From assembly GCF_032854445.1 (NCBI RefSeq), contig NC_088299.1:9605608-9669607 (forward strand): a stretch of DNA of 64,000 bases, given 5' to 3'. Source of the stretch: Liolophura sinensis (Eukaryota > Mollusca > Polyplacophora > Chitonida > Chitonidae). Each line of letters opens with the position of its first letter. Positions within the stretch are counted from its first letter, which is position 1. The position numbers and the translations under genes are program-made. Under the pieces are notes generated by a model. That model had not been told where the DNA came from and did not search any database. It saw only the letters and a program-made list of their open reading frames with translations. Shown here piece after piece: positions 1 through 64,000 of the stretch.

Positions 1-850
1 AGGGTAAAGGGCCTGGGAATGGTCCCTGAGAGATAGCATTAAGTCTGACAGCAATTAGGCAGAGGTAAATCACAGGTCCTTGACAAAACACCCTTTACAA
101 ATAGAGAGAATCTGAGGAGGGAAATCCTGCTTCAGAAGTGGATGGGGAATTAGGCTGTGATGAGGTTTGAAGGGCTGGTCAGTGTAAAGCTGTGGTTGGG
201 TATAGCGGGAAAGGAAGCAGTGGGTTTTCTGCAGGAATATGCCACTTTAGATCGGTTGTATCTGGGCGGCCAACCGGGATGCCATTACGCGCGGCGATAA
301 GACAAAATAGCTTCTTAACGACTGGATAAAGGGTGTGTGTTTCCAGGCTGATTACAACCAGGGTTAAAGAACACAGGGCGGTTACTATATGCATCAGAGA
401 GAAATGGTAATATTGCCCTCGCCGCCGGCAACGGGGCATAAAATTGATAACCCTTCTGCGACCCTGCAGGAAATTACGGGCTGGCGATACGTGGCCAGCT
501 ACAGGAAGTGTTGGTATTGTGGGTAGTGCTTAATGTGCTGTGACAGCCGCTCAACAGCTAATAACACCTTACTAGTATTGATCGGGAGTGGGCTCTGCCC
601 CATGCTGCCGGCCTTAGCTTCTCCTGTACTGACAAAAGAGAGGCACTGCAGATAGGCTGCCAGCGCATAGCTGATGGCGCTGTAATTGATCACAGGCAAC
701 CCTACTGCATATGCCAACCGGGGCAATTTGACATGGGGTAATTGAAGAGATCAACCCCTGAGACCGGTTGTTGGGGAGTGGACATGGCCAGTGGTCCTGT
801 AATTTTTACCTCAGCTGTGAATCAGCGGTTATTGTCACAATTTTCACCAG
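1..850. other. Segment of unlike composition 5' of the RERE exons, no gene recognised
   Basis: This stretch is visibly richer in G+C than the AT-rich DNA that follows from about 850 on. It has two short minus-strand open frames (179-439, 499-726) separated by stops, which I do not recognise. It lies in what should be an intron of the RERE gene. It could be an old mobile-element insertion, but I see no terminal repeats or known domain. Between 850 and 1560 I see only a short dispersed repeat and AT-rich DNA. Confidence 0.3.
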
Positions 851-1125
851 CCAGCAGAAAGTAAAAATTCACATCCAAAAAGTCATAGGATAACATATTG
901 AAAAAAATATTCAGCGAAAAATACGCGAATAAATGTGAAAATCTGTTCAGAAATCGACATCACTTCCAGATTTTGAAATGTTCATTTCCAAATCATGAAT
1001 TTGTGGTTTCCCTTGCTCTCCAATTTTCATTGAGGTTTTTAGTGACAAACACAAGTGTATAATGCTGGTGTGGCTAAGCCTAACGTTTGTTGAAAACCAC
1101 ATGCACTAGTCTTGATGGCATGTTA

Positions 1126-1215
1126 TACTATATGCGGGGAAAGTTAGTCAGTAACTTGCCAAAGGTTAGTGGTTTATACACCCATAAAACTGACTGCCAC
1201 TGTATAAGCAAAATA
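1126..1215 (+). repeat. Dispersed repeat D1, copy 1
   Basis: It carries the core agtaacttgccaaaggt followed by gtggttta and cacccataaa. The same core occurs at 5515-5590, 9066-9165 (minus) and 9350-9442, so this is a dispersed element, not RERE sequence. Its class is unknown. Confidence 0.5.
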
Positions 1216-1566
1216 TTCTTAAAGATGACTGAAAACAACAATAAAACACATGTACACAAGTTGACCATTGATTGTGTACTTGTATATCTGAAACTAGCTA
1301 CTGCTAACAGGCTTTACGCATCATTGGTGATTTGGTCAGGCTCCTAGTTCTGGGGCAGTTGTTTCTCGTGGGTTCTGCCTGGTTTGTTCCACCAGGACGT
1401 CTGGCTTCCCATTTTTGGAAGCCTGATTTCCTTCACCTGGAAGCCTGGTTTCCTTGTCTGGTTTCCTTCATCTGGAAGCCTGGTTTCTGGGATCTTGACT
1501 CATCATAGTGTTATAAGAGGGGTGTGAAACGCCTATATAACAAATGATCCATCAATCATTTGATAG

Positions 1567-4500
1567 GTTGGAGTTTGAGTTGGAGAGAGACAAGCGAGAA
1601 CGTGATGCCAGGGAGAGAGAACTCAGGGAAAGAGAACTTAGGGAAATTGAACTGCGAGAAAAGATGAAAGCAGAATTAGACATGAAGCCCCCAGGTAATC
1701 ATTTTTCTTTCCCCTCCATACAAAAGAAATTGTATGAGAAATTTTGTTTCATTGATTAAATGCATTATGTTGTTCATTGACTTATTTTTTTTTTTATGTT
1801 GATATAATTTTTGGCCTCAGGTGTGTTAGGGAAGAAGTTGAGTGTAAAGCTTCTGTAATGCAAACTTCACAGTAGACAGAAATCTGTAAGTGTTAAAGTG
1901 TAATATAATTATGATGCACCTGTTAGATAGATAGCATTCAGCAAGAGGTAAATAGCTAAATTTTGCACTGTAATTCTTCAACGTTTTTCCGTGTTTGCAA
2001 AGTGTCTATTCAAGCATATTCTGAAGGCAATATTCTGCATAGACTGATAAGATTGTGTTTTTTGTGTGAAGCCCTGAAATTGACCAACCCATCCAGTTTA
2101 GTTTTGTCTCCAAAATCAAATTAAATGTGGGCATCAACTCCACTGAATGTTGCTATTTCATGTGCAAAAGGTTGAGGTTGAGGGAAGTCAGTGAAGAGAG
2201 GTAAATTGTGAAACATGGCAATCTGTCAAGCTTAACTGGGAATATTGAATCTTAAGATGTTAATAAAGATGTTTCTATCTTTAATCTTTCGTAGGATTTG
2301 AGCGATTGGTGGGCCCAGGAGGTAACCCATTGGATCCTCACTTGTTAGAACTCCAGAGGCGTTACGGCTACCCCATACCTGGGGGAAATGCCCTGGTACC
2401 CACAGGAGCGCATCACATCCCTGGAGTGTACCCACCCACGAGTTTAGCCAGCGACCTTATAGCGCGAGATCGGGAGCGACTAGATCGTCTAGGTGAGACT
2501 GTCGTCTTCGTCTCAGATGTGATGATGTAGAAATTATATGCTGATTAACACATTGAAATAAGAGATTTAATTGTAATACTTCCATAGGTGAAAATAATTC
2601 ATGTCCTCTGAAGGAAGGTTGTTGTTTATTCACTGAAGAATTCGGATATAAATGTATATCTATGATCTACATGTAGGCTGGGCTCTTCCAACACTTCAGC
2701 ACAACTTGTTTGTTGGATTTCTGATCTTCATTCTTGATGACAACATAGGGATGATTCAAACTAGAAATAGCACATTCAGACTGAAAAATTAAGGCTTTCA
2801 AACTCATCCAAAATGAAGGACTATTTTTGTTTTTTCATAATTGTTCAGATGACTATAAGTGCTGATGGAAATTATTTTAATAGTTAAAAAGATGAAATAG
2901 AACAATGAAATTTCGTTCATGCTGAAATGTTCATTTTGGATACTCAAACTTCGACACAGGTTTCGTGTTCGATTCAGGTATTCATTAAATTCTCCCACAT
3001 CATTGAATATTATTATGAAGATTTCAAGAGGTGACCTCAGCCTGATTTTGTTTTGTTTGTTTTCATGACAGATTAAAATTTATTAATTTAGACTTACTGT
3101 GAACTTTTGGGTGCATAATGTCAGACTTCAGCCAGCTCATTATTAAAGTATAAGGGAGGCCACTGAGGGTGGCACCTGACTGATTGCCAGTCAAGGGGAG
3201 AGAACCCAGCCTACAATGTGTTGCGCTGTCTGCTGATCACTCCAGCTGTTTTGTGTCATTGATCATATTAAGTTTGTTGTTTCTAAAAGTTCTAACATTA
3301 AGATGAAATACTTTTGTTTTCTTACTGCTTCGGAGAAAATTTCAACATTGAAACCGGTGTTGCAAGTGATCATGAATGTATTGCGACATCTCCCTGGATG
3401 CAGAGCAAATTTTGCGACAACAGTGTCATCTTTTTTCACCATGTCCTTCACATTTTACACTGTTATATCTAGTGATATCCACACATAATGGACGCCCCCT
3501 TTTGTCAGTCCCACTGGAATGTTAATGGCGAAATGGAAATTCATCCTCCTATTTCAAATAGTATTACACACCATCAATGTTGTAATTTTTTCAAGAAAAA
3601 AAAAAAGGATTTAAGAAATAATCTTTTTTGCAATTTTGTATATGGAGTTTCACAATTCTGTTATATGATCAAAAATTGTTCAAACTGATCTTTTGTAGTC
3701 AAGTTTGAACAGGACGCTGCGAAACCGTTTCAGTAATATATGAATTGCATCTCTGTGTACTTTCCTCTGTATATTTGTTTTTTCTTGCTCCACTATTTGC
3801 TGTTGTGATGTACCCCCACCCAAAGGGACATAACTCTGCACACACATATTGAACAGCCCTTCGGAAAAAATACACAACAGACAACCCCCACCCCCCAACA
3901 TAGACCCTGTTCCCAATGCCCCCCAGTCAGCCAAAGTTGAAATTTTCTGAAAGCAGTAGGAAATCGAAAGTATTAGCTTGAGAATTGGACAAGGCTTAAA
4001 TTTTGTGTTTTATTTGCTAATTGTTACTTCACAGGGACTTTATTGCAACACTGGAAAGTTGTGGATAATTTGTTATTTTTTTTTTGGTTCACTGCTTTTT
4101 CAGTATAGAACCTAAAAAAAAGAAAAGAAAGAGTAAAGTAAAATTGTCCTAAGGGAATATGCAAGTGTTTGAGCTAGAACAGTTATTTCCCCTGTACACT
4201 AGAGGCATTGATGTCAGCAGGGGTGAAACGGTCAAAGACTCTTGTCTACCCTTGTCTAAAAAAATACCCAGCTTAAATTTGTAAATAACAGTGCAAAATT
4301 GCCATTTTAATAGTGTGCAGGGTAAATAATTTTTAATATTGCTGGACAGTAATTGAAAAATTTTGTTCTTGGGGACCTTGCCATATTTTTGCAAAGTTTG
4401 GTTTAAAATATTTGTGTAGGCATGCCCATGGGCCCCCCTATGGCCTGCGAGTCAAGCTTCAACCCCTCCGAACTTATGTCTGCTGAGAGACTTCAGGCTG

Positions 4501-7244
4501 AAAGAATGGCACTGGCTGCGGACCCTATGATGCGATTGCAGATGGCGGCTGCTAACGCCCATGCTCACACACACACCCACGCCCACTCACACACCCACCT
4601 CCATCTCCATCAACAACAAGAGAACCTACCGCCTCTCCACCCGTTTGCGACTCCGCATCTAATGCCTCATTTCTTACCAGGTAAGACTGCGGAGATGGAC
4701 TTTCTCCAAGCCAGTTGAGAGTAATGCACGTTTTTTTTTTTTTCTTTCTTTCTTCAAATTTGCAGATTCTGATCAATTGGCAGGGAGAATGATATACCAA
4801 ATTTACACGCAACGAAACTCAATTGAGCAACACCTGTTGGTCCAAAGAGTAACTAATGCGCAATACCTACGCTCAAAGCATGATACAACTACAGTAGACC
4901 CAAGGCATTTGGCTTATCAGTTTTCTAGTAAGTTGACTAAATGGCTGTCCAACCCAATCACCCTTTGCTTCATCAACGCTCCCTCTTATTGTTTTGGCCT
5001 TTGTTATTCTCTGGGTTTGTTTCAAAGTGGACTGTCGACAGAAGAGCCAGACAGTGAGGTCTTGCTCAAATATGACTACAGTGGACGAATGCTAATACTT
5101 TTACATTCCGTCTGTAGCATGGTTTGTTTATTTATTGGATTCGATCTATTCGAACGTAATCTATTAACCTAGTACAGAAATTGGTTTCACGGTTAGAGAA
5201 AAGTATGCAGAGCGCAGAGAAACACAATATCCATTGGCAGGTACATATACCTGACAAACCTCCCGCTGTTTGACCACAGCCTTGACAGAGAAGAACCAGC
5301 AGAAGCTGGAGTTGAACTCAGTACTTGTTGGTGGCAAACCAAGATATGATACATGCATTAGGGCAGGGTAGACTGAAGAATGTGTGGTTGATGAAAAGAT
5401 AGTCACTGTTTCAAGCTATTTATTGGTTTTGAATTTAACTAAATAAAGCAGGTGAACATATAAACCATACCTGAAGCATATCTGAAACACCACCAGAGGG
5501 TGTATGCCTGTACATCACACACGAAAAAGTTCATAAGTAACTTGCCAAAGATGGGTGGTTTACTCCAGGAACCCTTGTTTCCTCCACCCATAAATCCAAA
5601 GTGAAACATTTTTGACTATGGCGTCAAATAACAATGGGAGAAACATGACCAGAAATACTGTATTTCACCTGAAGTTTGACCTTTAAAAATGCACTTTCAA
5701 AATTACATAGATTCCTTAAGATGACACTGAAGTTTTTCTGATAAAAAATTAATCAAACTTCATCCCCCTCCCCCCAAAAGAGTAATTTTGCCCCAATGGA
5801 TTGATAAACCAATTAGAATCGTGCAAAATGTGTCTTTTGAAAAAAGCTAAACTTTAGGTGAAATACAATAGTTAAAAACCAGCTGGAAAAAAAAACCTGC
5901 TTGGTATTAACTTGGAGAGGACGGTGTCCAAAAGGAGTACTGATCATCTCCTGGCTTTAAAATGAACCCAGATTGACCAAATTTTCACCTGCCTATGGAT
6001 GTTTTGTTGTTTTGGGGGTTTTTTGTCCTTTATAGAAAGGAATTTTTTTTGTTTTTTTTTTTGTTGGGTATTATTTGATTGAGTTGATTTAGAGTACCTA
6101 TCTTGCTTGGCTGATTAATTTTTCACATCATGATATTTTGAATCATTTTCCTTGAATTCTTTCAATTTATAGTCGATAAATGTTGCCAAGTGTACTTTTT
6201 TTTTTTTTCAATGCGTGATAAATTTAAGCCCAAAACATTTAAGTCCGCATGGTTATGTTTTTTTCGACATCTTCCAAAGCCTCTTTTTCATGGTAATCTT
6301 TCTCCCCATTTGGATAAGTCACATGACCTGTACATGTAAGTATAATCACAGGATGTGACTCAGTGTAAAGTATAGTACATGAATTTGATCGTTTTGTTTT
6401 TTGGGGGGTTTTTTTTGTCTTTTAAGTTTTGTTATTTTCTGTGTGACCAATGAAATGTTTCAACGATAATCCCTTTTCACTGGATACCATTGATAAGCAG
6501 GAGGCCATGTTTTTAGTTTAATTTGTGAGATGTAGACCTGTATGATATCTAATCACTTTTCAAGTGTCTCTTTACAAAATACTTCTCGAGTTAATACGGT
6601 AAAAAATATAGCATGAGTAATGAGTATGTTTCTAAAATCTTCTACATTTTAACCTATTGATAAACGAATGTTATTGTGCTCGGCCCAGTGTCTTTTATCA
6701 CAGGTGATGAATGTGTCAAACTTGAAGATATTCTGCCTTTGTCTTTTAGGAGCTGACCCAATGGCTGGAATACCCCCGGGAGCTTCTGCTGGCCCCACCA
6801 GTGCAGGACATTTGCCAGGGATTCATCCATCCCTATCCCAGCATCCCCTACTGGCAGGGAGAGAAAGAGAGATGGTCCATCCAGATATACTGGCCAGAGC
6901 ACAGTATGCTGACCCAGCTTTAGCTCATCATGTAAGCTATTAAACCCCTTGGCTTTTTATGCTCATGTGTATAAAGGTATACTTGGAAATTGTTTCAAAT
7001 CAAATTGTTTAGTTTAGACCAAATCAAGTTTAGGCCACATTGAAGAAAGCTGATTTTTATTAACTATAAACCAGTCATGTTCTGGATGTCATGTTGATTT
7101 TTTGTTTATTTATTTTTTTTATTTTTTATTTTTTTTTATTTTTTCGGTTTTCAACAGTTATCAGCCCAGGCTCACCACGATGCTTTACAGCGGATCGCTC
7201 TAGAACGAGAGCGTTACGGAACCCCGGGCCACATGCCTCACTAG
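1567..7244 (+). CDS. RERE: RERE / atrophin, C-terminal part (last five coding exons)
   Basis: Atrophin-family proteins are nuclear transcriptional co-regulators. I see coding exons 1567-1694, 2295-2492, 4420-4680, 6750-6931 and 7158-7244 (stop TAG 7242-7244), all with AG/GT borders and compatible phases (phase 1 at the first three junctions, phase 0 at the last). Exon 1 encodes the charged RE-rich helix (RERELREREL, then KMKAELDMKPP). Exon 2 has GFERLVGPGGNPLDPH and a tail rich in RDRERLDRL. Exon 3 has SAERLQAERMA, then the alternating histidine tract HAHTHTHAHSHTHLHLHQQQ, a hallmark of RERE C-termini. Exons 4-5 end in ERERYGTPGHMPH. The N-terminal BAH, ELM2, SANT and GATA regions lie upstream of the window. 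The end is shorter than in vertebrate RERE. The introns hold only AT-rich DNA and dispersed repeats. Confidence 0.93.
4766..5172 (+). CDS. Possible alternative terminal exon of RERE
   Basis: Directly after the exon ending at 4680 lies a T/C-rich tract and a tgcag acceptor (4761-4765), then an open frame of about 135 codons that is in the correct phase (1) to continue RERE. It starts SDQLAGRMIYQ, has two hydrophobic stretches near its end, and stops at 5170-5172. An AATAAA lies at 5442-5447. A splice to it would remove the last two canonical exons. Against it: no recognisable domain, a downstream part that looks repeat-like, and the frame could be chance. Transcript data would decide. Confidence 0.25.
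5500..5590 (+). repeat. Dispersed repeat D1, copy 2
   Basis: It has the core agtaacttgccaaagatggg, then tggttta and tcctccacccataaa, as at 1126, 9066 and 9350. It lies in the fourth RERE intron. The rest of this intron (5600-6740) is AT-rich with several poly-T runs and no gene. Confidence 0.55.
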
Positions 7245-7322
7245 CCTGAGCGCCTGTACATAGGAACACTTGTATATAGTCTATTTATTGGAGACAGGCT
7301 TGAAAAGACTTTCTAAGTGATG

Positions 7323-7328
7323 AATAAA
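7323..7328 (+). promoter_or_regulatory. Probable RERE poly(A) signal
   Basis: AATAAA lies 79 bases after the RERE stop codon. It is the first canonical signal in the 3' UTR; a longer UTR using later AATAAA hexamers (about 8200 and 8915) cannot be excluded. Confidence 0.5.
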
Positions 7329-7349
7329 TGTTTGGAGATACATGTGGAG

Positions 7350-9060
7350 TATTCTTCTTGTATCTGGTGGTGGCAAAATGTCACAAGTCTCCTCGCTCCT
7401 GATTTTCACCAAATGACACCTGATGATTATTATTTTGTGGTGTGACATTGCGATCTTGTGAGGACCACAGGCTCCACTCTCGTGATACGTGGTACTGCTC
7501 AGAATCTGGAAGAAAGGAAGGAAGGAAAATTCAGATTCATGGCCATTAGATTAGGCTACAGTTTACTGGGATCATTGTTACATGGGATAAAATTCCTGAT
7601 AATGGGCAGCACAAAGAAACTTTCTGAAAACTGGCTTTAATCAGTCACAGTTTTTGCGGTATTCAACATTTTTGTTCCAGATGCTGTGGAGACTATGTTC
7701 TTATTTCATATCACTCTCTCTCTCCCCCCACCCAAACATCTCCACCCTATCCACCTCTACCACCTCTCCCTCACTTCAACATTTATCATTCTTGACCTTA
7801 GCAAGCTATTTCTAAGTTTGTTAATGTTCGCCCTTGATACTTTGAGAGTTTTGAAGGATAAGCACACAGCAGTTTAACTGGAGCTTCCTTTGTTAAAATG
7901 GTGTATGTATCAAAAACAGCAAGATTTGGTGTAGCATCTGTGACAGTACTGTGGGGTTTTCTTTTCTATGCATAATGTAATTTAAACCAGAATAATTTAT
8001 TAAAAAGCATTTTGTCTATCAGATACAAGTGAATGTTTGAGACTGTTTTTTTTCTGTCAAATGGTATCATCTTTATAAAGCAATGGATAAAATGGGACAA
8101 AACTGTTTATCATGGAAAAAGCAGTCGTGCATGCCAAGGGGTTCGAGTCTGTTGTGTTGGCTGTATTGTGATCAACATTGAATCTAACATTCACCTAAAT
8201 AAAATGACATATAGAAATAACATAAGCAAGCAGAAAAGATCAGTTCGAAAATGTCTGGTAAAGTACATCATTGTGTTTTTATAAATCAAAATTTAACTTA
8301 AAATTTTCGAGCTTTTGTCAACCAATACGCGCAGCTTGTCTTCTTCCCTGAAAATAATTTTGAAAATCAAAAGAACCCTCTTTTAACAATTTAAGAAAAA
8401 TGTACAGAGTTACATCTTACGAGTTGCACAGAAATAGAAACATTTTCAATAGATCTTGGAGAAAGGGGCTGGGGTAGGGGATGTGAAGACAAGGTTGAAG
8501 TGGAAATCAGTGTCGGATGAAAATAACAAGGGTTGTGGTATCGGTCAGTTTTCTCGCCCTACATGCTGTTTGATTAGGGCATATACTCTTGATCAATGAA
8601 GTTTGACCCCTTAATATGGCAAGTTGAAATGTCAACAATTGATGAACTACAGCTATGCAAAAATCAAGAATGCAGTTCTCGTAAGGGAAACGTGAGATTT
8701 CTGAGATCCTCAGTAAGGACACTGCAAATAGGTGTAATATTCACAGTGGTCCTCGCATTTGAAGAATTCTGGCTTGAGTTTTCACTGTACAGAAGATATA
8801 GTGCTACATTGTATATATAAGAGCAAGTAACGTTGGTGTAAACAGTTCATGATGTACAAAAAAAATGCGTGACATGAGATGTATATGTCATTTTATTTCA
8901 TATTATTTGAATTAAATAAATTCAAATGTAGGAACATGTTGAAATACTTGTAATCAAGACTTTTTCTTTTCTTCAACTGAAATTTGCAATGAAGTAACGT
9001 TTGTTCGGTCATGTTTTATTCTTCTAATATTAATTTGATAGTTGTTTAATGTCATTCTCA
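7350..9060. other. AT-rich DNA after RERE, no gene seen
   Basis: I find only short chance open frames here. It may be a long RERE 3' UTR followed by intergenic DNA. No domain, RNA or element is recognised. Confidence 0.4.
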
Positions 9061-9064
9061 CGAG

Positions 9065-9165
9065 CTTTTCACTTGTTTATGGGTGGAGAAAACTGAGTTG
9101 CAGGGGGTAAACCACCGACCTTTGGCAAGTTGCTGCCTGACTTCACCAAGTGTGACATACGTGAT
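9065..9165 (-). repeat. Dispersed repeat D1, copy 3
   Basis: Read on the minus strand it gives gcaacttgccaaaggtcggt, ggtttacccc and tctccacccataaa, matching the other D1 copies. Confidence 0.6.
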
Positions 9166-9349
9166 TAACACTCTTGCAGTAGTCTCCAGTCGCAAGGACA
9201 CGGGAGATGTGAGTTCAAGCCTGGACCAACCACAGAGATTTTTATGGATTCTCCCGCGCTCACAGACATTGTTTGTCGGTCTTAGGGCTAATTAAGAGGT
9301 CGACGACGCTCGTGTAATTGACTTGCATTGTTCGTCGTTGTACAGGGTG

Positions 9350-9442
9350 CGCATGTCTTACTAAAGTTTGTTAGTAACTTGGGAAAGATCGGTGCATGGT
9401 AATTTACGATTGCCTTACGATTTCCTCAACCCATAAACCAGC
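9350..9442 (+). repeat. Dispersed repeat D1, copy 4
   Basis: A diverged copy with gttagtaacttgggaaag and cctcaacccataaa. With the inverted copy at 9065 it forms a pair about 200 bases apart. Confidence 0.5.
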
Positions 9443-9576
9443 CCATCATCTTTTAAGTGAAAATTTGTTGAAATATATCAATAAATCAACCGCATCGGCA
9501 AATTGGCAATAAGCTGGGGATGTGTGAAGAAGGATTTTCAAACAGACCACTCGCTAAATTAATAAAATATAGCAAA

Positions 9577-9731
9577 TCTGCGGATAGTCGTGGGTTCCAT
9601 CCCCACCCCCCCCCCCCCCCCACCCCCGGGCTCTTCCCGGTTTCCTCCCACCATAATGCTGGCTGCCGTGGGATAAGTGAAATATTCTTGAGTACGGCTT
9701 AAAACACCAATCAAATAACCAAATAAATAAA
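9577..9731 (+). mobile_element. SINE-A, 3' part
   Basis: It has the family's 3' half: ggtttcctcccaccataatg, then gtgaaatattcttgagtacg and an aaataaa tail. The usual cccgggctctgccc stretch is replaced by a run of about 15 C (from 9606). The tRNA-like head is missing. Confidence 0.75.
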
Positions 9732-9875
9732 AGATAGCATGTCAAAAATTTGACGGAACGACCAACTTCAAGAAGGAAATTGCGCTTCCATTTCATGGGA
9801 AATTCAAAAGAAACCAAAAAAAAAATACTACAGCTGAAGAAATGTCCGTGCGTTTCAAGCGAATACCAAGAGTAT

Positions 9876-10086
9876 TTCTTTATTTCCATTGGTGTTTTAC
9901 GCCGTACTCAAGAATATTTCACTTAAACGACGGCGGCCAGCGTTATGGTGGGAGGAAACCGGGCAGAACCTGTGGGAAACCCACGACCATTCATAGGTTA
10001 CTGACAGATCTTCCTACGTTTAGCCGTAGAGGTTTCTGGGTCATTGCGCCGCCCTGGCAGCTAGCCACCTTGGCCATGGAGGCCCC
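9876..10086 (-). mobile_element. SINE-A, nearly complete, degraded head
   Basis: In + orientation it reads tail first (attggtgttttacgccgtac), then the middle, ending at a diverged tRNA-like head (catggaggcccc). A 160-codon plus-strand open frame that spans it is a by-product of the repeat. Confidence 0.8.
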
Positions 10087-10487
10087 AAAATTGTGCATTG
10101 GTTCAGCGTACAAAAGGGAAACTGCACTAGCTATAAGGGTTAGGGAATTGTCAGAACTTCCAAATATCCAGGAAATGTTGGAATGTGTTATGCATACAGC
10201 TGAAGAGAACTATCGTGGACGTTTTAACAAAGTTACAAATAGTGTGCAAGATAGCATTTTATACCAAAGGGCCTTGCGCATTGCGTATATCTTGTCTGGT
10301 AGCATTTGTTTGATCATTTGTAAAATGTAATGTAAATGCAATGTAAAATTTATCCTACCTCACAGTTTACTGATTCAAAAACTAGTATGTCCAGGAAACT
10401 CCATCACCACTGTTTCTAAAATTATACAATGACTCTATCACTGTTGTTGGCAAACACGGTCATGGCGTTCAGAATCTCTTGACGATT

Positions 10488-10803
10488 TGAGTGAGTGCTT
10501 GGGGTTTAATGTCGTACTTAACAATTTTGCAGTCATACGACGACGAAGGAGCCCTCATAAGTGCATGTAATATGCCTCCTTGATGCAGGGCGAATTTCTA
10601 CCGCTCATTTATCTAGTGTTGCTTCACTGAGACGACTTACCGAAGGCAAGTAAGCTGCCCCGCCCGATTATACTGATACGCGTCAATCTTCATGCTGGAC
10701 ACAAACTTCCTCTTTTAAAGTCTTAGGCATGACCCAACCCAGGATTGACCTTGGATCTACCGTCCCCGAAGCGGACGCTCTACCACCTGAGCTATCGGGG
10801 CCG
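10488..10803 (-). mobile_element. SINE-B, full length
   Basis: Read on minus, it begins with a tRNA-like head (ccccgatagctcaggtggta, an A-box-like run, then gacggtagatcc). It continues through the ggcggggc-rich body and ends in cgacgttaaaccccaagcac-type sequence with an actc tail. This copy defines the family; others are at 18729, 27276, 37562, 47848 and 57851. Confidence 0.85.
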
Positions 10804-11068
10804 GTTCTCTTGACAATTTGTGTCTTAGCTGCATCTAATTCAGCTTCACCCAGAGGTAGGGGCAGTTTAAGCGTTCATGTTTAAGACATTGACGTGATGC
10901 CGTTATGTACAAGTGCAACCAAAGTGCGCCTGAGATAACTATATTTTGTATTTGACCTGGAAATTGTACACGAACTTTTGAGTTTGAATTCTGAACTGGA
11001 TTTCAAGCCTAGAAAATCGCCGACTCTCTTACATGCTACCAGCTTCATTTACTACATATTTCTGTAGT

Positions 11069-11187
11069 GGGCCTCCGTGGCTCAGTTGGTTAGTGCGCTA
11101 GCGCAGCGTAATGACCCCGAAGGCTCTCAGCAATGCGGTTGCTGTGAGTTCAAGTCCAGATTCATGCTGACTTTCTCTCCGGCTCCC
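11069..11187 (+). mobile_element. SINE-A head fragment
   Basis: It keeps the tRNA-like head: ggcctccgtggctcagttgg with ttagtgcgctagcgcag (A-box region) and gtgagttcaagtcc (B-box region). The body is cut off at the tctccggc motif. The next 50 bases (from 11188) recur at 11325-11372 as a direct repeat (aaattcagttttatt). Confidence 0.75.
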
Positions 11188-11460
11188 CAAATTCAGTTTT
11201 ATTGAACCTAACGCCTATAAGGCTGACACTAAAGGTGGGGTAGAGGTAGACTACCTGACCTCAAAAATACTTGCAGCCAATGGTGGGTGGGGCGGTGGGT
11301 GATTGAGGCCCTTTTTAATTATCCCCAAATTCAGTTTTATTTAACCTAACGCCTTTAAAGCTGACACTAAGGTGTTAGTAAGGAAAGTCATAATAATTAT
11401 GAGTCTGCAACTTCAGACAAAATTTTGTGGTGGAAAAGGCAAAGGTTAATTAGCGTTAAA

Positions 11461-11560
11461 TGAGACCTCCGTGGCCGAATGGCTTAACACGCCAGCATGG
11501 TGTAATGACCCAAATGCCTCTCACCAATGCGGTCGCTGTGAGCTCAAATCAGCATGACAC
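11461..11560 (+). mobile_element. SINE-A head fragment fused to a gypsy remnant
   Basis: The diverged head gacctccgtggccgaatggc and gtgagctcaaatc runs straight into gypsy protease sequence. The open frame starting at 11460 therefore begins in SINE sequence, and its first 35 or so codons are not gypsy. Confidence 0.7.
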
Positions 11561-12880
11561 TGGCAAATTTGAATCTGTCAAGCAAGTCAGAAGCGCAGCA
11601 CACCTTACTGACTCCAGTTCAGATGATGAATATGTATTCAGCGTATACAGTCACAGTGATGGCATTTTCACAAAAGAACTAATAGTAACTGTCGCTGTCA
11701 ACGAAGAAACACTCCAAGCTGTAATAGGTACAGGTGCTACCGTAAACATGTTGAGTGAGACAACATTCACACAGCTTCCTCCACAGCCGCACGTGATATG
11801 GACAAATTAGCGCAGATGTTTGCCTATAATACTAGTCAGGCATTAGAAATAGTAGGTAAATTTTCAGCAACTGTCACCGCCGGAAATAAATATGTGCAAA
11901 CAACCTTGTACATCACACCAGGAACTTGCGACACTGTACTCAGCTACAACACAGGCGTGGATCTTGGACTTCTTAATATCACAGAGAGTATTCGTGAAAT
12001 ACAGTACAGTCCTACATCGCTTACCAATGAAATCGTGTCTAAATACAAGCATTGTTTTACTGGACTTTGTAAATTGAAAGGTGCTCAAGTCAAACTACAC
12101 GTGGACAGCAGCGTACAACCCGTCACTCACCAACACAGACATCTCCCGTTTAATCTACGTGAACGTACGACAGCAGAACCCAAACGACTACTTGAACTTG
12201 ACATTATCGAACCAGTTGGTGATGTACCCACACCATGGGTGTCCCCTATCCGTGTAGTCGAGAAACCTAAAAACCCATCTCAGATCAGAATTTGTGTTGA
12301 CATGCGCGCACCAAATGAAGCAATTCAGCGAGACCGACACATGACAATCCAGTAGATTTTATGTCCAGACATTCTGTTCAGTCACCAGACGCTCCAAGCT
12401 GTGAAGAAAAGATGACTGCGGAAGACATAAACTTTCTAACGCAGCATGCAGTTCCGAAAGGGCTAACACTCGCAGAAATCCAAGACGCCACGAAGGCCGA
12501 TCCACTACTGCGAACTGCAATGGGCTTAGTTAAAAGCAACAAATGGAAATCTGCCTACAAACCAAATATTAACGCAAAGCTTGACAGCGCTACAGCAAGA
12601 CAGCTTCAGTCCTTTGCTACAGTGCACGCCGAGTTATCAGTAAACGGAAATATCCTCTTGTTTGATTCCCCCATTGTGATACTAGCCTGCCTTCAACAGT
12701 GAGTGTGCGACCTCGCTCAGGTTGGACATAAGGCATCGTCAAAACAAAGAACCTTCGTCAAAAGGTTTGGTCCCCTGGTATCGACAAACTCATGGAGACA
12801 ACCATTCATAACTGTATCCCGTGTAAGGCCGTAACCCCGGAAACCTCTTCCAGTCAAGAACCGTTCAAGGTGATGTAATT
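11560..12880 (+). mobile_element. Ty3/gypsy retrotransposon remnant 1 (protease, RT start, integrase zinc finger)
   Basis: Pieces of one pol gene lie in order and in different frames. At 11600-11807 is a retropepsin-like segment whose active-site D-T/S-G-A reads GTGA, so the catalytic aspartate is lost. At 11798-12355 is the N-terminal part of a gypsy reverse transcriptase (TPWVSPIRVVEKP, then IRICVDMRAPNEAI) ending in a stop. The palm with the YxDD motif and RNase H are deleted. At 12361-12700 is the linker after RNase H, and at about 12740-12850, after a frame change, the integrase H2C2 zinc-binding region (KVWSPGIDKLME, CIPCKA). The integrase core is absent, and I see no LTRs. Confidence 0.85.
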
Positions 12881-12884
12881 TGCA

Positions 12885-13400
12885 AGTGTTTAAGCATTTA
12901 CATGAACAGTCAGAATAAAACCCCATCGGAGGTAAACTGACAAGAGGCCGTGTTTCCCCTGTCAGGTGTGACCTTTGTTAACTATCATACAGATGTCGCT
13001 GCTTTCGTTTTAATGTCTATGTTGTTTGTCTTCTATATTGTATTCCTACATAAACCAGAATTACTGCTGGTGAAGTAAGTACTCCCCAGACCTGATCCAT
13101 TTACTGTATTTTCATGTTACTGCTTATTAAATGTCATAACAACACAGTATTATGGGTAATTCTGTAGACTAGTGACATCTAATAAATTGCAGATAAAATC
13201 CGGTTTTTGTTTTTGCCTAATTCTGCCTAGGCCATGGTGCCAGGGGGCATATACGTTGCTGCTTTTTAATCATTTTCATGAACAGTCAGGGTAAAACCCC
13301 ACCTTAGAATAATGTAAACTGACAAGAGGCCGTGTGACTATTTAGAAACTGGCACAAAGTCGTCGCTGGTGTGTTTTTACTCTCTATGCTGTAGTCTTTT
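12885..13400. repeat. Two copies of a diverged repeat, about 375 bases apart
   Basis: Copy 1 (about 12898-12955) and copy 2 (about 13272-13340) share catgaacagtcag, taaaaccccac/tc and gtaaactgacaagaggccgt. They follow the gypsy remnant; they could be old LTR pieces, but I cannot show LTR ends. Confidence 0.45.
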
Positions 13401-13450
13401 TATATTATATCCATGCATGATTCTGCTGATGGGCTAAGCATCCCTGAAAC

Positions 13451-13665
13451 CTGGGGCTGATTCACAAAGACATTTCTCACTTAAGTCAAAATTTGAAATG
13501 CTGCCTTAAAGCCTATTTTTCGGCTTTAGAAATTAAAATTTTGTCCACCTTATCAATGTTATCTTAAGACAAACGTGTCTAAATTTCAACTTCCATAACC
13601 AAAAACTAAGAGTTGTGAAGATGTTTTTAATTTTTACAACGAAAGGCTTTGTGGAATCAGTACCT
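13451..13665. mobile_element. MITE with short terminal inverted repeats
   Basis: The left end ggggctgattcacaaag and the right end ctttgtggaatcagtacc are inverted copies of each other with few differences. The interior (about 180 bases) is noncoding. Related edges (gggtccgatttcacgaagc) occur at 46395 and 50475. Confidence 0.55.
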
Positions 13666-13669
13666 GGTT

Positions 13670-14165
13670 CCTTGATTTCATGTTATTGTTTATTAAATAC
13701 TTTATGCTTCATATCAGCTGGTCTACGTATGCTCAAGACACTATGTCGACGTTATTTCACCAAATGAAAAAAAATTACATTATTACACGTAAATGTATAG
13801 ATATTTGGCATAAATAACTAATACTTTTGTGTTAGATGACACAAAAGTGACTTTACAATCTGTGGCATGTTATCTCCGTATGTCCTTATCCCTTCAACAC
13901 ATCAGAGATAATCCCTTATAGATAGACTATACCCGCAGTGACCCGAGAAGTAAACACCCTTACAGTAGTTAAAAATCAATGCCCCAGCTGGTGAGTTAGA
14001 AAATAGTGGTTTTTTGTTGACAATGACCGCACTCGGCGACGTAGACGACCATTCATTCTTCTCCTCTTAACTAGCCGAGTTCGTCTTTTCAATCCCATTA
14101 ATACGATTAAAGTCACTTAATCGCATATATTGTTACATTGTTATATATCAATAACTGAAGACTGA
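13670..14165. other. AT-rich spacer
   Basis: No gene, RNA or recognisable repeat is seen between the MITE and the next SINE head. Confidence 0.4.
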
Positions 14166-14171
14166 TAGTGG

Positions 14172-14282
14172 CCGGCGTGATTAGCATGCTAGCGCGGCGC
14201 AATGACCCAGTAGCCTCTCACCAATGCGGTCGCTCTGAGTTCAAGTCCAGCACAATTTGGTTCCTCTCCGGCCGTTCGTTTG
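14172..14282 (+). mobile_element. SINE-A head fragment
   Basis: It carries gattagcatgctagcgcggc, atgacccagtagcctctcacc and gagttcaagtccagc, then stops at ctctccggccgt. Confidence 0.7.
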
Positions 14283-14603
14283 AAGGACATAAGCGGCATG
14301 ATCTGTTCTGATCGTGCCGTATGTATTATTCTGATTGGATGTTCTCATGACACTGCACAGACGGCCTCTAGGCGGCCCCAGGACCCTTGGCTACAAGGCT
14401 GGGATAGCATGGTTCCGATTATGTAGAACCCAAATCTTATAAGGAAATATATGCATTTGTGCTGGGTGGCCCAAAATGATTATCAAATAAAAATCGTCTA
14501 AATCAGCGTCTCCGTCTTTCAGAATGGCCAGAGCTAGTTCTCAACCCAATTCCCCACCCCCACCAAACCTCCAAAATTTATAACGTTCCACTGCCCCTGT
14601 TAC

Positions 14604-16250
14604 TTTTCTGTGGTAGAAACTTCTCTGTGATAATAGATCTCTGTGGAACAGTTATCTGTGGTAAAATATTCTGGTGTAAATCTGGTCTATAATAACACTT
14701 CTCCGGGGTAAAACTTGTCTGTGGTAATAGATCTCTGTGGAAGCACTTCTCTGTGGTAAAATATTATGGTGTAAATCTGGTCTATAATAACACTTCTCCG
14801 GGGTAAAACTTGTCTGTGGTAATAGATCTCTGTGGAAGCACTTCTCTGTGGTAAAATATGTCTGCTGTAAATCTGGTCTATAATAACACTTCTCCGGGGT
14901 AAAACTTGTCTGTGGTAATAGATCTCTGGTGTAAGTCTCGTCTACAGTAAAACGGCTTTGTGTTAACACTTCTCTGTCTTTATCTACGGTAGTTTTTCTG
15001 GATCGTAAAATTTCTCTGTGGCAATGAATCATGATTGTAGTTCTGTGTCACAATAGTTCTCAGTGGTAATGGTTGTCTCATACAGAACTTTGTCCATTGT
15101 TGTAGTTTTGTGTCACAATAGTTTTGTGAGGTAATGGTTCTCTCATGTAAAACTTTGTCCATGATTGTAGTTCTGTCATAATAGTTCACTGTGGTAATGG
15201 TTCTCTCATATAAAACTTTGTCCATGATTGTAGTTCTGTGTGATAATAGTTCTCTGTGGTAATGGTTCTCTCATATAAAACTTTGTCCATGATTGTAGTT
15301 CTGTCATAATAGTTCACTGTGGTAATGGTTCTCTCATATAAAACTTTGTCCATGATTGTAGTTCTGTGTGATAATAGTTCTCTGTGGTAATGGTCCTCTC
15401 ATATAAAACTTTGTCCATGATTGTAGTTCTGTGTGATAATAGTTCTCTGTGGTAATGGTTCTCTCATATAAAACTTTGTCCATGATTGTAGTTCTATGTG
15501 ATAATAGTTCTCTGTGGTAATAGTTCTCTCATATAAAACGTTGTCCATGGTTGTAGTTTTGTGTCATAATAGTTCTCTGTGGTAATGGTTCTCTCATGTA
15601 AAACTTTGTCCATTTAATTATCTGGCGAAACAGTTCTCTGTGGCGATAGATCTCATTTTAAACTTTGTCTTTGATGGTAGTTCTCTGGCGTAATAGTTCT
15701 CTGTGGCAATGGATTTGATGTAGACATCTCTAAATGATAGCACTTATGAGTCGTAGCAGCTCTGGGTGGCAGTGGCTCCCTGATGTATTCGTAAAACTTT
15801 GGCTATGGTAGACTTTCTTGGCCACAAAGTTCTCCATGGCACTGGTTCTCTGATGTAAAACTTTGTCCATGGTAGTCTTTCTTGGTCAAAAAAGTTCTCC
15901 GTGGAAATGGTTCTCTGGTGTAAAACGTTGTCTACGGTAGTCTTTCTTGCTCACAAACGTTCTCCGTGCACTGGTTTTCTGATGTAAAACTTTGTTTATG
16001 GTAGTCTTTCTTGGTCACAAATGTTCTCCGTGGCACTGGTTCTCTGATGTAAAACTTTGTTTTTGGTAGCCTCTCTTGGTTACAAAAGTTCTCCGTGGAA
16101 ATGGTTCTCTGATGTAAAACTTTGTCTACGATAGTCTTTCTTGCTCACAAACGTCCTCCGTGCACCGGTTTTCTGATGTAAAACTTTGTTTATGGTAGTC
16201 TGTCTTGGTCACAAAAGTTTTCCGTGGTACTGGTTGTCTGATGTAAATCT
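14604..16250. repeat. Satellite array S1 (65- and 95-bp units) upstream of WXW1
   Basis: Three blocks share the motif ttctctgtggtaa with taaaactt. Block a (14604-14960) has about 3.5 units of 95 bp. Block b (15000-15620) has about nine units of 65 bp (tctcatataaaactttgtcc, gttctgtgtgataatag), some shortened to 60. Block c (15780-16250) has about seven units of 64-65 bp (gatgtaaaactttgt, ggtagtctttcttgg). The 32-bp array in WXW2 (27.4-31.5 kb) has the same core, so the 65-bp unit looks like a diverged dimer of it. Minus-strand open frames here are a result of the repeat. Confidence 0.9.
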
Positions 16251-16510
16251 TTGTCTATGCATTAATGTTAGTTGCAATTTATTAAAACTCTGTGGTCTAG
16301 ACTTAATCAAAATGCTGTGATGTCGCCATATTTGATAGAAAATCACACCAAAACACTTATTTTCGTAATTATTTATGCACATCATACTTTCATCTTAAGA
16401 TTCAGTTAAACAAGTGCGAAGTTTTCTCTTCTGTAAGACTTCTGTGTCCTCGTGTCCTTGATCCCCATGTTTTCGATCACGTGATTAAGATCTATCTGCA
16501 TCAGCTGGCA

Positions 16511-16518
16511 TATAAATG
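16511..16518 (+). promoter_or_regulatory. TATA-like box of WXW1
   Basis: TATAAATG lies 177 bases before the WXW1 start codon. Nearby are two CACGTG E-boxes (16478-16483, inside the palindrome atcacgtgat, and 16675-16680) and an 11-bp perfect inverted repeat (16525-16535 and 16545-16555). The transcription start is inferred, not seen. Confidence 0.4.
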
Positions 16519-16524
16519 GCAGGA

Positions 16525-16555
16525 TTATCGACGTAAGCCTGAAATACGTCGATAA
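16525..16555. promoter_or_regulatory. Perfect 11-bp inverted repeat in WXW1 promoter
   Basis: The arms ttatcgacgta and tacgtcgataa are separated by nine bases. It sits 10-40 bases after the TATA-like box, so it would lie at or near the transcription start; its role is unknown. Confidence 0.4.
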
Positions 16556-16694
16556 GAATTCAAGGATTAAAAGGTAAATCAGAGCAGTATATCTCTTCTC
16601 AAGTGTCCGAAATTATAAAAGGAAGATTCACGGATAGCCATCAGAGAACGGATGTGATCGGCTGATGAGTGGATCACGTGACTTGACCATCAGG

Positions 16695-19600
16695 ATGAAC
16701 GCGCCCATCGTTTCTTGTCTGGCAGCTCTGCTGCTAATACAAACGGCAAGTGAGTAAACCTTTGGGTGAATTTTATACCAGTGATATATTTTTCCTCAAT
16801 GAAGACAAAATAATGTACCGTATTTTTTATTTATTTATTTGATAGGTGTTTTACACCGTACTCAGATATTTCACTTATGCGGCGGTCAGCATCATGGTGG
16901 GAGGAAAGCCTGCAGAGCCCGGAAATGCTCATCCATAGATTGGTGGCAGACCTTTCCAGAGATGAAGCCTGCATGAACTGGCGCCTGACTCATTCTCAGA
17001 CAAGCGAAGTATTTTTGAGTTCGGCGTTTACCAAAGACAAATCAGTAAGAAGACAAGACAAAATTTATTTAATTGTTCCTTTTTTTGCCGTTGGCCATGA
17101 AAAAACAGCTCACCCTTACATTTTCCACTAAGTAACAGTTTTATTACCCTGCGTGGTTGTCTCCTTTGAAATGTTTTTGCAGGCGCTTATTGGACTGGGT
17201 GGTCAAACAGAGACACTTACACTGGTAATGGCGACTATGAAACCATCGCAGACGGAGGGGTAAGCTATGAAAGTTTTAAAATATATGGATAAGAAATAAC
17301 ATTATCGTTGTGAAATAATTATAACCACAATAATAATAACCATAATGCTGGCTGCTGTCGTATGAATAATTTTTCTTGAGTACGGCGTAAAACACCAATC
17401 AGATTAATAAATAACAATAACTGTAATATTTTTATTTGGGGGAACAATGGCCAGAAGGCCGAATTTACGTTCGTAAGGTGCAACCCGACTTTTGCGTTTA
17501 TACTCCAGTAAATCGAGAAATAGACGTAGGAATACTTTTCCAAGAATAGAACTGAAAGAGATTGGAGACACGTCGTGTAAAATGACAAACACAGCACATA
17601 TGTAGATATGACCTGTAAATATATCTGCTCTCGTCTGTATTATATTCACATTCATAAACTGGAGCATCAGTGCAAATTCTCTCGATAGTCTAGAAGGAAT
17701 TAAGACTGTTAAAACAGTTGTACCTGCATGTATACAGTTTGCAAAGCGATTTTTTCGTTTATACTCCAATAAACCCCCAAAGCACCACAGTCAGTCCTTA
17801 AGCGCATTTATTCTGAGAGAAAGTTAGGGTCAACTGAATCGTAGTGTTACATGAGCTGTTCTCTGTCTGATTATTTGAGACAATTCTGACATACTTTATG
17901 TATCAGAAAATGGTAGTAGAATGCGTCTGGCGTTATTCCCCAAGGTCTCAACCGTGAGGCCACCATGCGTACATGACCTGACCTTCGATTGTGATCATAA
18001 TGGGGGACTGTACATCGCACGACAAAGGCGTGTCTCGCCTCTAATACCGAAGAACGGATGACACGACATCATGTTTCCGCTTTCTCTAGAATGGCGTAGG
18101 CCTATCCCATGGCATATCCCTTACAAATTTTCTACAGAAATCTTGAGCAACGCCGAGTTCACTGGGCTCACGGTGATGAGGTGGGAAGCAATCTGATAAT
18201 ACTTCAAACACCTGTATTCTCTTCATCTAGACTATGTACATGATTCTAACCAAAACGGAAACCAATTTTATTGATTAATGCTTATTAAATAATTCCACCG
18301 GAGCACTCAGGTGATGACGCTAAGCGTAAACAAGCCCACGTGCGTCTCGCCAGCTCCAAAGGTCAAGCTTGTATACTGGCGGCAGTGATGTTAATTCGAA
18401 AGGTAGAAACCGACGTATGCGCTGTAAGATTTTTTTTTTTTTTTTTTTTGATTGGTGTTTTACGCCGTACTCAAGAATATTTCACTTATACGACGGCGGC
18501 CAGCATTGTGGTGGGTGGAAACCGGGCAGAGCCCGGGGGAAACCCACGACCACCCGCAGGTTGCTGGCAGACCTTCCCACTACAGACCGGAGAGGAAGCC
18601 AGCATGAGCTGGACTTGAACTCACAGCTACCGCATTGGTGGGAGGCTCCAGGGTCATTACGCTGCGCTAGCGCGCTAACCGACTGAGCCAAGGAGGCCCC
18701 CACGCTGTAAGAAGTATGATCCTATGGAGGGAGCGAGTGCTTGGGGTTTAACGTCGTACTAAACAATTTTTCAGTCATTTGACGACGAAGGAATCCTTAG
18801 GGTGCATGTGCATGTAATATGCCTCCTTGTTGCAGGACGGATTTCCACCGCTCTTTTATTTAGTGCTGCTTCACTGAGACGACTTACCGAAGGTAAGTAA
18901 GCCGCCCCGCCCGAGCCATTATACTGATACGGGTCAACCAGTCGTTGCACTATCCCCTTCATGCTGAACGCCACGCGAGGTAATCCTATGGTGTCGTAAT
19001 AATTCTAGATTGATAGGTGATTTATAGTTATCATGCAAGCAGGTAACGAAATAATGTTTATGCCTGTTCAGGTCTGTATGGACCCCTCTTCTGAAATAAC
19101 GTTGGTTATATTTTTGTTATCTTTTCATTTCAGTAAAGCAGTGATGTGTAGGGCCTGTTTTGTTGTTCTACAATCCAAAAAAAAATTTTTTTTTTGCCAA
19201 TATTGTTAAAATGTTAAGGGCCGACTGTCCTTTTCCCCATCCCAAATATCTTTTCTTCTGTTCAGATAACGTTAAATTTGAAAGTATCGTTTGTCCATTC
19301 TTCTTTTTTTTTTCAAAACCTTCTTTACAGTCGGACGTTTCAGAAGAAGCTGTTCAGTTGTATTTAAAACAATAAATAAAAAAAATAATAATGTTGTGCG
19401 CATGGCTCTCTAACCGGCGAGGTATTTAACATGTGGGTATTCTACATGTAGCATATTCTAATTATAATCACAGAATCCTTGTGGAAGTAGTACTCCGAAA
19501 AAGATACAAGCCCGTGTTGCGGGAACTACAAATGTGATCCTGTCCACGGACGAACAATTGGATATTGGACCTGATTACGGGCTGGCCTGCCGCAACAATC

Positions 19601-22374
19601 AACAGGCCGACGGTTGGTGCAGGGATTATAGTATCCGCTTCGAAGATCCCCAAAGTAGGTTACACCTAAAGCAGACTTGTATCTTTACATCATACTCCTT
19701 ACAGCGCACGCTTCGCTCTCTGCATTCATTTACACCACTGCCACCCCTGGCAAATTCTGCACAAAAATCTTAAACAGCACAATGGTCACTGTGTAGTCCA
19801 ATACTGCCCCTTTTGCATGTTAACGTTTGGCCTCACAGCACTGTCCCTAAATCTGCTAGCCCCGAACGCTCCGGGCCTCATTACCATCGTCCCCTGAGAC
19901 AACTCCAGTCAAATTCCTGATAGGGATCGACCGATGAAACTGACAACTGACAAACAGCTGATAGGGTTAAACCCACTAGACAGAGGCCGATCACACATGA
20001 CTTTTCATTACCTTAGCCCGGTGTCCATACGCCACCATTTCCTGAAAAATACACACATTTAGGCCTATACCTAAAATCAAACTTGAAACCTCGGCTACAA
20101 AATGATACCAAGCAGGAAAAACCAAGGACAGCCCAGAGGAGCGAAAGAAAATATATCTAAAAATAGCAGGGGATTACATTCGACCCGTAAGTATTAATTG
20201 TGGAGTGTAGTCAACCCTTCTGGGTTTGAACGATATCCAGGCCTACTTGAACATGACGAGCAGCACAACCACGCCGATCTCACGAAATGCAAGTGAGGCA
20301 GTTTGCCGATACAGCAATATTATCTAAACACACCTTCAGGCAACCATCCTCTTTACATGAGTTGAAGGAATACAAATTCTACGTTTCTTACTCTGGCAAT
20401 GTACGACAGACCTGTTTTCGTTTTGTAGTCAAATGTTAGGTCACGTGTGGATGAGTCTGATAACGATGATACCGATAGCTGTACGATCATGCCAGTGAGG
20501 GATTCCCCAAAGTCGTGGTCCATAAATAGCTGACCTGTTTACGAAAACGAGGCTGTCATGATTTAAAAAAGAGATTTGACAACAGCCAACCAGAAAGCGA
20601 CTTTGGAAGCAATGGCGGTGATGTGTACTTGACCCTACATGTTAGAAAACACAAACAAATCAACTTTTGTTATAATAATACAATATACACATGTAATCTT
20701 TTCACCTAATCTATTCACAAGATCTTTCCAACTACCTGAAACAATTTTACTGAGGAAGACTGAAAATTAAATAGTTCCTCTCGAGGACACCAGTGGTGAG
20801 GCTAAGCCTAAACAAGTCCACATGCATCGCATGAGATTCAAAGGTCAAGCTTGTCTAGTGGTGGTAGTGTTTTAAAGCGAGCGTAGAGAGTGGCACATGC
20901 ACTGTAAGTCTTTACATAGGGCATGACGTATGGATTTTACACACCGCAAGGTCTGAGATAACGGTATTCTTGCTACCCAGATACACCAGTTGACCAGTTA
21001 AGAAACGTTTTAAAAGTAGCAGGTGACCCTCGCCAGATGAGACGTTTTTCGAAAGGCCTATATATTTAAAGGTCGTGTCTGGGAAAATCTTTACAATTTT
21101 AAACTATCGTCAGAGGCTTCGCTGAACAGCTGGATATCCACGAGCCTCAGACCATTGGCCATTCAGGTCACTTGTTCTTATCAAGCTCTCTCAGTTTCAA
21201 GTGCGACTTTAAGTCAGGAAGTTTTTCAGGTACCTGTCGAAGGGTCGATGGTTTTTCTGATTTTCTCCACACATAGCCTAAATCTCACCGCCGTTATTAC
21301 AACTGTAAAATGCTTAAGCATAGCGGTTATACAATAATCAATCAATCCATCATTATTTGTCATTATCATCATCATCGTCATCATTACCATTATATAAGCT
21401 TGTCTCATCAGGAAATTTAGTCGTGTTGCGCATGACCAGGCTAATTCTTCGTGTACCATATGTCATTTAAAAACGTTGTTGTCGTTTCATAGTTTCAGTG
21501 TGGTTTGACAGAGACAACGCGGGAGGAGTTGGAGATTTTGAGATCAAGGATCTGGTAAGCTTTCTACACCTGACCCAACTACATGCATTCTTTTGTATAT
21601 TTTATCTTGTTAAGAGGAAAACTATTGTTATTCGGGTTTTACGTTCTCTGCGCTCCTGGTCGGCTTCTGGACATGATATGACCGAAATAATGTTGACAAA
21701 CAAACAAACAGATTTGGCAGAGGTTTGAAAAATTGTCGACAAGACTGGGTTGGTGTCCTTATCACCAGAGTATCGTCAACATTTTGAAAGACCGACTCTA
21801 GAAAATCCATACAAACATCGGTCTCACCTTTTTCTTTTATACAAAAAGCATGTATTACATAACTAATTGCAAAATAGCTGGGATGGATCGGACTGGGTTC
21901 CCGGTTTCCTCCCACCATAATGCTGGCCGCCGTCGTATAGTGAAATATTCTTGAGTACGGCGTAAAACACCAATCAAATAAATAAATAAATAAATCAAAC
22001 TGGGAAGAACAGTTCATATAATATTGCTTCCGTTTAATGAAAAGCCGGGTGGAGTGGAAGGGGGGGGGGGATTTCACCGGAAATACGCATGACCTATTGC
22101 CACTGTCGTCACAGCTGTGGTTTTATTCCTGGATATTTTATATTGTTTATTTTTACCAACCTGTTACTTTGTCTGATTTGGTCTCCCATTGTTGTCATCA
22201 GATAACGGGAACTGCGTGGAGGGACGGCAAATTCGTGGCATGGAGCATCAACTCTGAGCTGTTCGGAAGGGTGGACCGGAAGCTCAAAGTGGACCTGGAT
22301 ATGGACTGGCCTGCACAAACAGCCAACAGAATGGTGTCATGTGTAAAAACTATGAGGTTCGCTATTTCTGCTAA
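16695..22374 (+). CDS. WXW1: secreted protein with two WxxW (CysD-like) domains, frameshifted at the end
   Basis: Five exons fit: 16695-16749, 17183-17259, 19474-19654, 21499-21554 and 22202-22374, with phases 1, 0, 1, 0. Exon 1 encodes a signal peptide (MNAPIVSCLAALLLIQTA). Domain 1 (about residues 21-104) begins WTGW, has GDYE, then NPCGSSTPKKIQAR, GPDYGLACRNN and CRDYSIRFED. Domain 2 (105 on) keeps WFDRDN and GDFE but has lost the first W of WxxW. This is the Mucin2_WxxW family (PF13330) of gel-forming mucins and CILP; WxxW is also a C-mannosylation signal. In the last exon the frame breaks near 22291: a conserved GYGLAC...CKNYEVRYFC ending (stop TAA 22372-22374) is one base out of frame. 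As read, translation ends at TGA 22376-22378 after about 181 residues. The missing base is in a GG run, so a sequence error is as likely as a mutation. Introns contain SINEs and Mutator-like copies. No function is known for this subfamily. Confidence 0.8.
16823..16990 (-). mobile_element. SINE-A, partial, in WXW1 intron 1
   Basis: Tail first: ttatttgataggtgttttac, then ggcggtcagcatcatggtgg and gcatgaactgg. The tRNA-like head is missing. Confidence 0.75.
17337..17412 (+). mobile_element. SINE-A, 3' tail fragment
   Basis: It holds ccataatgctggctgctgtc, cttgagtacggcgtaaaaca and an aaata tail. In WXW1 intron 2. Between 17412 and 18120 I see only a 20-base direct repeat (cgtttatactcca, about 17495 and 17757). 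Confidence 0.7.
18121..18429. mobile_element. Mutator-like element, copy A (left end missing)
   Basis: It aligns through its length with copy C (34966-35302): gaaatcttgagcaac, cacggtgatgagg, tgataatactt, attctcttcatctaga and gtgcgtctc. Its right terminal repeat is ggcagtgatgttaattcgaa to cgctgtaag. A SINE-A then interrupts it; the end agtatg reappears after the SINE at 18713. Confidence 0.6.
18430..18702 (-). mobile_element. SINE-A, full length, with target-site duplication
   Basis: A complete copy with a poly-T start (tail on minus), the full body and the tRNA-like head ending ggaggccccc. The ten bases cgctgtaaga occur on both sides (18420-18429 and 18703-18712), which shows retroposition into the end of Mutator-like copy A. 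Confidence 0.92.
18729..18976 (-). mobile_element. SINE-B, head missing
   Basis: It matches 10488-10740: gagtgcttggggtttaacgt, gacgacgaaggaatccttag, ctgagacgacttaccgaagg and gccccgcccgagcc. It stops at gctgaacgccacgcgagg before the tRNA-like head. Confidence 0.85.
19691..20908. mobile_element. Mutator-like element, copy B, about 1.2 kb with 9-bp target duplication
   Basis: The left end (catactccttacagcgca, then gctctctgc and accactgccaccc) and right end (tggtggtagtg, aaagcgagcgtagagag, cactgtaag) are long inverted repeats of about 45 bases. The nine bases tctttacat flank it at 19682-19690 and 20909-20917. Long terminal repeats with a 9-bp duplication fit Mutator-like elements. I see no transposase frame inside, so it is nonautonomous. 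It lies in WXW1 intron 3. Confidence 0.65.
21892..21998 (+). mobile_element. SINE-A, 3' part
   Basis: cggtttcctcccaccataat, then gtgaaatattcttgagtacg and an (aaat)n tail. In WXW1 intron 4. The intron also holds a CAT-rich microsatellite upstream of exon 4 (21346-21400). Confidence 0.8.
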
Positions 22375-22540
22375 ATGAAACAGTGACAGTGAGACATTTG
22401 GAGGGGCGAGACTCAAGGGCTGCTTCCGCATTAATCTTAATGGGGCCTGACATATAATGTGATCTGTACCCATTCGGAGAATGAAACTCAGTTATGTCTC
22501 CCCCCATTGATAAATTGTCTGGCCATGCGGTCTCTGTGCA

Positions 22541-22546
22541 AATAAA
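22541..22546 (+). promoter_or_regulatory. Probable WXW1 poly(A) signal
   Basis: AATAAA lies 167 bases after the conserved-frame stop of WXW1 and is the first such hexamer downstream. Confidence 0.5.
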
Positions 22547-22591
22547 AATCTTAAAAATGATCCCGTTGTACACTGGTTGGTCTTGTTCGGT

Positions 22592-22672
22592 GCGAGAATG
22601 TTGATTCTTGAAAAAGAATCGACAAGGCGCGAAGCACTGCGTCGATTCTCGAAATCAACGAAGAATTCTTGA
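22592..22672. other. Imperfect hairpin after WXW1
   Basis: An inner stem gaatcgac / gtcgattc is perfect, and the outer arms (about 33 bases each) pair with gaps. It may be a small foldback element; no terminal duplication was seen. Confidence 0.35.
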
Positions 22673-22679
22673 CAGTGTT

Positions 22680-25130
22680 AAATGACGTGCAACAGCATTC
22701 GAGCTTTTAGCAATGAGAGTCCCAGTCGGTTGTACTCAATATAGTTTACTACATGAGCATACACTGGGTGAGTAAGATTATGAACAGTGACTCGCCCTCT
22801 ATGATTAGTTATGCAGGAAAGTAAATCTGAATTCATTGAAGGTTACATATAATCTGAGGAAGCCTGAGAGTAGATTATTCAATTTCTGTCACATTGACGT
22901 AACCAGCCTCGAGATTTTCAAAGTGTTCGCAATCAGAATGCCACAAATTACACCCACCCGTTCACCTTAATACAAACTGTTTTGCTCTTCATATTTGTGC
23001 TGAAGAGAAATGATGATTTCACTTCCCATTTTCAAACTGGAAACAATTGGTGTATTTGAAATGACGCGATGAACCAAAACTGTTAGAAAATAAATCTCAC
23101 ATTGATCAGAAACGAATGGACCCTTCATATGTAACATTCTTATGATCGGTAAGATTGACCTCACAACAAATGTTTAAAGTCGTCTAAAAGGAGAAGGTTG
23201 TATGGTCTTATCGTAGAGCTAAGTAGAATTTTGAAATGTTTTAAAGCCTCGTGTTCGTGAGTTCGAATCCCGCTCTACCGTACACCAATCAAAGGAACAT
23301 TCGGGTGGTACAAGTCACCATCAATCACCACTCAAACCACAAACTCGCAAGCGTGGACTATAGCGTGGAAGGGTAGAAGAAATTTGACTAATCATGGTAA
23401 AGCATCGACCTTATCGGTTGAAAGACAGGTGACCTCCTACATGTAAGAAGGTGGGATTACAAAAACAGCTACACTTGAGTCGAATATCGCATACTGCAAC
23501 CATATTGTTTATTGACGTTATATTGCATTCTAGGTCTGACTGCTCGCATTCGTATTTAAATGTGAAGTTAGAGCCCAGTTCCCAGTTCGACATCCATAAC
23601 TGAATACCTTAATTGCAACAGGGAGTTGACTTTATGTACTTACTGATTATTTCAGCTGATCATATTGCACATAGATGTACCAAAGTTGGTAAACACTCAC
23701 ACTTCCAGGCCTGCCTCGCCTAATGACAACATTACTTTTCACTACTGCACTTGATGTGAACCATCTAATTAAAATGCGGACCGGAAGCTGGGTCTGTACG
23801 TAGACGAACCAAGCCAAGCTGGTATATGTACATAGGAACCTCTGCTCCCGATTCGCATTTTTAATTTAGACATGCCACACTCTATGACATTCCAGTTGGG
23901 AATCCGTTATTCCATGGCCAAAAGGCAGTTAATCGTTGAAAATGGCGCTTCGACGTTCTAATGTGTCAACGCTGTGCATCTGATATGGTTACAATAAAAG
24001 AGATCTTTGAGGTCTGTTGAAATGAAATTCTTCTGCTTATAGTAGCCTCTGTTGCAATAAGTTTTAATTTTTTGCGATATTTGCTAAGACATTTTGTTAG
24101 CCTGTAATTAAAGTTATAGTTTGTTAACCAACGAGAAAGAAGACGACAGTCCGATATGTCAGTTGTTTGGCTGTCCACACAAGTCACCAACCGCCCTCTG
24201 GCGGTAGAGGTAAATACGGAAATCATTACCTCGTGACATTGAGTTCAGGGTTCAGATACACGGGTTATATTTTGTGATACACGGGTTATATTTTGTGTTC
24301 CACCTTGAGATCTGTTTCATTCTTTCTTTCTGTGTTTTCAGCAATACAGATCTGTACTGTTCATGCAACGTGTAGTGTATTACTCTGTGACTAAAGGGAC
24401 CTAGTAAATGTGCATACGCTATATTGTGTATCATTGCCACCAGCCATTGCGGTGAGTTAGTTGTTGTAGAGTACAGGCAAAAGGCAAAGTTTTCTCTGAG
24501 TTACAACTGTGCATTGGAGTCGTTACTTTACAGCTCTAATTGGGAGTTCCTCCAGGACGGTGTTTTCGATATGGGTGATAAAACTGCCGATGTCGCGTTA
24601 AGCCATAATCCTGCATTCATGCATTCATTCATTCTAACATCGAACTCGTTCTATTCAGTTACACGTTGTCCTAAATGCAGTGGCAAACCAGTCTCAAGAG
24701 ATAGTGCATACGACCATCGGAAAACTTTCCCTTCTTTGAGAGTCAACATCACGAGAATTTTTTACTTCTTTTAGAGAGTCGTTCAAAAGTGTGTGCAGAT
24801 GGAAAAGTTTAAAAGGAAAAATTGGACACTAGTATTAGTACCTCCAATTTGTCACAGGCCTAGTTTGACTAAGATAGCTATCGTTAAATAACGATACACT
24901 TTCTCCACTGATGCAAACTTTGGTGCTATATCGCCTTAGCAAACCGTAACTCGTCGTTATATTTATGGTAAATTTTAAAGTCTGAAACAGTTAATTACAA
25001 CAGAGACGCACATCCGGTGAGGGATGTACCGATCGAATTGCCTGCGTTGAGGGAAAGTGGGACCAGTTAAATAAGCACTTATGTAGTACAAAAGTATCAG
25101 CACGAAGTGTGCATAAGCGTAGGCTATATT
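22680..25130. other. Spacer between WXW1 and WXW2, no gene seen
   Basis: Mostly unique AT-rich DNA. A repeat-like stretch (about 24470-24640) ends in cattcattcattc, a tail type common in SINEs, but I could not match it to another copy here. A tRNA-like B-box (gttcgaatccc, 23261) was judged a relic. Confidence 0.4.
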
Positions 25131-25134
25131 GGGG

Positions 25135-25143
25135 TATATAAAA
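25135..25143 (+). promoter_or_regulatory. TATA box of WXW2
   Basis: TATATAAAA lies 53 bases before the WXW2 start codon, so a start about 30 bases downstream (near 25165) would leave a short 5' leader. This is the best-placed TATA box of the three WXW genes. Confidence 0.6.
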
Positions 25144-25187
25144 TGTGTCGTACATGATACCAAGCCAGCAAGCCATACTGACGCACA

Positions 25188-28100
25188 ATGGATTGTGTCT
25201 GGCTCTACGCATCATTCGTCGTCATCTTAATCCCGGCCGTCTGGGAAATTCAGGCAGTACCCTCAAGATTTGGGGAACAGAGACGATTTGTTACATTTTA
25301 GACTGGTAACCTTAACAATGCGCTTAGAGAAAAGAGAAAATCGAAGAAGATCTTCGCCAAGAAAAGCGTCAAAGCAAAGCATTGCAAGAAGAGCTAAGCA
25401 AACTTACACAAAGAATAACGACAAATGAAGAGAAACTGGTAAATCGCTCAGGGGAAGAGAAGTTGTCGGTAGATGCTGTGAAGGGGCTGACAGATCTCGC
25501 GAGAAAAACGTTCCAGGCCGACATGAACCTGTTGACGTCAGGCCTGATAGCGGAAAAACAGAGAACCGTTGAGTTCTGTAAAATGACCCTGAAAAGCCAT
25601 TCCTCTCGCTTGGACGCCATTGACGGAAGCGTGAGTGAACTTGAGGGTAGTTTGACGAATCTCAGCGAAACCGTCATGGCCGTAAACAAAAGCTGTTATC
25701 AGTGCTCTGCTCATGCGTCAGTGGAAGGAACTGACGCCAGACCAGGTATTCAATTCTTTGTAATTGTAGCATTTCAGTTGTGTGATGTAAATTGCTTATT
25801 TTTCCGTAAGCAGCTTCATGCTGTCTATGTCTATACCGCAGCTGATAATCTTTATTTGTCCAGTTCACTAATTTCTGTCTCAAAAACGTACAGTCATGTA
25901 GATTTCAATTGTGCGAATGATACCAGATAAGACATAAAAAGGCACACGTAAAAAAACTGAAATTAACATTGACATGCAGCTGTAGAACTTTGATGAATAA
26001 AAGTGTATTGATTTTATTAATTCTAACCGATATTCCATTTTGCATGTCCAGTGGAGATGTTCGTTTGCTTTCAATAGCGGGTCTAACTACCATCGAGCAT
26101 TAGGATAGACGTCTATTCTAATCTCATCTGACATCCAGCAAGGCAATGGCGGATATAGTTTTAGAGTGACAGTGTAGGTAATAAACAGTAATATTGGGGG
26201 TAGTGTTTACAGCGACCGTCTAGCTAACAGGCAAGACAATGACGGAGCTAACGCGCAGAGCAACAGCCTAGGTAATAAACACTGTAATGGCGGAGCTAGT
26301 GTTTACAGGGACCGTCTAGCTAAAAGGCATCGCAATGACGGAGCCAGTGTGTAGAGCGACAGTCTGGGTAATAAACACTGTAATGGTGGAGCTAGTGTTT
26401 ACGGCGACCATCTAGCTAATAGGCACGACAGTGACAGAGCTAGTGTGTAAAGTGATCGTATAGCTAACAGGAACGGCAATAGCGAAGCTAGTGTGAAGAG
26501 CAAATGTGTAGTACCTTACTAAGTACGGCAATGGGGAAGCCAATGCGTAGAGCAAACGTCAAGTTCCTATTAAAGTACGGAAATGGCGGCGCTAGTATGG
26601 AAAGCAATAGTCTAGTCAATAATCATGGTAATGGAGGTGCTAGTGTGTCGAACGACCGTCTAGTTAATACAACTGCTAATGGAGGCACTACTGTGTTGAA
26701 CGACCGTCTAGTTAATACATATGCTAATGGAGGCACTAGTGTGTTGAGCGATAGTCTAGTCAAGAAGCACGGTACTGGCGGAACTTATGTGTAGAGCTGT
26801 GCCTTTGTGGTCGAAGGGCTTAGCACGCCAGCACGGCACAATGACAAGAGCCTTCAGGCAATGTGGTCGCTGTGAGTTTAAGTCCAGCTAATGTTGGCTT
26901 CCTCTCCGGCCACACGAGGGAAGGTCTGACAACAATGTGCGAACGGTCGAGGGTTTCCTACGGGCTCTGAGAGGTTTCCTCCCACCATAATGTTAGCCGC
27001 CGTCGTATAAGTGAAATATTCTTGAGTACGGCGTAAAACACCAATTAAAGAAATAAATGTGTAGGGCCATTGTCTTGCTAATAGGTACGGTATAGTGACG
27101 GGGCTGGTTTAGACTGGGTCCAATCGGCAGTGCAACCAATGCTTGTGTTAATAGTTCTCTGTGGTAATAGTTGCCTTTGGTACTAGCTTTCTAATGTAAA
27201 ATTGTCAATGATAGCGGGCTGTAGCCAGGTGCTTGCATTTTTGTCGCTTAGGTGTGGATTGAAACCCGTTTGAGGGAGCGAGTGGTTGGGGTTTAACGTC
27301 GTACTCAACAATTTTTCAGTCATATAACGACGAAGGAATCCTTAGGGTGTATGAAATGTGCCTCATTGTTGCCAGTCCTCTTTTATCTAATCCTGCTACA
27401 CTGAGACGATTTACCGAAGGCAAGTAAGCCGTCTCTTTGGTAAGAGTGGTCTTTTATAAAACTTCTCTGTTAAGCGTGATCTGCTGTAATATTTCTCTGT
27501 GGTAAGACTCATCTTCTGTGAAACTTCTCTGTGGTAATGGAGGTCTGCTGTAAAACTTCTCTGTAATAAGAGTGGTCTGCTGTAAAACTTCTTTATGCTT
27601 AGATTGATCTTCTGTTAAACTTCATTGTGGTTAGAGTGATCTACTCTAAAACTTCTCTGTGGTAAAATTGATTTTTTGTAAAACTTATGGTATGAGTGAT
27701 CAGCTGTAAAACTTCTCTGTGGTAAGAGTGGTCCTCTGTAAAACTTCTCCGTGGTAAAATTGATCTTTTGCAAAACTTTTCTGTGGTAAGAGTGATCTGC
27801 TGTAAAACTTTTCTGTGCTAAGAGTGATCTTCTTTAAAACTTCACTTTGGTGATAGTGATCTGCTTCAAAACTTCTCTGTGGTAAATTTATGTTTTGTAA
27901 AACTTCTCTGTGGTAAAAGAGATCCGCTGTAAAACTTCTCTGTGGTTAAATTGATTTTTTGTATAATTTCTCTGTGGTAAGAGTGATCTTCCGTAAAATT
28001 TCTCTGTGGTAAGAGTGATCTGCTGTAAAACTTCTCTGTGGTAAGAGTGATCAGGTGTAAAATTTCACTTCACTGATAAGAGTGATCAGGTGTAAAACTT

Positions 28101-31100
28101 CACTTCACCCCACAAAACTTCACTTTACCCCATAAGTGAATATTACGCACGAAAGTTACTTGTATTGAGGGTCAAGAGGGGAGTAAGTTAGTTGATCCGT
28201 TAACAACCCGATTGAAACAAAAAGCTGTCGTAAGTTGTAAGTTTTGCGTGTCTGCAGACGAACACATCAGAGACCAAGCTATAGACAAATGTCGAGACAG
28301 CCACACAGAAGGGGAAAATCCCTTGAGAACTGTAAAGACTTGACAATAGATAAGCCAGCTGAAACAGCACGAGCGTTTAAGTCTATACAGAGCCAAGCAG
28401 CTGAGATTTAGGCACGGTCTAAAGAGTCAGTTAATAAAGTGGCTAGTAACAATCAAACGAAATTCCGAAAGAGGGACAGTGGCAAAAGGAATGTGAAACG
28501 CCACAGGTGTGGTCGCCATGGCCACATATGAACGGACAAAACCTGCCCCGCCATTGGGCAGACAGATTATTCTGGAAAGCAGAGTAAACGCAGCAATTGT
28601 AAACCAGGCTCGAATAAAGTAAACTAGGTAGCCGACGATGACAATGAATTTGTGTTTCGCGTAAATGACAATGTGCGCGACGGAATGATGGTGTTTTCCC
28701 CAGGATCTGTGCCGATAGATATGCTGATGGATTCAGGTGGAATATATAACATAAAGACGGGCGCTTACGCAAGGGCTCAAGCGTTTGATTGATAAAGACA
28801 TAACTTTAATCCAGAGAAATGTCAATTATGCATGTCAGAACTGACTTTCATGGAAAACAAATGGTCTGAAAAGGGAGCTGACCCGACCTGCGGAAAAGTT
28901 GAAGCAATTGCAAACGCTAAAAGCCCTGAGACAGCTCTGGAGGTACGTGTACATTTTATTCCTGACGCTGCGACGGTGTCTGAACCACTGAGACTGTTAA
29001 CCACAAAACAACGTGTCTTTCTCCTGGGGAGAGAAGGAACAGAACGCATTTGATACGCTGAAGCAGAAACTTTCTGAAGCGAAGACGCTTGAATATTACG
29101 ATCGTAACGCGAAACGTGTGTTACCGCAGACGCGAGCCCTGTTGTACTCGGCGCGATGTTGTACCAGGTGAGTAAAAGTGATGAACACTATGTCGTGAGT
29201 TACGCCATAGTTTGAGTGACGCGGAAAAACGCTGCTCGTAGACGAAGAAGGAGGCCGGTGCCCTTGTTTGGGCATGCGTGAGATTCCACATTCACAGTTA
29301 TGGGATAGACTTTGAGTTGATCATTGAGCATAAACTGTTGAAGTTGATTTTCTCCAAACGATCCAGGCCATCAGCGAGAATTGAGCCTTGGATACTGAGG
29401 TTACAACTGTATTCGTTCACGGTTAGCCATTCGCCAGGGAAAACGAATATCGCTGATGCGTTGTCAAGATTGACACAGATAACGAACAGATCTGTGCCGA
29501 CCCGCAGAAACGTCGCGGAGGAATACATAAGAATTCGGTTCCAGCATCTATGTGGGCAAAGGATGTAGAACGCGAATCGCAGTGGACGTCGTACTATCAG
29601 ATGTTCGTGAGAGCATCAAGACAGAAAACTGGAACTCTGTGAGAGTTAAGCATTACCAGGCTGTTCAGAATGAAATGAGCGTGTTAGGTCGATTAGTTCT
29701 GAGGGGAAACGAGAATTGGGCAGGTAAGTATTGAAACTTGCACACGTGGGCCAGCAGGGTGTCAACACACAGATCAACATTCCCAACTGGTCCGTGGGAG
29801 GATTTATCGCTTGACCTAATGGCCACTTGACCACTACCGTCCGGAGATCATATTACGGTGCTTGTGGATTACTGTAGCCGGTACTATGATGTCGGAATCG
29901 TGAAATCAACAACGTCTGCCAGCCTGATAGACTATTTGGACAAAATGTTTGCTACCTATGGAATGCCATATTCTATTACAACAGACAATGGCGCAAACTT
30001 GGCATCTAAGGAATTCGAAGATTACCTGGCAGAAAACGGAATTATGCAACTTTAAGTCACCCGCTTTGGCCACATGCAAACGGGCAAGTCGAGAGACAAA
30101 ACAGAACAATCAACAGAACGAATAGAGCAGACTGATTGGAAGTGAAAACTTAAGAAATTCCTTCTTGCGTACAGAACGACACCCCATGTCATAACTGGTG
30201 TTTGTCCTGCTGAACTGTTGTCTGGTCGAAAACTTCAAACAAATTTACCCGGCTTGAACATAGAAAGCCTTAGATACGATTCCGAAGCGCGCGATCGTGA
30301 TGCGGAGAGGAAGAAGGTCGAATAGATTATCTTGTTTATTATGTAACCGGAAGTGCTCGTGTGTACGCGTATCTCTGTGTTGTAGTTGATGTGCAGAACA
30401 CACTCATTTCATTAGAGTCTCCCAGTTAAATCTGGCAAATCCAGTAAGGAAACTGAACAGCTTCTCTGTGGAAAGAGCGATCTGTTGTAAAACTTTTCTG
30501 TGATAAAAGTGACCTTCTGTAAAACTTGTTCGTGGTAATACAGATCTTCTGTAAAGCTTCTCTGTGGAAAAAGCGGTTTGCTGTAAAATTTTTGCGTGGT
30601 AAGAATGATCTTCTGTAAATCTTCTTTGTGTTAATAAAGATCTGCTGTAAAACTACTATGTGGTCAGAGTGATCAGCTGTGAGACTTCTTTGTGGGAAGA
30701 ATGATCTGCTGTAAATCTTTTCTGTGGCAATATCCAGCTATCATACAATATCTCTGTGATAAACGTGATCTTCTGTAAAACTTCTCTATGGTAACAGAGA
30801 TCTTCTGTAAAGCCTGTTCGTTGCAAGAGAAGTCTGCTGTAAAACTTGTCTGACATGCTGTAAAACTTGTCTGAGAGTAAAGCGTCTCTGTGGTAAGAGT
30901 GATCAGCTGTAAAACTTCTCTGTGGTAATAGTAATCGGCTGTAAAACTTCTCTGTTGGTAATAGTAATCGGCTGTAAAACTTCTCTGTTGGTAGGACTGA
31001 TCTTCTGTAAAACTTTGTGGTATGAGTGATCTGTGGTAAAAGAGAACTACTGGTAAAAGACACCTACAGTAAAACTTGCTTGTGGTAAGAGAGATCCGCT

Positions 31101-34100
31101 TTAAAATTTGTCCATTGTAATAAAGATCTACTGTAAAACTTCTCTGTGGTAAAAGAGATCTACTGTAAACTTGCCTGTGGTAAGTTTACCCTTGCTGTGA
31201 TCTATTATGTATTGTCTCTGAGACAACAGGGATCTGCTGTAAAACTTCTTTGCGGTAAGAGTGATCTATTGTAAATCGTCTCAGTGACAAAGGGGATCCG
31301 CTGTAAAACTTCTCTGTGGTAAAAGTGATCTGTTGTAAATTGTCTATGCGACACCAGGGATCTGCTGTAAAACTTCTTTGCGGTAAGATGATCTGTTGTA
31401 AATCGTCTCTGTGACAACAGGCATCTGCTGTAAAGCTTCTCTGTGTTAAGAGTAAATCTTCTCTTTGTGATGCAGTATGACATGTAGCCTACCCTAAGAA
31501 GCACAGTCGTGTCCTCTAGGATCTGTCTGAAATATTCTTGAATACGGTGTTGCAGCGAAACCAAAAAATCAGATATTAAAGTACAAAAACTGTCATTAGC
31601 CTTGTCATCACTTTTGTTTTGTTTATGTTTTGTTTTTTGCTTTTCAGGCAGTAGTTGGACTGGCTGGTTAAACAGTCGGACGACCAAGTCATGGGGCGCT
31701 GCACACACCAAGGTATCCTAAGCTGTACTGGCAGGTACAGATTTCAGAAATTTCAGTTCTATCACATTAACACGTGGGACACAGGTCTGGATATATCACA
31801 GGGTATTTTCGATTCAGTTCAAACGTTTATTGTCGCTATTCATCATTGTTCATAGTGTGTCGTACATGTGCAATCTGTATTTGCTGAGATGACATGACTG
31901 ACTGCAAACTAAACAGAATTTAGTAGTACATTAGACAAAGATACTTGTACTCCTCATAGACAGTGTAATCACAACGTTAGGCAAAATTACACATTATCTT
32001 AGTGTACAAACGTAGAGCAAGGTCTTTTCATATAGCATGTAGGTTATACACTAATAAATCGTAAATAAATGTACGAATCACTTTACTGTTTTTACTTTGC
32101 TATGCACTTACAGTCTGCTCATATATTTTGTGCTTAATATAAACTTACTAAGCGGGAAATCCTTCCAATGTACTTTATTAGAGTAATACTCAATCGTATT
32201 ACATTAATCTTTCATCAAAGAAGAACATTACGTTGTTGTTGTACAACGCACATGATAAACAGACCCTCGTTCTAACCTACCATCAAAATCACATTCTACT
32301 GCATACGATATCGACAAAATATTAGTCAGAGAACGCACAAATCTAACATTTATCTAATTCACAAGTTAATAGTACATAACCCTAATTAAAATGTGCCTAC
32401 AATGAAGTTTCTTTTTATGGACATATGCTTTTTCAATTGACCCATGCCGACACCCAGTGGCCCTGATTTCACCTTCTGGTATATCCGCAGAACCCCTGTG
32501 AACGTGGCACTCCGAAAAAGATTCAAGTCCGTATTTTTGGAACAACCAATGCAATCCTGTCCACGGACAATGAACTATTCGTTGGACCTAAACTCGGTTT
32601 GGTGTGTTACAACTCCTTGCAGGTCGTTAAGAGATGCAGAGATTATAGGATCCGTTTCGAAGATTCCAAAAGTAGGTTATATGTATAGATATATGAAGGT
32701 AGTTTTATGGGAAGTGACGTATTACTGAACGAAGGTATTTCTTACCTGATAATGGTTAAGTTGTTTCGTGTATATGGACCAAAAGTTTCGATCCTTCACC
32801 GATCTATCTTGATTGGTATATTTCAACATAGGATCCAGCAACGTTGATTGCACGAAATCACTTAATTGTTGAGCATTCTCCATCCCTGTTACTTGTAGGG
32901 ATAAGAATCGTTATTTCTTCTGACATGTGTAATTTTCCTTTAACGTGGCTCTGCGCATATCTTTCTGTTTAAAACACGTTGGAGTTTTTCTATATCATGA
33001 TCATCATTGTAAACCTTATCGCCCTCGTCGTCCCATCATCGTCCCATCCTCATCATCATCATCGCCATCACCGTCGCCGACGTCCTCATCGTTTATCATC
33101 GCAATCATCACCACCAACCTCACTATCATCACCATTATTATCCTTGTTGTTTTTTGGGTTTTGTTGTTGTTGTTGTTGTTGCTTTCGTTGCTGTAATGCC
33201 ATTCATCATGTGAAATTGTTGTTGCTAGCAGTTTCACGCTGGTTTAACGAAGACAATCCAGGAGGACGGGGCGATAATGAGATGAGGTCTGTAAGTATTA
33301 GCTATTCTGGTTTTACTCGCTTTGTTGTTTTCTCTTAACCCAGCTTCATGCATACTTCTCCAAGTCACCCTGTTGACCGAAATCCTACCTCTTTATCAAA
33401 GGCTGTTGTCATTCAGCTATTACGTTGTTTTAGAGGCAGCCGAGAGGTGGCAGGTTAGAATCTAGCGCATGTCGTTTCGGATGTGGCTTTTTGTCAGGCG
33501 TTTAGCAAATCTACTGTGATGCACTGTAGTTTCCTTCGCCTACGAACATGGCTGACCTTTATATTTATTTATTTTTTATCATTTTTTGTTTAGAAGCCAC
33601 GAAGTTTAGAGGATAGGAAAAACAAGTTGTGTAGTCCGTTAGCCCACGATCTACATGTACCCTGTGTTCAGTGTTATTTGCTTACCAAAACTATTTTTAA
33701 ATGTCACGGATACCTCTAAATAGATACATGAAAAATTCAGGTTTTTATTCATAGTCAGCGTCGTGATGTAATTTTGTTTTCTTTTAGGTTTATGTTTTAT
33801 ATTTATTTATTTGATCGGTGTTTTACGCGATAATAAAGAATATTTCTCCGGACACAGACCGGAGGAAACCTACGAACATCCGCATGTTGTTGGCATTCCT
33901 TTAAATGTACGACCGGAGAGCGTTTAAATATAAAGCATTCATAGTAATGACCCATTCACAAGATATACGGGTAAAAATGACGTATTAAATTATATAACGG
34001 TTTTTGCTATATTTGCCAGATCCATTCATTTAAACGAAAAGACAACAAATAATATAGCCTTAGTCACTTCCGGGAAAAATAAACCTAAACGACCCCTGCC

Positions 34101-35607
34101 ATATTGTTCTTACGTGCTTCGTTACACTGTTAGTCAACATTCTAAGTGGAATTTTTTACGAGGCCAAGGGATACACCATGTTAGAGAAAAACGGAAACCC
34201 GATTTCGCATCACTCTTACATCGACCACATCCGGCTAAAAGGCCGATGTTATAGAAATGATGAATGTTGTAGAAATGATGCACTTCAATGGATAAAACTC
34301 ATAACATGGAAGAGCTTTCAATTTTCTCAGTAAATAAGCGCGATTTGCCTACATTAAATTGCAATATCTTGGCTATGCAACATCACAAAAATAAGACAGT
34401 TTGTTTAACTGAAACTTTATTTGGGATACTTTATCGATGCATACATACATTTATATAATGCTGTCTTTCCTTATAACGTGATCCGGGCTGTAAACATATT
34501 TCAAAAGGTAGTCTTCAATTACCAGGTTTGTGACATAGATGTGCACACTATATATTAACTGATGGAAGATGTTGTCTTAAATCAATATTACACTGCACAA
34601 GGCCACTTGTGCAGAATGCATCAAAATGCAAGAACCATATTTTCATAATTCATAAGCTACTTCTCTTTTCAACGATTTGTCTTCCTCGACGGAAGCCACT
34701 TGTTTATGTCAGTATCAAGGCATATAGGGTTATGGAAATATTGTTGTGTACTTGGATAGTTTTGCAATGCACAGTAGTAAATTGCAATGGTTCAAAAGTA
34801 ATTAATCTTGCAAGAAATTTTACAAACGGATTAGCAAAAGTTCATCACTGTGTTTAAATTCCATCACACCAATAGCTTACTTCCAAATTTTAACGGCATT
34901 CAATGGTTAAACTGATACAGTCTATCAAGGGGGGATAATTCATGAAAAGGGTATGTGTGATACTCCTCACAACGCATTTGTCGCTCTCTACCTTTCGCTT
35001 TACATCACTGCCACCAGTAGAAAATTTTGCACGGAAATCTTGGGCAACACGGAGGTCCTTGGGGTCACGGTGATGAGGCAGGAAGAGAAAACACAAACAA
35101 TCCGTCTCTGATAATACTTTGTACACCTGCATTCTCTTTATCTAGAGTAGGCCCTATGTGCAACATGATTATAACCAAGACCTGAAACAATTGTATTGAT
35201 GAATGCTGACTAAATAGTTCCGCGGGAGGACACAGCTGATGGAGCCAAGCGTAATCAAGCCTATGTGCGTCTCACGGGGTGCAAATGTCAAGCTTGTCTA
35301 TGTTGAATATCTGACATTTATTTAACACATACCGGTAATGTTATATTTAACTAATAATTTTGTACCAGACTCCTATTGTTCCATCGGATTGTCTCTTTCT
35401 TATGATTAGATCGCTGCACCAGCGTGGAAAGACGGCCAATTCCTGGCTTGGAACATCAGCGCTGATCTGTTTGGCAGGGTGGACCGTACGTTCCAAGTGG
35501 GGCCCCGCTATGGACTGCTGTGTCATAACCGCATTCAGCGTCCAAAAGGCACTAAATGCAGGGACTACGAGGTTCGCTATTACTGTCCACCAAACGAAGT
35601 CAGATAA
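25188..35607 (+). CDS. WXW2: secreted coiled-coil protein with two WxxW domains
   Basis: Six exons keep the frame: 25188-25256, 25328-25745, 31648-31712, 32491-32671, 33232-33290 and 35410-35607; predicted length 329 residues. Exon 1 encodes a signal peptide (MDCVWLYASFVVILIPAVW, about 23 residues); its donor gtaccc and the 71-base intron are the weakest part of the model. Exon 2 (residues 24-162) is charged and helical, a likely coiled coil (RKEKIEEDLRQEKRQ, LQEELSKLTQRI), ending with a CYQC pair. Exon 3 has WTGW but a shortened, altered stretch where GDYE should be. Exon 4 matches WXW1 exon 3 in length (181 bases) and sequence (NPCERGTPKKIQVR, CRDYRIRFED). Exon 5 has RWFNEDNPGGRGDNE; its acceptor is a CAG three bases after another AG (NAGNAG-type). 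Exon 6 ends DYEVRYYCPPNEVR. The coiled coil suggests oligomers; the role is unknown. It is the only copy of the three without a frameshift. Confidence 0.8.
26130..26786. repeat. Satellite array S2, 48-bp units, in WXW2 intron 2
   Basis: Units contain ggcggagctagtgtttac, cgaccgtctag and taa. In the right half the period is 48 (starts 26582, 26630, 26678), a multiple of three, so an open frame (26504-26794) reads 16-residue repeats such as NGGASVSNDRLVN. The left half has units of other lengths and stops. It is in an intron, so I treat it as noncoding. Confidence 0.8.
26795..27056 (+). mobile_element. SINE-A, full length, inserted at the end of array S2
   Basis: It has the head gtgcctttgtggtcgaaggg, gtcgctgtgagtttaag, the body and tail gtaaaacaccaattaaag. 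The eight bases atgtgtag occur at 26787-26794 and 27057-27064, a likely target-site duplication within the array unit. Confidence 0.85.
27276..27434 (-). mobile_element. SINE-B, partial
   Basis: gagtggttggggtttaacgt, ataacgacgaaggaatcctt and gacgatttaccgaaggcaag match the family. The body and head are missing where array S3 begins. Confidence 0.8.
27440..28110. repeat. Satellite array S3, 32-bp units (left part)
   Basis: About 20 units of taaaacttctctgtggtaag plus agtgatctgctg. The array is interrupted by gypsy remnant 2 and continues at 30440. It shares its core with array S1 upstream of WXW1. Confidence 0.9.
28170..30400 (+). mobile_element. Ty3/gypsy retrotransposon remnant 2, inside array S3
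   Basis: The order is gag to integrase with many stops and frame changes. At 28490-28570 is a gag zinc knuckle (CGRHGH type) with a stop. At 28640-28790 is a protease segment (MLMDSGGIYN, with D-S-G). At 28820-29050 is the end of the reverse transcriptase thumb (KVEAIANAKSPET). At 29278-29500 is RNase H (HSPGKTNIADALSR). At 29840-30055 is the integrase core (DYCSRYYDVGIV, TDNGANLASKEFE), followed by the integrase end. The palm YxDD motif is absent, and I find no LTRs. It splits a once continuous satellite. Confidence 0.88.
30440..31460. repeat. Satellite array S3, 32-bp units (right part)
   Basis: About 30 units of ctgtaaaacttctctgtgg with taagagtgatct. The array ends about 190 bases before WXW2 exon 3. 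A minus-strand open frame (30656-31063) is a by-product of the repeat. Confidence 0.9.
31800..32460. other. WXW2 intron 3, no other feature seen
   Basis: AT-rich DNA between exon 3 and exon 4. No repeat or gene was recognised. Confidence 0.4.
33026..33185. repeat. Low-complexity CAT and TTG microsatellites
   Basis: A run of catcatcatcat and cgccatc-like triplets is followed by (ttg)n at about 33163-33182. Just upstream of WXW2 exon 5, so it could affect splicing; open frames here are chance. Confidence 0.7.
33800..33924 (-). mobile_element. SINE-A, degraded fragment
   Basis: tttatttgatcggtgtttta, agaatatttctccgg and ccggaggaaacctacgaaca are recognisable. Part of the tail and the head are missing. 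From 33930 to 34960 I see nothing else in this intron. Confidence 0.6.
34966..35302. mobile_element. Mutator-like element, copy C (right end missing)
   Basis: The left terminal repeat ctcacaacgcatttgtcgct, ctctacctttcgctttacat and cactgccaccag is the inverse of copy A's right end. The interior aligns with copy A. It ends at aagcttgtctatg, about 110 bases before WXW2 exon 6. Confidence 0.6.
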
Positions 35608-35609
35608 AC

Positions 35610-36370
35610 GCTATGATGGGATTCGAGTGCTTTTGCTGTATTTATCCCCGTGAGTGGAAACATTTCTTTAGTCCTTTTACCACGGTATTTATTCACGTGA
35701 TTGAACACGTTACATAACCCTTTACAGTGACACGTGGTGTTGGCGTGTGAATGAGTGAGTGAGAGCTCTCCGGAAAAAGAAAAAAATGACAAATCATCTC
35801 GTTGTATATTGGTGGCTGTATGCATCTGCATTTTCCTTTCGTTTTTTATTTATTTTTTTGTCTTTCCTTCGGATTTTGTCATCCACTTAGTATCGACTTT
35901 TTTGTCTTCTCTTTTTTTTCCTATTCAAAATTTTCACAACACTTCCATACTTCTCATAGTGCGGGTTTTGAAGGCAGGAATTTTCGGTTAGACTTCCATA
36001 CCCCTTACAGAAATGGGTGTAGTTCGTAACTGAGCGAACCACACCAATTTCTTAGTCTTCATAAGATAATGTTTGACCCCCAGGAGCCAACTAAATACCG
36101 TACTGGTTTGACTAAGGGATAAACATTTCTACTAGAACTATTTAAATTCTTTACAATTTTTGATTTTCTTATGTGAATATGGTGCGAAAAAAATGGGTTT
36201 ACTAAAGTTGTTTGTTCTACATATTCTGTTAGTTAGTTAGTGGGTAGTGGTTAGTTGGTCTGTTGATCTGATTCGATACAGTTTACGATATGTTCGTGGT
36301 GGTAGTTTATTTATAAATGCATTACTATAGATGCACCGTTGATTTGGAGTTGAAAGAATACCCAGCTATG
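35610..36370. other. Spacer after WXW2
   Basis: T-rich DNA with no gene. The nearest AATAAA I see is far downstream (about 36537), so the WXW2 3' end is unclear. Confidence 0.35.
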
Positions 36371-36835
36371 TATGCTTGAGGTTTTACATCACACTTTTTC
36401 AGTCATATGACAAGCGGTGTATGTGGCGCATATTTGTAAAATCTGACTTGTTATAGAGTACACACAAAAAACAACTGTTTTAACATTTATCACAACGACT
36501 TGTGTTTTTGTGTTATCCCAACACAAACATGTGTTAAATAAATTTGAAGTACACATGCTTGTGTTACAAAATAAGAATACACAAAATGAGGTAATTTATG
36601 CAATACAACGATAACTTGCAAATTTTGTAACAAGAATTCTGTATAGCAGACATGACACCCCACTTGATCACATTATACTAAAATCAGTCCAGTTTACTTG
36701 CTCTGACCTCTCATTGCTGAGCGCCAAGCGAGGCAGCAAAAAGTGTCATTTTTAAAGTCTTGGTCATGACCTGAACCCGGTTTGATCCCAGTTCTCCGAA
36801 TTCGAGGCGGACGCTCTAACCGTTATCATATGTAG
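36371..36835 (-). mobile_element. SINE-C, two parts
   Basis: The tail part (36371-36425: gaggttttacatcacac, ttcagtcatatgacaa) is separated from the head part (36647-36835: cagacatgacaccccacttg, aaagtcttggtcatgacctg, gaggcggacgctctaacc). It is like SINE-B but with its own middle, shared with 45725-45900. Confidence 0.5.
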
Positions 36836-36849
36836 AGTTATTAACTTTT

Positions 36850-37553
36850 CCTTGTGACAACTGGTCGTTAAAGCAGGTGTCATCAACTTGATATTTCTAG
36901 TATTAGTGATTTCAATTGAAAGGTCATTAATATAGACAAATGACAGTACAGGACCCAAGAAAGAGACCTGGGTAACGCATTAGAGCTTTTAAAACTGCTT
37001 TGTACAATCCTTTGTTGTCGATTGTTTAAGTAATCTATAAACCAGTTCATTTATTTGATTTATTTGATTTGGTGATTTGATTTTGATTTTTTACGCCGTG
37101 ATCAAGCATATTTGAATTATACAACGGCGGCCAGCATTACGGTTGGGGGAAATCGGGCTGAGCCCGGAGGAACCCACGAGCATCCGCAAGTTGCTGCCTA
37201 CGCACGAAGCAGGCATGAGCTGGACTTGAACTCACAGCGTCGGCATTGGTGAGAGGCTCATGGGTCATTGCGCTGTGCTGGCGTGCTAACCATTTCGGCC
37301 AAGGAGGCTTCCCAAACCAGTTGAACATTCCATCCTATATTCAAAGTGACTTTAATTTTGCTTGTATGGCTTTTTGCCAAATTCGATCAAAAGCATTGGA
37401 AATGTGCAAAAAATATGAAAAACATTTCTTTCCCGTCTTCCGGGGCCTTACCGATGTAAAAATAGAGGTATACAAGATGCACGGTTGTTCACAGTGATGG
37501 TGAAAGCCGTACTGGTTTTGAAGATATTTGAAGACGCAGGAGGCTAAATACAT
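36850..37553 (-). mobile_element. LINE reverse-transcriptase remnant, split by a SINE-A
   Basis: On minus, 37553-37330 encodes ISNAFDRIWQKAIQAKLKSL, like the F-D-x-x-K-A-F-D motif of non-LTR reverse transcriptases. After the SINE, 37050-36850 continues with NWFIDYLNNRQQ and LGPVLSFVYINDL, then a frame change before a V-D-D motif. The two halves join in order if the SINE is removed. It has stops and frameshifts. Confidence 0.75.
37059..37312 (-). mobile_element. SINE-A, full length, inserted in a LINE, with target-site duplication
   Basis: Tail ttacgccgtgatcaagc, body and head aaggaggcttcc. The nine bases aaaccagtt flank it at 37039-37047 and 37314-37322. Confidence 0.88.
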
Positions 37554-37561
37554 ATACTGAT

Positions 37562-37908
37562 TGAGTGAGTGAGTGCTTGCGGTTTAACGTCGTACTTAAC
37601 AATTTTTCAGTCATATGACGACGAAGGAGTCCTTAGGGTGCATGTACGTGTAATGTGCCTCCTTGTTGCAGGACGGATTTCCACCGCTCTTTTATTTAGT
37701 GCTGCTTCTCTGAGACGACTTACCGAAGGCAAGTGAGCCGTCCCGCCCGAGCCATTATACCGATACGGGTCAACCAGCCGCTGTACTATCGCCTTAATGC
37801 TGAACGCGAAGCGAGGAAGCTACAACTTCCTCTTTTAAAGTGTTAGGCGTGAATCGACCCAGGATTGACCCTGCATCTACCGGTCCCGAAGCGGACACCA
37901 ACTGTGAT
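37562..37908 (-). mobile_element. SINE-B, full length
   Basis: gagtgagtgagtgcttgcgg at the tail, then the whole body, ending in ctaccggtcccgaagcggac of the tRNA-like head. The tail is (actc)n on minus. Confidence 0.88.
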
Positions 37909-38139
37909 GTCGGGACTGGTTATACTAATTGAAAGAAACTCATTCAATGATTTGGCTGATGCAATTAATCAAAGAAATTGATCTGCAGTTTGCGACTTTA
38001 GATGAGTTCCTCGATTTGAATATAGGGTTTGCGCTGCCACTTTTACAAGAAGAATTATATTGTTTTGTTAGTTAAAGACAAACTGAAAATAGTTATTAAG
38101 ACTGGAGACATTTCAAGCTTGGCTTCAATAAAGCATGTC

Positions 38140-38395
38140 TACTCCGAGGCCGATATGGTTATCGTGCCAGCAAAACGCAATGACCCTGGGGCCTATCACC
38201 AATGCTGTTTCTGTGAGTTCAACTCCAGCTAGTACGACGTTGAATTCCAAGGACTCACTCACCCAAGTTCAGCTCATGTAGCTTCCACGTCGGCCGGTTT
38301 CCTCCCACAATTATGCTTGTTGCCACGGTATAGGTGGAGTATTCTTGAATACGGCGTAAAACAAATAAATGTAAAAACAATCAAATAAATAAATC
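38140..38395 (+). mobile_element. SINE-A, diverged, with an insertion
   Basis: Head ctccgaggccgatatggtta, acgcaatgaccctggggcct, gtgagttcaactccagc; after about 70 foreign bases, ggtttcctcccacaattatg, attcttgaatacggcgtaaa and an aaataaat tail. Confidence 0.75.
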
Positions 38396-39266
38396 AGTAA
38401 GTCAGTTAAACAGTTTGGGGCTGATACCATCCGGTAGCTTTATTCAAGTACCCCGAGTACGCCACTGGATTCAACAACAATACCTAGTACTTCTGTCTCG
38501 GGTGCAACTTCAGGGGCTTTTCTCTTGTCAGTCGATCTGACACTCAAAATTTTCATACCCAATCTGCTGCATGACATCTCCAAATTAATCCCTTCTGTTG
38601 TTTATACAAGAGTGAAATTCTGAGAATTATTTCACTGATAAAGGTGTTATTTTCACTGTATTGAAATAACACTCTTTGTTATTTCACTGCTGACATAACT
38701 GACCTCTGACCTGGGACTGACCCTGCCGGACTACTTTTTCCCTGCAAGACTTATTTGCAGCAGACAGTGACTTTGAAGCTGTGTTTGTCTTACTTGGAAA
38801 TGGGAATAACAGATTTGATGATTACTGCAATGATCATGTCATGAAATTTATTAAGAATCGGGAGAACACACACAAACATAAATTGTCCACTTTTGTAAGT
38901 CGGTTCCTTCTTTCTGTACGCAAGAAGGATGATTCTCTTTATGAGCCTTCCAGTTTGAGGGGATTCTGACAGCAAAGGAATTTTGGTATGAGAAGGGGAT
39001 TAGAGCAGTACAATTTTGAAGTAGGCAGATAAAAGGGTGGAAACAGACAAAGACGGCAGACAATTCATCGTATACATTTCAAGAGCTCCAAACTAAAAAG
39101 ACCGGTGATAATCCAAGTGATATCAAGAAAGTATATACCACGCCTGAGAACCCAAAGAGAGATCCAGCTGCAATCCATATGTGAGGTCAACATAAATTTT
39201 TCCTACCTGACCCATAGGGCCTAATGATTTGTAGACACGTACAAAATTACTTTTGCCTATTTTAGA

Positions 39267-39410
39267 TATATTTATTTATTTTTTTGATTGGTGTTTAACG
39301 CCATGCTCGGGAATATTTCACTTATACGACGGCGGCCAGCATTATGGTGGCAGAAAACCGGGCAGAGCCCAGGGAAAACCCACGACCATCCGCAGATTGC
39401 TGGCAGACCG
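39267..39410 (-). mobile_element. SINE-A, tail half, inside the recombinase remnant
   Basis: ttttgattggtgtttaacgc, ttatacgacggcggccagca, ccatccgcagattgctggca. The head half is missing. Confidence 0.8.
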
Positions 39411-39782
39411 CCCATTTTAGACACGAATGAATGAGCCTTGGGGATATAAATATTAATTATTCCCACTTTTTACAATACACTTTAGGCCTACCTTACATGG
39501 CGAAATATTTAGCTGAGGACAGCAAATGTTTTGTAGGCGAAGCCAAGGAAAGACATACTTTATGTCATGACAGTCATTCTCACTCTATGCATTTTTTTTC
39601 ACTACAGGGAATATTCCAACAGAAGGCCTGACAACACGAGGAATCCAGGTGATGCCTTTCTTCCTGTCAGTTAACAGCCCTAACTCATTACCTGGTCAAC
39701 AATGGTTCAAGTATCAGAACATAGGAATCAAGAAGATCTGCTGTATCATGAAAAACACGAAATCTAAAACAACCATGTCGTC

Positions 39783-42024
39783 TGACAAATACCCCACAAA
39801 CCACAGTGCACGCAAGCACCTAAACACCCCACAAACCACAGTACACGCAAGCACCTAAACACCCCACAAACCACAGTACACGCAAGCACCTAAACACCCT
39901 ACAAATCACAGTGCACGTAAGCACCTGAACACCCTACAAACCACAGTGCACGCAAGCACCTAATCCAGAAACATGACATCTAAAACAACCATGTAGTCTG
40001 ACAAACACCCCACAAACCACAGTACACGCAAGCACCTAAACACCCTACAAACCACAGTGCACGCAAGCACCTAATCCAGAAACATGACATCTAAAACAAC
40101 CATGTAGTCTGACAAATACCCCACAAACCACAGTGCACGTAAGCACCTGAACACCCCACAAACCACAGTACACGCAAGCACCTAAACACCCTACAAGCCA
40201 CAGTGCACGCAAGCACCTAATCCAGAAACATGACATCTAAAACAACCATGTAGTCTGACAAACACCCCACAAACCACAGTACACGCAAGCACCTAAACAC
40301 CCTACAAATCACAGTGCACGCAAGCACCTAATCCAGAAACATGACATCTAAAACAACCATGTAGTCTGAAAAATACCCCACAAACCACAGTGCACGTAAG
40401 CACCTGAACACCCCACAAACCACAGTACACGCAAGCACCTAAACACCTCACAAACCACAGTGCACGTAAGCACCTGAACACCCTACAAACCACAGTACAC
40501 GCAAGCACCTAAACACCCTACAAACCACAGTGCACGCAAGCACCTAATCCAGAAACATGACATCTAAAACAACCATGTAGTCTGACAAACACCCCACAAA
40601 CCACAGTACACGCAAGCACCTAATCCAGAAACATGACATCTAAAACAACCATGTAGTCTGACAAACACCCCACAAACCACAGTACACGCAAGCACCTAAA
40701 CACCCTACAAACCACAGTGCACGCAAGCACCTAATCCAGAAACATGACATCTAAAACAACCATGTAGTCTGACAAATACCCCACAAACCACAGTGCACGT
40801 AAGCACCTGAACACCCCACAAACCACAGTACACGCAAGCACCTAAACACCCTACAAGCCACAGTGCACGCAAGCACCTAATCCAGAAACATGACATCTAA
40901 AACAACCATGTAGTCTGAGAAACACCCCACAAACCACAGTACACGCAAGCACCTAAACACCCTACAAATCACAGTGCACGCAAGCACCTAATCCAGAAAC
41001 ATGACATCTAAAACAACCATGTAGTCTGACAAATATCCACAAACCACAGTGCACGTAAGCACCTGAACACCCCACAAACCACAGTACACGCAAGCACCTA
41101 AATACCTCACAAACCAAAGTGCACGTAAGCACCTGAACACCCTACAAACCACAGTACACGCAAGCACCTAAACACCCTACAAACCACAGTGCACGCAAGC
41201 ACCTAATCCAGAAACATGACATCTAAAACAACCATGTAGTCTGACAAACACCCCACAAACCACAGTACACGCAAGCACCTAATCCAGAAACATGACATCT
41301 AAAACAACCATGTAGTCTGACAAACACCCCACAAACCACAGTACACGCAAGCACCTAAACACCCTACAAACCACAGTGCACGCAAGCACCTAATCCAGAA
41401 ACATGACATCTAAAACAACCATGTAGTCTGACAAATACCCCACAAACCACAGTGCACGTAAGCACCTGAACACCCCACAAACCACAGTACACGCAAGCAC
41501 CTAAACACCCTACAAACCACAGTGCACGCAAGCACCTAATCCAGAAACATGACATCTAAAACAACCATGTAGTCTGACAAACACCCCACAAACCACAGTA
41601 CACGCAAGCACCTAAACACCCTACAAATCACAGTGCACGCAAGCACCTAATCCAGAAACATGACATCTAAAACAACCATGTAGTCTGACAAATACCCCAC
41701 AAACCACAGTGCACGTAAGCACCTGAACACCCCACAAACCACAGTACACGCAAGCACCTAAACACCTCACAAACCAAAGTGCACCTAAGCACCTGAACAC
41801 CCTACAAACCACAGTACACGCAAGCACCTAAACACCCTACAAACCACAGTGCACGCAAGCACCTAATCCAGAAACATGACATCTAAAACAACCATGTAGT
41901 CTGACAAACACCCCACAAACCACAGTACACGCAAGCACCTAATCCAGAAACATGACATCTAAAACAACCATGTAGTCTGACAAACACCCCACAAACCACA
42001 GTACACGCAAGCACCTAATCCAGA
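39783..42024. repeat. Satellite array S4 made of recombinase coding sequence
   Basis: Two unit types alternate: 35 bp (caccctacaaaccacagtgc, acgcaagcacctaaa) and 76 bp (adding atccagaaac, atgacatctaaaacaacc and atgtagtctgacaaa). The long unit equals the recombinase segment from SKTTMSSDKYPTNHSARKHL to IQK with few changes. A higher-order repeat of 659-660 bp is seen (same block at 40045, 40705 and 41364). Cysteine-rich minus-strand open frames come from the repeat. Boundaries are set by the loss of the monomer. Confidence 0.93.
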
Positions 42025-42189
42025 AACTTGATAATGATAATAACATACCTCCAAGTCAAATAATTCAGATATCAGATCACAGAAACCTTAACAGTGTTAT
42101 TAAATTATAGCACACTTAACACCAGTCAGCAAGCTACCAGACTTCTACCCAACACTAATAAAACTACCTGTGTCTTCCGTACCGCCTCC

Positions 42190-43084
42190 TGACCATACTG
42201 ACGCATTAGAATTACCATCTCAACCATATGAAGCTACATGTAGTTCACATATGACAACATCAAGGCAATGGTCCACCTCCCTACAAGAAGTATCGTCGAA
42301 TATCGCCGCTTCCTGAAAACGGAAGTGACAGTAATTATTGCTAATGTAACTAAGGATTTCAATATAAAATTTGGATGATGTGTACTGTGCTGGATAATTT
42401 GTCATAGCTATTTATGAATATAAAAGAAAGAGTATATTGTAAAATTCCTTTCACATGAAGAATTTGTGTAACACTCATGTCTTGACATACTGGATTGATT
42501 ATTCAGAAACTGTGGTTGTTTATTACACGATGTTTCATCATATGTTAATTCAAAAGAAAAAGACAAATCTGAAAAATCAGTGTATATTATTGGGGAAGAA
42601 GAACGAGTTCAGTTGATGCTGGTTTAGTTCATTTATCATCGTGGCAGTCTATGGTACAGATTAATGCGCTAACCGTGGAAAGCATGCAAAAAGTATATTG
42701 GCAAGCATAACTCCATAGTGTAAGATAATACAGTGAAAAAAGTTATTCGCCTTTCCATAGAGCCATTGTACAGCGTGGACAAACATATATCGTTATATGT
42801 ATGAATGAACAGTTGACAGGAATGAAATGAAATAAAATATATGTATTGTATTAACTCTGAGTTATGCATACAAGGTACTGTATACTTACATACTTATTAT
42901 TCTTACGGGCGAACATGGCATACATGCATGTCTAACAAAGAAATGAATACTGAAAAATGAACAAAATAATCAAGAGTGGAATTGTACATGCCATTGTCTG
43001 TACATCTGGACAATTAACTCACCCTAATGGTGTCATCCACACAGTGTATAGATCCCCCCGGCTCGCACGTTTTAAACTTCCTCC
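42190..43084. other. Spacer, no gene seen
   Basis: AT-rich, with short chance open frames only. Confidence 0.4.
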
Positions 43085-43243
43085 CTGATCGTACGTAGGA
43101 AGGTCTGCAAGCAACCCGCGGATGGCCGTTTGTTTCCAACGAGCTCCGCCCGATTTCCTCCCACCATAATGCTGTCCGATGGCGCATAAGTGAAATATTC
43201 TTGAGTAAGGCATAAACAACAATCAAATAAATAAATCAGTAAA
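43085..43243 (+). mobile_element. SINE-A, 3' part, diverged
   Basis: gtaggaaggtctgcaagcaa, ttcctcccaccataatgctg, tgaaatattcttgagtaagg and an aaataaata tail. Confidence 0.75.
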
Positions 43244-43649
43244 TCGCACGTTTTAGTATAACATAACCTTGATAAATGAATTTTAGTCTTTGTTTTTCAA
43301 TTTCAGGGCAGCCTGGCTTTAGAGTTTACGAAAGTTTGTTCTAAAAAACAAAGTAGTCTATTCACTAAGACAGTATTGTAGGCTGTGCTACTGCGTTGAG
43401 TTTGTTCTAACCGCATGTTGGTGCACCTATTGTAAAACAAATTACTCTCCATGCCCATTGTCCAGCATGCTACGTATTCTTGAATGATTCTGACGTCAAC
43501 CCAGGCAATGAGTTCTTGCTGTTGAAAACAGGCTTATGGATTTTAACATAATGAATTAGAAAACGTATCCTAACTACATTTTCCTCGCAATAATATAAAC
43601 GTACAACATATCAGTGTGTAGAGCTTGTTGTGTTACGTGTCACCATCTC

Positions 43650-43720
43650 TTTGTGCCATCGTGCTATCGCTTTGTGCCATCGTGCTATCGCTTCGTGCCA
43701 TCGTGCCATCGCTTCGTGGA
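43650..43720 (+). repeat. Short tandem repeat, about 21-bp units
   Basis: Three to four copies of gtgccatcgtgctatcgctt. Nothing else is seen from 43243 to 44447. Confidence 0.7.
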
Positions 43721-44460
43721 ACCACAAACGGTAGAATGCCACGCATGCCAGCTTGAACGCCGGCATCGCTGCTTTGCAGCTATATTTGGATATATTTTCT
43801 GAATTTGCATTCTCTCAACAGAAAATAAGATAACTGTTTGTCTTAAAAGCAATGAAGACATTGAATTGTAAAGTCGGAAACGTGGTATTAGAGCTATATC
43901 CAGTACCATTTAAATTCTAGATTCCCCCGCTCTCACTGTTCGTGGGACCTTGATGACAGAAAGCGGTTCACGACGCTCTCTTTGTTACGAAAATAAATTA
44001 ACTTACAAAATTCGGTTTGTAACAATTTTTATTGTACTTTATATTACCATTCATAACCATTCATTCACTACTTTCAAATGTTCGGCCTGTCTTAAACTAT
44101 AAATTTGTCCTTTCTTACACGTAATACAAGAATAGGGTGTGTCCTGGTTGCTTATTTGTATTCGTGTGTGACTATGCGGAGTCGCTGTGTGCCATGTGGG
44201 TGTTACATGGAAAGGCGTGATTGTTCATTCGATAACAACCTTTAATAACTAGTACTTTTTAAGAACTCAGGCCTCGTACATTGCATAATATGAGTTGATA
44301 TGTCAGCTCTCACAAACAGAGACTTGTATCTAATAAAATAAAACATCGCTGCTTGCGCAAGCTTAAAGTTATCCTCCCACTACACAAAATGTTCGTGAAA
44401 ATTAAATCTTCTGATAACGTTATTAACGATTTTAAATAGCCAACGGAAAAGTTCATCTTT

Positions 44461-44723
44461 ATTTATTTATTTGATTGGTGTTTTACGCCGTACTCAATAA
44501 TATTTCACTTATACGACGGCGGCCAGCATTATGGTGGGTGGAAACCGGGCAGAGCCCGGGGGAAACCCACGACCATCCGCAGGTTGCTGGCAGACCTTCC
44601 CACTTACGGCCGGAGAGGAAGCCAGCATGAGCTGGACTTGAACTCACAGCGATCGCATTGGTGAGAGGCTTCTGGGTCATTACGCTGCGCTAGCGCGCTA
44701 ACCGACTGAGCCACGGAGGCCCC
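44461..44723 (-). mobile_element. SINE-A, full length, near consensus, with target-site duplication
   Basis: A complete copy from atttatttatttgattggtg to gagccacggaggcccc. The 13 bases aaagttcatcttt occur at 44448-44460 and 44724-44736. Little decay suggests recent insertion. Confidence 0.95.
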
Positions 44724-44879
44724 AAAGTTCATCTTTAAGAATGCTTATGGAATAACTAAATGTCACTGCAACATATTTTGATTACTGAAGGTAATCAAAC
44801 ATAATCTTTGCCTTATTGTTGTAAAATGTTCATTTCACCACCTGTAAGTAATCTCTTGAACGTTTCACGTTATTTTAGC

Positions 44880-45710
44880 TTTAACATTCGGCCACGCCGT
44901 TTGGCTGTGGATATCGAGGACTCGACGTTATGTGTTTGAATCCGTACTCTTTGTATAATTTTCGAAATTGTTCTGAAGAATACTCTATTCCACTATGGCT
45001 GACAACTTCTAACGGGAGACCCCACCTCGAAAATACACTTTTGATCTTGGCGATGGATGCCACCTTGACTGTTTCTGTCAAGTAGACCAGCTCGATAAAT
45101 CTGGAGTTATAGTCCACTATATGTCAGTACGTCTGTCCCAACTCGTTCCCAGGGTCCATTTGGAAGCTCCGTTAATTTTAACGTTTCTCTGGTTTGAGCT
45201 GATCTGTATTTGACAATGTTGACAGTTTCTAATGTCGCGTCCCATGCCACACAATCTATACTTTAGTATTTGCTTTCCCGCACACTTTGTAATACTTTGA
45301 TGACCACGATGAATGTAATGCTTTAAGGATTTTTGCCATGATAGGTCAACAGTTTCTCAGCGACAGACAGATGCCACTGAACAGAAGGTAGATTCTTCAA
45401 TTCAGAACTCATATCACCGCAATACCTTAGCCATCGTTTTACCGTGTACTCAATTGCTTTCTTCATGACGTCATCGTGTTGTACAGCTCGCTTGATTTCT
45501 TCAAGTCACTCGTATGAAACTTGCCATTGTTCAGTAATTCCATGAACGTGCAAATTAGTCTCACTATCCATGTTGGTTTCCTTTGTTCTGGTACTATTCA
45601 TTTCCAGTGGACGCCTTGACAAAGTATCTGCTACGATCAACTGTTTACCCGGGACATGCGAAGCTACAGGATTGTACCGCATCATGCTCAACAACAACCG
45701 TGAACAACGC
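44880..45710 (-). mobile_element. Ty3/gypsy retrotransposon remnant 3 (RNase H end and integrase)
   Basis: On minus, 45697-45510 encodes the end of RNase H (SHVPGKQLIVADTLSRRPLE), and 45117-44884 the integrase core (DYNSRFIELVYL, then SPRYPQPNGVAEC). The part between has stops and looks like the integrase zinc-binding region in broken frames. The element is cut at both ends and has no LTR in view. Confidence 0.82.
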
Positions 45711-45724
45711 AGTATGTATGTATG

Positions 45725-45900
45725 TATGTACTTGGGGTTTAACTCGTTCTAAACAATTTTTCAAGTATATGACGACGAGGAGTTATTAAGTGTATGTACA
45801 TATACTGTGTCTTCGTGTGGCCAAGTGCTTCCGTCACTGAAGTATTAAGCCGAAGACACCAGACATGACACCCCATCCAGTCACATTATACTGATGTATA
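45725..45900 (-). mobile_element. SINE-C
   Basis: cttggggtttaactcgttct, ttcaagtatatgacgacgag at the tail, and cagacatgacaccccatcca at the head side, shared with 36647. A (tatg)n run precedes it. Confidence 0.55.
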
Positions 45901-46037
45901 AAGATAAAGATGTATTTGTCACATAACTGACCGAAATTAAAAGACTGATCTGTGATTAGCTGACGACTCGTCAAAATGTGACGTCCCTTGATTGGCAACC
46001 ATTTTCAACTAGAATTCATGCTGATATCAAGTTCGTC

Positions 46038-46048
46038 TATATAAAAAA
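46038..46048 (+). promoter_or_regulatory. TATA box of WXW3
   Basis: TATATAAAAAA lies about 148 bases before the presumed WXW3 start codon. The promoter seems to be kept though the gene is broken. Confidence 0.45.
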
Positions 46049-46394
46049 GATGCAAGGATACGTGAAAAGACACAAGAGAGTGACAAGTGGGTATAAATAC
46101 GAATGTTATTTTGACGAGAATTCAGACGGTGATAGCTAAAGTGGCCAAAAATCAAACAGCTGCGCACGTACGGAACAACAAAACGATGGTGATAATTGCC
46201 GACGGTCTGTCCTTTGTTCTTGTAGGAGGCACCAGCGGTAAAAAAATTAATTTTTTAAATAGAAAGTTTCTGTTTTTAATGTTCCATTTCAGAACTCATT
46301 TTCTTTTACAAACTGACACTGCATGACCTGTATGCACTAAACACACAAAAAAATCTTTGAGTGGAGATTTGTTAAGCACAGCTTAAGTAAGGCT

Positions 46395-46470
46395 CAGGGT
46401 CCGATTTCACGAAGCGCAATTAGTTTTAAGTGGCCCTTAGCTTAGTGCACTTCATTTCTGTGCAACATAC
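46395..46470. mobile_element. MITE-edge fragment
   Basis: cagggtccgatttcacgaag resembles the left end of the 13451 MITE and a stretch at 50475. No matching right end was found. Confidence 0.3.
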
Positions 46471-47847
46471 ATCCCGAGTTCATCCCTTCCATCGGCATAT
46501 ATAAGATGAAACTTGTGGTCAGATCTTATTCATTTATATGGCGCAGTATTGCGTTTGATTAGTTTAATACCTAACCGTATTGGCATTCCAGTTAGGTTCT
46601 GGAAGCATCACGATTTCTGCCATAGAATCATTTAATTCAGCTATAGGTATTATAAAACGAGACACCTCGCAGTGGAAGAAAGCAAAAACTGAAGGTAAAG
46701 CAAGAAATTGCTTTTGAAAAACGAAAAAAATGTTGCTTGAAGAATTATGTGACATAAGTCTTATTGTTGGAAACCCAACCAGCTTATCGCTTCGCTACTA
46801 TTCCTTTTGGTGTAACAGTTCCACTCGGTTGGAACGATCTTGAATTATATATTTCGGTCAATCAGAGTGAACCAGTGCATCTAGATCATTCAAAATGCCC
46901 ATCCTTCCCGTTCAATGATAAGCGCGTAAATAATATAATAATATTAATGTAATTTAAACCTGCTCCACCTGAGGATTAAGTATTCTTCTGGTTTAAAATT
47001 TGGATTAATTATAGCCGCTTTGCTACATGACCAATTTCTAAGCCTGTCCCAATTTTGATTTAAATGGAGATAAAGCTTAGAGTTCTTTAGTGCATAAGTT
47101 GTTTTTGAATACACAGAGGGTTTACGCGCGATGTCAGATTTTAATATATTGATCTTGTTTACAGCTGGTTGGACACACTGGCTAGAGCGAGACAATCCGG
47201 ATATACTCAGGATATACTCTTTTGTGTTATATTTATTTCAGAATGCGTGTAATGACATGGCCATCCTTATTTTCAAGCCCAGATAAAGGGAGAGAGCGAC
47301 ATAAACTTATCAAGTGAGCGCCTCCGTGTTGGCCCGGACTACGGACTTTCGTGTAGAAATACTGATCAGTATCGTTGGTGTCTCAACTACCGCGTCAGCT
47401 AACTTATTCCCGGAAGTAAATGTCAATAAATGCATCAGATGGTGTCTGTCAGCGGATATACCACACATACACTGAGCTAAATTACGAAAATTTAATGACG
47501 TTTTCGTGATATGTTACAGACGGGGGCTGGTCGTAATAGCACTTGATCTATCTTCAAACGTTGCACGAAAACAGAACAGGTATCTTGAAATATATCTGGT
47601 CGTGAATCGATATGACAAATACGACATTCGTATGCCACTCGAAAACCATGAAAGGACATTCCAAGCTTGATAATCGCAATTCACCCATCTTCAAAGTAAG
47701 TAAATACATTAGTTCCCAAAGGAATAAGAAATAATGCAGGTATACAAATAGTAAATAAAGCTGGTAACATGCAAGAAAGAAGCATTTTTCAGTGATGAAT
47801 GGAAGATACTTGCTTTTACATGCATGACCTCCAATTCAATACAGGAC

Positions 47848-48168
47848 CAGCCATGGTGGCTCAGTTGGGAAATCGTCCAGATCTGGGGTGGTAGACCCAG
47901 GGTCAGTCCTGGGTCGGGTCACAGTTGTAGCTTCCTCGCTTGGCGTTAAGCATTAAGGGGATAGTGCAACAACTGGTTGACCGATATCAGGATAATGGCT
48001 CGGGTGGGGCGGCTTACTTGCCTTCGGTAAGTCGTCTCAGCGAAGCAGCACTAGATAAAAGAGCGGTGGAAATCCGTCCTGCAACAAGGAGGCACATTAC
48101 AAGTACAGGACTCCTTCGTCGTCATTTAACTGAAATATCAGAAAGTACGATGTTAAGCCCTCACTCAC
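47848..48168 (+). mobile_element. SINE-B, full length, in WXW3
   Basis: Head ccatggtggctcagttggga, tagacccagggtcagtcctg, then ggtaagtcgtctcagcgaag and the tail gatgttaagccctcactcac. Confidence 0.85.
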
Positions 48169-48629
48169 CAATCCCAACCCGTGGCGCTATGGTTGTAACT
48201 GTTCATTAAAGCATCATAGTGATGTCACAAACAGGAAGCCATACAGACAAACAAAGCGTCTACCTTTTCTCCGATAGCAACCATAAGCTATTACTAATTT
48301 TAGTCGTTGTCGTTGTATTATTATTACATTTTGTGTGACTTTCTCGTAAGAAATAATTTTCTCACAAAAAGAAGACATCCGCATAAGTGAAAAGACCTAG
48401 GAATAATTTCTTTAGAATTAAAGTCAGTCTTGTTTGACGTTTCTTCTTGATTTTTCTCAGTGTCGAGGTGATATGACCCTCGTTTACGGCAGGGTATGAA
48501 TTGAAGAGTTTAAATCAAAAGACGATGTTCAATACAGGCTTCACCTAAGACTTCACAAATCTTATAAGATCTGAAAATTAAAAAAAAATGAACCAGTTTC
48601 AAGAGAACTTGTGATATGCGCAAACTGTA

Positions 48630-49140
48630 AACCGAGAGAAACCTGTGCAGTCTGCAGATATAAGTGAATTCATTAGAAGAAAAGTGTGCAGTCTGCAGAT
48701 ATAAGTGAATTCATTCCAAGAAAAGTGCGCAGTCTGCAGATGTAAATGAATTCATTCCAAGAAAATGTGCAGTCTGCAGATATAAGTGAATTCACTTATT
48801 TGGTTATGCGCAAACTGTAAACCGAGAGAAACCTGTGCAGTCTGCAGATATAAGTGAATTCATTAGAAGAAAAGTGTGCAGTCTGCAGATATAAGTGAAT
48901 TCATTCCAAGAAAAGTGCGCAGTCTGCAGATGTAAATGAATTCATTCCAAGAAAATGTGCAGTCTGCAGATATAAGTGAATTCATTCCAAGAAAAGTGTG
49001 CAGTCTGCAGATATAAGTGAATTCATTCCAAGAAAAGTGCGCAGTCTGCAGATATAAATGAATTCATTCCAAGAAAATTGTGCAGTCTGCAGATATAAGT
49101 GAATTCATTACAAGAAAAGTGTGCAATCTGCAGATTATAT
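48630..49140. repeat. Satellite array S5, 41-bp units
   Basis: About 11 units of gtgcagtctgcagatataag with tgaattcattccaagaaaa; each holds CTGCAG and GAATTC. A larger duplication of 190 bp (tatgcgcaaactgtaaaccg at 48615 and 48805) is laid over it. Confidence 0.92.
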
Positions 49141-49158
49141 GAAATTTGGTTATGCGTG

Positions 49159-49416
49159 GCTTTATTTGTTTCTTTGATTCGTGTTTTACGCCGTAGTCAA
49201 TAATATTTCACTTATACGATGACGGCTCCTTCATGCTTTACACCGTGCTCAAGAATATTTCACTTACGCCGGTGTGTTAGGGTGAGAGGAAATCGGACAA
49301 AGCCCAGGGGAAACCCGTGACCATCCGCAGGTTGATGCAAACTTTTCCATATACAACCTGAGAGACTTGAACTCACAGCAACCGCTTTGGCCCCCGAGTC
49401 AATATGCAGCGCTGGC
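49159..49416 (-). mobile_element. SINE-A with a duplicated tail
   Basis: The tail motif tttacgccgtagtcaataat is followed at 49237 by a second tail (tttacaccgtgctcaagaat), so a SINE lies in or beside a SINE. The body and head (gcaaccgctttggccccc) are diverged. Confidence 0.75.
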
Positions 49417-49714
49417 AACTACAGAAGACAATCCCCACCCTCCCCACCTTTCTTACTTTTTTTCCTTTCCATATGACATTGCAACTTATGAAGTTTCATG
49501 ACGTTGACTGCAGCAGAAAGATTGTGACTGGAAAGATGGCCAGTTCATTTACTGGCACGTAAATGACGACAACTACGGATTGGTGAACGAGCGCCTGGAG
49601 CTGGGACTTCGCTCTGAACTGGTCTGCCAGAGCACAAACCAACCAGGCAACACTTGTCGGGGATTACGAGGTCCGTTTCTACTGTCCAGAATTATTAACA
49701 TACCTCGTCTGAAT

Positions 49715-50870
49715 TCCCTCCCTTGTCATACAACAGCTATGGCGTAACGCGCATTTGTTATCGAGGCTTGAAACTACGATGTGCTTATACATGGCTTTAC
49801 GGAAATATTGTGAATAATGAACAACTTCAAAAGAAGGTTTAATACATTTATATTGTCCAAGTTTGGTGAAAGTTGATTTCTAGTTCACTTTAACATTCCA
49901 TCATTTGATTTCACAAAACAGCATTACTTCTTTTAGCAATAGGCCTATAGCTAACTTTCTCTGTTACAAACACTGTACGATGTTTAAATATACAAAGTTA
50001 ATGTCTGCTTTGTCCTGAATTGAACAAAATGATAAGCCATTCTCATTACCATTTCTTTTCGCTTTTCAATTTCTTGTCTATGAATCATCGAAAACCCAGA
50101 ATTTTTTTTTTACCAACATGACGGTTTTACGAGTTGAGAAAACCGGAGTATCCTGAATAGATCACCGGCCTTCGTTAGGTACGCTCAAAAAATGAATCTG
50201 TTAATATGATCAGAAAGTCTGTTGTCTAACTGATGCTATAATGATGCTAGTTATTGCAATAACTACAGTTATTGCAGATTGTTCTGTTAAATATAACACA
50301 CGCATTCCATTAATTCGACATAACTTTTCTAATAGAATATTAGAACACAATACACACACACAACAGATTGATTGTTTTAGTGTAGCTGCATAACCTCGTG
50401 ACTTTAAGTCGCGACCCAGCTGAATTCTAACTCGTCAAGGGCATGAATCTCCTTAACTATCTGAGCCTGTGCCAGGGTCCGGTTTCACGAAGCACGCTTA
50501 ACGTTACGTTCACTTAACTACCACGGCAACCAGTTCTGTGGGTGTTACGTCATCATGGTAGTTGTGAGCTCGTAAGGTTAAGAGAGCCTTGGGTTTTAAC
50601 CATACATCTGATCCAGTGGGCGAGGTCCTCAGGCCTTGGTGCTGCATGACATATTATTCTTATAAAAATGGATATGCATCAAGGTTAAGTGTGGTGACGG
50701 CAAACTAACCAGAGCTAGTATAAGCGTGTAATACATAGGCCTATAGTTAACCATGGAGTGTTCTATGTTGGTATTAGGCTTACTGGTGTACCTATCTGCA
50801 TGTTACACATATATTAGAGGCAGAGAAACCACTAATAATGTCAGATGAAAGAAATAATGGTTGACACCTA
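49715..50870. other. Spacer after WXW3
   Basis: No gene. A MITE-like edge (gggtccggtttcacgaagca, 50477-50496) is the only element seen. Confidence 0.35.

Positions 50871-50951
<81 letters not shown>
50871..50951. repeat. (AT)n microsatellite, about 80 bp
   Basis: An uninterrupted run of at dinucleotides followed by (gt)5. Such runs vary in length and are often misassembled. Confidence 0.97.
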
Positions 50952-50954
<3 letters not shown>

Positions 50955-51055
50955 TGTGTGTGTAAGACAAAGCATAATTTAAAACAAACGATGTCCAACT
51001 CCCAAACAGTATGAGCTGGACTCTGTACCTCACTGGTTGGTCGATGCATATGAAA

Positions 51056-51297
51056 AGTGTTTTACGTCGTACTTAAGAATATTTCACTAATATGACGACG
51101 GCCGCCAGCATAACAAATATCCTATCGGTTGCTGACAAAGCTTCCCACGTGCGACAAGAGAGGACGTCAGCTTAAACTGGAGTTAAACTCGCATTGGCGA
51201 GAGGCTCCTGTCTTTGTGCCAATGCCAAACAAATGATCGGCTGTTATGATTTATTTATTCATTTATTTATCCCATTGGTGTTTTAGTCCGTACTCAA
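51056..51297 (-). mobile_element. SINE-A degraded copy plus a second tail fragment
   Basis: First: gtgttttacgtcgtacttaa, gacgacggccgccagcataa, gcattggcgagaggctcctg (51056-51222). Then a new tail tttatttatcccattggtgt (51250-51297). Confidence 0.65.
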
Positions 51298-51299
51298 AT

Positions 51300-52065
51300 G
51301 CAGATCAACCACTAAAACGTCAAACTGAATGTCCTCGCAAGAAAACTTTAATGGGAGAAGAAAGTTGTAAAAATGTAAGCTATACAAAATAGAAATATAT
51401 ACCGGTATATACATGCATCCATAAAGACTTGATCTGTGAGAGGATATCAATTCTACACTTTGTTAAGCTGAAAATTGACGTCGATGAATCATAGCGGTCT
51501 GATGTATAACATGCACGGAGAACGAGGAATCTGGTGTACATAGGACTAATATAATAGGTTATATTAGTCGCAGGATGTATTGACTGAATAGTTCCTGTTA
51601 CTCGTTACTAAGGCTACTGTCATCGCCACCATCGCCACCATCGCCGCCATCAGTCCCATTCCCAACTCTTCGCTTGGCCTGAAAAAAAGACGGAAATGGA
51701 ACATACATGGATGAATAACTGGCTGTAAGTCTAACACAGAAATCCGATCTGATTGCATCCAACGCGAAGAGCGAGCATTAACTTATTATTTTTTTTTCTT
51801 TTCATTTCATCTAAGTTTAAAACGCGGAGGATAAAAAAGAAACACTTGTGCGCAACACCTGGTTGAAGATTAAATTACTGTACACAATTCATTTATTCGA
51901 TTGGTTCTTTACTTCCATGCTCAGGAAAGTTTCACTGATATCAGTATTATTGGTTACAAAAAACAAGAGTGCCAAGAGTAAACCGTGGGCTTTTGACCTC
52001 TTATTCCAGCAAAGACCCATAAAGCAATCCAACGCGAAGAAAATCGGGGATTCCACAACCCAGTC
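51300..52065. other. Spacer, no gene seen
   Basis: AT-rich DNA with a short gccaccatc triplet run at about 51620-51655. Confidence 0.4.
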
Positions 52066-52075
52066 TAGGATTTGA

Positions 52076-52348
52076 GGGACCTCCGTGGCTCAGTTGGTTA
52101 GCGAGCAAGCTCAGCGTAATGACCCAGGAGTCTCTCACCAATGCGATCGCTGTGAGTTCAAGTCCAGCTCATGCTAGCTTTCTCTCCGGACGTAAGTGGG
52201 AAGGTCTGTCCGCAACCTGTGGATGGTCGTGGGTTTCCCCCGGGCTCTGCCCGGTTTCCACCCACCATAATGCTGGCCGCCGCCGTATAAGTGAAATATT
52301 CTTGAGTACGGCGTAAAACACCAATCAAATAATAAAAAAATAACAAAA
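52076..52348 (+). mobile_element. SINE-A, full length, with target-site duplication
   Basis: Head ggacctccgtggctcagttg, gtgagttcaagtccagctca, body, tail gtaaaacaccaatcaaat. The ten bases taggatttga flank it (52066-52075 and 52349-52358). A plus-strand copy suited to read the A and B boxes. Confidence 0.93.
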
Positions 52349-52649
52349 TAGGATTTGAACCAAAGCTCCGTGTCTGTGTGTACCAAGAAGCCATTGATAG
52401 ACATGCAAGTAGCCTGTAGGCTGCGATACGGTCCCAATGCTAAGATAATGACAATCACCACTTCTGCCTCACTCCAATGTTACTTTACAGTCAAATTTGT
52501 CAATATACTGAGACAACATTTACTACTGCATTAAGCTATGGCTTTCCATGACGACCATGTGCCGCAGATAGAAAGCTCAGAACTGCCATCACAAAGTATG
52601 CCTTGGGTGACCATTTTCAACCTAAAAATTTTAAATAAAAGCCATTTGT

Positions 52650-52885
52650 TTTAAACTTTCACACTCAAGCTGTATATAGATAAAATACTTCCATTTTTTA
52701 AATATATTCCTATTACCGAGGGCCTATTGGGTTAGATTAATAGGGAGTAAAACTGAAACAATTTTTGTTAAACTTTTCACAATCGAGCGGTGTATAAATA
52801 AAATACTTCCATTTCCTTAAAAATATTCCTATTGCCGAGGGCCTAATGCGTTAGATTAATAGGGATTAAAACTGAAAGAACATCT
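52650..52885. repeat. Tandem duplication, two copies of about 118 bp
   Basis: Both copies hold taaaatacttccatttt/cctt, attcctatt(a/g)ccgagggcct and gttagattaatagggatt/gt. A SINE-A tail scrap (gtgaaatattcttgagtagg) follows at 52898. Confidence 0.8.
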
Positions 52886-53318
52886 TTGTCCTATAAGTGA
52901 AATATTCTTGAGTAGGGTAAAATGGCCTCGCGCTGTTCACTATAGATGATAAAATCAAACACAAAAGTGGGTTGGGATCATTTACACCAACATACGCCCT
53001 AATATCCAGTCATTCATCCAGTCATATCCAGCTGGACTATAACTGCCATCAAAGCTGACACATGCGCATTACTAGCTTTCTTGTGTCGGTCGACCAAAAC
53101 GAATCACGAAAAACACTGCTGTTACATCGAGTTCATTGAATGCAGTATTAATGCTTAAGATTAATACTGGCGGCTATGAATAATGACGTAAGCATTCGTA
53201 CTGACTGAGTTCTTTTCACGTCTGGCTGGAGCTTTGATAAAAATGGGACAAAGGTCATTCTGATGAAGATATATTAAAACCAAGTGATAAAACACACACT
53301 CAAAAAATTAGTCTCTTT

Positions 53319-53557
53319 AATTTATTTATTTATTTGATTGGTGTTTTACGCCGTACTCAAGAATATTTCACTTATACGACGGCAGAGCCAGGGGGAAACC
53401 CATGACCATCCGCAGGTTGCCGGAAAACCTTCCCACGTACGGCCGGAGAGGAGGCCAGCATGAGATGGACTTGAACTCACAGCGGCCGCATTGGTGAGAG
53501 GCTCCTGGGTCATTACGCTGCACTAGCGCGCTAACCGACTGAGCCACGGAGGCCCCC
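53319..53557 (-). mobile_element. SINE-A, nearly full length, internal deletion
   Basis: Tail to head as in 44461, but the stretch between acgacggc and agagcc is deleted. The head ends gagccacggaggccccc. Confidence 0.9.
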
Positions 53558-53559
53558 AG

Positions 53560-56500
53560 TTTTATTTAACAGACAGCCTGTTATCTGAATGATGCTACAA
53601 TGTGTTCTGTTAATGCAGCACATTATTCTTTTAAATATAGCACACATATTCTATTAATTCAACATAACCATTTTATTAGACTAACAGAGTATTATGTTAA
53701 ATATGACACAATAATGTGTTATAATAACAGGATATATTCTAGCCTCACTCAGACAACAGACTTTTGGGTAAATTTAACCCTCCTGGTAAAGACGACTGCC
53801 TGGTAGATGGTAAAACCCAAGCATACACACATACAATGTCAAAATTAAAACTATCCCTCTCCTCGTAGACGTTATAGGAACCCTTTGTGATCTTTCTTCA
53901 AATACAAATCCAGATAAGATATACCTTATGGGGAATGTACTTCCCATTCAAACAGCCAAAAGTGAATATAGATCTTTGAAAGTATTTACTATGTATGTAT
54001 ATCTCATGTCTGCATTTATGCATTTGGTCCAGTGTTGGAATCAGGATGAAAATAGGCATGACAAAACAGAACATTTACGGTTGTCTCCCTTGTATTGCGA
54101 GAAAAATTACTTACAATACCTCTAGTCCTGCGTTTCTCTCCTTCTCATCAGACAACGCATGTGTAGAGCCGTCAGTGCTGGGACCTACTTTGAGTTGGAG
54201 CTAGTGTTCACCGCTATGTTTACTCTGCACTGGCAGCACACACGTTTAGTGAGCTATCCCGTGAAATAACAACAGTGTATGTGAATCGTGCTGTAGAAAC
54301 GGACACACCTGCTTTAGACTGACTCTAGCCGCTGGACACGAAATGGACGCCAATTGACAGACACCTGCTGGAAAAATGGAGGGGAACAGCGTTCCAGAGA
54401 ATATTTTTGTAAGTAGTCCTCCTTCTAATTTGATCCGCAACTAAAAAAATTCGGAAATGAGAACTTTCGAACTCCTTCCCTATCCAAGCGTCTTTGATAT
54501 AACCGTGCTAATGGTTCTTAGCAGAGTTTTGGTATGTGAATATTGCTTAGTTTGAGGAGTATAAATATGGTCGAATTAGAAACAGAGAGTCAATTTTATG
54601 GTCTCCTATCCAATATGGACGTATACGTGAGGGATGCTACAGCTTTCTGGAGAGTAAACCTATATGCGAATGAGTGTGAAGAATACTTCACGGGTGCTGT
54701 AATTTTGTTTAGATTTATTGTCCATCCAATAACGTAGTTGTGAACAAGTGTCAAAGTTGTTGTTGCAGTCCTTGATTGTAGATGGTTTCAAATCCGTTAA
54801 CTGACATGTTGACGTAAGCTATATATAATACACTGTGCTATCAACATGAGTAGATCTCTCCCCATATTTACCTTATTGTGTATGACAGAAAGTACGCCTA
54901 ATTGCACAGCTCAGGTTGGTCAGTAATTTGTGCAATTGACCAATAAGAAAAGGTGTTATAACTTTGACCTAAATTATCTGGCTTTGTAACAGTCTGAACA
55001 AAATACATTTACACCACACGTGAATAAACTTGCTTACCATAGTTAATTCAGTACGCTGACATAAGCCAAGTTGTTGATTTTACGAAGTAATGAAACAAAT
55101 ACCTTGCGTGAGTACTGGAACACCGTCGCCTACGCCTTCTGAAGACGTGTTGAACATCTTGTCAGAAGAAACGGGTCTCCAAGTGTTACACTACAACATG
55201 ACGGACCATAAACTAACCTATCATTAAATGGAATTTAATTTTTATTAATTATCATTTTAGGGCCATTCCCTCCATCTACAGTATGTGGTCAATGCAAACT
55301 TTCAAACTTTCATTGTCCAAAAATATCGCATCGCGCATGCGCCAAGTGTATGTGAGGTCAGTTTACAAGGTTGTGCGCATGTCTTGTGAAATGTGTTGTC
55401 AACATGTGTTAAAACCATGGTGGCCTCATAACAGCAAGCGGTATCAGCTCGTCTTATGTGTGGTCAGCCTCAGTAAGCCGACACTACTCCCGTCAAGCTA
55501 TTGCACTGATATGAAAAATGGCTCCGACATGTGTGCAGTCTACAGATAATTAAGTTACTTTTCACGGCAAAGGCCACACTTTCTCGTGAAGGTGAGCTTA
55601 ACATGGTAGTGGTTCCCTTCAGTTCATTGTGGACACTGAAGACAAAAACGTAAGGTACAGTGCGCTAGACCAAAGCCGGGAGAACAAAGCGATGTTGTTG
55701 CGTATTCGATGACTAAAAATGGGTCAAGTAATGTCAAAGGTCTAAAGTTTTCATCTCAGGCTCGGTTTTGTTCTCGACATTCATGCCAATGTTGATAGAG
55801 CCTCTAACATGGATATTTTGTCTTGAAGAACTCCATGTCCCATTTTTATCAAACGTTTTAAGGCTTAAGTCAAAAATTCAAACACAACTACAATTAAAAT
55901 ACTTTCCTTTAGGCAGTTTAACATTTATAAACTGATTCTTTAATGCAGAAGAATGTGTCAAGCAGAGTTTGGTTCTCTCCTTCTTTGAAAATGGCTTTTT
56001 ATGCACTTGCAATTTATCAGTTAAGTCTTACGTTGTTTGATAAATACGAACCCAGGACTTTAGTTTCGAAGAGCATCTGGGAATCTGGTTCTCGTCACGC
56101 ATGACTCCTGTAAATCATAAAACTACTCGAATCCGCTGGGATTCTTGTAAAGAAAGAATTCAAAATAGTTTTCAAAATGCTTGGTACCGTGGTACATTGA
56201 CATTTCCCCACCACAGAAGTTATAAACTTGCATAGAATGCCTAAAATCTGTTAGCTGCTATATAAAAAATTACCTACAGAACAACTACTTGTGATATTAT
56301 ATCAAGACAAGATTCTGATTTTAATTCTAAAGTGAAGCTATTTTACGGGAATCCATTTAGAATATTGTAAAAATGACAGAAAAGGCCTTATAGCCTTTGA
56401 CTTTGTAGTGAGTTGGATATACAGATTTCGTCATAATATTTGTGGAAAACAGGTGGTCTTCAACGAATGTGAGACTGCAAAACGGCTACACATGAGCGTT

Positions 56501-56750
56501 GTCGACTCCTCACCAATGCCCACAAGTCGCAAGAGCAGGGGAAATCTAGAATCTAGAATGCTTGAGTATGGTGATAAACAACAATCATATAGAGAAAAAA
56601 AACAAAAATATTACAAAGGCTGTGAAAGATATACCCACCTTCGCTTGATTTAATTTAGGAAACCAAGGGCTATCTAGTTGGTACCCGGCAATATTTCAAC
56701 TATATCGCCGCGAGAACATGTTCCAAACGCGGTGCTGTTGATAGTTTTTT
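53560..56750. other. Long spacer, no gene supported
   Basis: AT-rich DNA with chance open frames. Two exon-like pieces at 54140-54420 and an open frame at 55283-55549 were considered and not accepted. Confidence 0.4.
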
Positions 56751-56756
56751 CCTGCA

Positions 56757-56858
56757 GACGGCTGGCACATTGTGGTGGGAGGAAACCGGGCAGAGCCTGG
56801 GGAAAACCCACCACCATCCGCAGGTTGCGGACAGACCTTCCCACTTACGATCGGAGAT
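56757..56858 (-). mobile_element. SINE-A, middle fragment
   Basis: gtggtgggaggaaaccgggc, ccaccaccatccgcaggttg and cttcccacttacgatcggag. Both ends are missing. Confidence 0.8.
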
Positions 56859-56859
56859 G

Positions 56860-57845
56860 CTGTCAAATCTGTCAAATTGATTCTTGGGCATCGGCTCTCT
56901 GCCTGTTGATAAGTAGGCGCAGGCACGCTTTTATGAAAATATATAGGTTCAATTATTTAATATATGACATATTCAGTGTGCGAAATTGGGTGTAATTGGT
57001 TACATATTTACATCAGATTTTGGCTTTGAATGATCGCAAATGATTGCAAAAAATCTATGTTTGGAAACTCAGTAACGTTTATTCCTGCAGATTGCAAATG
57101 TCACGCTTTTTAAAAATGAATTCAGTTATGTGTATGGGTGGGATTCAGTGATGCGTCTGCTAAAAGATTCAAAACTTTATATTTTCGAGCTATAAATTAA
57201 AAATTACCGCGATGTTCTGCACCGTATCAGCCCGTGGTTGTAACCCATGATATGTACGTGTTCTCTTCTGAATCGTGTGAATGCTTTTGTGATGCAGTTG
57301 CCCTTTAATATTATCATGAACGTATGTGTGTTTTCTTGTTGGAAACTGACTTTCTCCCGTCGTGTATACAGTATATCCTCTCTATGTCTTGTTGCAACAG
57401 CTGCATCAAAGCTGTGGAAGTGGTTCCCAGACGCCAGACCCACTGTTATGCAGCTCTCCTGTTAATACATCATTCCCGCCATGGGTAAAGATCAACCGCC
57501 ATTGAAATATCACCCTCTCTGTTTATTGTCAAACAACGCCAACAAACATTTATAAGGCCAATTAGTGAATCCACATTGTAAATGCTGAGTTCCATATATC
57601 TCTGATTGTAATGGTACGCAAGAACTCAGTCATTCAGTCTAATATGGTGTTTTGATTAGGCCTACCCTAGATTATTGAAGGCTGAAGTTTGATAATCCTC
57701 ACTAAAACGTTTTATATTTTATGAAAACCCAATTAATTGGTCACGAATTTCAAGGTCATCAAAACAGCAGGAGAGAGAATATAAGTTTCTCCGTCATTTG
57801 TGAATGTGATTCTTTTTATATAATCCGTTTTTCTTTTCTTTTTTC
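56860..57845. other. Spacer, no gene seen
   Basis: AT-rich; short chance open frames on both strands. Confidence 0.4.
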
Positions 57846-57850
57846 TTTTT

Positions 57851-57905
57851 GACTTCGTTAAACCCCAAGCACTCACTCACTCACTCACTCACTCACTCAC
57901 TCACT
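57851..57905 (+). mobile_element. SINE-B tail with expanded (ACTC)n
   Basis: acttcgttaaaccccaagc is the SINE-B 3' end, followed by about nine actc units. Other copies have two or three, so the tail has grown here. Confidence 0.75.
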
Positions 57906-57999
57906 CTTTTAGACTTGATTACTGATTTAGCTACAACAGTTTACAACAAAGGCCAAGATCTTCAATATACGCAACCCCTTCTTCTGCTACCTGATGTGT

Positions 58000-60900
58000 A
58001 TGGTGTACGCACATTTATTCACATTACCACCTCTAATGCTATCACCTCTACTGCTATCCGAGTATGCAAACAGGAGCGGACATTAATACACGCTGCTAAT
58101 TCTAGTACTGTCCGAGCATGGGAACAGGAACGGACATCAATACATGCTACCACTTTTACAACTATCCGAGTATGGGAGCAGAAACAGGCCTTTTTACACA
58201 CTATCGCTTCCCCCTACTACCCGAGTATGGAAACAGAAATGAAAATTAATACACACTTAGGCTTCCCCCTACTACACGAGTATGGGAACAGGAACGGTCA
58301 TTAATACACGCTACTGCTTCCCCCTACTACCCAAGTTTAGGAACAGGAACGGCCATTAATACATGCTTCCGCTTCCCCCTACTACCCAAGTACAGGAACA
58401 GGAACGGTCATTAATACACGCTTCCGCTTCCCCCTACTACCCGAGTATAGGAACAGGAACGGTCATTAATACGCGCTTCCGCTTCCCCCTACTACCCAAG
58501 TACAGGAACAGGAACGGTCATTAATACACGCTTCCGCTTCCCCCTACTACCCGAGTATAGGAACAGGAACGGTCATTAATACACGCTTCCGCTTCCCCCT
58601 ACTACCCGAGTATAGGAACAGGAACGGTCATTAATACTTGCTACTGCTTCCCCCTACTACCCGAGTATAGGAACAGGAACGGTCTGTAATACATGCTACC
58701 GCTTCCCCCTACTACCCGAGTATAGGAACAGGAACGGTCATTAATACACGCTTCCGCTTCCCCCTACTACCCGAGTATAGGAACAGGAACGGTCATTAAT
58801 ACATGCTACTGCTTCCCCCTACTACCCGAGTATAGGAACAGGAACGGTCATTAATACACGCTACTGCTTCCCCCTACTACCCAAGTATAGGAATAGGAAC
58901 GGCCATTAATACACACTTAGGCTTCCCCCTACTACCCGAGTATAGGAACAGGAACGGTCATTAATACACGCTTCCGCTTCCCCCTACTACCCGAGTATAG
59001 GAACAGAAACGGCCATTAATACATGCTTCCGCTTCCCCCTATTACCCGAGTATAGGAGCAGGAACGGCCATCAATACACGCTTCCGCTTCCCCCTACTAC
59101 CCGAGTATAGGAACAGGAACGGTCATTAATACACGCTTCCGCTTCCCCCTACTACCCGAGTATAGGAACAGGAACGGTCATTAATACACGCTTCCGCTTC
59201 CCCCTACTACCCGAGTATAGGAACAGGAACGGCCATCAATACACGCTACTGCTTCCCCCTACTACCCGAGCACAGGAACAGGAACGGTCATTAATACATG
59301 CTTCCGCTTCCCCCTACTACCCGAGTATAGGAACAGGAACGGTCATTAATACACGCTTCCCCCTACTACCCGAGTATAGGAACAGGAACGGTCATTAATA
59401 CACGCTTCCGCTTCCCCCTACTACCCGAGTATTGGAACAGGAACGGTCATTAATACACGCTACTGCTTCCCCCTACTACCCGAGTATAGGAACAGGAACG
59501 GTCATTAATACACGCTTTCGTTTCCCCCTACTACCCGAGTATAGGAACAGGAACGGTCATTAATACATGCTACTGCTTCCCCCTACTACCCGAGTATAGG
59601 AACAGGAACCGTCATTAATACACGCTTTCGCTTCCCCCTACTACCCGAGTATAGGAACAGGAACGGTCATTAATACTTGCTACTGCTTCCCCCTACTACC
59701 CAAGTATAGGAACAGGAACGGCCATTAATACATGCTACTGCTTCCCCCTACTACCCGAGTATAGGAACAGGAACGGCCATTAACACACGCTACTGCTTCC
59801 CCCTACTACCCGAGTATAGGAACAGAAACGGCCATTAATACATGCTACTGCTTCCCCCTACTACCCGAGTATAGGAACAGGAACGGTCATTAATACACGC
59901 TTCCGCTTCCCCCTACTACCCGAGTATTGGAACAGGAACGGTCATTAATACACGCTACTGCTTCCCCCTACTACCCGAGTATAGGAACAGGAACGGTCAT
60001 TAATACACGCTTTCGTTTCCCCCTACTACCCGAGTATAGGAACAGGAACGGTCATTAATACATGCTACTGCTTCCCCCTACTACCCGAGTATAGGAACAG
60101 GAACGGTCATTAATACACGCTTTCGTTTCCCCCTACTACCCGAGTATAGGAACAGGAACGGTCATTAATACATGCTACTGCTTCCCCCTACTACCCGAGT
60201 ATAGGAACAGGAACCGTCATTAATACACGCTTTCGCTTCCCCCTACTACCCGAGTATAGGAACAGGAACGGTCATTAATACTTGCTACTGCTCCCCCCTA
60301 CTACCCAAGTATAGGAACAGGAACGGCCATTAATACATGCTACTGCTTCCCCCTACTACCCGAGTATAGGAACAGGAACGGCCATTAACACACGCTACTG
60401 CTTCCCCCTACTACCCGAGTATAGGAACAGAAACGGCCATTAATACATGCTACTGCTTCCCCCTACTACCCGAGTATAGGAACAGGAACGGTCATTAATA
60501 CACGCTTCCGCTTCCCCCTACTACCCGAGTATAGGAACAGGAACGGTCATTAATGCACGCTACTGCTTCCCCCTACTACCCGAGTATAGGAACAGGAACG
60601 GTCATTAATACACGCTTCCGCTTCCCCCTACTACCCGAGTATAGGAACAGGAACGGTCATTAATACACGCAAATGCTTCCCCCTACTACCCGAGTATAGG
60701 AACAGGAACGGCCATCAATACACGCTACTGCTTCCCCCTACTACCCGAGCACAGGAACAGGAACGGTCATTAATACACGCTTCCGCTTCCCCCTACTACC
60801 CGAGTATAGGAACAGGAACGGTCATTAATACACGCTACTGCTTCCCCCTACTACCCAAGTTTAGGAACAGGAACGGCCATTAATACATGGTTCCGCTTCC

Positions 60901-61045
60901 CCCTACTACCCGAGTATAGGAACAGGAACGGTCATTAATACACGCTAGTGCTTCCCCCTACTACCCGAGTATAGGAACAGGAACGGTCATTAATACACAT
61001 TATCCGTTTCCCACTGCTTCCCGAGTATGGGAACAAGAACGGGCA
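58000..61045. repeat. Satellite array S6, 55-bp units, about 3 kb
   Basis: About 54 units of gcttccccctactacccgag, tataggaacaggaacggtca and ttaatacacgctac. The left edge units (58000-58260) are diverged and about 54 bp. A higher-order repeat of about 605 bp (11 units) is visible: the variant gaaccgtcattaatacacgc occurs at about 59606 and 60211 with matching neighbours. Confidence 0.95.
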
Positions 61046-61220
61046 AAAATACAGCGAGTGTCGTTGATCGCTTTTTGTCACCAATACCTCACCAGTAGTG
61101 AAAGCGGATGAATCTAAGAATTGCTTACAAAAGAGATTAAACCTGCCCCTAGCTGTGGATATGCAAGTATCTTATCCGCTACACATGTACAAGCCAAACA
61201 CGTACGTGAACGTGAGATCT

Positions 61221-61470
61221 GCGGCCTCCGTGGCCGAGTTGTTACCATTCTAATGCAGAAGACTTACCCATGAGACTCTCACCAGTGAGATCGGTGTGAG
61301 TTTAAGTTGTGAGTTTAAGCTTACTGTGGCTTCCTTTCCCGCCATGCGTGGGAAGGACTACCGGCAATGTGCGAAATGTAGAGGCTTTTCTCCCACTATA
61401 ATGCTGTTTGACGTCACAAAAATGAAATATTTTGGAGTTCGGCGTAAAACACCAATTAAATAGACAAAAG
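61221..61470 (+). mobile_element. SINE-A, full length but diverged
   Basis: Head cggcctccgtggccgagttg, gatcggtgtgagtttaag (then duplicated), ctcccactataatgctg and a tail cggcgtaaaacaccaattaa. Confidence 0.78.
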
Positions 61471-61547
61471 TAGCAAAAAATGCTTGGAGGATGTAATACC
61501 AGGTACTGTATACAACGTAACAAGGCTTAACTACGAGTCTCTACTGT

Positions 61548-61655
61548 ATTTATTTACCTATTTATTCGTTATTTTGCGCCGTACTCAAGAATATTTCACT
61601 TGTACGACGAGGAGCATTATGGTGAGATTAAACCGGACAGAGCCGCTGGAAACCA
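61548..61655 (-). mobile_element. SINE-A, tail half
   Basis: attttgcgccgtactcaaga, acttgtacgacgaggagcat and aaccggacagagccgctgga. Confidence 0.75.
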
Positions 61656-61659
61656 ACGA

Positions 61660-62630
61660 ACTCGAAAAATATATTTATTAAAAATTCGAGTTCGACAGCA
61701 CTAGAAATACCCACATTGAACGGCGTATATATAAATATCGGAATTTAACCCCAGGACTAAAACGTATCAAATATCAAATCGCACACTAGCTGTTGTCACG
61801 GTTTTGATTCAGATCAGATATATACTTCCAACCTATGAATCTAACCTATGTTTTCTTCCTTGGCTGTCCTTACTTGCATGGGCTTACCGATGCGTTTCTT
61901 TGTGAGAACCCTTGTGCGGACAAACTCTAGAATTTGTGATAAGTGGATGTGTGGATTTGTGATGTCTGATAAGTGGATGTTATATCTTAATGCCATTAAC
62001 GAGGCCCTTCTCTGTTACAAAGAAAGGACTGTCTTCATTTATAAAATAAACTTCACCAAACATCATTAATGAAATGAGGCTAGGCCTTCAGTCGAGTCAT
62101 TGTGGTCTAGCAATGTCTGCTGCAGCTAGCTGAGCTACTTTTTTTTTTACTTTTAGACGGACTTGTCAACAACATAAAGATAGCCCATACCGCCGAGGAG
62201 GAAAAAACTACACACTTGGCTGCATTTGCAACCTTTTCTTTAACAGTTCATGGAGACGGGTTTACTCGCGGTTGCTGGACGAAAACACAAAATTTCTAGG
62301 ATATAAAAGAGGCACTGGCTTGTAAAGCAAGTATTGTGTGTCCTTAGAAAAGTTGGTTCTTGCAAACCTGGTTTTGGTTTATATATAGTGAATATAGACT
62401 TGATTGTATAGTGACCTCGCTGACGTGAAAGAGGTCAGCCAGAAATACCAGAGAGCCTTCGGTCCCTGATTTCTGATTGGCTCGCCCACATAGAGCTCTG
62501 TCTTCACAACTGTTTACCCTTTAGGTCAACTGTTCATACTTACCGTGAAACGGGCTAAGACTGACTTTGCCATGACAGTCGGCGGATCAACAATTGGCGT
62601 GTAATACAGTGAAACGAACTAACTAACTGG
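61660..62630. other. Spacer upstream of a possible gene start
   Basis: No coding region is seen. A CCAAT-type box (gattggct, about 62474) lies about 160 bases before the ATG at 62633. Confidence 0.35.
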
Positions 62631-62632
62631 CG

Positions 62633-62692
62633 ATGGCGTCCAGAAGGGGGAGTAACACCTTTCCTGGCAAGTCTCAGAACAGTAATGAACAG
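62633..62692 (+). CDS. Possible first coding exon of an unidentified gene
   Basis: ATG in the context tggcgATGG opens 20 codons (MASRRGSNTFPGKSQNSNEQ) that end exactly at a strong donor (CAG/gtaggt), phase 0. The peptide is polar and low in hydrophobic residues, with no signal peptide or known domain. The next exon is not in the window. It could be chance. Confidence 0.3.
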
Positions 62693-62699
62693 GTAGGTG

Positions 62700-63220
62700 G
62701 TTCAATGACAGTGGTCAGTGTTAACAATATTTAAAAAAAAAAGAAAAAAAAACAACAGCGGGTGAATGAAAACGATAAAGTAAGATAACAAAAGAGACGA
62801 AAGATGTGATTTTATTTACCTCCATGATATTATAGCAAAGATACGCGTCATCATAGTAAAGCCAGAGTCATATATTTGAAACCCTTTTATTTTTTTTACA
62901 AGGATCTTCTGCGACATGAACTTACTTGCCTGTCGTGGATAGCCGTAGTCAGATCCGTACTGCTTCGTAATCGTTCTAAAATGTTCTTATATGCGCCCGA
63001 AAAGTTTTTAAACTGTTTAAAGAGTGTTTTTTTATTCCTAAAATCGTGGTCAATTCGTGGGAATTTAGATTAGTAGTTATTTGTCTGCTTTCCTAAAAAC
63101 ATCGTGGAGACAGACGGGCTTAAATACGACTCTTGCAATGTTGCGACAGCTTTGTAAGCCAGGCATCAACTGGTTGCACAGAGGCATTTAACTGTGACCA
63201 GATTCATTTATTTCGACTCA
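62700..63220. other. Spacer, no gene seen
   Basis: AT-rich DNA with an A-rich run at 62733-62755. If the exon at 62633 is real, this would be the start of its first intron. Confidence 0.35.
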
Positions 63221-63221
63221 A

Positions 63222-64000
63222 ACCCGGCGGCATCACTCTTCATCGCACACACACAGTGACATTCATGGTGTGCCTGCTAACACACACGCAGTGACACCCG
63301 TGTTGTATCCGCTATCACACACATAGTGACATTCATGTAGTGTCCGCTATCACACACACAGTGACACTCATGGTGTGCCTGCTACCACACACGCAGTGGC
63401 TTTCATGATGTGCCTTCTACCTCACACGCAGTGACATCCGTGTTGTGTCCGCTATCACAGACATAGTGACATTCATGTAGTGTCCGCTATCACCCACATA
63501 GTGACATTCATGTAGTGTCCGCTATCACAGACACAGTGACATTCATGTAGTGTCCGCTATCACACACATAGTGACATTCATGTAGTGTCCTCTATCACAC
63601 ACATAATGACATTCATGTAGTGTCCGCTGTCACACACATAGTGACATTCATGTAGTGTCCTCTATCACATACAGTGACATCCGTGTTGTGTCCGCTATCA
63701 CCCACATAGTGACATTCATGTAGTGTCCGCTATCACAGACACAGTGACATTCATGTAGTGTCCGCTATCACACACATAGTGACATTCATGTAGTGTCCTC
63801 TATCACACACATAATGACATTCATGTAGTGTCCGCTGTCACACACATAGTGACATTCATGTAGTGTCCTCTATCACATACAGTGACATCCGTGTTGTGTC
63901 CGCTATCACACACATATTGACATTCATGTAGTGTCCGCTATCACACACATAGTGACATTCATGTAGTGTCCTCTATCACACACATAGTGACATTCATGTA
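63222..64000. repeat. Satellite array S7, 35-bp units, running off the window
   Basis: About 21 units of gtgacattcatgtagtgtcc with gctatcacacacata. A higher-order block of about 209 bp repeats (catacagtgacatccgtgtt at about 63668 and 63877). The left units (63240-63440) are more diverged, as expected at an array edge. Confidence 0.93.

Follow-up and report, generated by a model that had tools for sequence, protein, structure and literature searches.

A minisatellite that very probably arose in place inside a dead Crypton-like copy of Liolophura sinensis

We found a 2.2-kb tandem array of 35- and 76-bp units within the remains of a recombinase gene in the window, by which we mean the whole stretch of 64,000 nucleotides analysed here. 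Very probably, the array is a minisatellite that originated where it now lies, within a single, dead copy of a Crypton-like element, and that grew in two phases. Parent sequence is present at both edges of the array, paralogues without the array exist in the same genome, the array is built of nested blocks and no second array of this monomer was found in the genome. The parent is a decayed copy of a Crypton-like DNA transposon with a tyrosine recombinase, of which further copies are dispersed in the genome.

The array and the parent gene at its edges

The array holds 45 tandem copies of a 26-bp core, ACAAACCACAGTGCACGCAAGCACCT, if up to four substitutions are allowed, with the first core starting at 39796 and the last one at 41991 (Table 1). 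Of the 44 spacings between cores, 28 measure 35 bp, 15 measure 76 bp and one measures 75 bp; the 45th core is part of the right edge, and the first and last cores thus double as parent edges. Taken together, the rows reported by TRF cover 39753-42031, and TRF also detected a period of 257 bp in the array. An array of 35- and 76-bp repeats inside a recombinase frame with the parent at both edges was what the original prediction had described, and this description was confirmed. It had further taken all units to be copies of one stretch of the gene. This holds for the 76-bp unit, which comprises the codons from about SK to IQK, but the 35-bp unit spans less, only the codons for about KYPTNHSARKHL, and the long units have TAG (16 of 16 complete ones) where the left edge has TCG.

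A feature absent from the original prediction is the arrangement of units 6-44 in three higher-order blocks of 13 units each. The order of unit lengths is identical in the three blocks, with eight units of 35 bp and five of 76 bp, one of which is 75 bp long in the second block. The variant AAATAC, present in the left edge, reappears in the inner units 8, 13, 21, 28, 34 and 39, a pattern expected from exchange between units of the array.

Table 1. Features of the Crypton-like copy and its tandem array in the window (% values are identities)
Feature	Positions	Strand	Details
5' end of the Crypton-like element and N-terminal coding remnant	38598-38966	+	frame LFAADSDF...SSLRGF, 38751-38966
Putative intron between the two coding parts	39181-39607	+	splice donor GTGAG and acceptor ACAG, identified by eye both here and in L001
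Left parent edge	39608-39822	+	exon GNIPTEG...SKTTMSSDKYPTNHSARKHL; 79.5% over 263 bp to L001, ending at 39823
Tandem array	39787-42016	+	45 cores: 28 units of 35 bp, 15 of 76 bp and one of 75 bp, then the right-edge core
Higher-order block 1	40003-40662	+	units 6-18, 660 bp; 99.1% to block 2, 99.4% to block 3
Higher-order block 2	40663-41321	+	units 19-31, 659 bp; 99.1% to block 3
Higher-order block 3	41322-41981	+	units 32-44, 660 bp
Right parent edge	41982-42111	+	NHSTRKHLIQKLDNDNNIPPSQIIQISDHRNLNSVI from 41994; alignments to L001 and L005; tblastn matches to L001, L002, L003 and L005

Recombinase codons enter the array on the left and leave it on the right. The translation of the left flank, GNIPTEGLTTRGIQVMPFFLSVNSPNSLPGQQWFKYQNIGIKKICCIMKNTKSKTTMSSDKYPTNHSARKHL, is free of stops, and the left frame runs without a stop across 72 residues until it ends with ...SKTTMSSDKYPTNHSARKHL at 39822. 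The sequence NHSAR, which from the alignment and from the motif as we know it we take to be the H-x-x-R box of a tyrosine recombinase, has its catalytic-type H at 39802-39804 and its R at 39811-39813 in the left edge. The two edges are out of phase, being 2195 bp apart, a distance that leaves a remainder of 2 on division by 3. Thus, from the earlier claim that one and the same frame enters and leaves the array, the recombinase codons on both sides stood but the common frame did not. Further downstream, the codon at the tyrosine position (42106-42108, assigned by eye against L002) sits in a different frame, and the N-terminal stretch of the copy contains stops. With stops in its frames, the array and the shifted tyrosine codon, the window copy is a dead remnant and not a complete working element.

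Paralogues without the array and the identity of the element

Four dispersed paralogues, L001 (C1), L002 (C2), L003 (C8) and L005 (C7), have the same place without the array, and each of them continues through this place into the downstream codons. In L001 and L005, the alignment covers both flanks of the place of the array. The box is kept in L001, L002 and L005 and partly deleted in L003. Damage is found close to the box, where L002 lacks about 12 codons just after it, L003 lacks its end and L005 lacks some codons before it, and only L001 among the four paralogues is intact over the entire stretch. The right flank including the box is 84% identical to L001 over 115 bp and 86% to L005 over 98 bp. 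A homologue without similarity to the monomer would have argued against an origin from the gene; the comparison of L001 with the monomer gave 85% over 80 bp. TRF detected no array with a period of 30-80 at the box of L001, L002, L003 or L005. L001 does carry, at 3196-3698, a perfect tandem duplication of 250 bp that covers the box and shares three bases (GCA) at its junction; this duplication is independent of the window array. The reverse strand of L001 contains an open frame of 445 amino acids that is endonuclease-like and, by eye, resembles a non-LTR retrotransposon.

The monomer was then searched for in the complete 609-Mb genome. A 29-base core pattern with at most three mismatches gave 48 matches, 45 of them in the array, two in L001 and one in L005; the reversed pattern, used as a control, gave 0 matches, and the number of matches in the array is far above chance. 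The 76-bp unit yielded 32 matches in a DNA search that omits very common words, scores the best candidates only and reads masked stretches as N; 30 of these were at the array locus and two in L001. All 25 matches obtained with a 29-aa peptide were located at the array locus. At the sensitivity of the 76-bp and 29-base searches, the monomer is thus not widespread, and no second array of it was found in the 609-Mb genome. The paralogues without the array and the missing second array indicate that the repeat grew in place, which agrees with the original prediction that it arose from the recombinase gene and did not land there. The suggestion that related elements had seeded satellites of the same monomer elsewhere found no support in these searches.

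Minisatellites are single-locus tandem arrays with units of roughly 10-100 bp, and the array, with units of 35 and 76 bp at one locus, is a single-locus 2.2-kb minisatellite. It is not a satellite, as had been proposed, since satellite DNA consists of long arrays that are usually present at many loci. It also belongs to the transposon-derived tandem repeats, as the monomer is homologous to the element's own sequence and an array-free relative is present.

Pfam searches with the short window pieces did not identify a recombinase family; the best entries were PF18273 (E 0.13) and PF16209 (E 0.15), both taken as chance. The link to Cryptons came instead from L002 and from genes of this genome with Pfam matches. 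Two of these genes, L014 and L008, come from loci with above-cut-off matches to PF12012 (DUF3504) and were compared in two-subject blastp runs with filters and composition correction off. The left piece matched L014 with 37% over 54 aa (E 4.6e-8) and L008 with 29% over 56 aa (E 7.7e-4), the right piece matched L008 with 37% over 35 aa (E 8e-7) and L014 with 34% over 35 aa (E 8e-6), and L002 matched L014 with an E value of 4.6e-12. A search with L002 returned 19 matches, nine of which overlap and one of which adjoins PF12012 matches. Profile searches with L002 gave no recombinase family for the C-terminal frame (best T_Ag_DNA_bind 0.015 and Exu 0.022, below the cut-offs), and for the N-terminal frame QRICH1 (E 2.7e-4) and PF12012 (0.13), both likewise below the cut-offs. 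Common motifs are W[FY]K.Q..G (window, L002, L014), TNHS[AV]RK and GH[KR]...S[IV]..Y (L002, L014), and a scan with N-[HF]-[ST]-x-[RKC]-[KR] detected the box in six of the 13 DUF3504 loci fetched. These features correspond to a DUF3504/YR-type tyrosine-recombinase core with R-H-R-Y residues, the first R of the tetrad not having been located. The genome contains at least 59 PF12012 matches (best 150 of 167 candidates scored), representing DUF3504/Crypton-type genes, several of them with long open frames.

Copies of the element are dispersed over C1, C2, C5, C7 (two) and C8. The 5' end of the window copy is defined by matches of L003, L006 and L007, which start at window position 38598, and of L001 and L002, which start at 38601; at this end TTTATTATTTATACA is common to L003, L006 and L007. 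For its 3' end, no boundary was detected. The N-terminal frame of the window gave tblastn matches in L001, L002, L003, L004 and L005; L004 has retained this N-terminal part, and no match to the box was detected within the 5 kb fetched there. The window copy has its 5' end in common with L006, at 75% over 89 bp, and with L007, which matches additionally via a SINE-like dispersed repeat. This repeat lies at about 39270-39409 inside the putative intron of the window copy, is 86% identical to L007 over 140 bp and also has matches in L002 and L005. It is absent at that place in L001, where its flanking blocks are close together.

Non-autonomous derivatives are abundant. L006 (371 bp) fuses the 5' and 3' ends of L002/L003, and a search with it gave 653 first-look candidate places; all 40 that were scored (L006 itself included) matched, mostly in pieces. 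This short derivative of the Crypton-like element occupies positions 1340-1710 of the L006 sequence. A comparison of its first and last 150 bases, with a few flanking ones, revealed no terminal inverted repeats, no match being longer than 11 bp. In the account of PMC3212892, DUF3504 is derived from Crypton recombinases, animal Cryptons are described as having no terminal repeats and non-autonomous Crypton copies are far commoner. The structure and abundance of L006 and its missing terminal inverted repeats fit the description given there, and we named the family Crypton-like, of the animal type and CryptonA-like.

Growth of the array and alternative explanations

The growth of the array very probably started with the tandem duplication of two stretches, one of 76 bp and one of 35 bp, which overlap at the H-x-x-R codons; the four and two bases shared at the respective junctions are consistent with slippage or microhomology-mediated repair. 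In the second phase, misaligned exchange or repeated slippage inside the new repeats would have mixed the 35- and 76-bp units and would next have built the 257-bp block and then the 660-bp block of 13 units. A recent tripling of the 660-bp block would have been the last step. Which repair pathway acted, which of the 35- and 76-bp duplications came first, where the 257-bp step belongs in this order and whether the gene had died beforehand are matters of inference. A function for the array was not seen and none is needed.

At the 76-bp junction, GAAAC is joined to AAAAAC with four bases in common (AAAC), and at the 35-bp junction, CCTAA is joined to AAACACC with two bases in common (AA), both determined by eye. 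Among the flank positions at lags of 76 and 35 bp, 3.8% reach at least four shared bases and 23.8% at least two. The overlap of two bases at the 35-bp junction is therefore expected by chance, and the four bases at the 76-bp junction are weakly informative. Two bases close to the 76-bp junction are not those of the left edge, so that a small templated insertion may have occurred there.

Divergence falls from the comparison of the window edges with L001 (K2P 0.17-0.21) through that of the left edge with an inner unit (5 of 68 sites, or 6 of 69 with the first junction base) to that of the blocks with each other (0.6-0.9%). These figures are based on 68-126 sites and ignore gene conversion; read in this way, the first duplication would postdate the split from L001 and the tripling of the blocks would have come last. 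We also considered the left edge as the unchanged ancestor of the units and rejected this, because comparison with L001, L005, L002 and L003 as outgroups revealed derived differences in both, AAATAC in the left edge and GACATC in the array. Left edge and array would thus be two sister copies.

The array length is taken from the assembly alone, for one individual of one species, and it might be argued that copy number and block structure largely reflect misassembly of an array that is in reality much shorter or longer, as the three blocks are 99% alike and short reads could not span them. We consider this improbable, since the blocks are not exact copies but differ at six (1/2), four (1/3) and six (2/3) positions; moreover, the mixture of 35- and 76-bp units and both edges are independent of the number of blocks.

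Equally unlikely, in our opinion, is that the H-x-x-R exon is a recurrent birthplace of duplications in a genome unusually active in turning microhomology duplications into minisatellites. If this were true, such machinery could be studied starting from this locus, where the order of events is legible. The narrower idea that the box is a duplication hotspot of this element family, with its sequence or the action of the recombinase provoking independent tandem duplications, appears very unlikely. Duplications at the box are present in two of the five copies that have the place (window, L001, L002, L003 and L005), namely the window array and the 250-bp duplication of L001. However, the window copy was selected because it has an array; setting it aside leaves one of four, and L002, L003 and L005 show no tandem duplication at the box. 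One of four is unremarkable in a genome in which arrays with a period of at least 10 cover 0-32% (mean 11%) of 12 sampled 10-kb stretches at round coordinates, three of the 12 having an array of at least 1 kb. With tandem arrays this common, no special cause has to be invoked for one that lies in a dead transposon. That the duplicated codons have a catalytic role looks incidental, and nothing that we found points to this role as a cause.

That a pre-existing satellite or minisatellite was inserted into or captured by the recombinase gene, its likeness being coincidental or the result of later conversion, is hardly credible. In its favour, capture was considered by the authors of PMC7320549 for a comparable case, where they judged it less likely. 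It is contradicted here by the monomer being recombinase coding sequence of array-free paralogues on other contigs, with no array found elsewhere at up to three mismatches in 29 bases.

Comparison with known tandem repeats

Birth in place from the codons of a transposable element is a known mode of repeat formation, and the window array is a clean example of it. So clear an origin had been called rare in the original prediction; rarity of the process itself is at odds with the frequency of tandem arrays in this genome and with an origin from transposase codons already described in PMC7320549. According to that report, the start monomer of CficCl-61-40 in Chenopodium was a fragment of about 40 bp of the tnp2 transposase domain of the CACTA-like element Jozin. 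Both cases have a coding piece of a DNA-transposon transposase as monomer and an array adjoining the parent fragment. They differ in that CficCl-61-40 is reported as a genome-wide satellite making up 3.80% of C. acuminatum with a tnp2 fragment attached to the array (PMC7320549), whereas the window array occupies one locus, has the parent at both edges and is accompanied by paralogues that lack it within the same genome.

A tandem repeat with similarity to Cryptons, in a genome with scattered short arrays, has been described for the oyster Crassostrea gigas, where CgiSat40 is assigned to the Repbase class DNA/Crypton by similarity (PMC8268682). In contrast to the window array, CgiSat40 has a long monomer of 673 bp and is found on all ten chromosomes, with no point of origin demonstrated in the account given there. 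The same source names the tandemization of a mobile-element segment as one possible source of monomers and describes the similarity of the oyster repeats to non-Helitron elements as fragmentary (PMC8268682).

A start inside transposable elements, followed by expansion, is also reported for the LTR-retrotransposon-derived satellites of Lathyrus sativus (PMC7004042) and for Tetris/TIR-220 of Drosophila virilis (PMC4079207). Those repeats, as presented in the two papers, came from tandem repeats that pre-existed in the elements and were expanded elsewhere in the genome, whereas the window array started from a single-copy catalytic exon. In this it resembles the CUP1 arrays of yeast, which are attributed to unequal nonhomologous recombination and derive from a sequence whose single-copy state is known (PMC4232551). 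The CUP1 unit holds a metallothionein gene (PMC4232551); the unit described here is a short piece of a dead element. In the open-access literature searched, we found no minisatellite or satellite that had been traced to Crypton coding sequence.

Later turnover as a rule removes the traces of how a tandem repeat began. A parent still legible at both edges is less common; together with the array-free state, the two founding junctions and the recent block expansion, this makes the order of events and the junctions testable. The locus shows an array-rich genome turning dead transposase codons into repeats, and the known picture of satellite origins is unchanged by it. In the window, arrays with a period of at least 10 make up 17.5% of the sequence, compared with the mean of 11% in the sampled stretches, and further arrays, partly interrupted, are located at 14602-16259, 26144-28132, 30461-31462, 48615-49143, 58028-61053 and 63246-64000.
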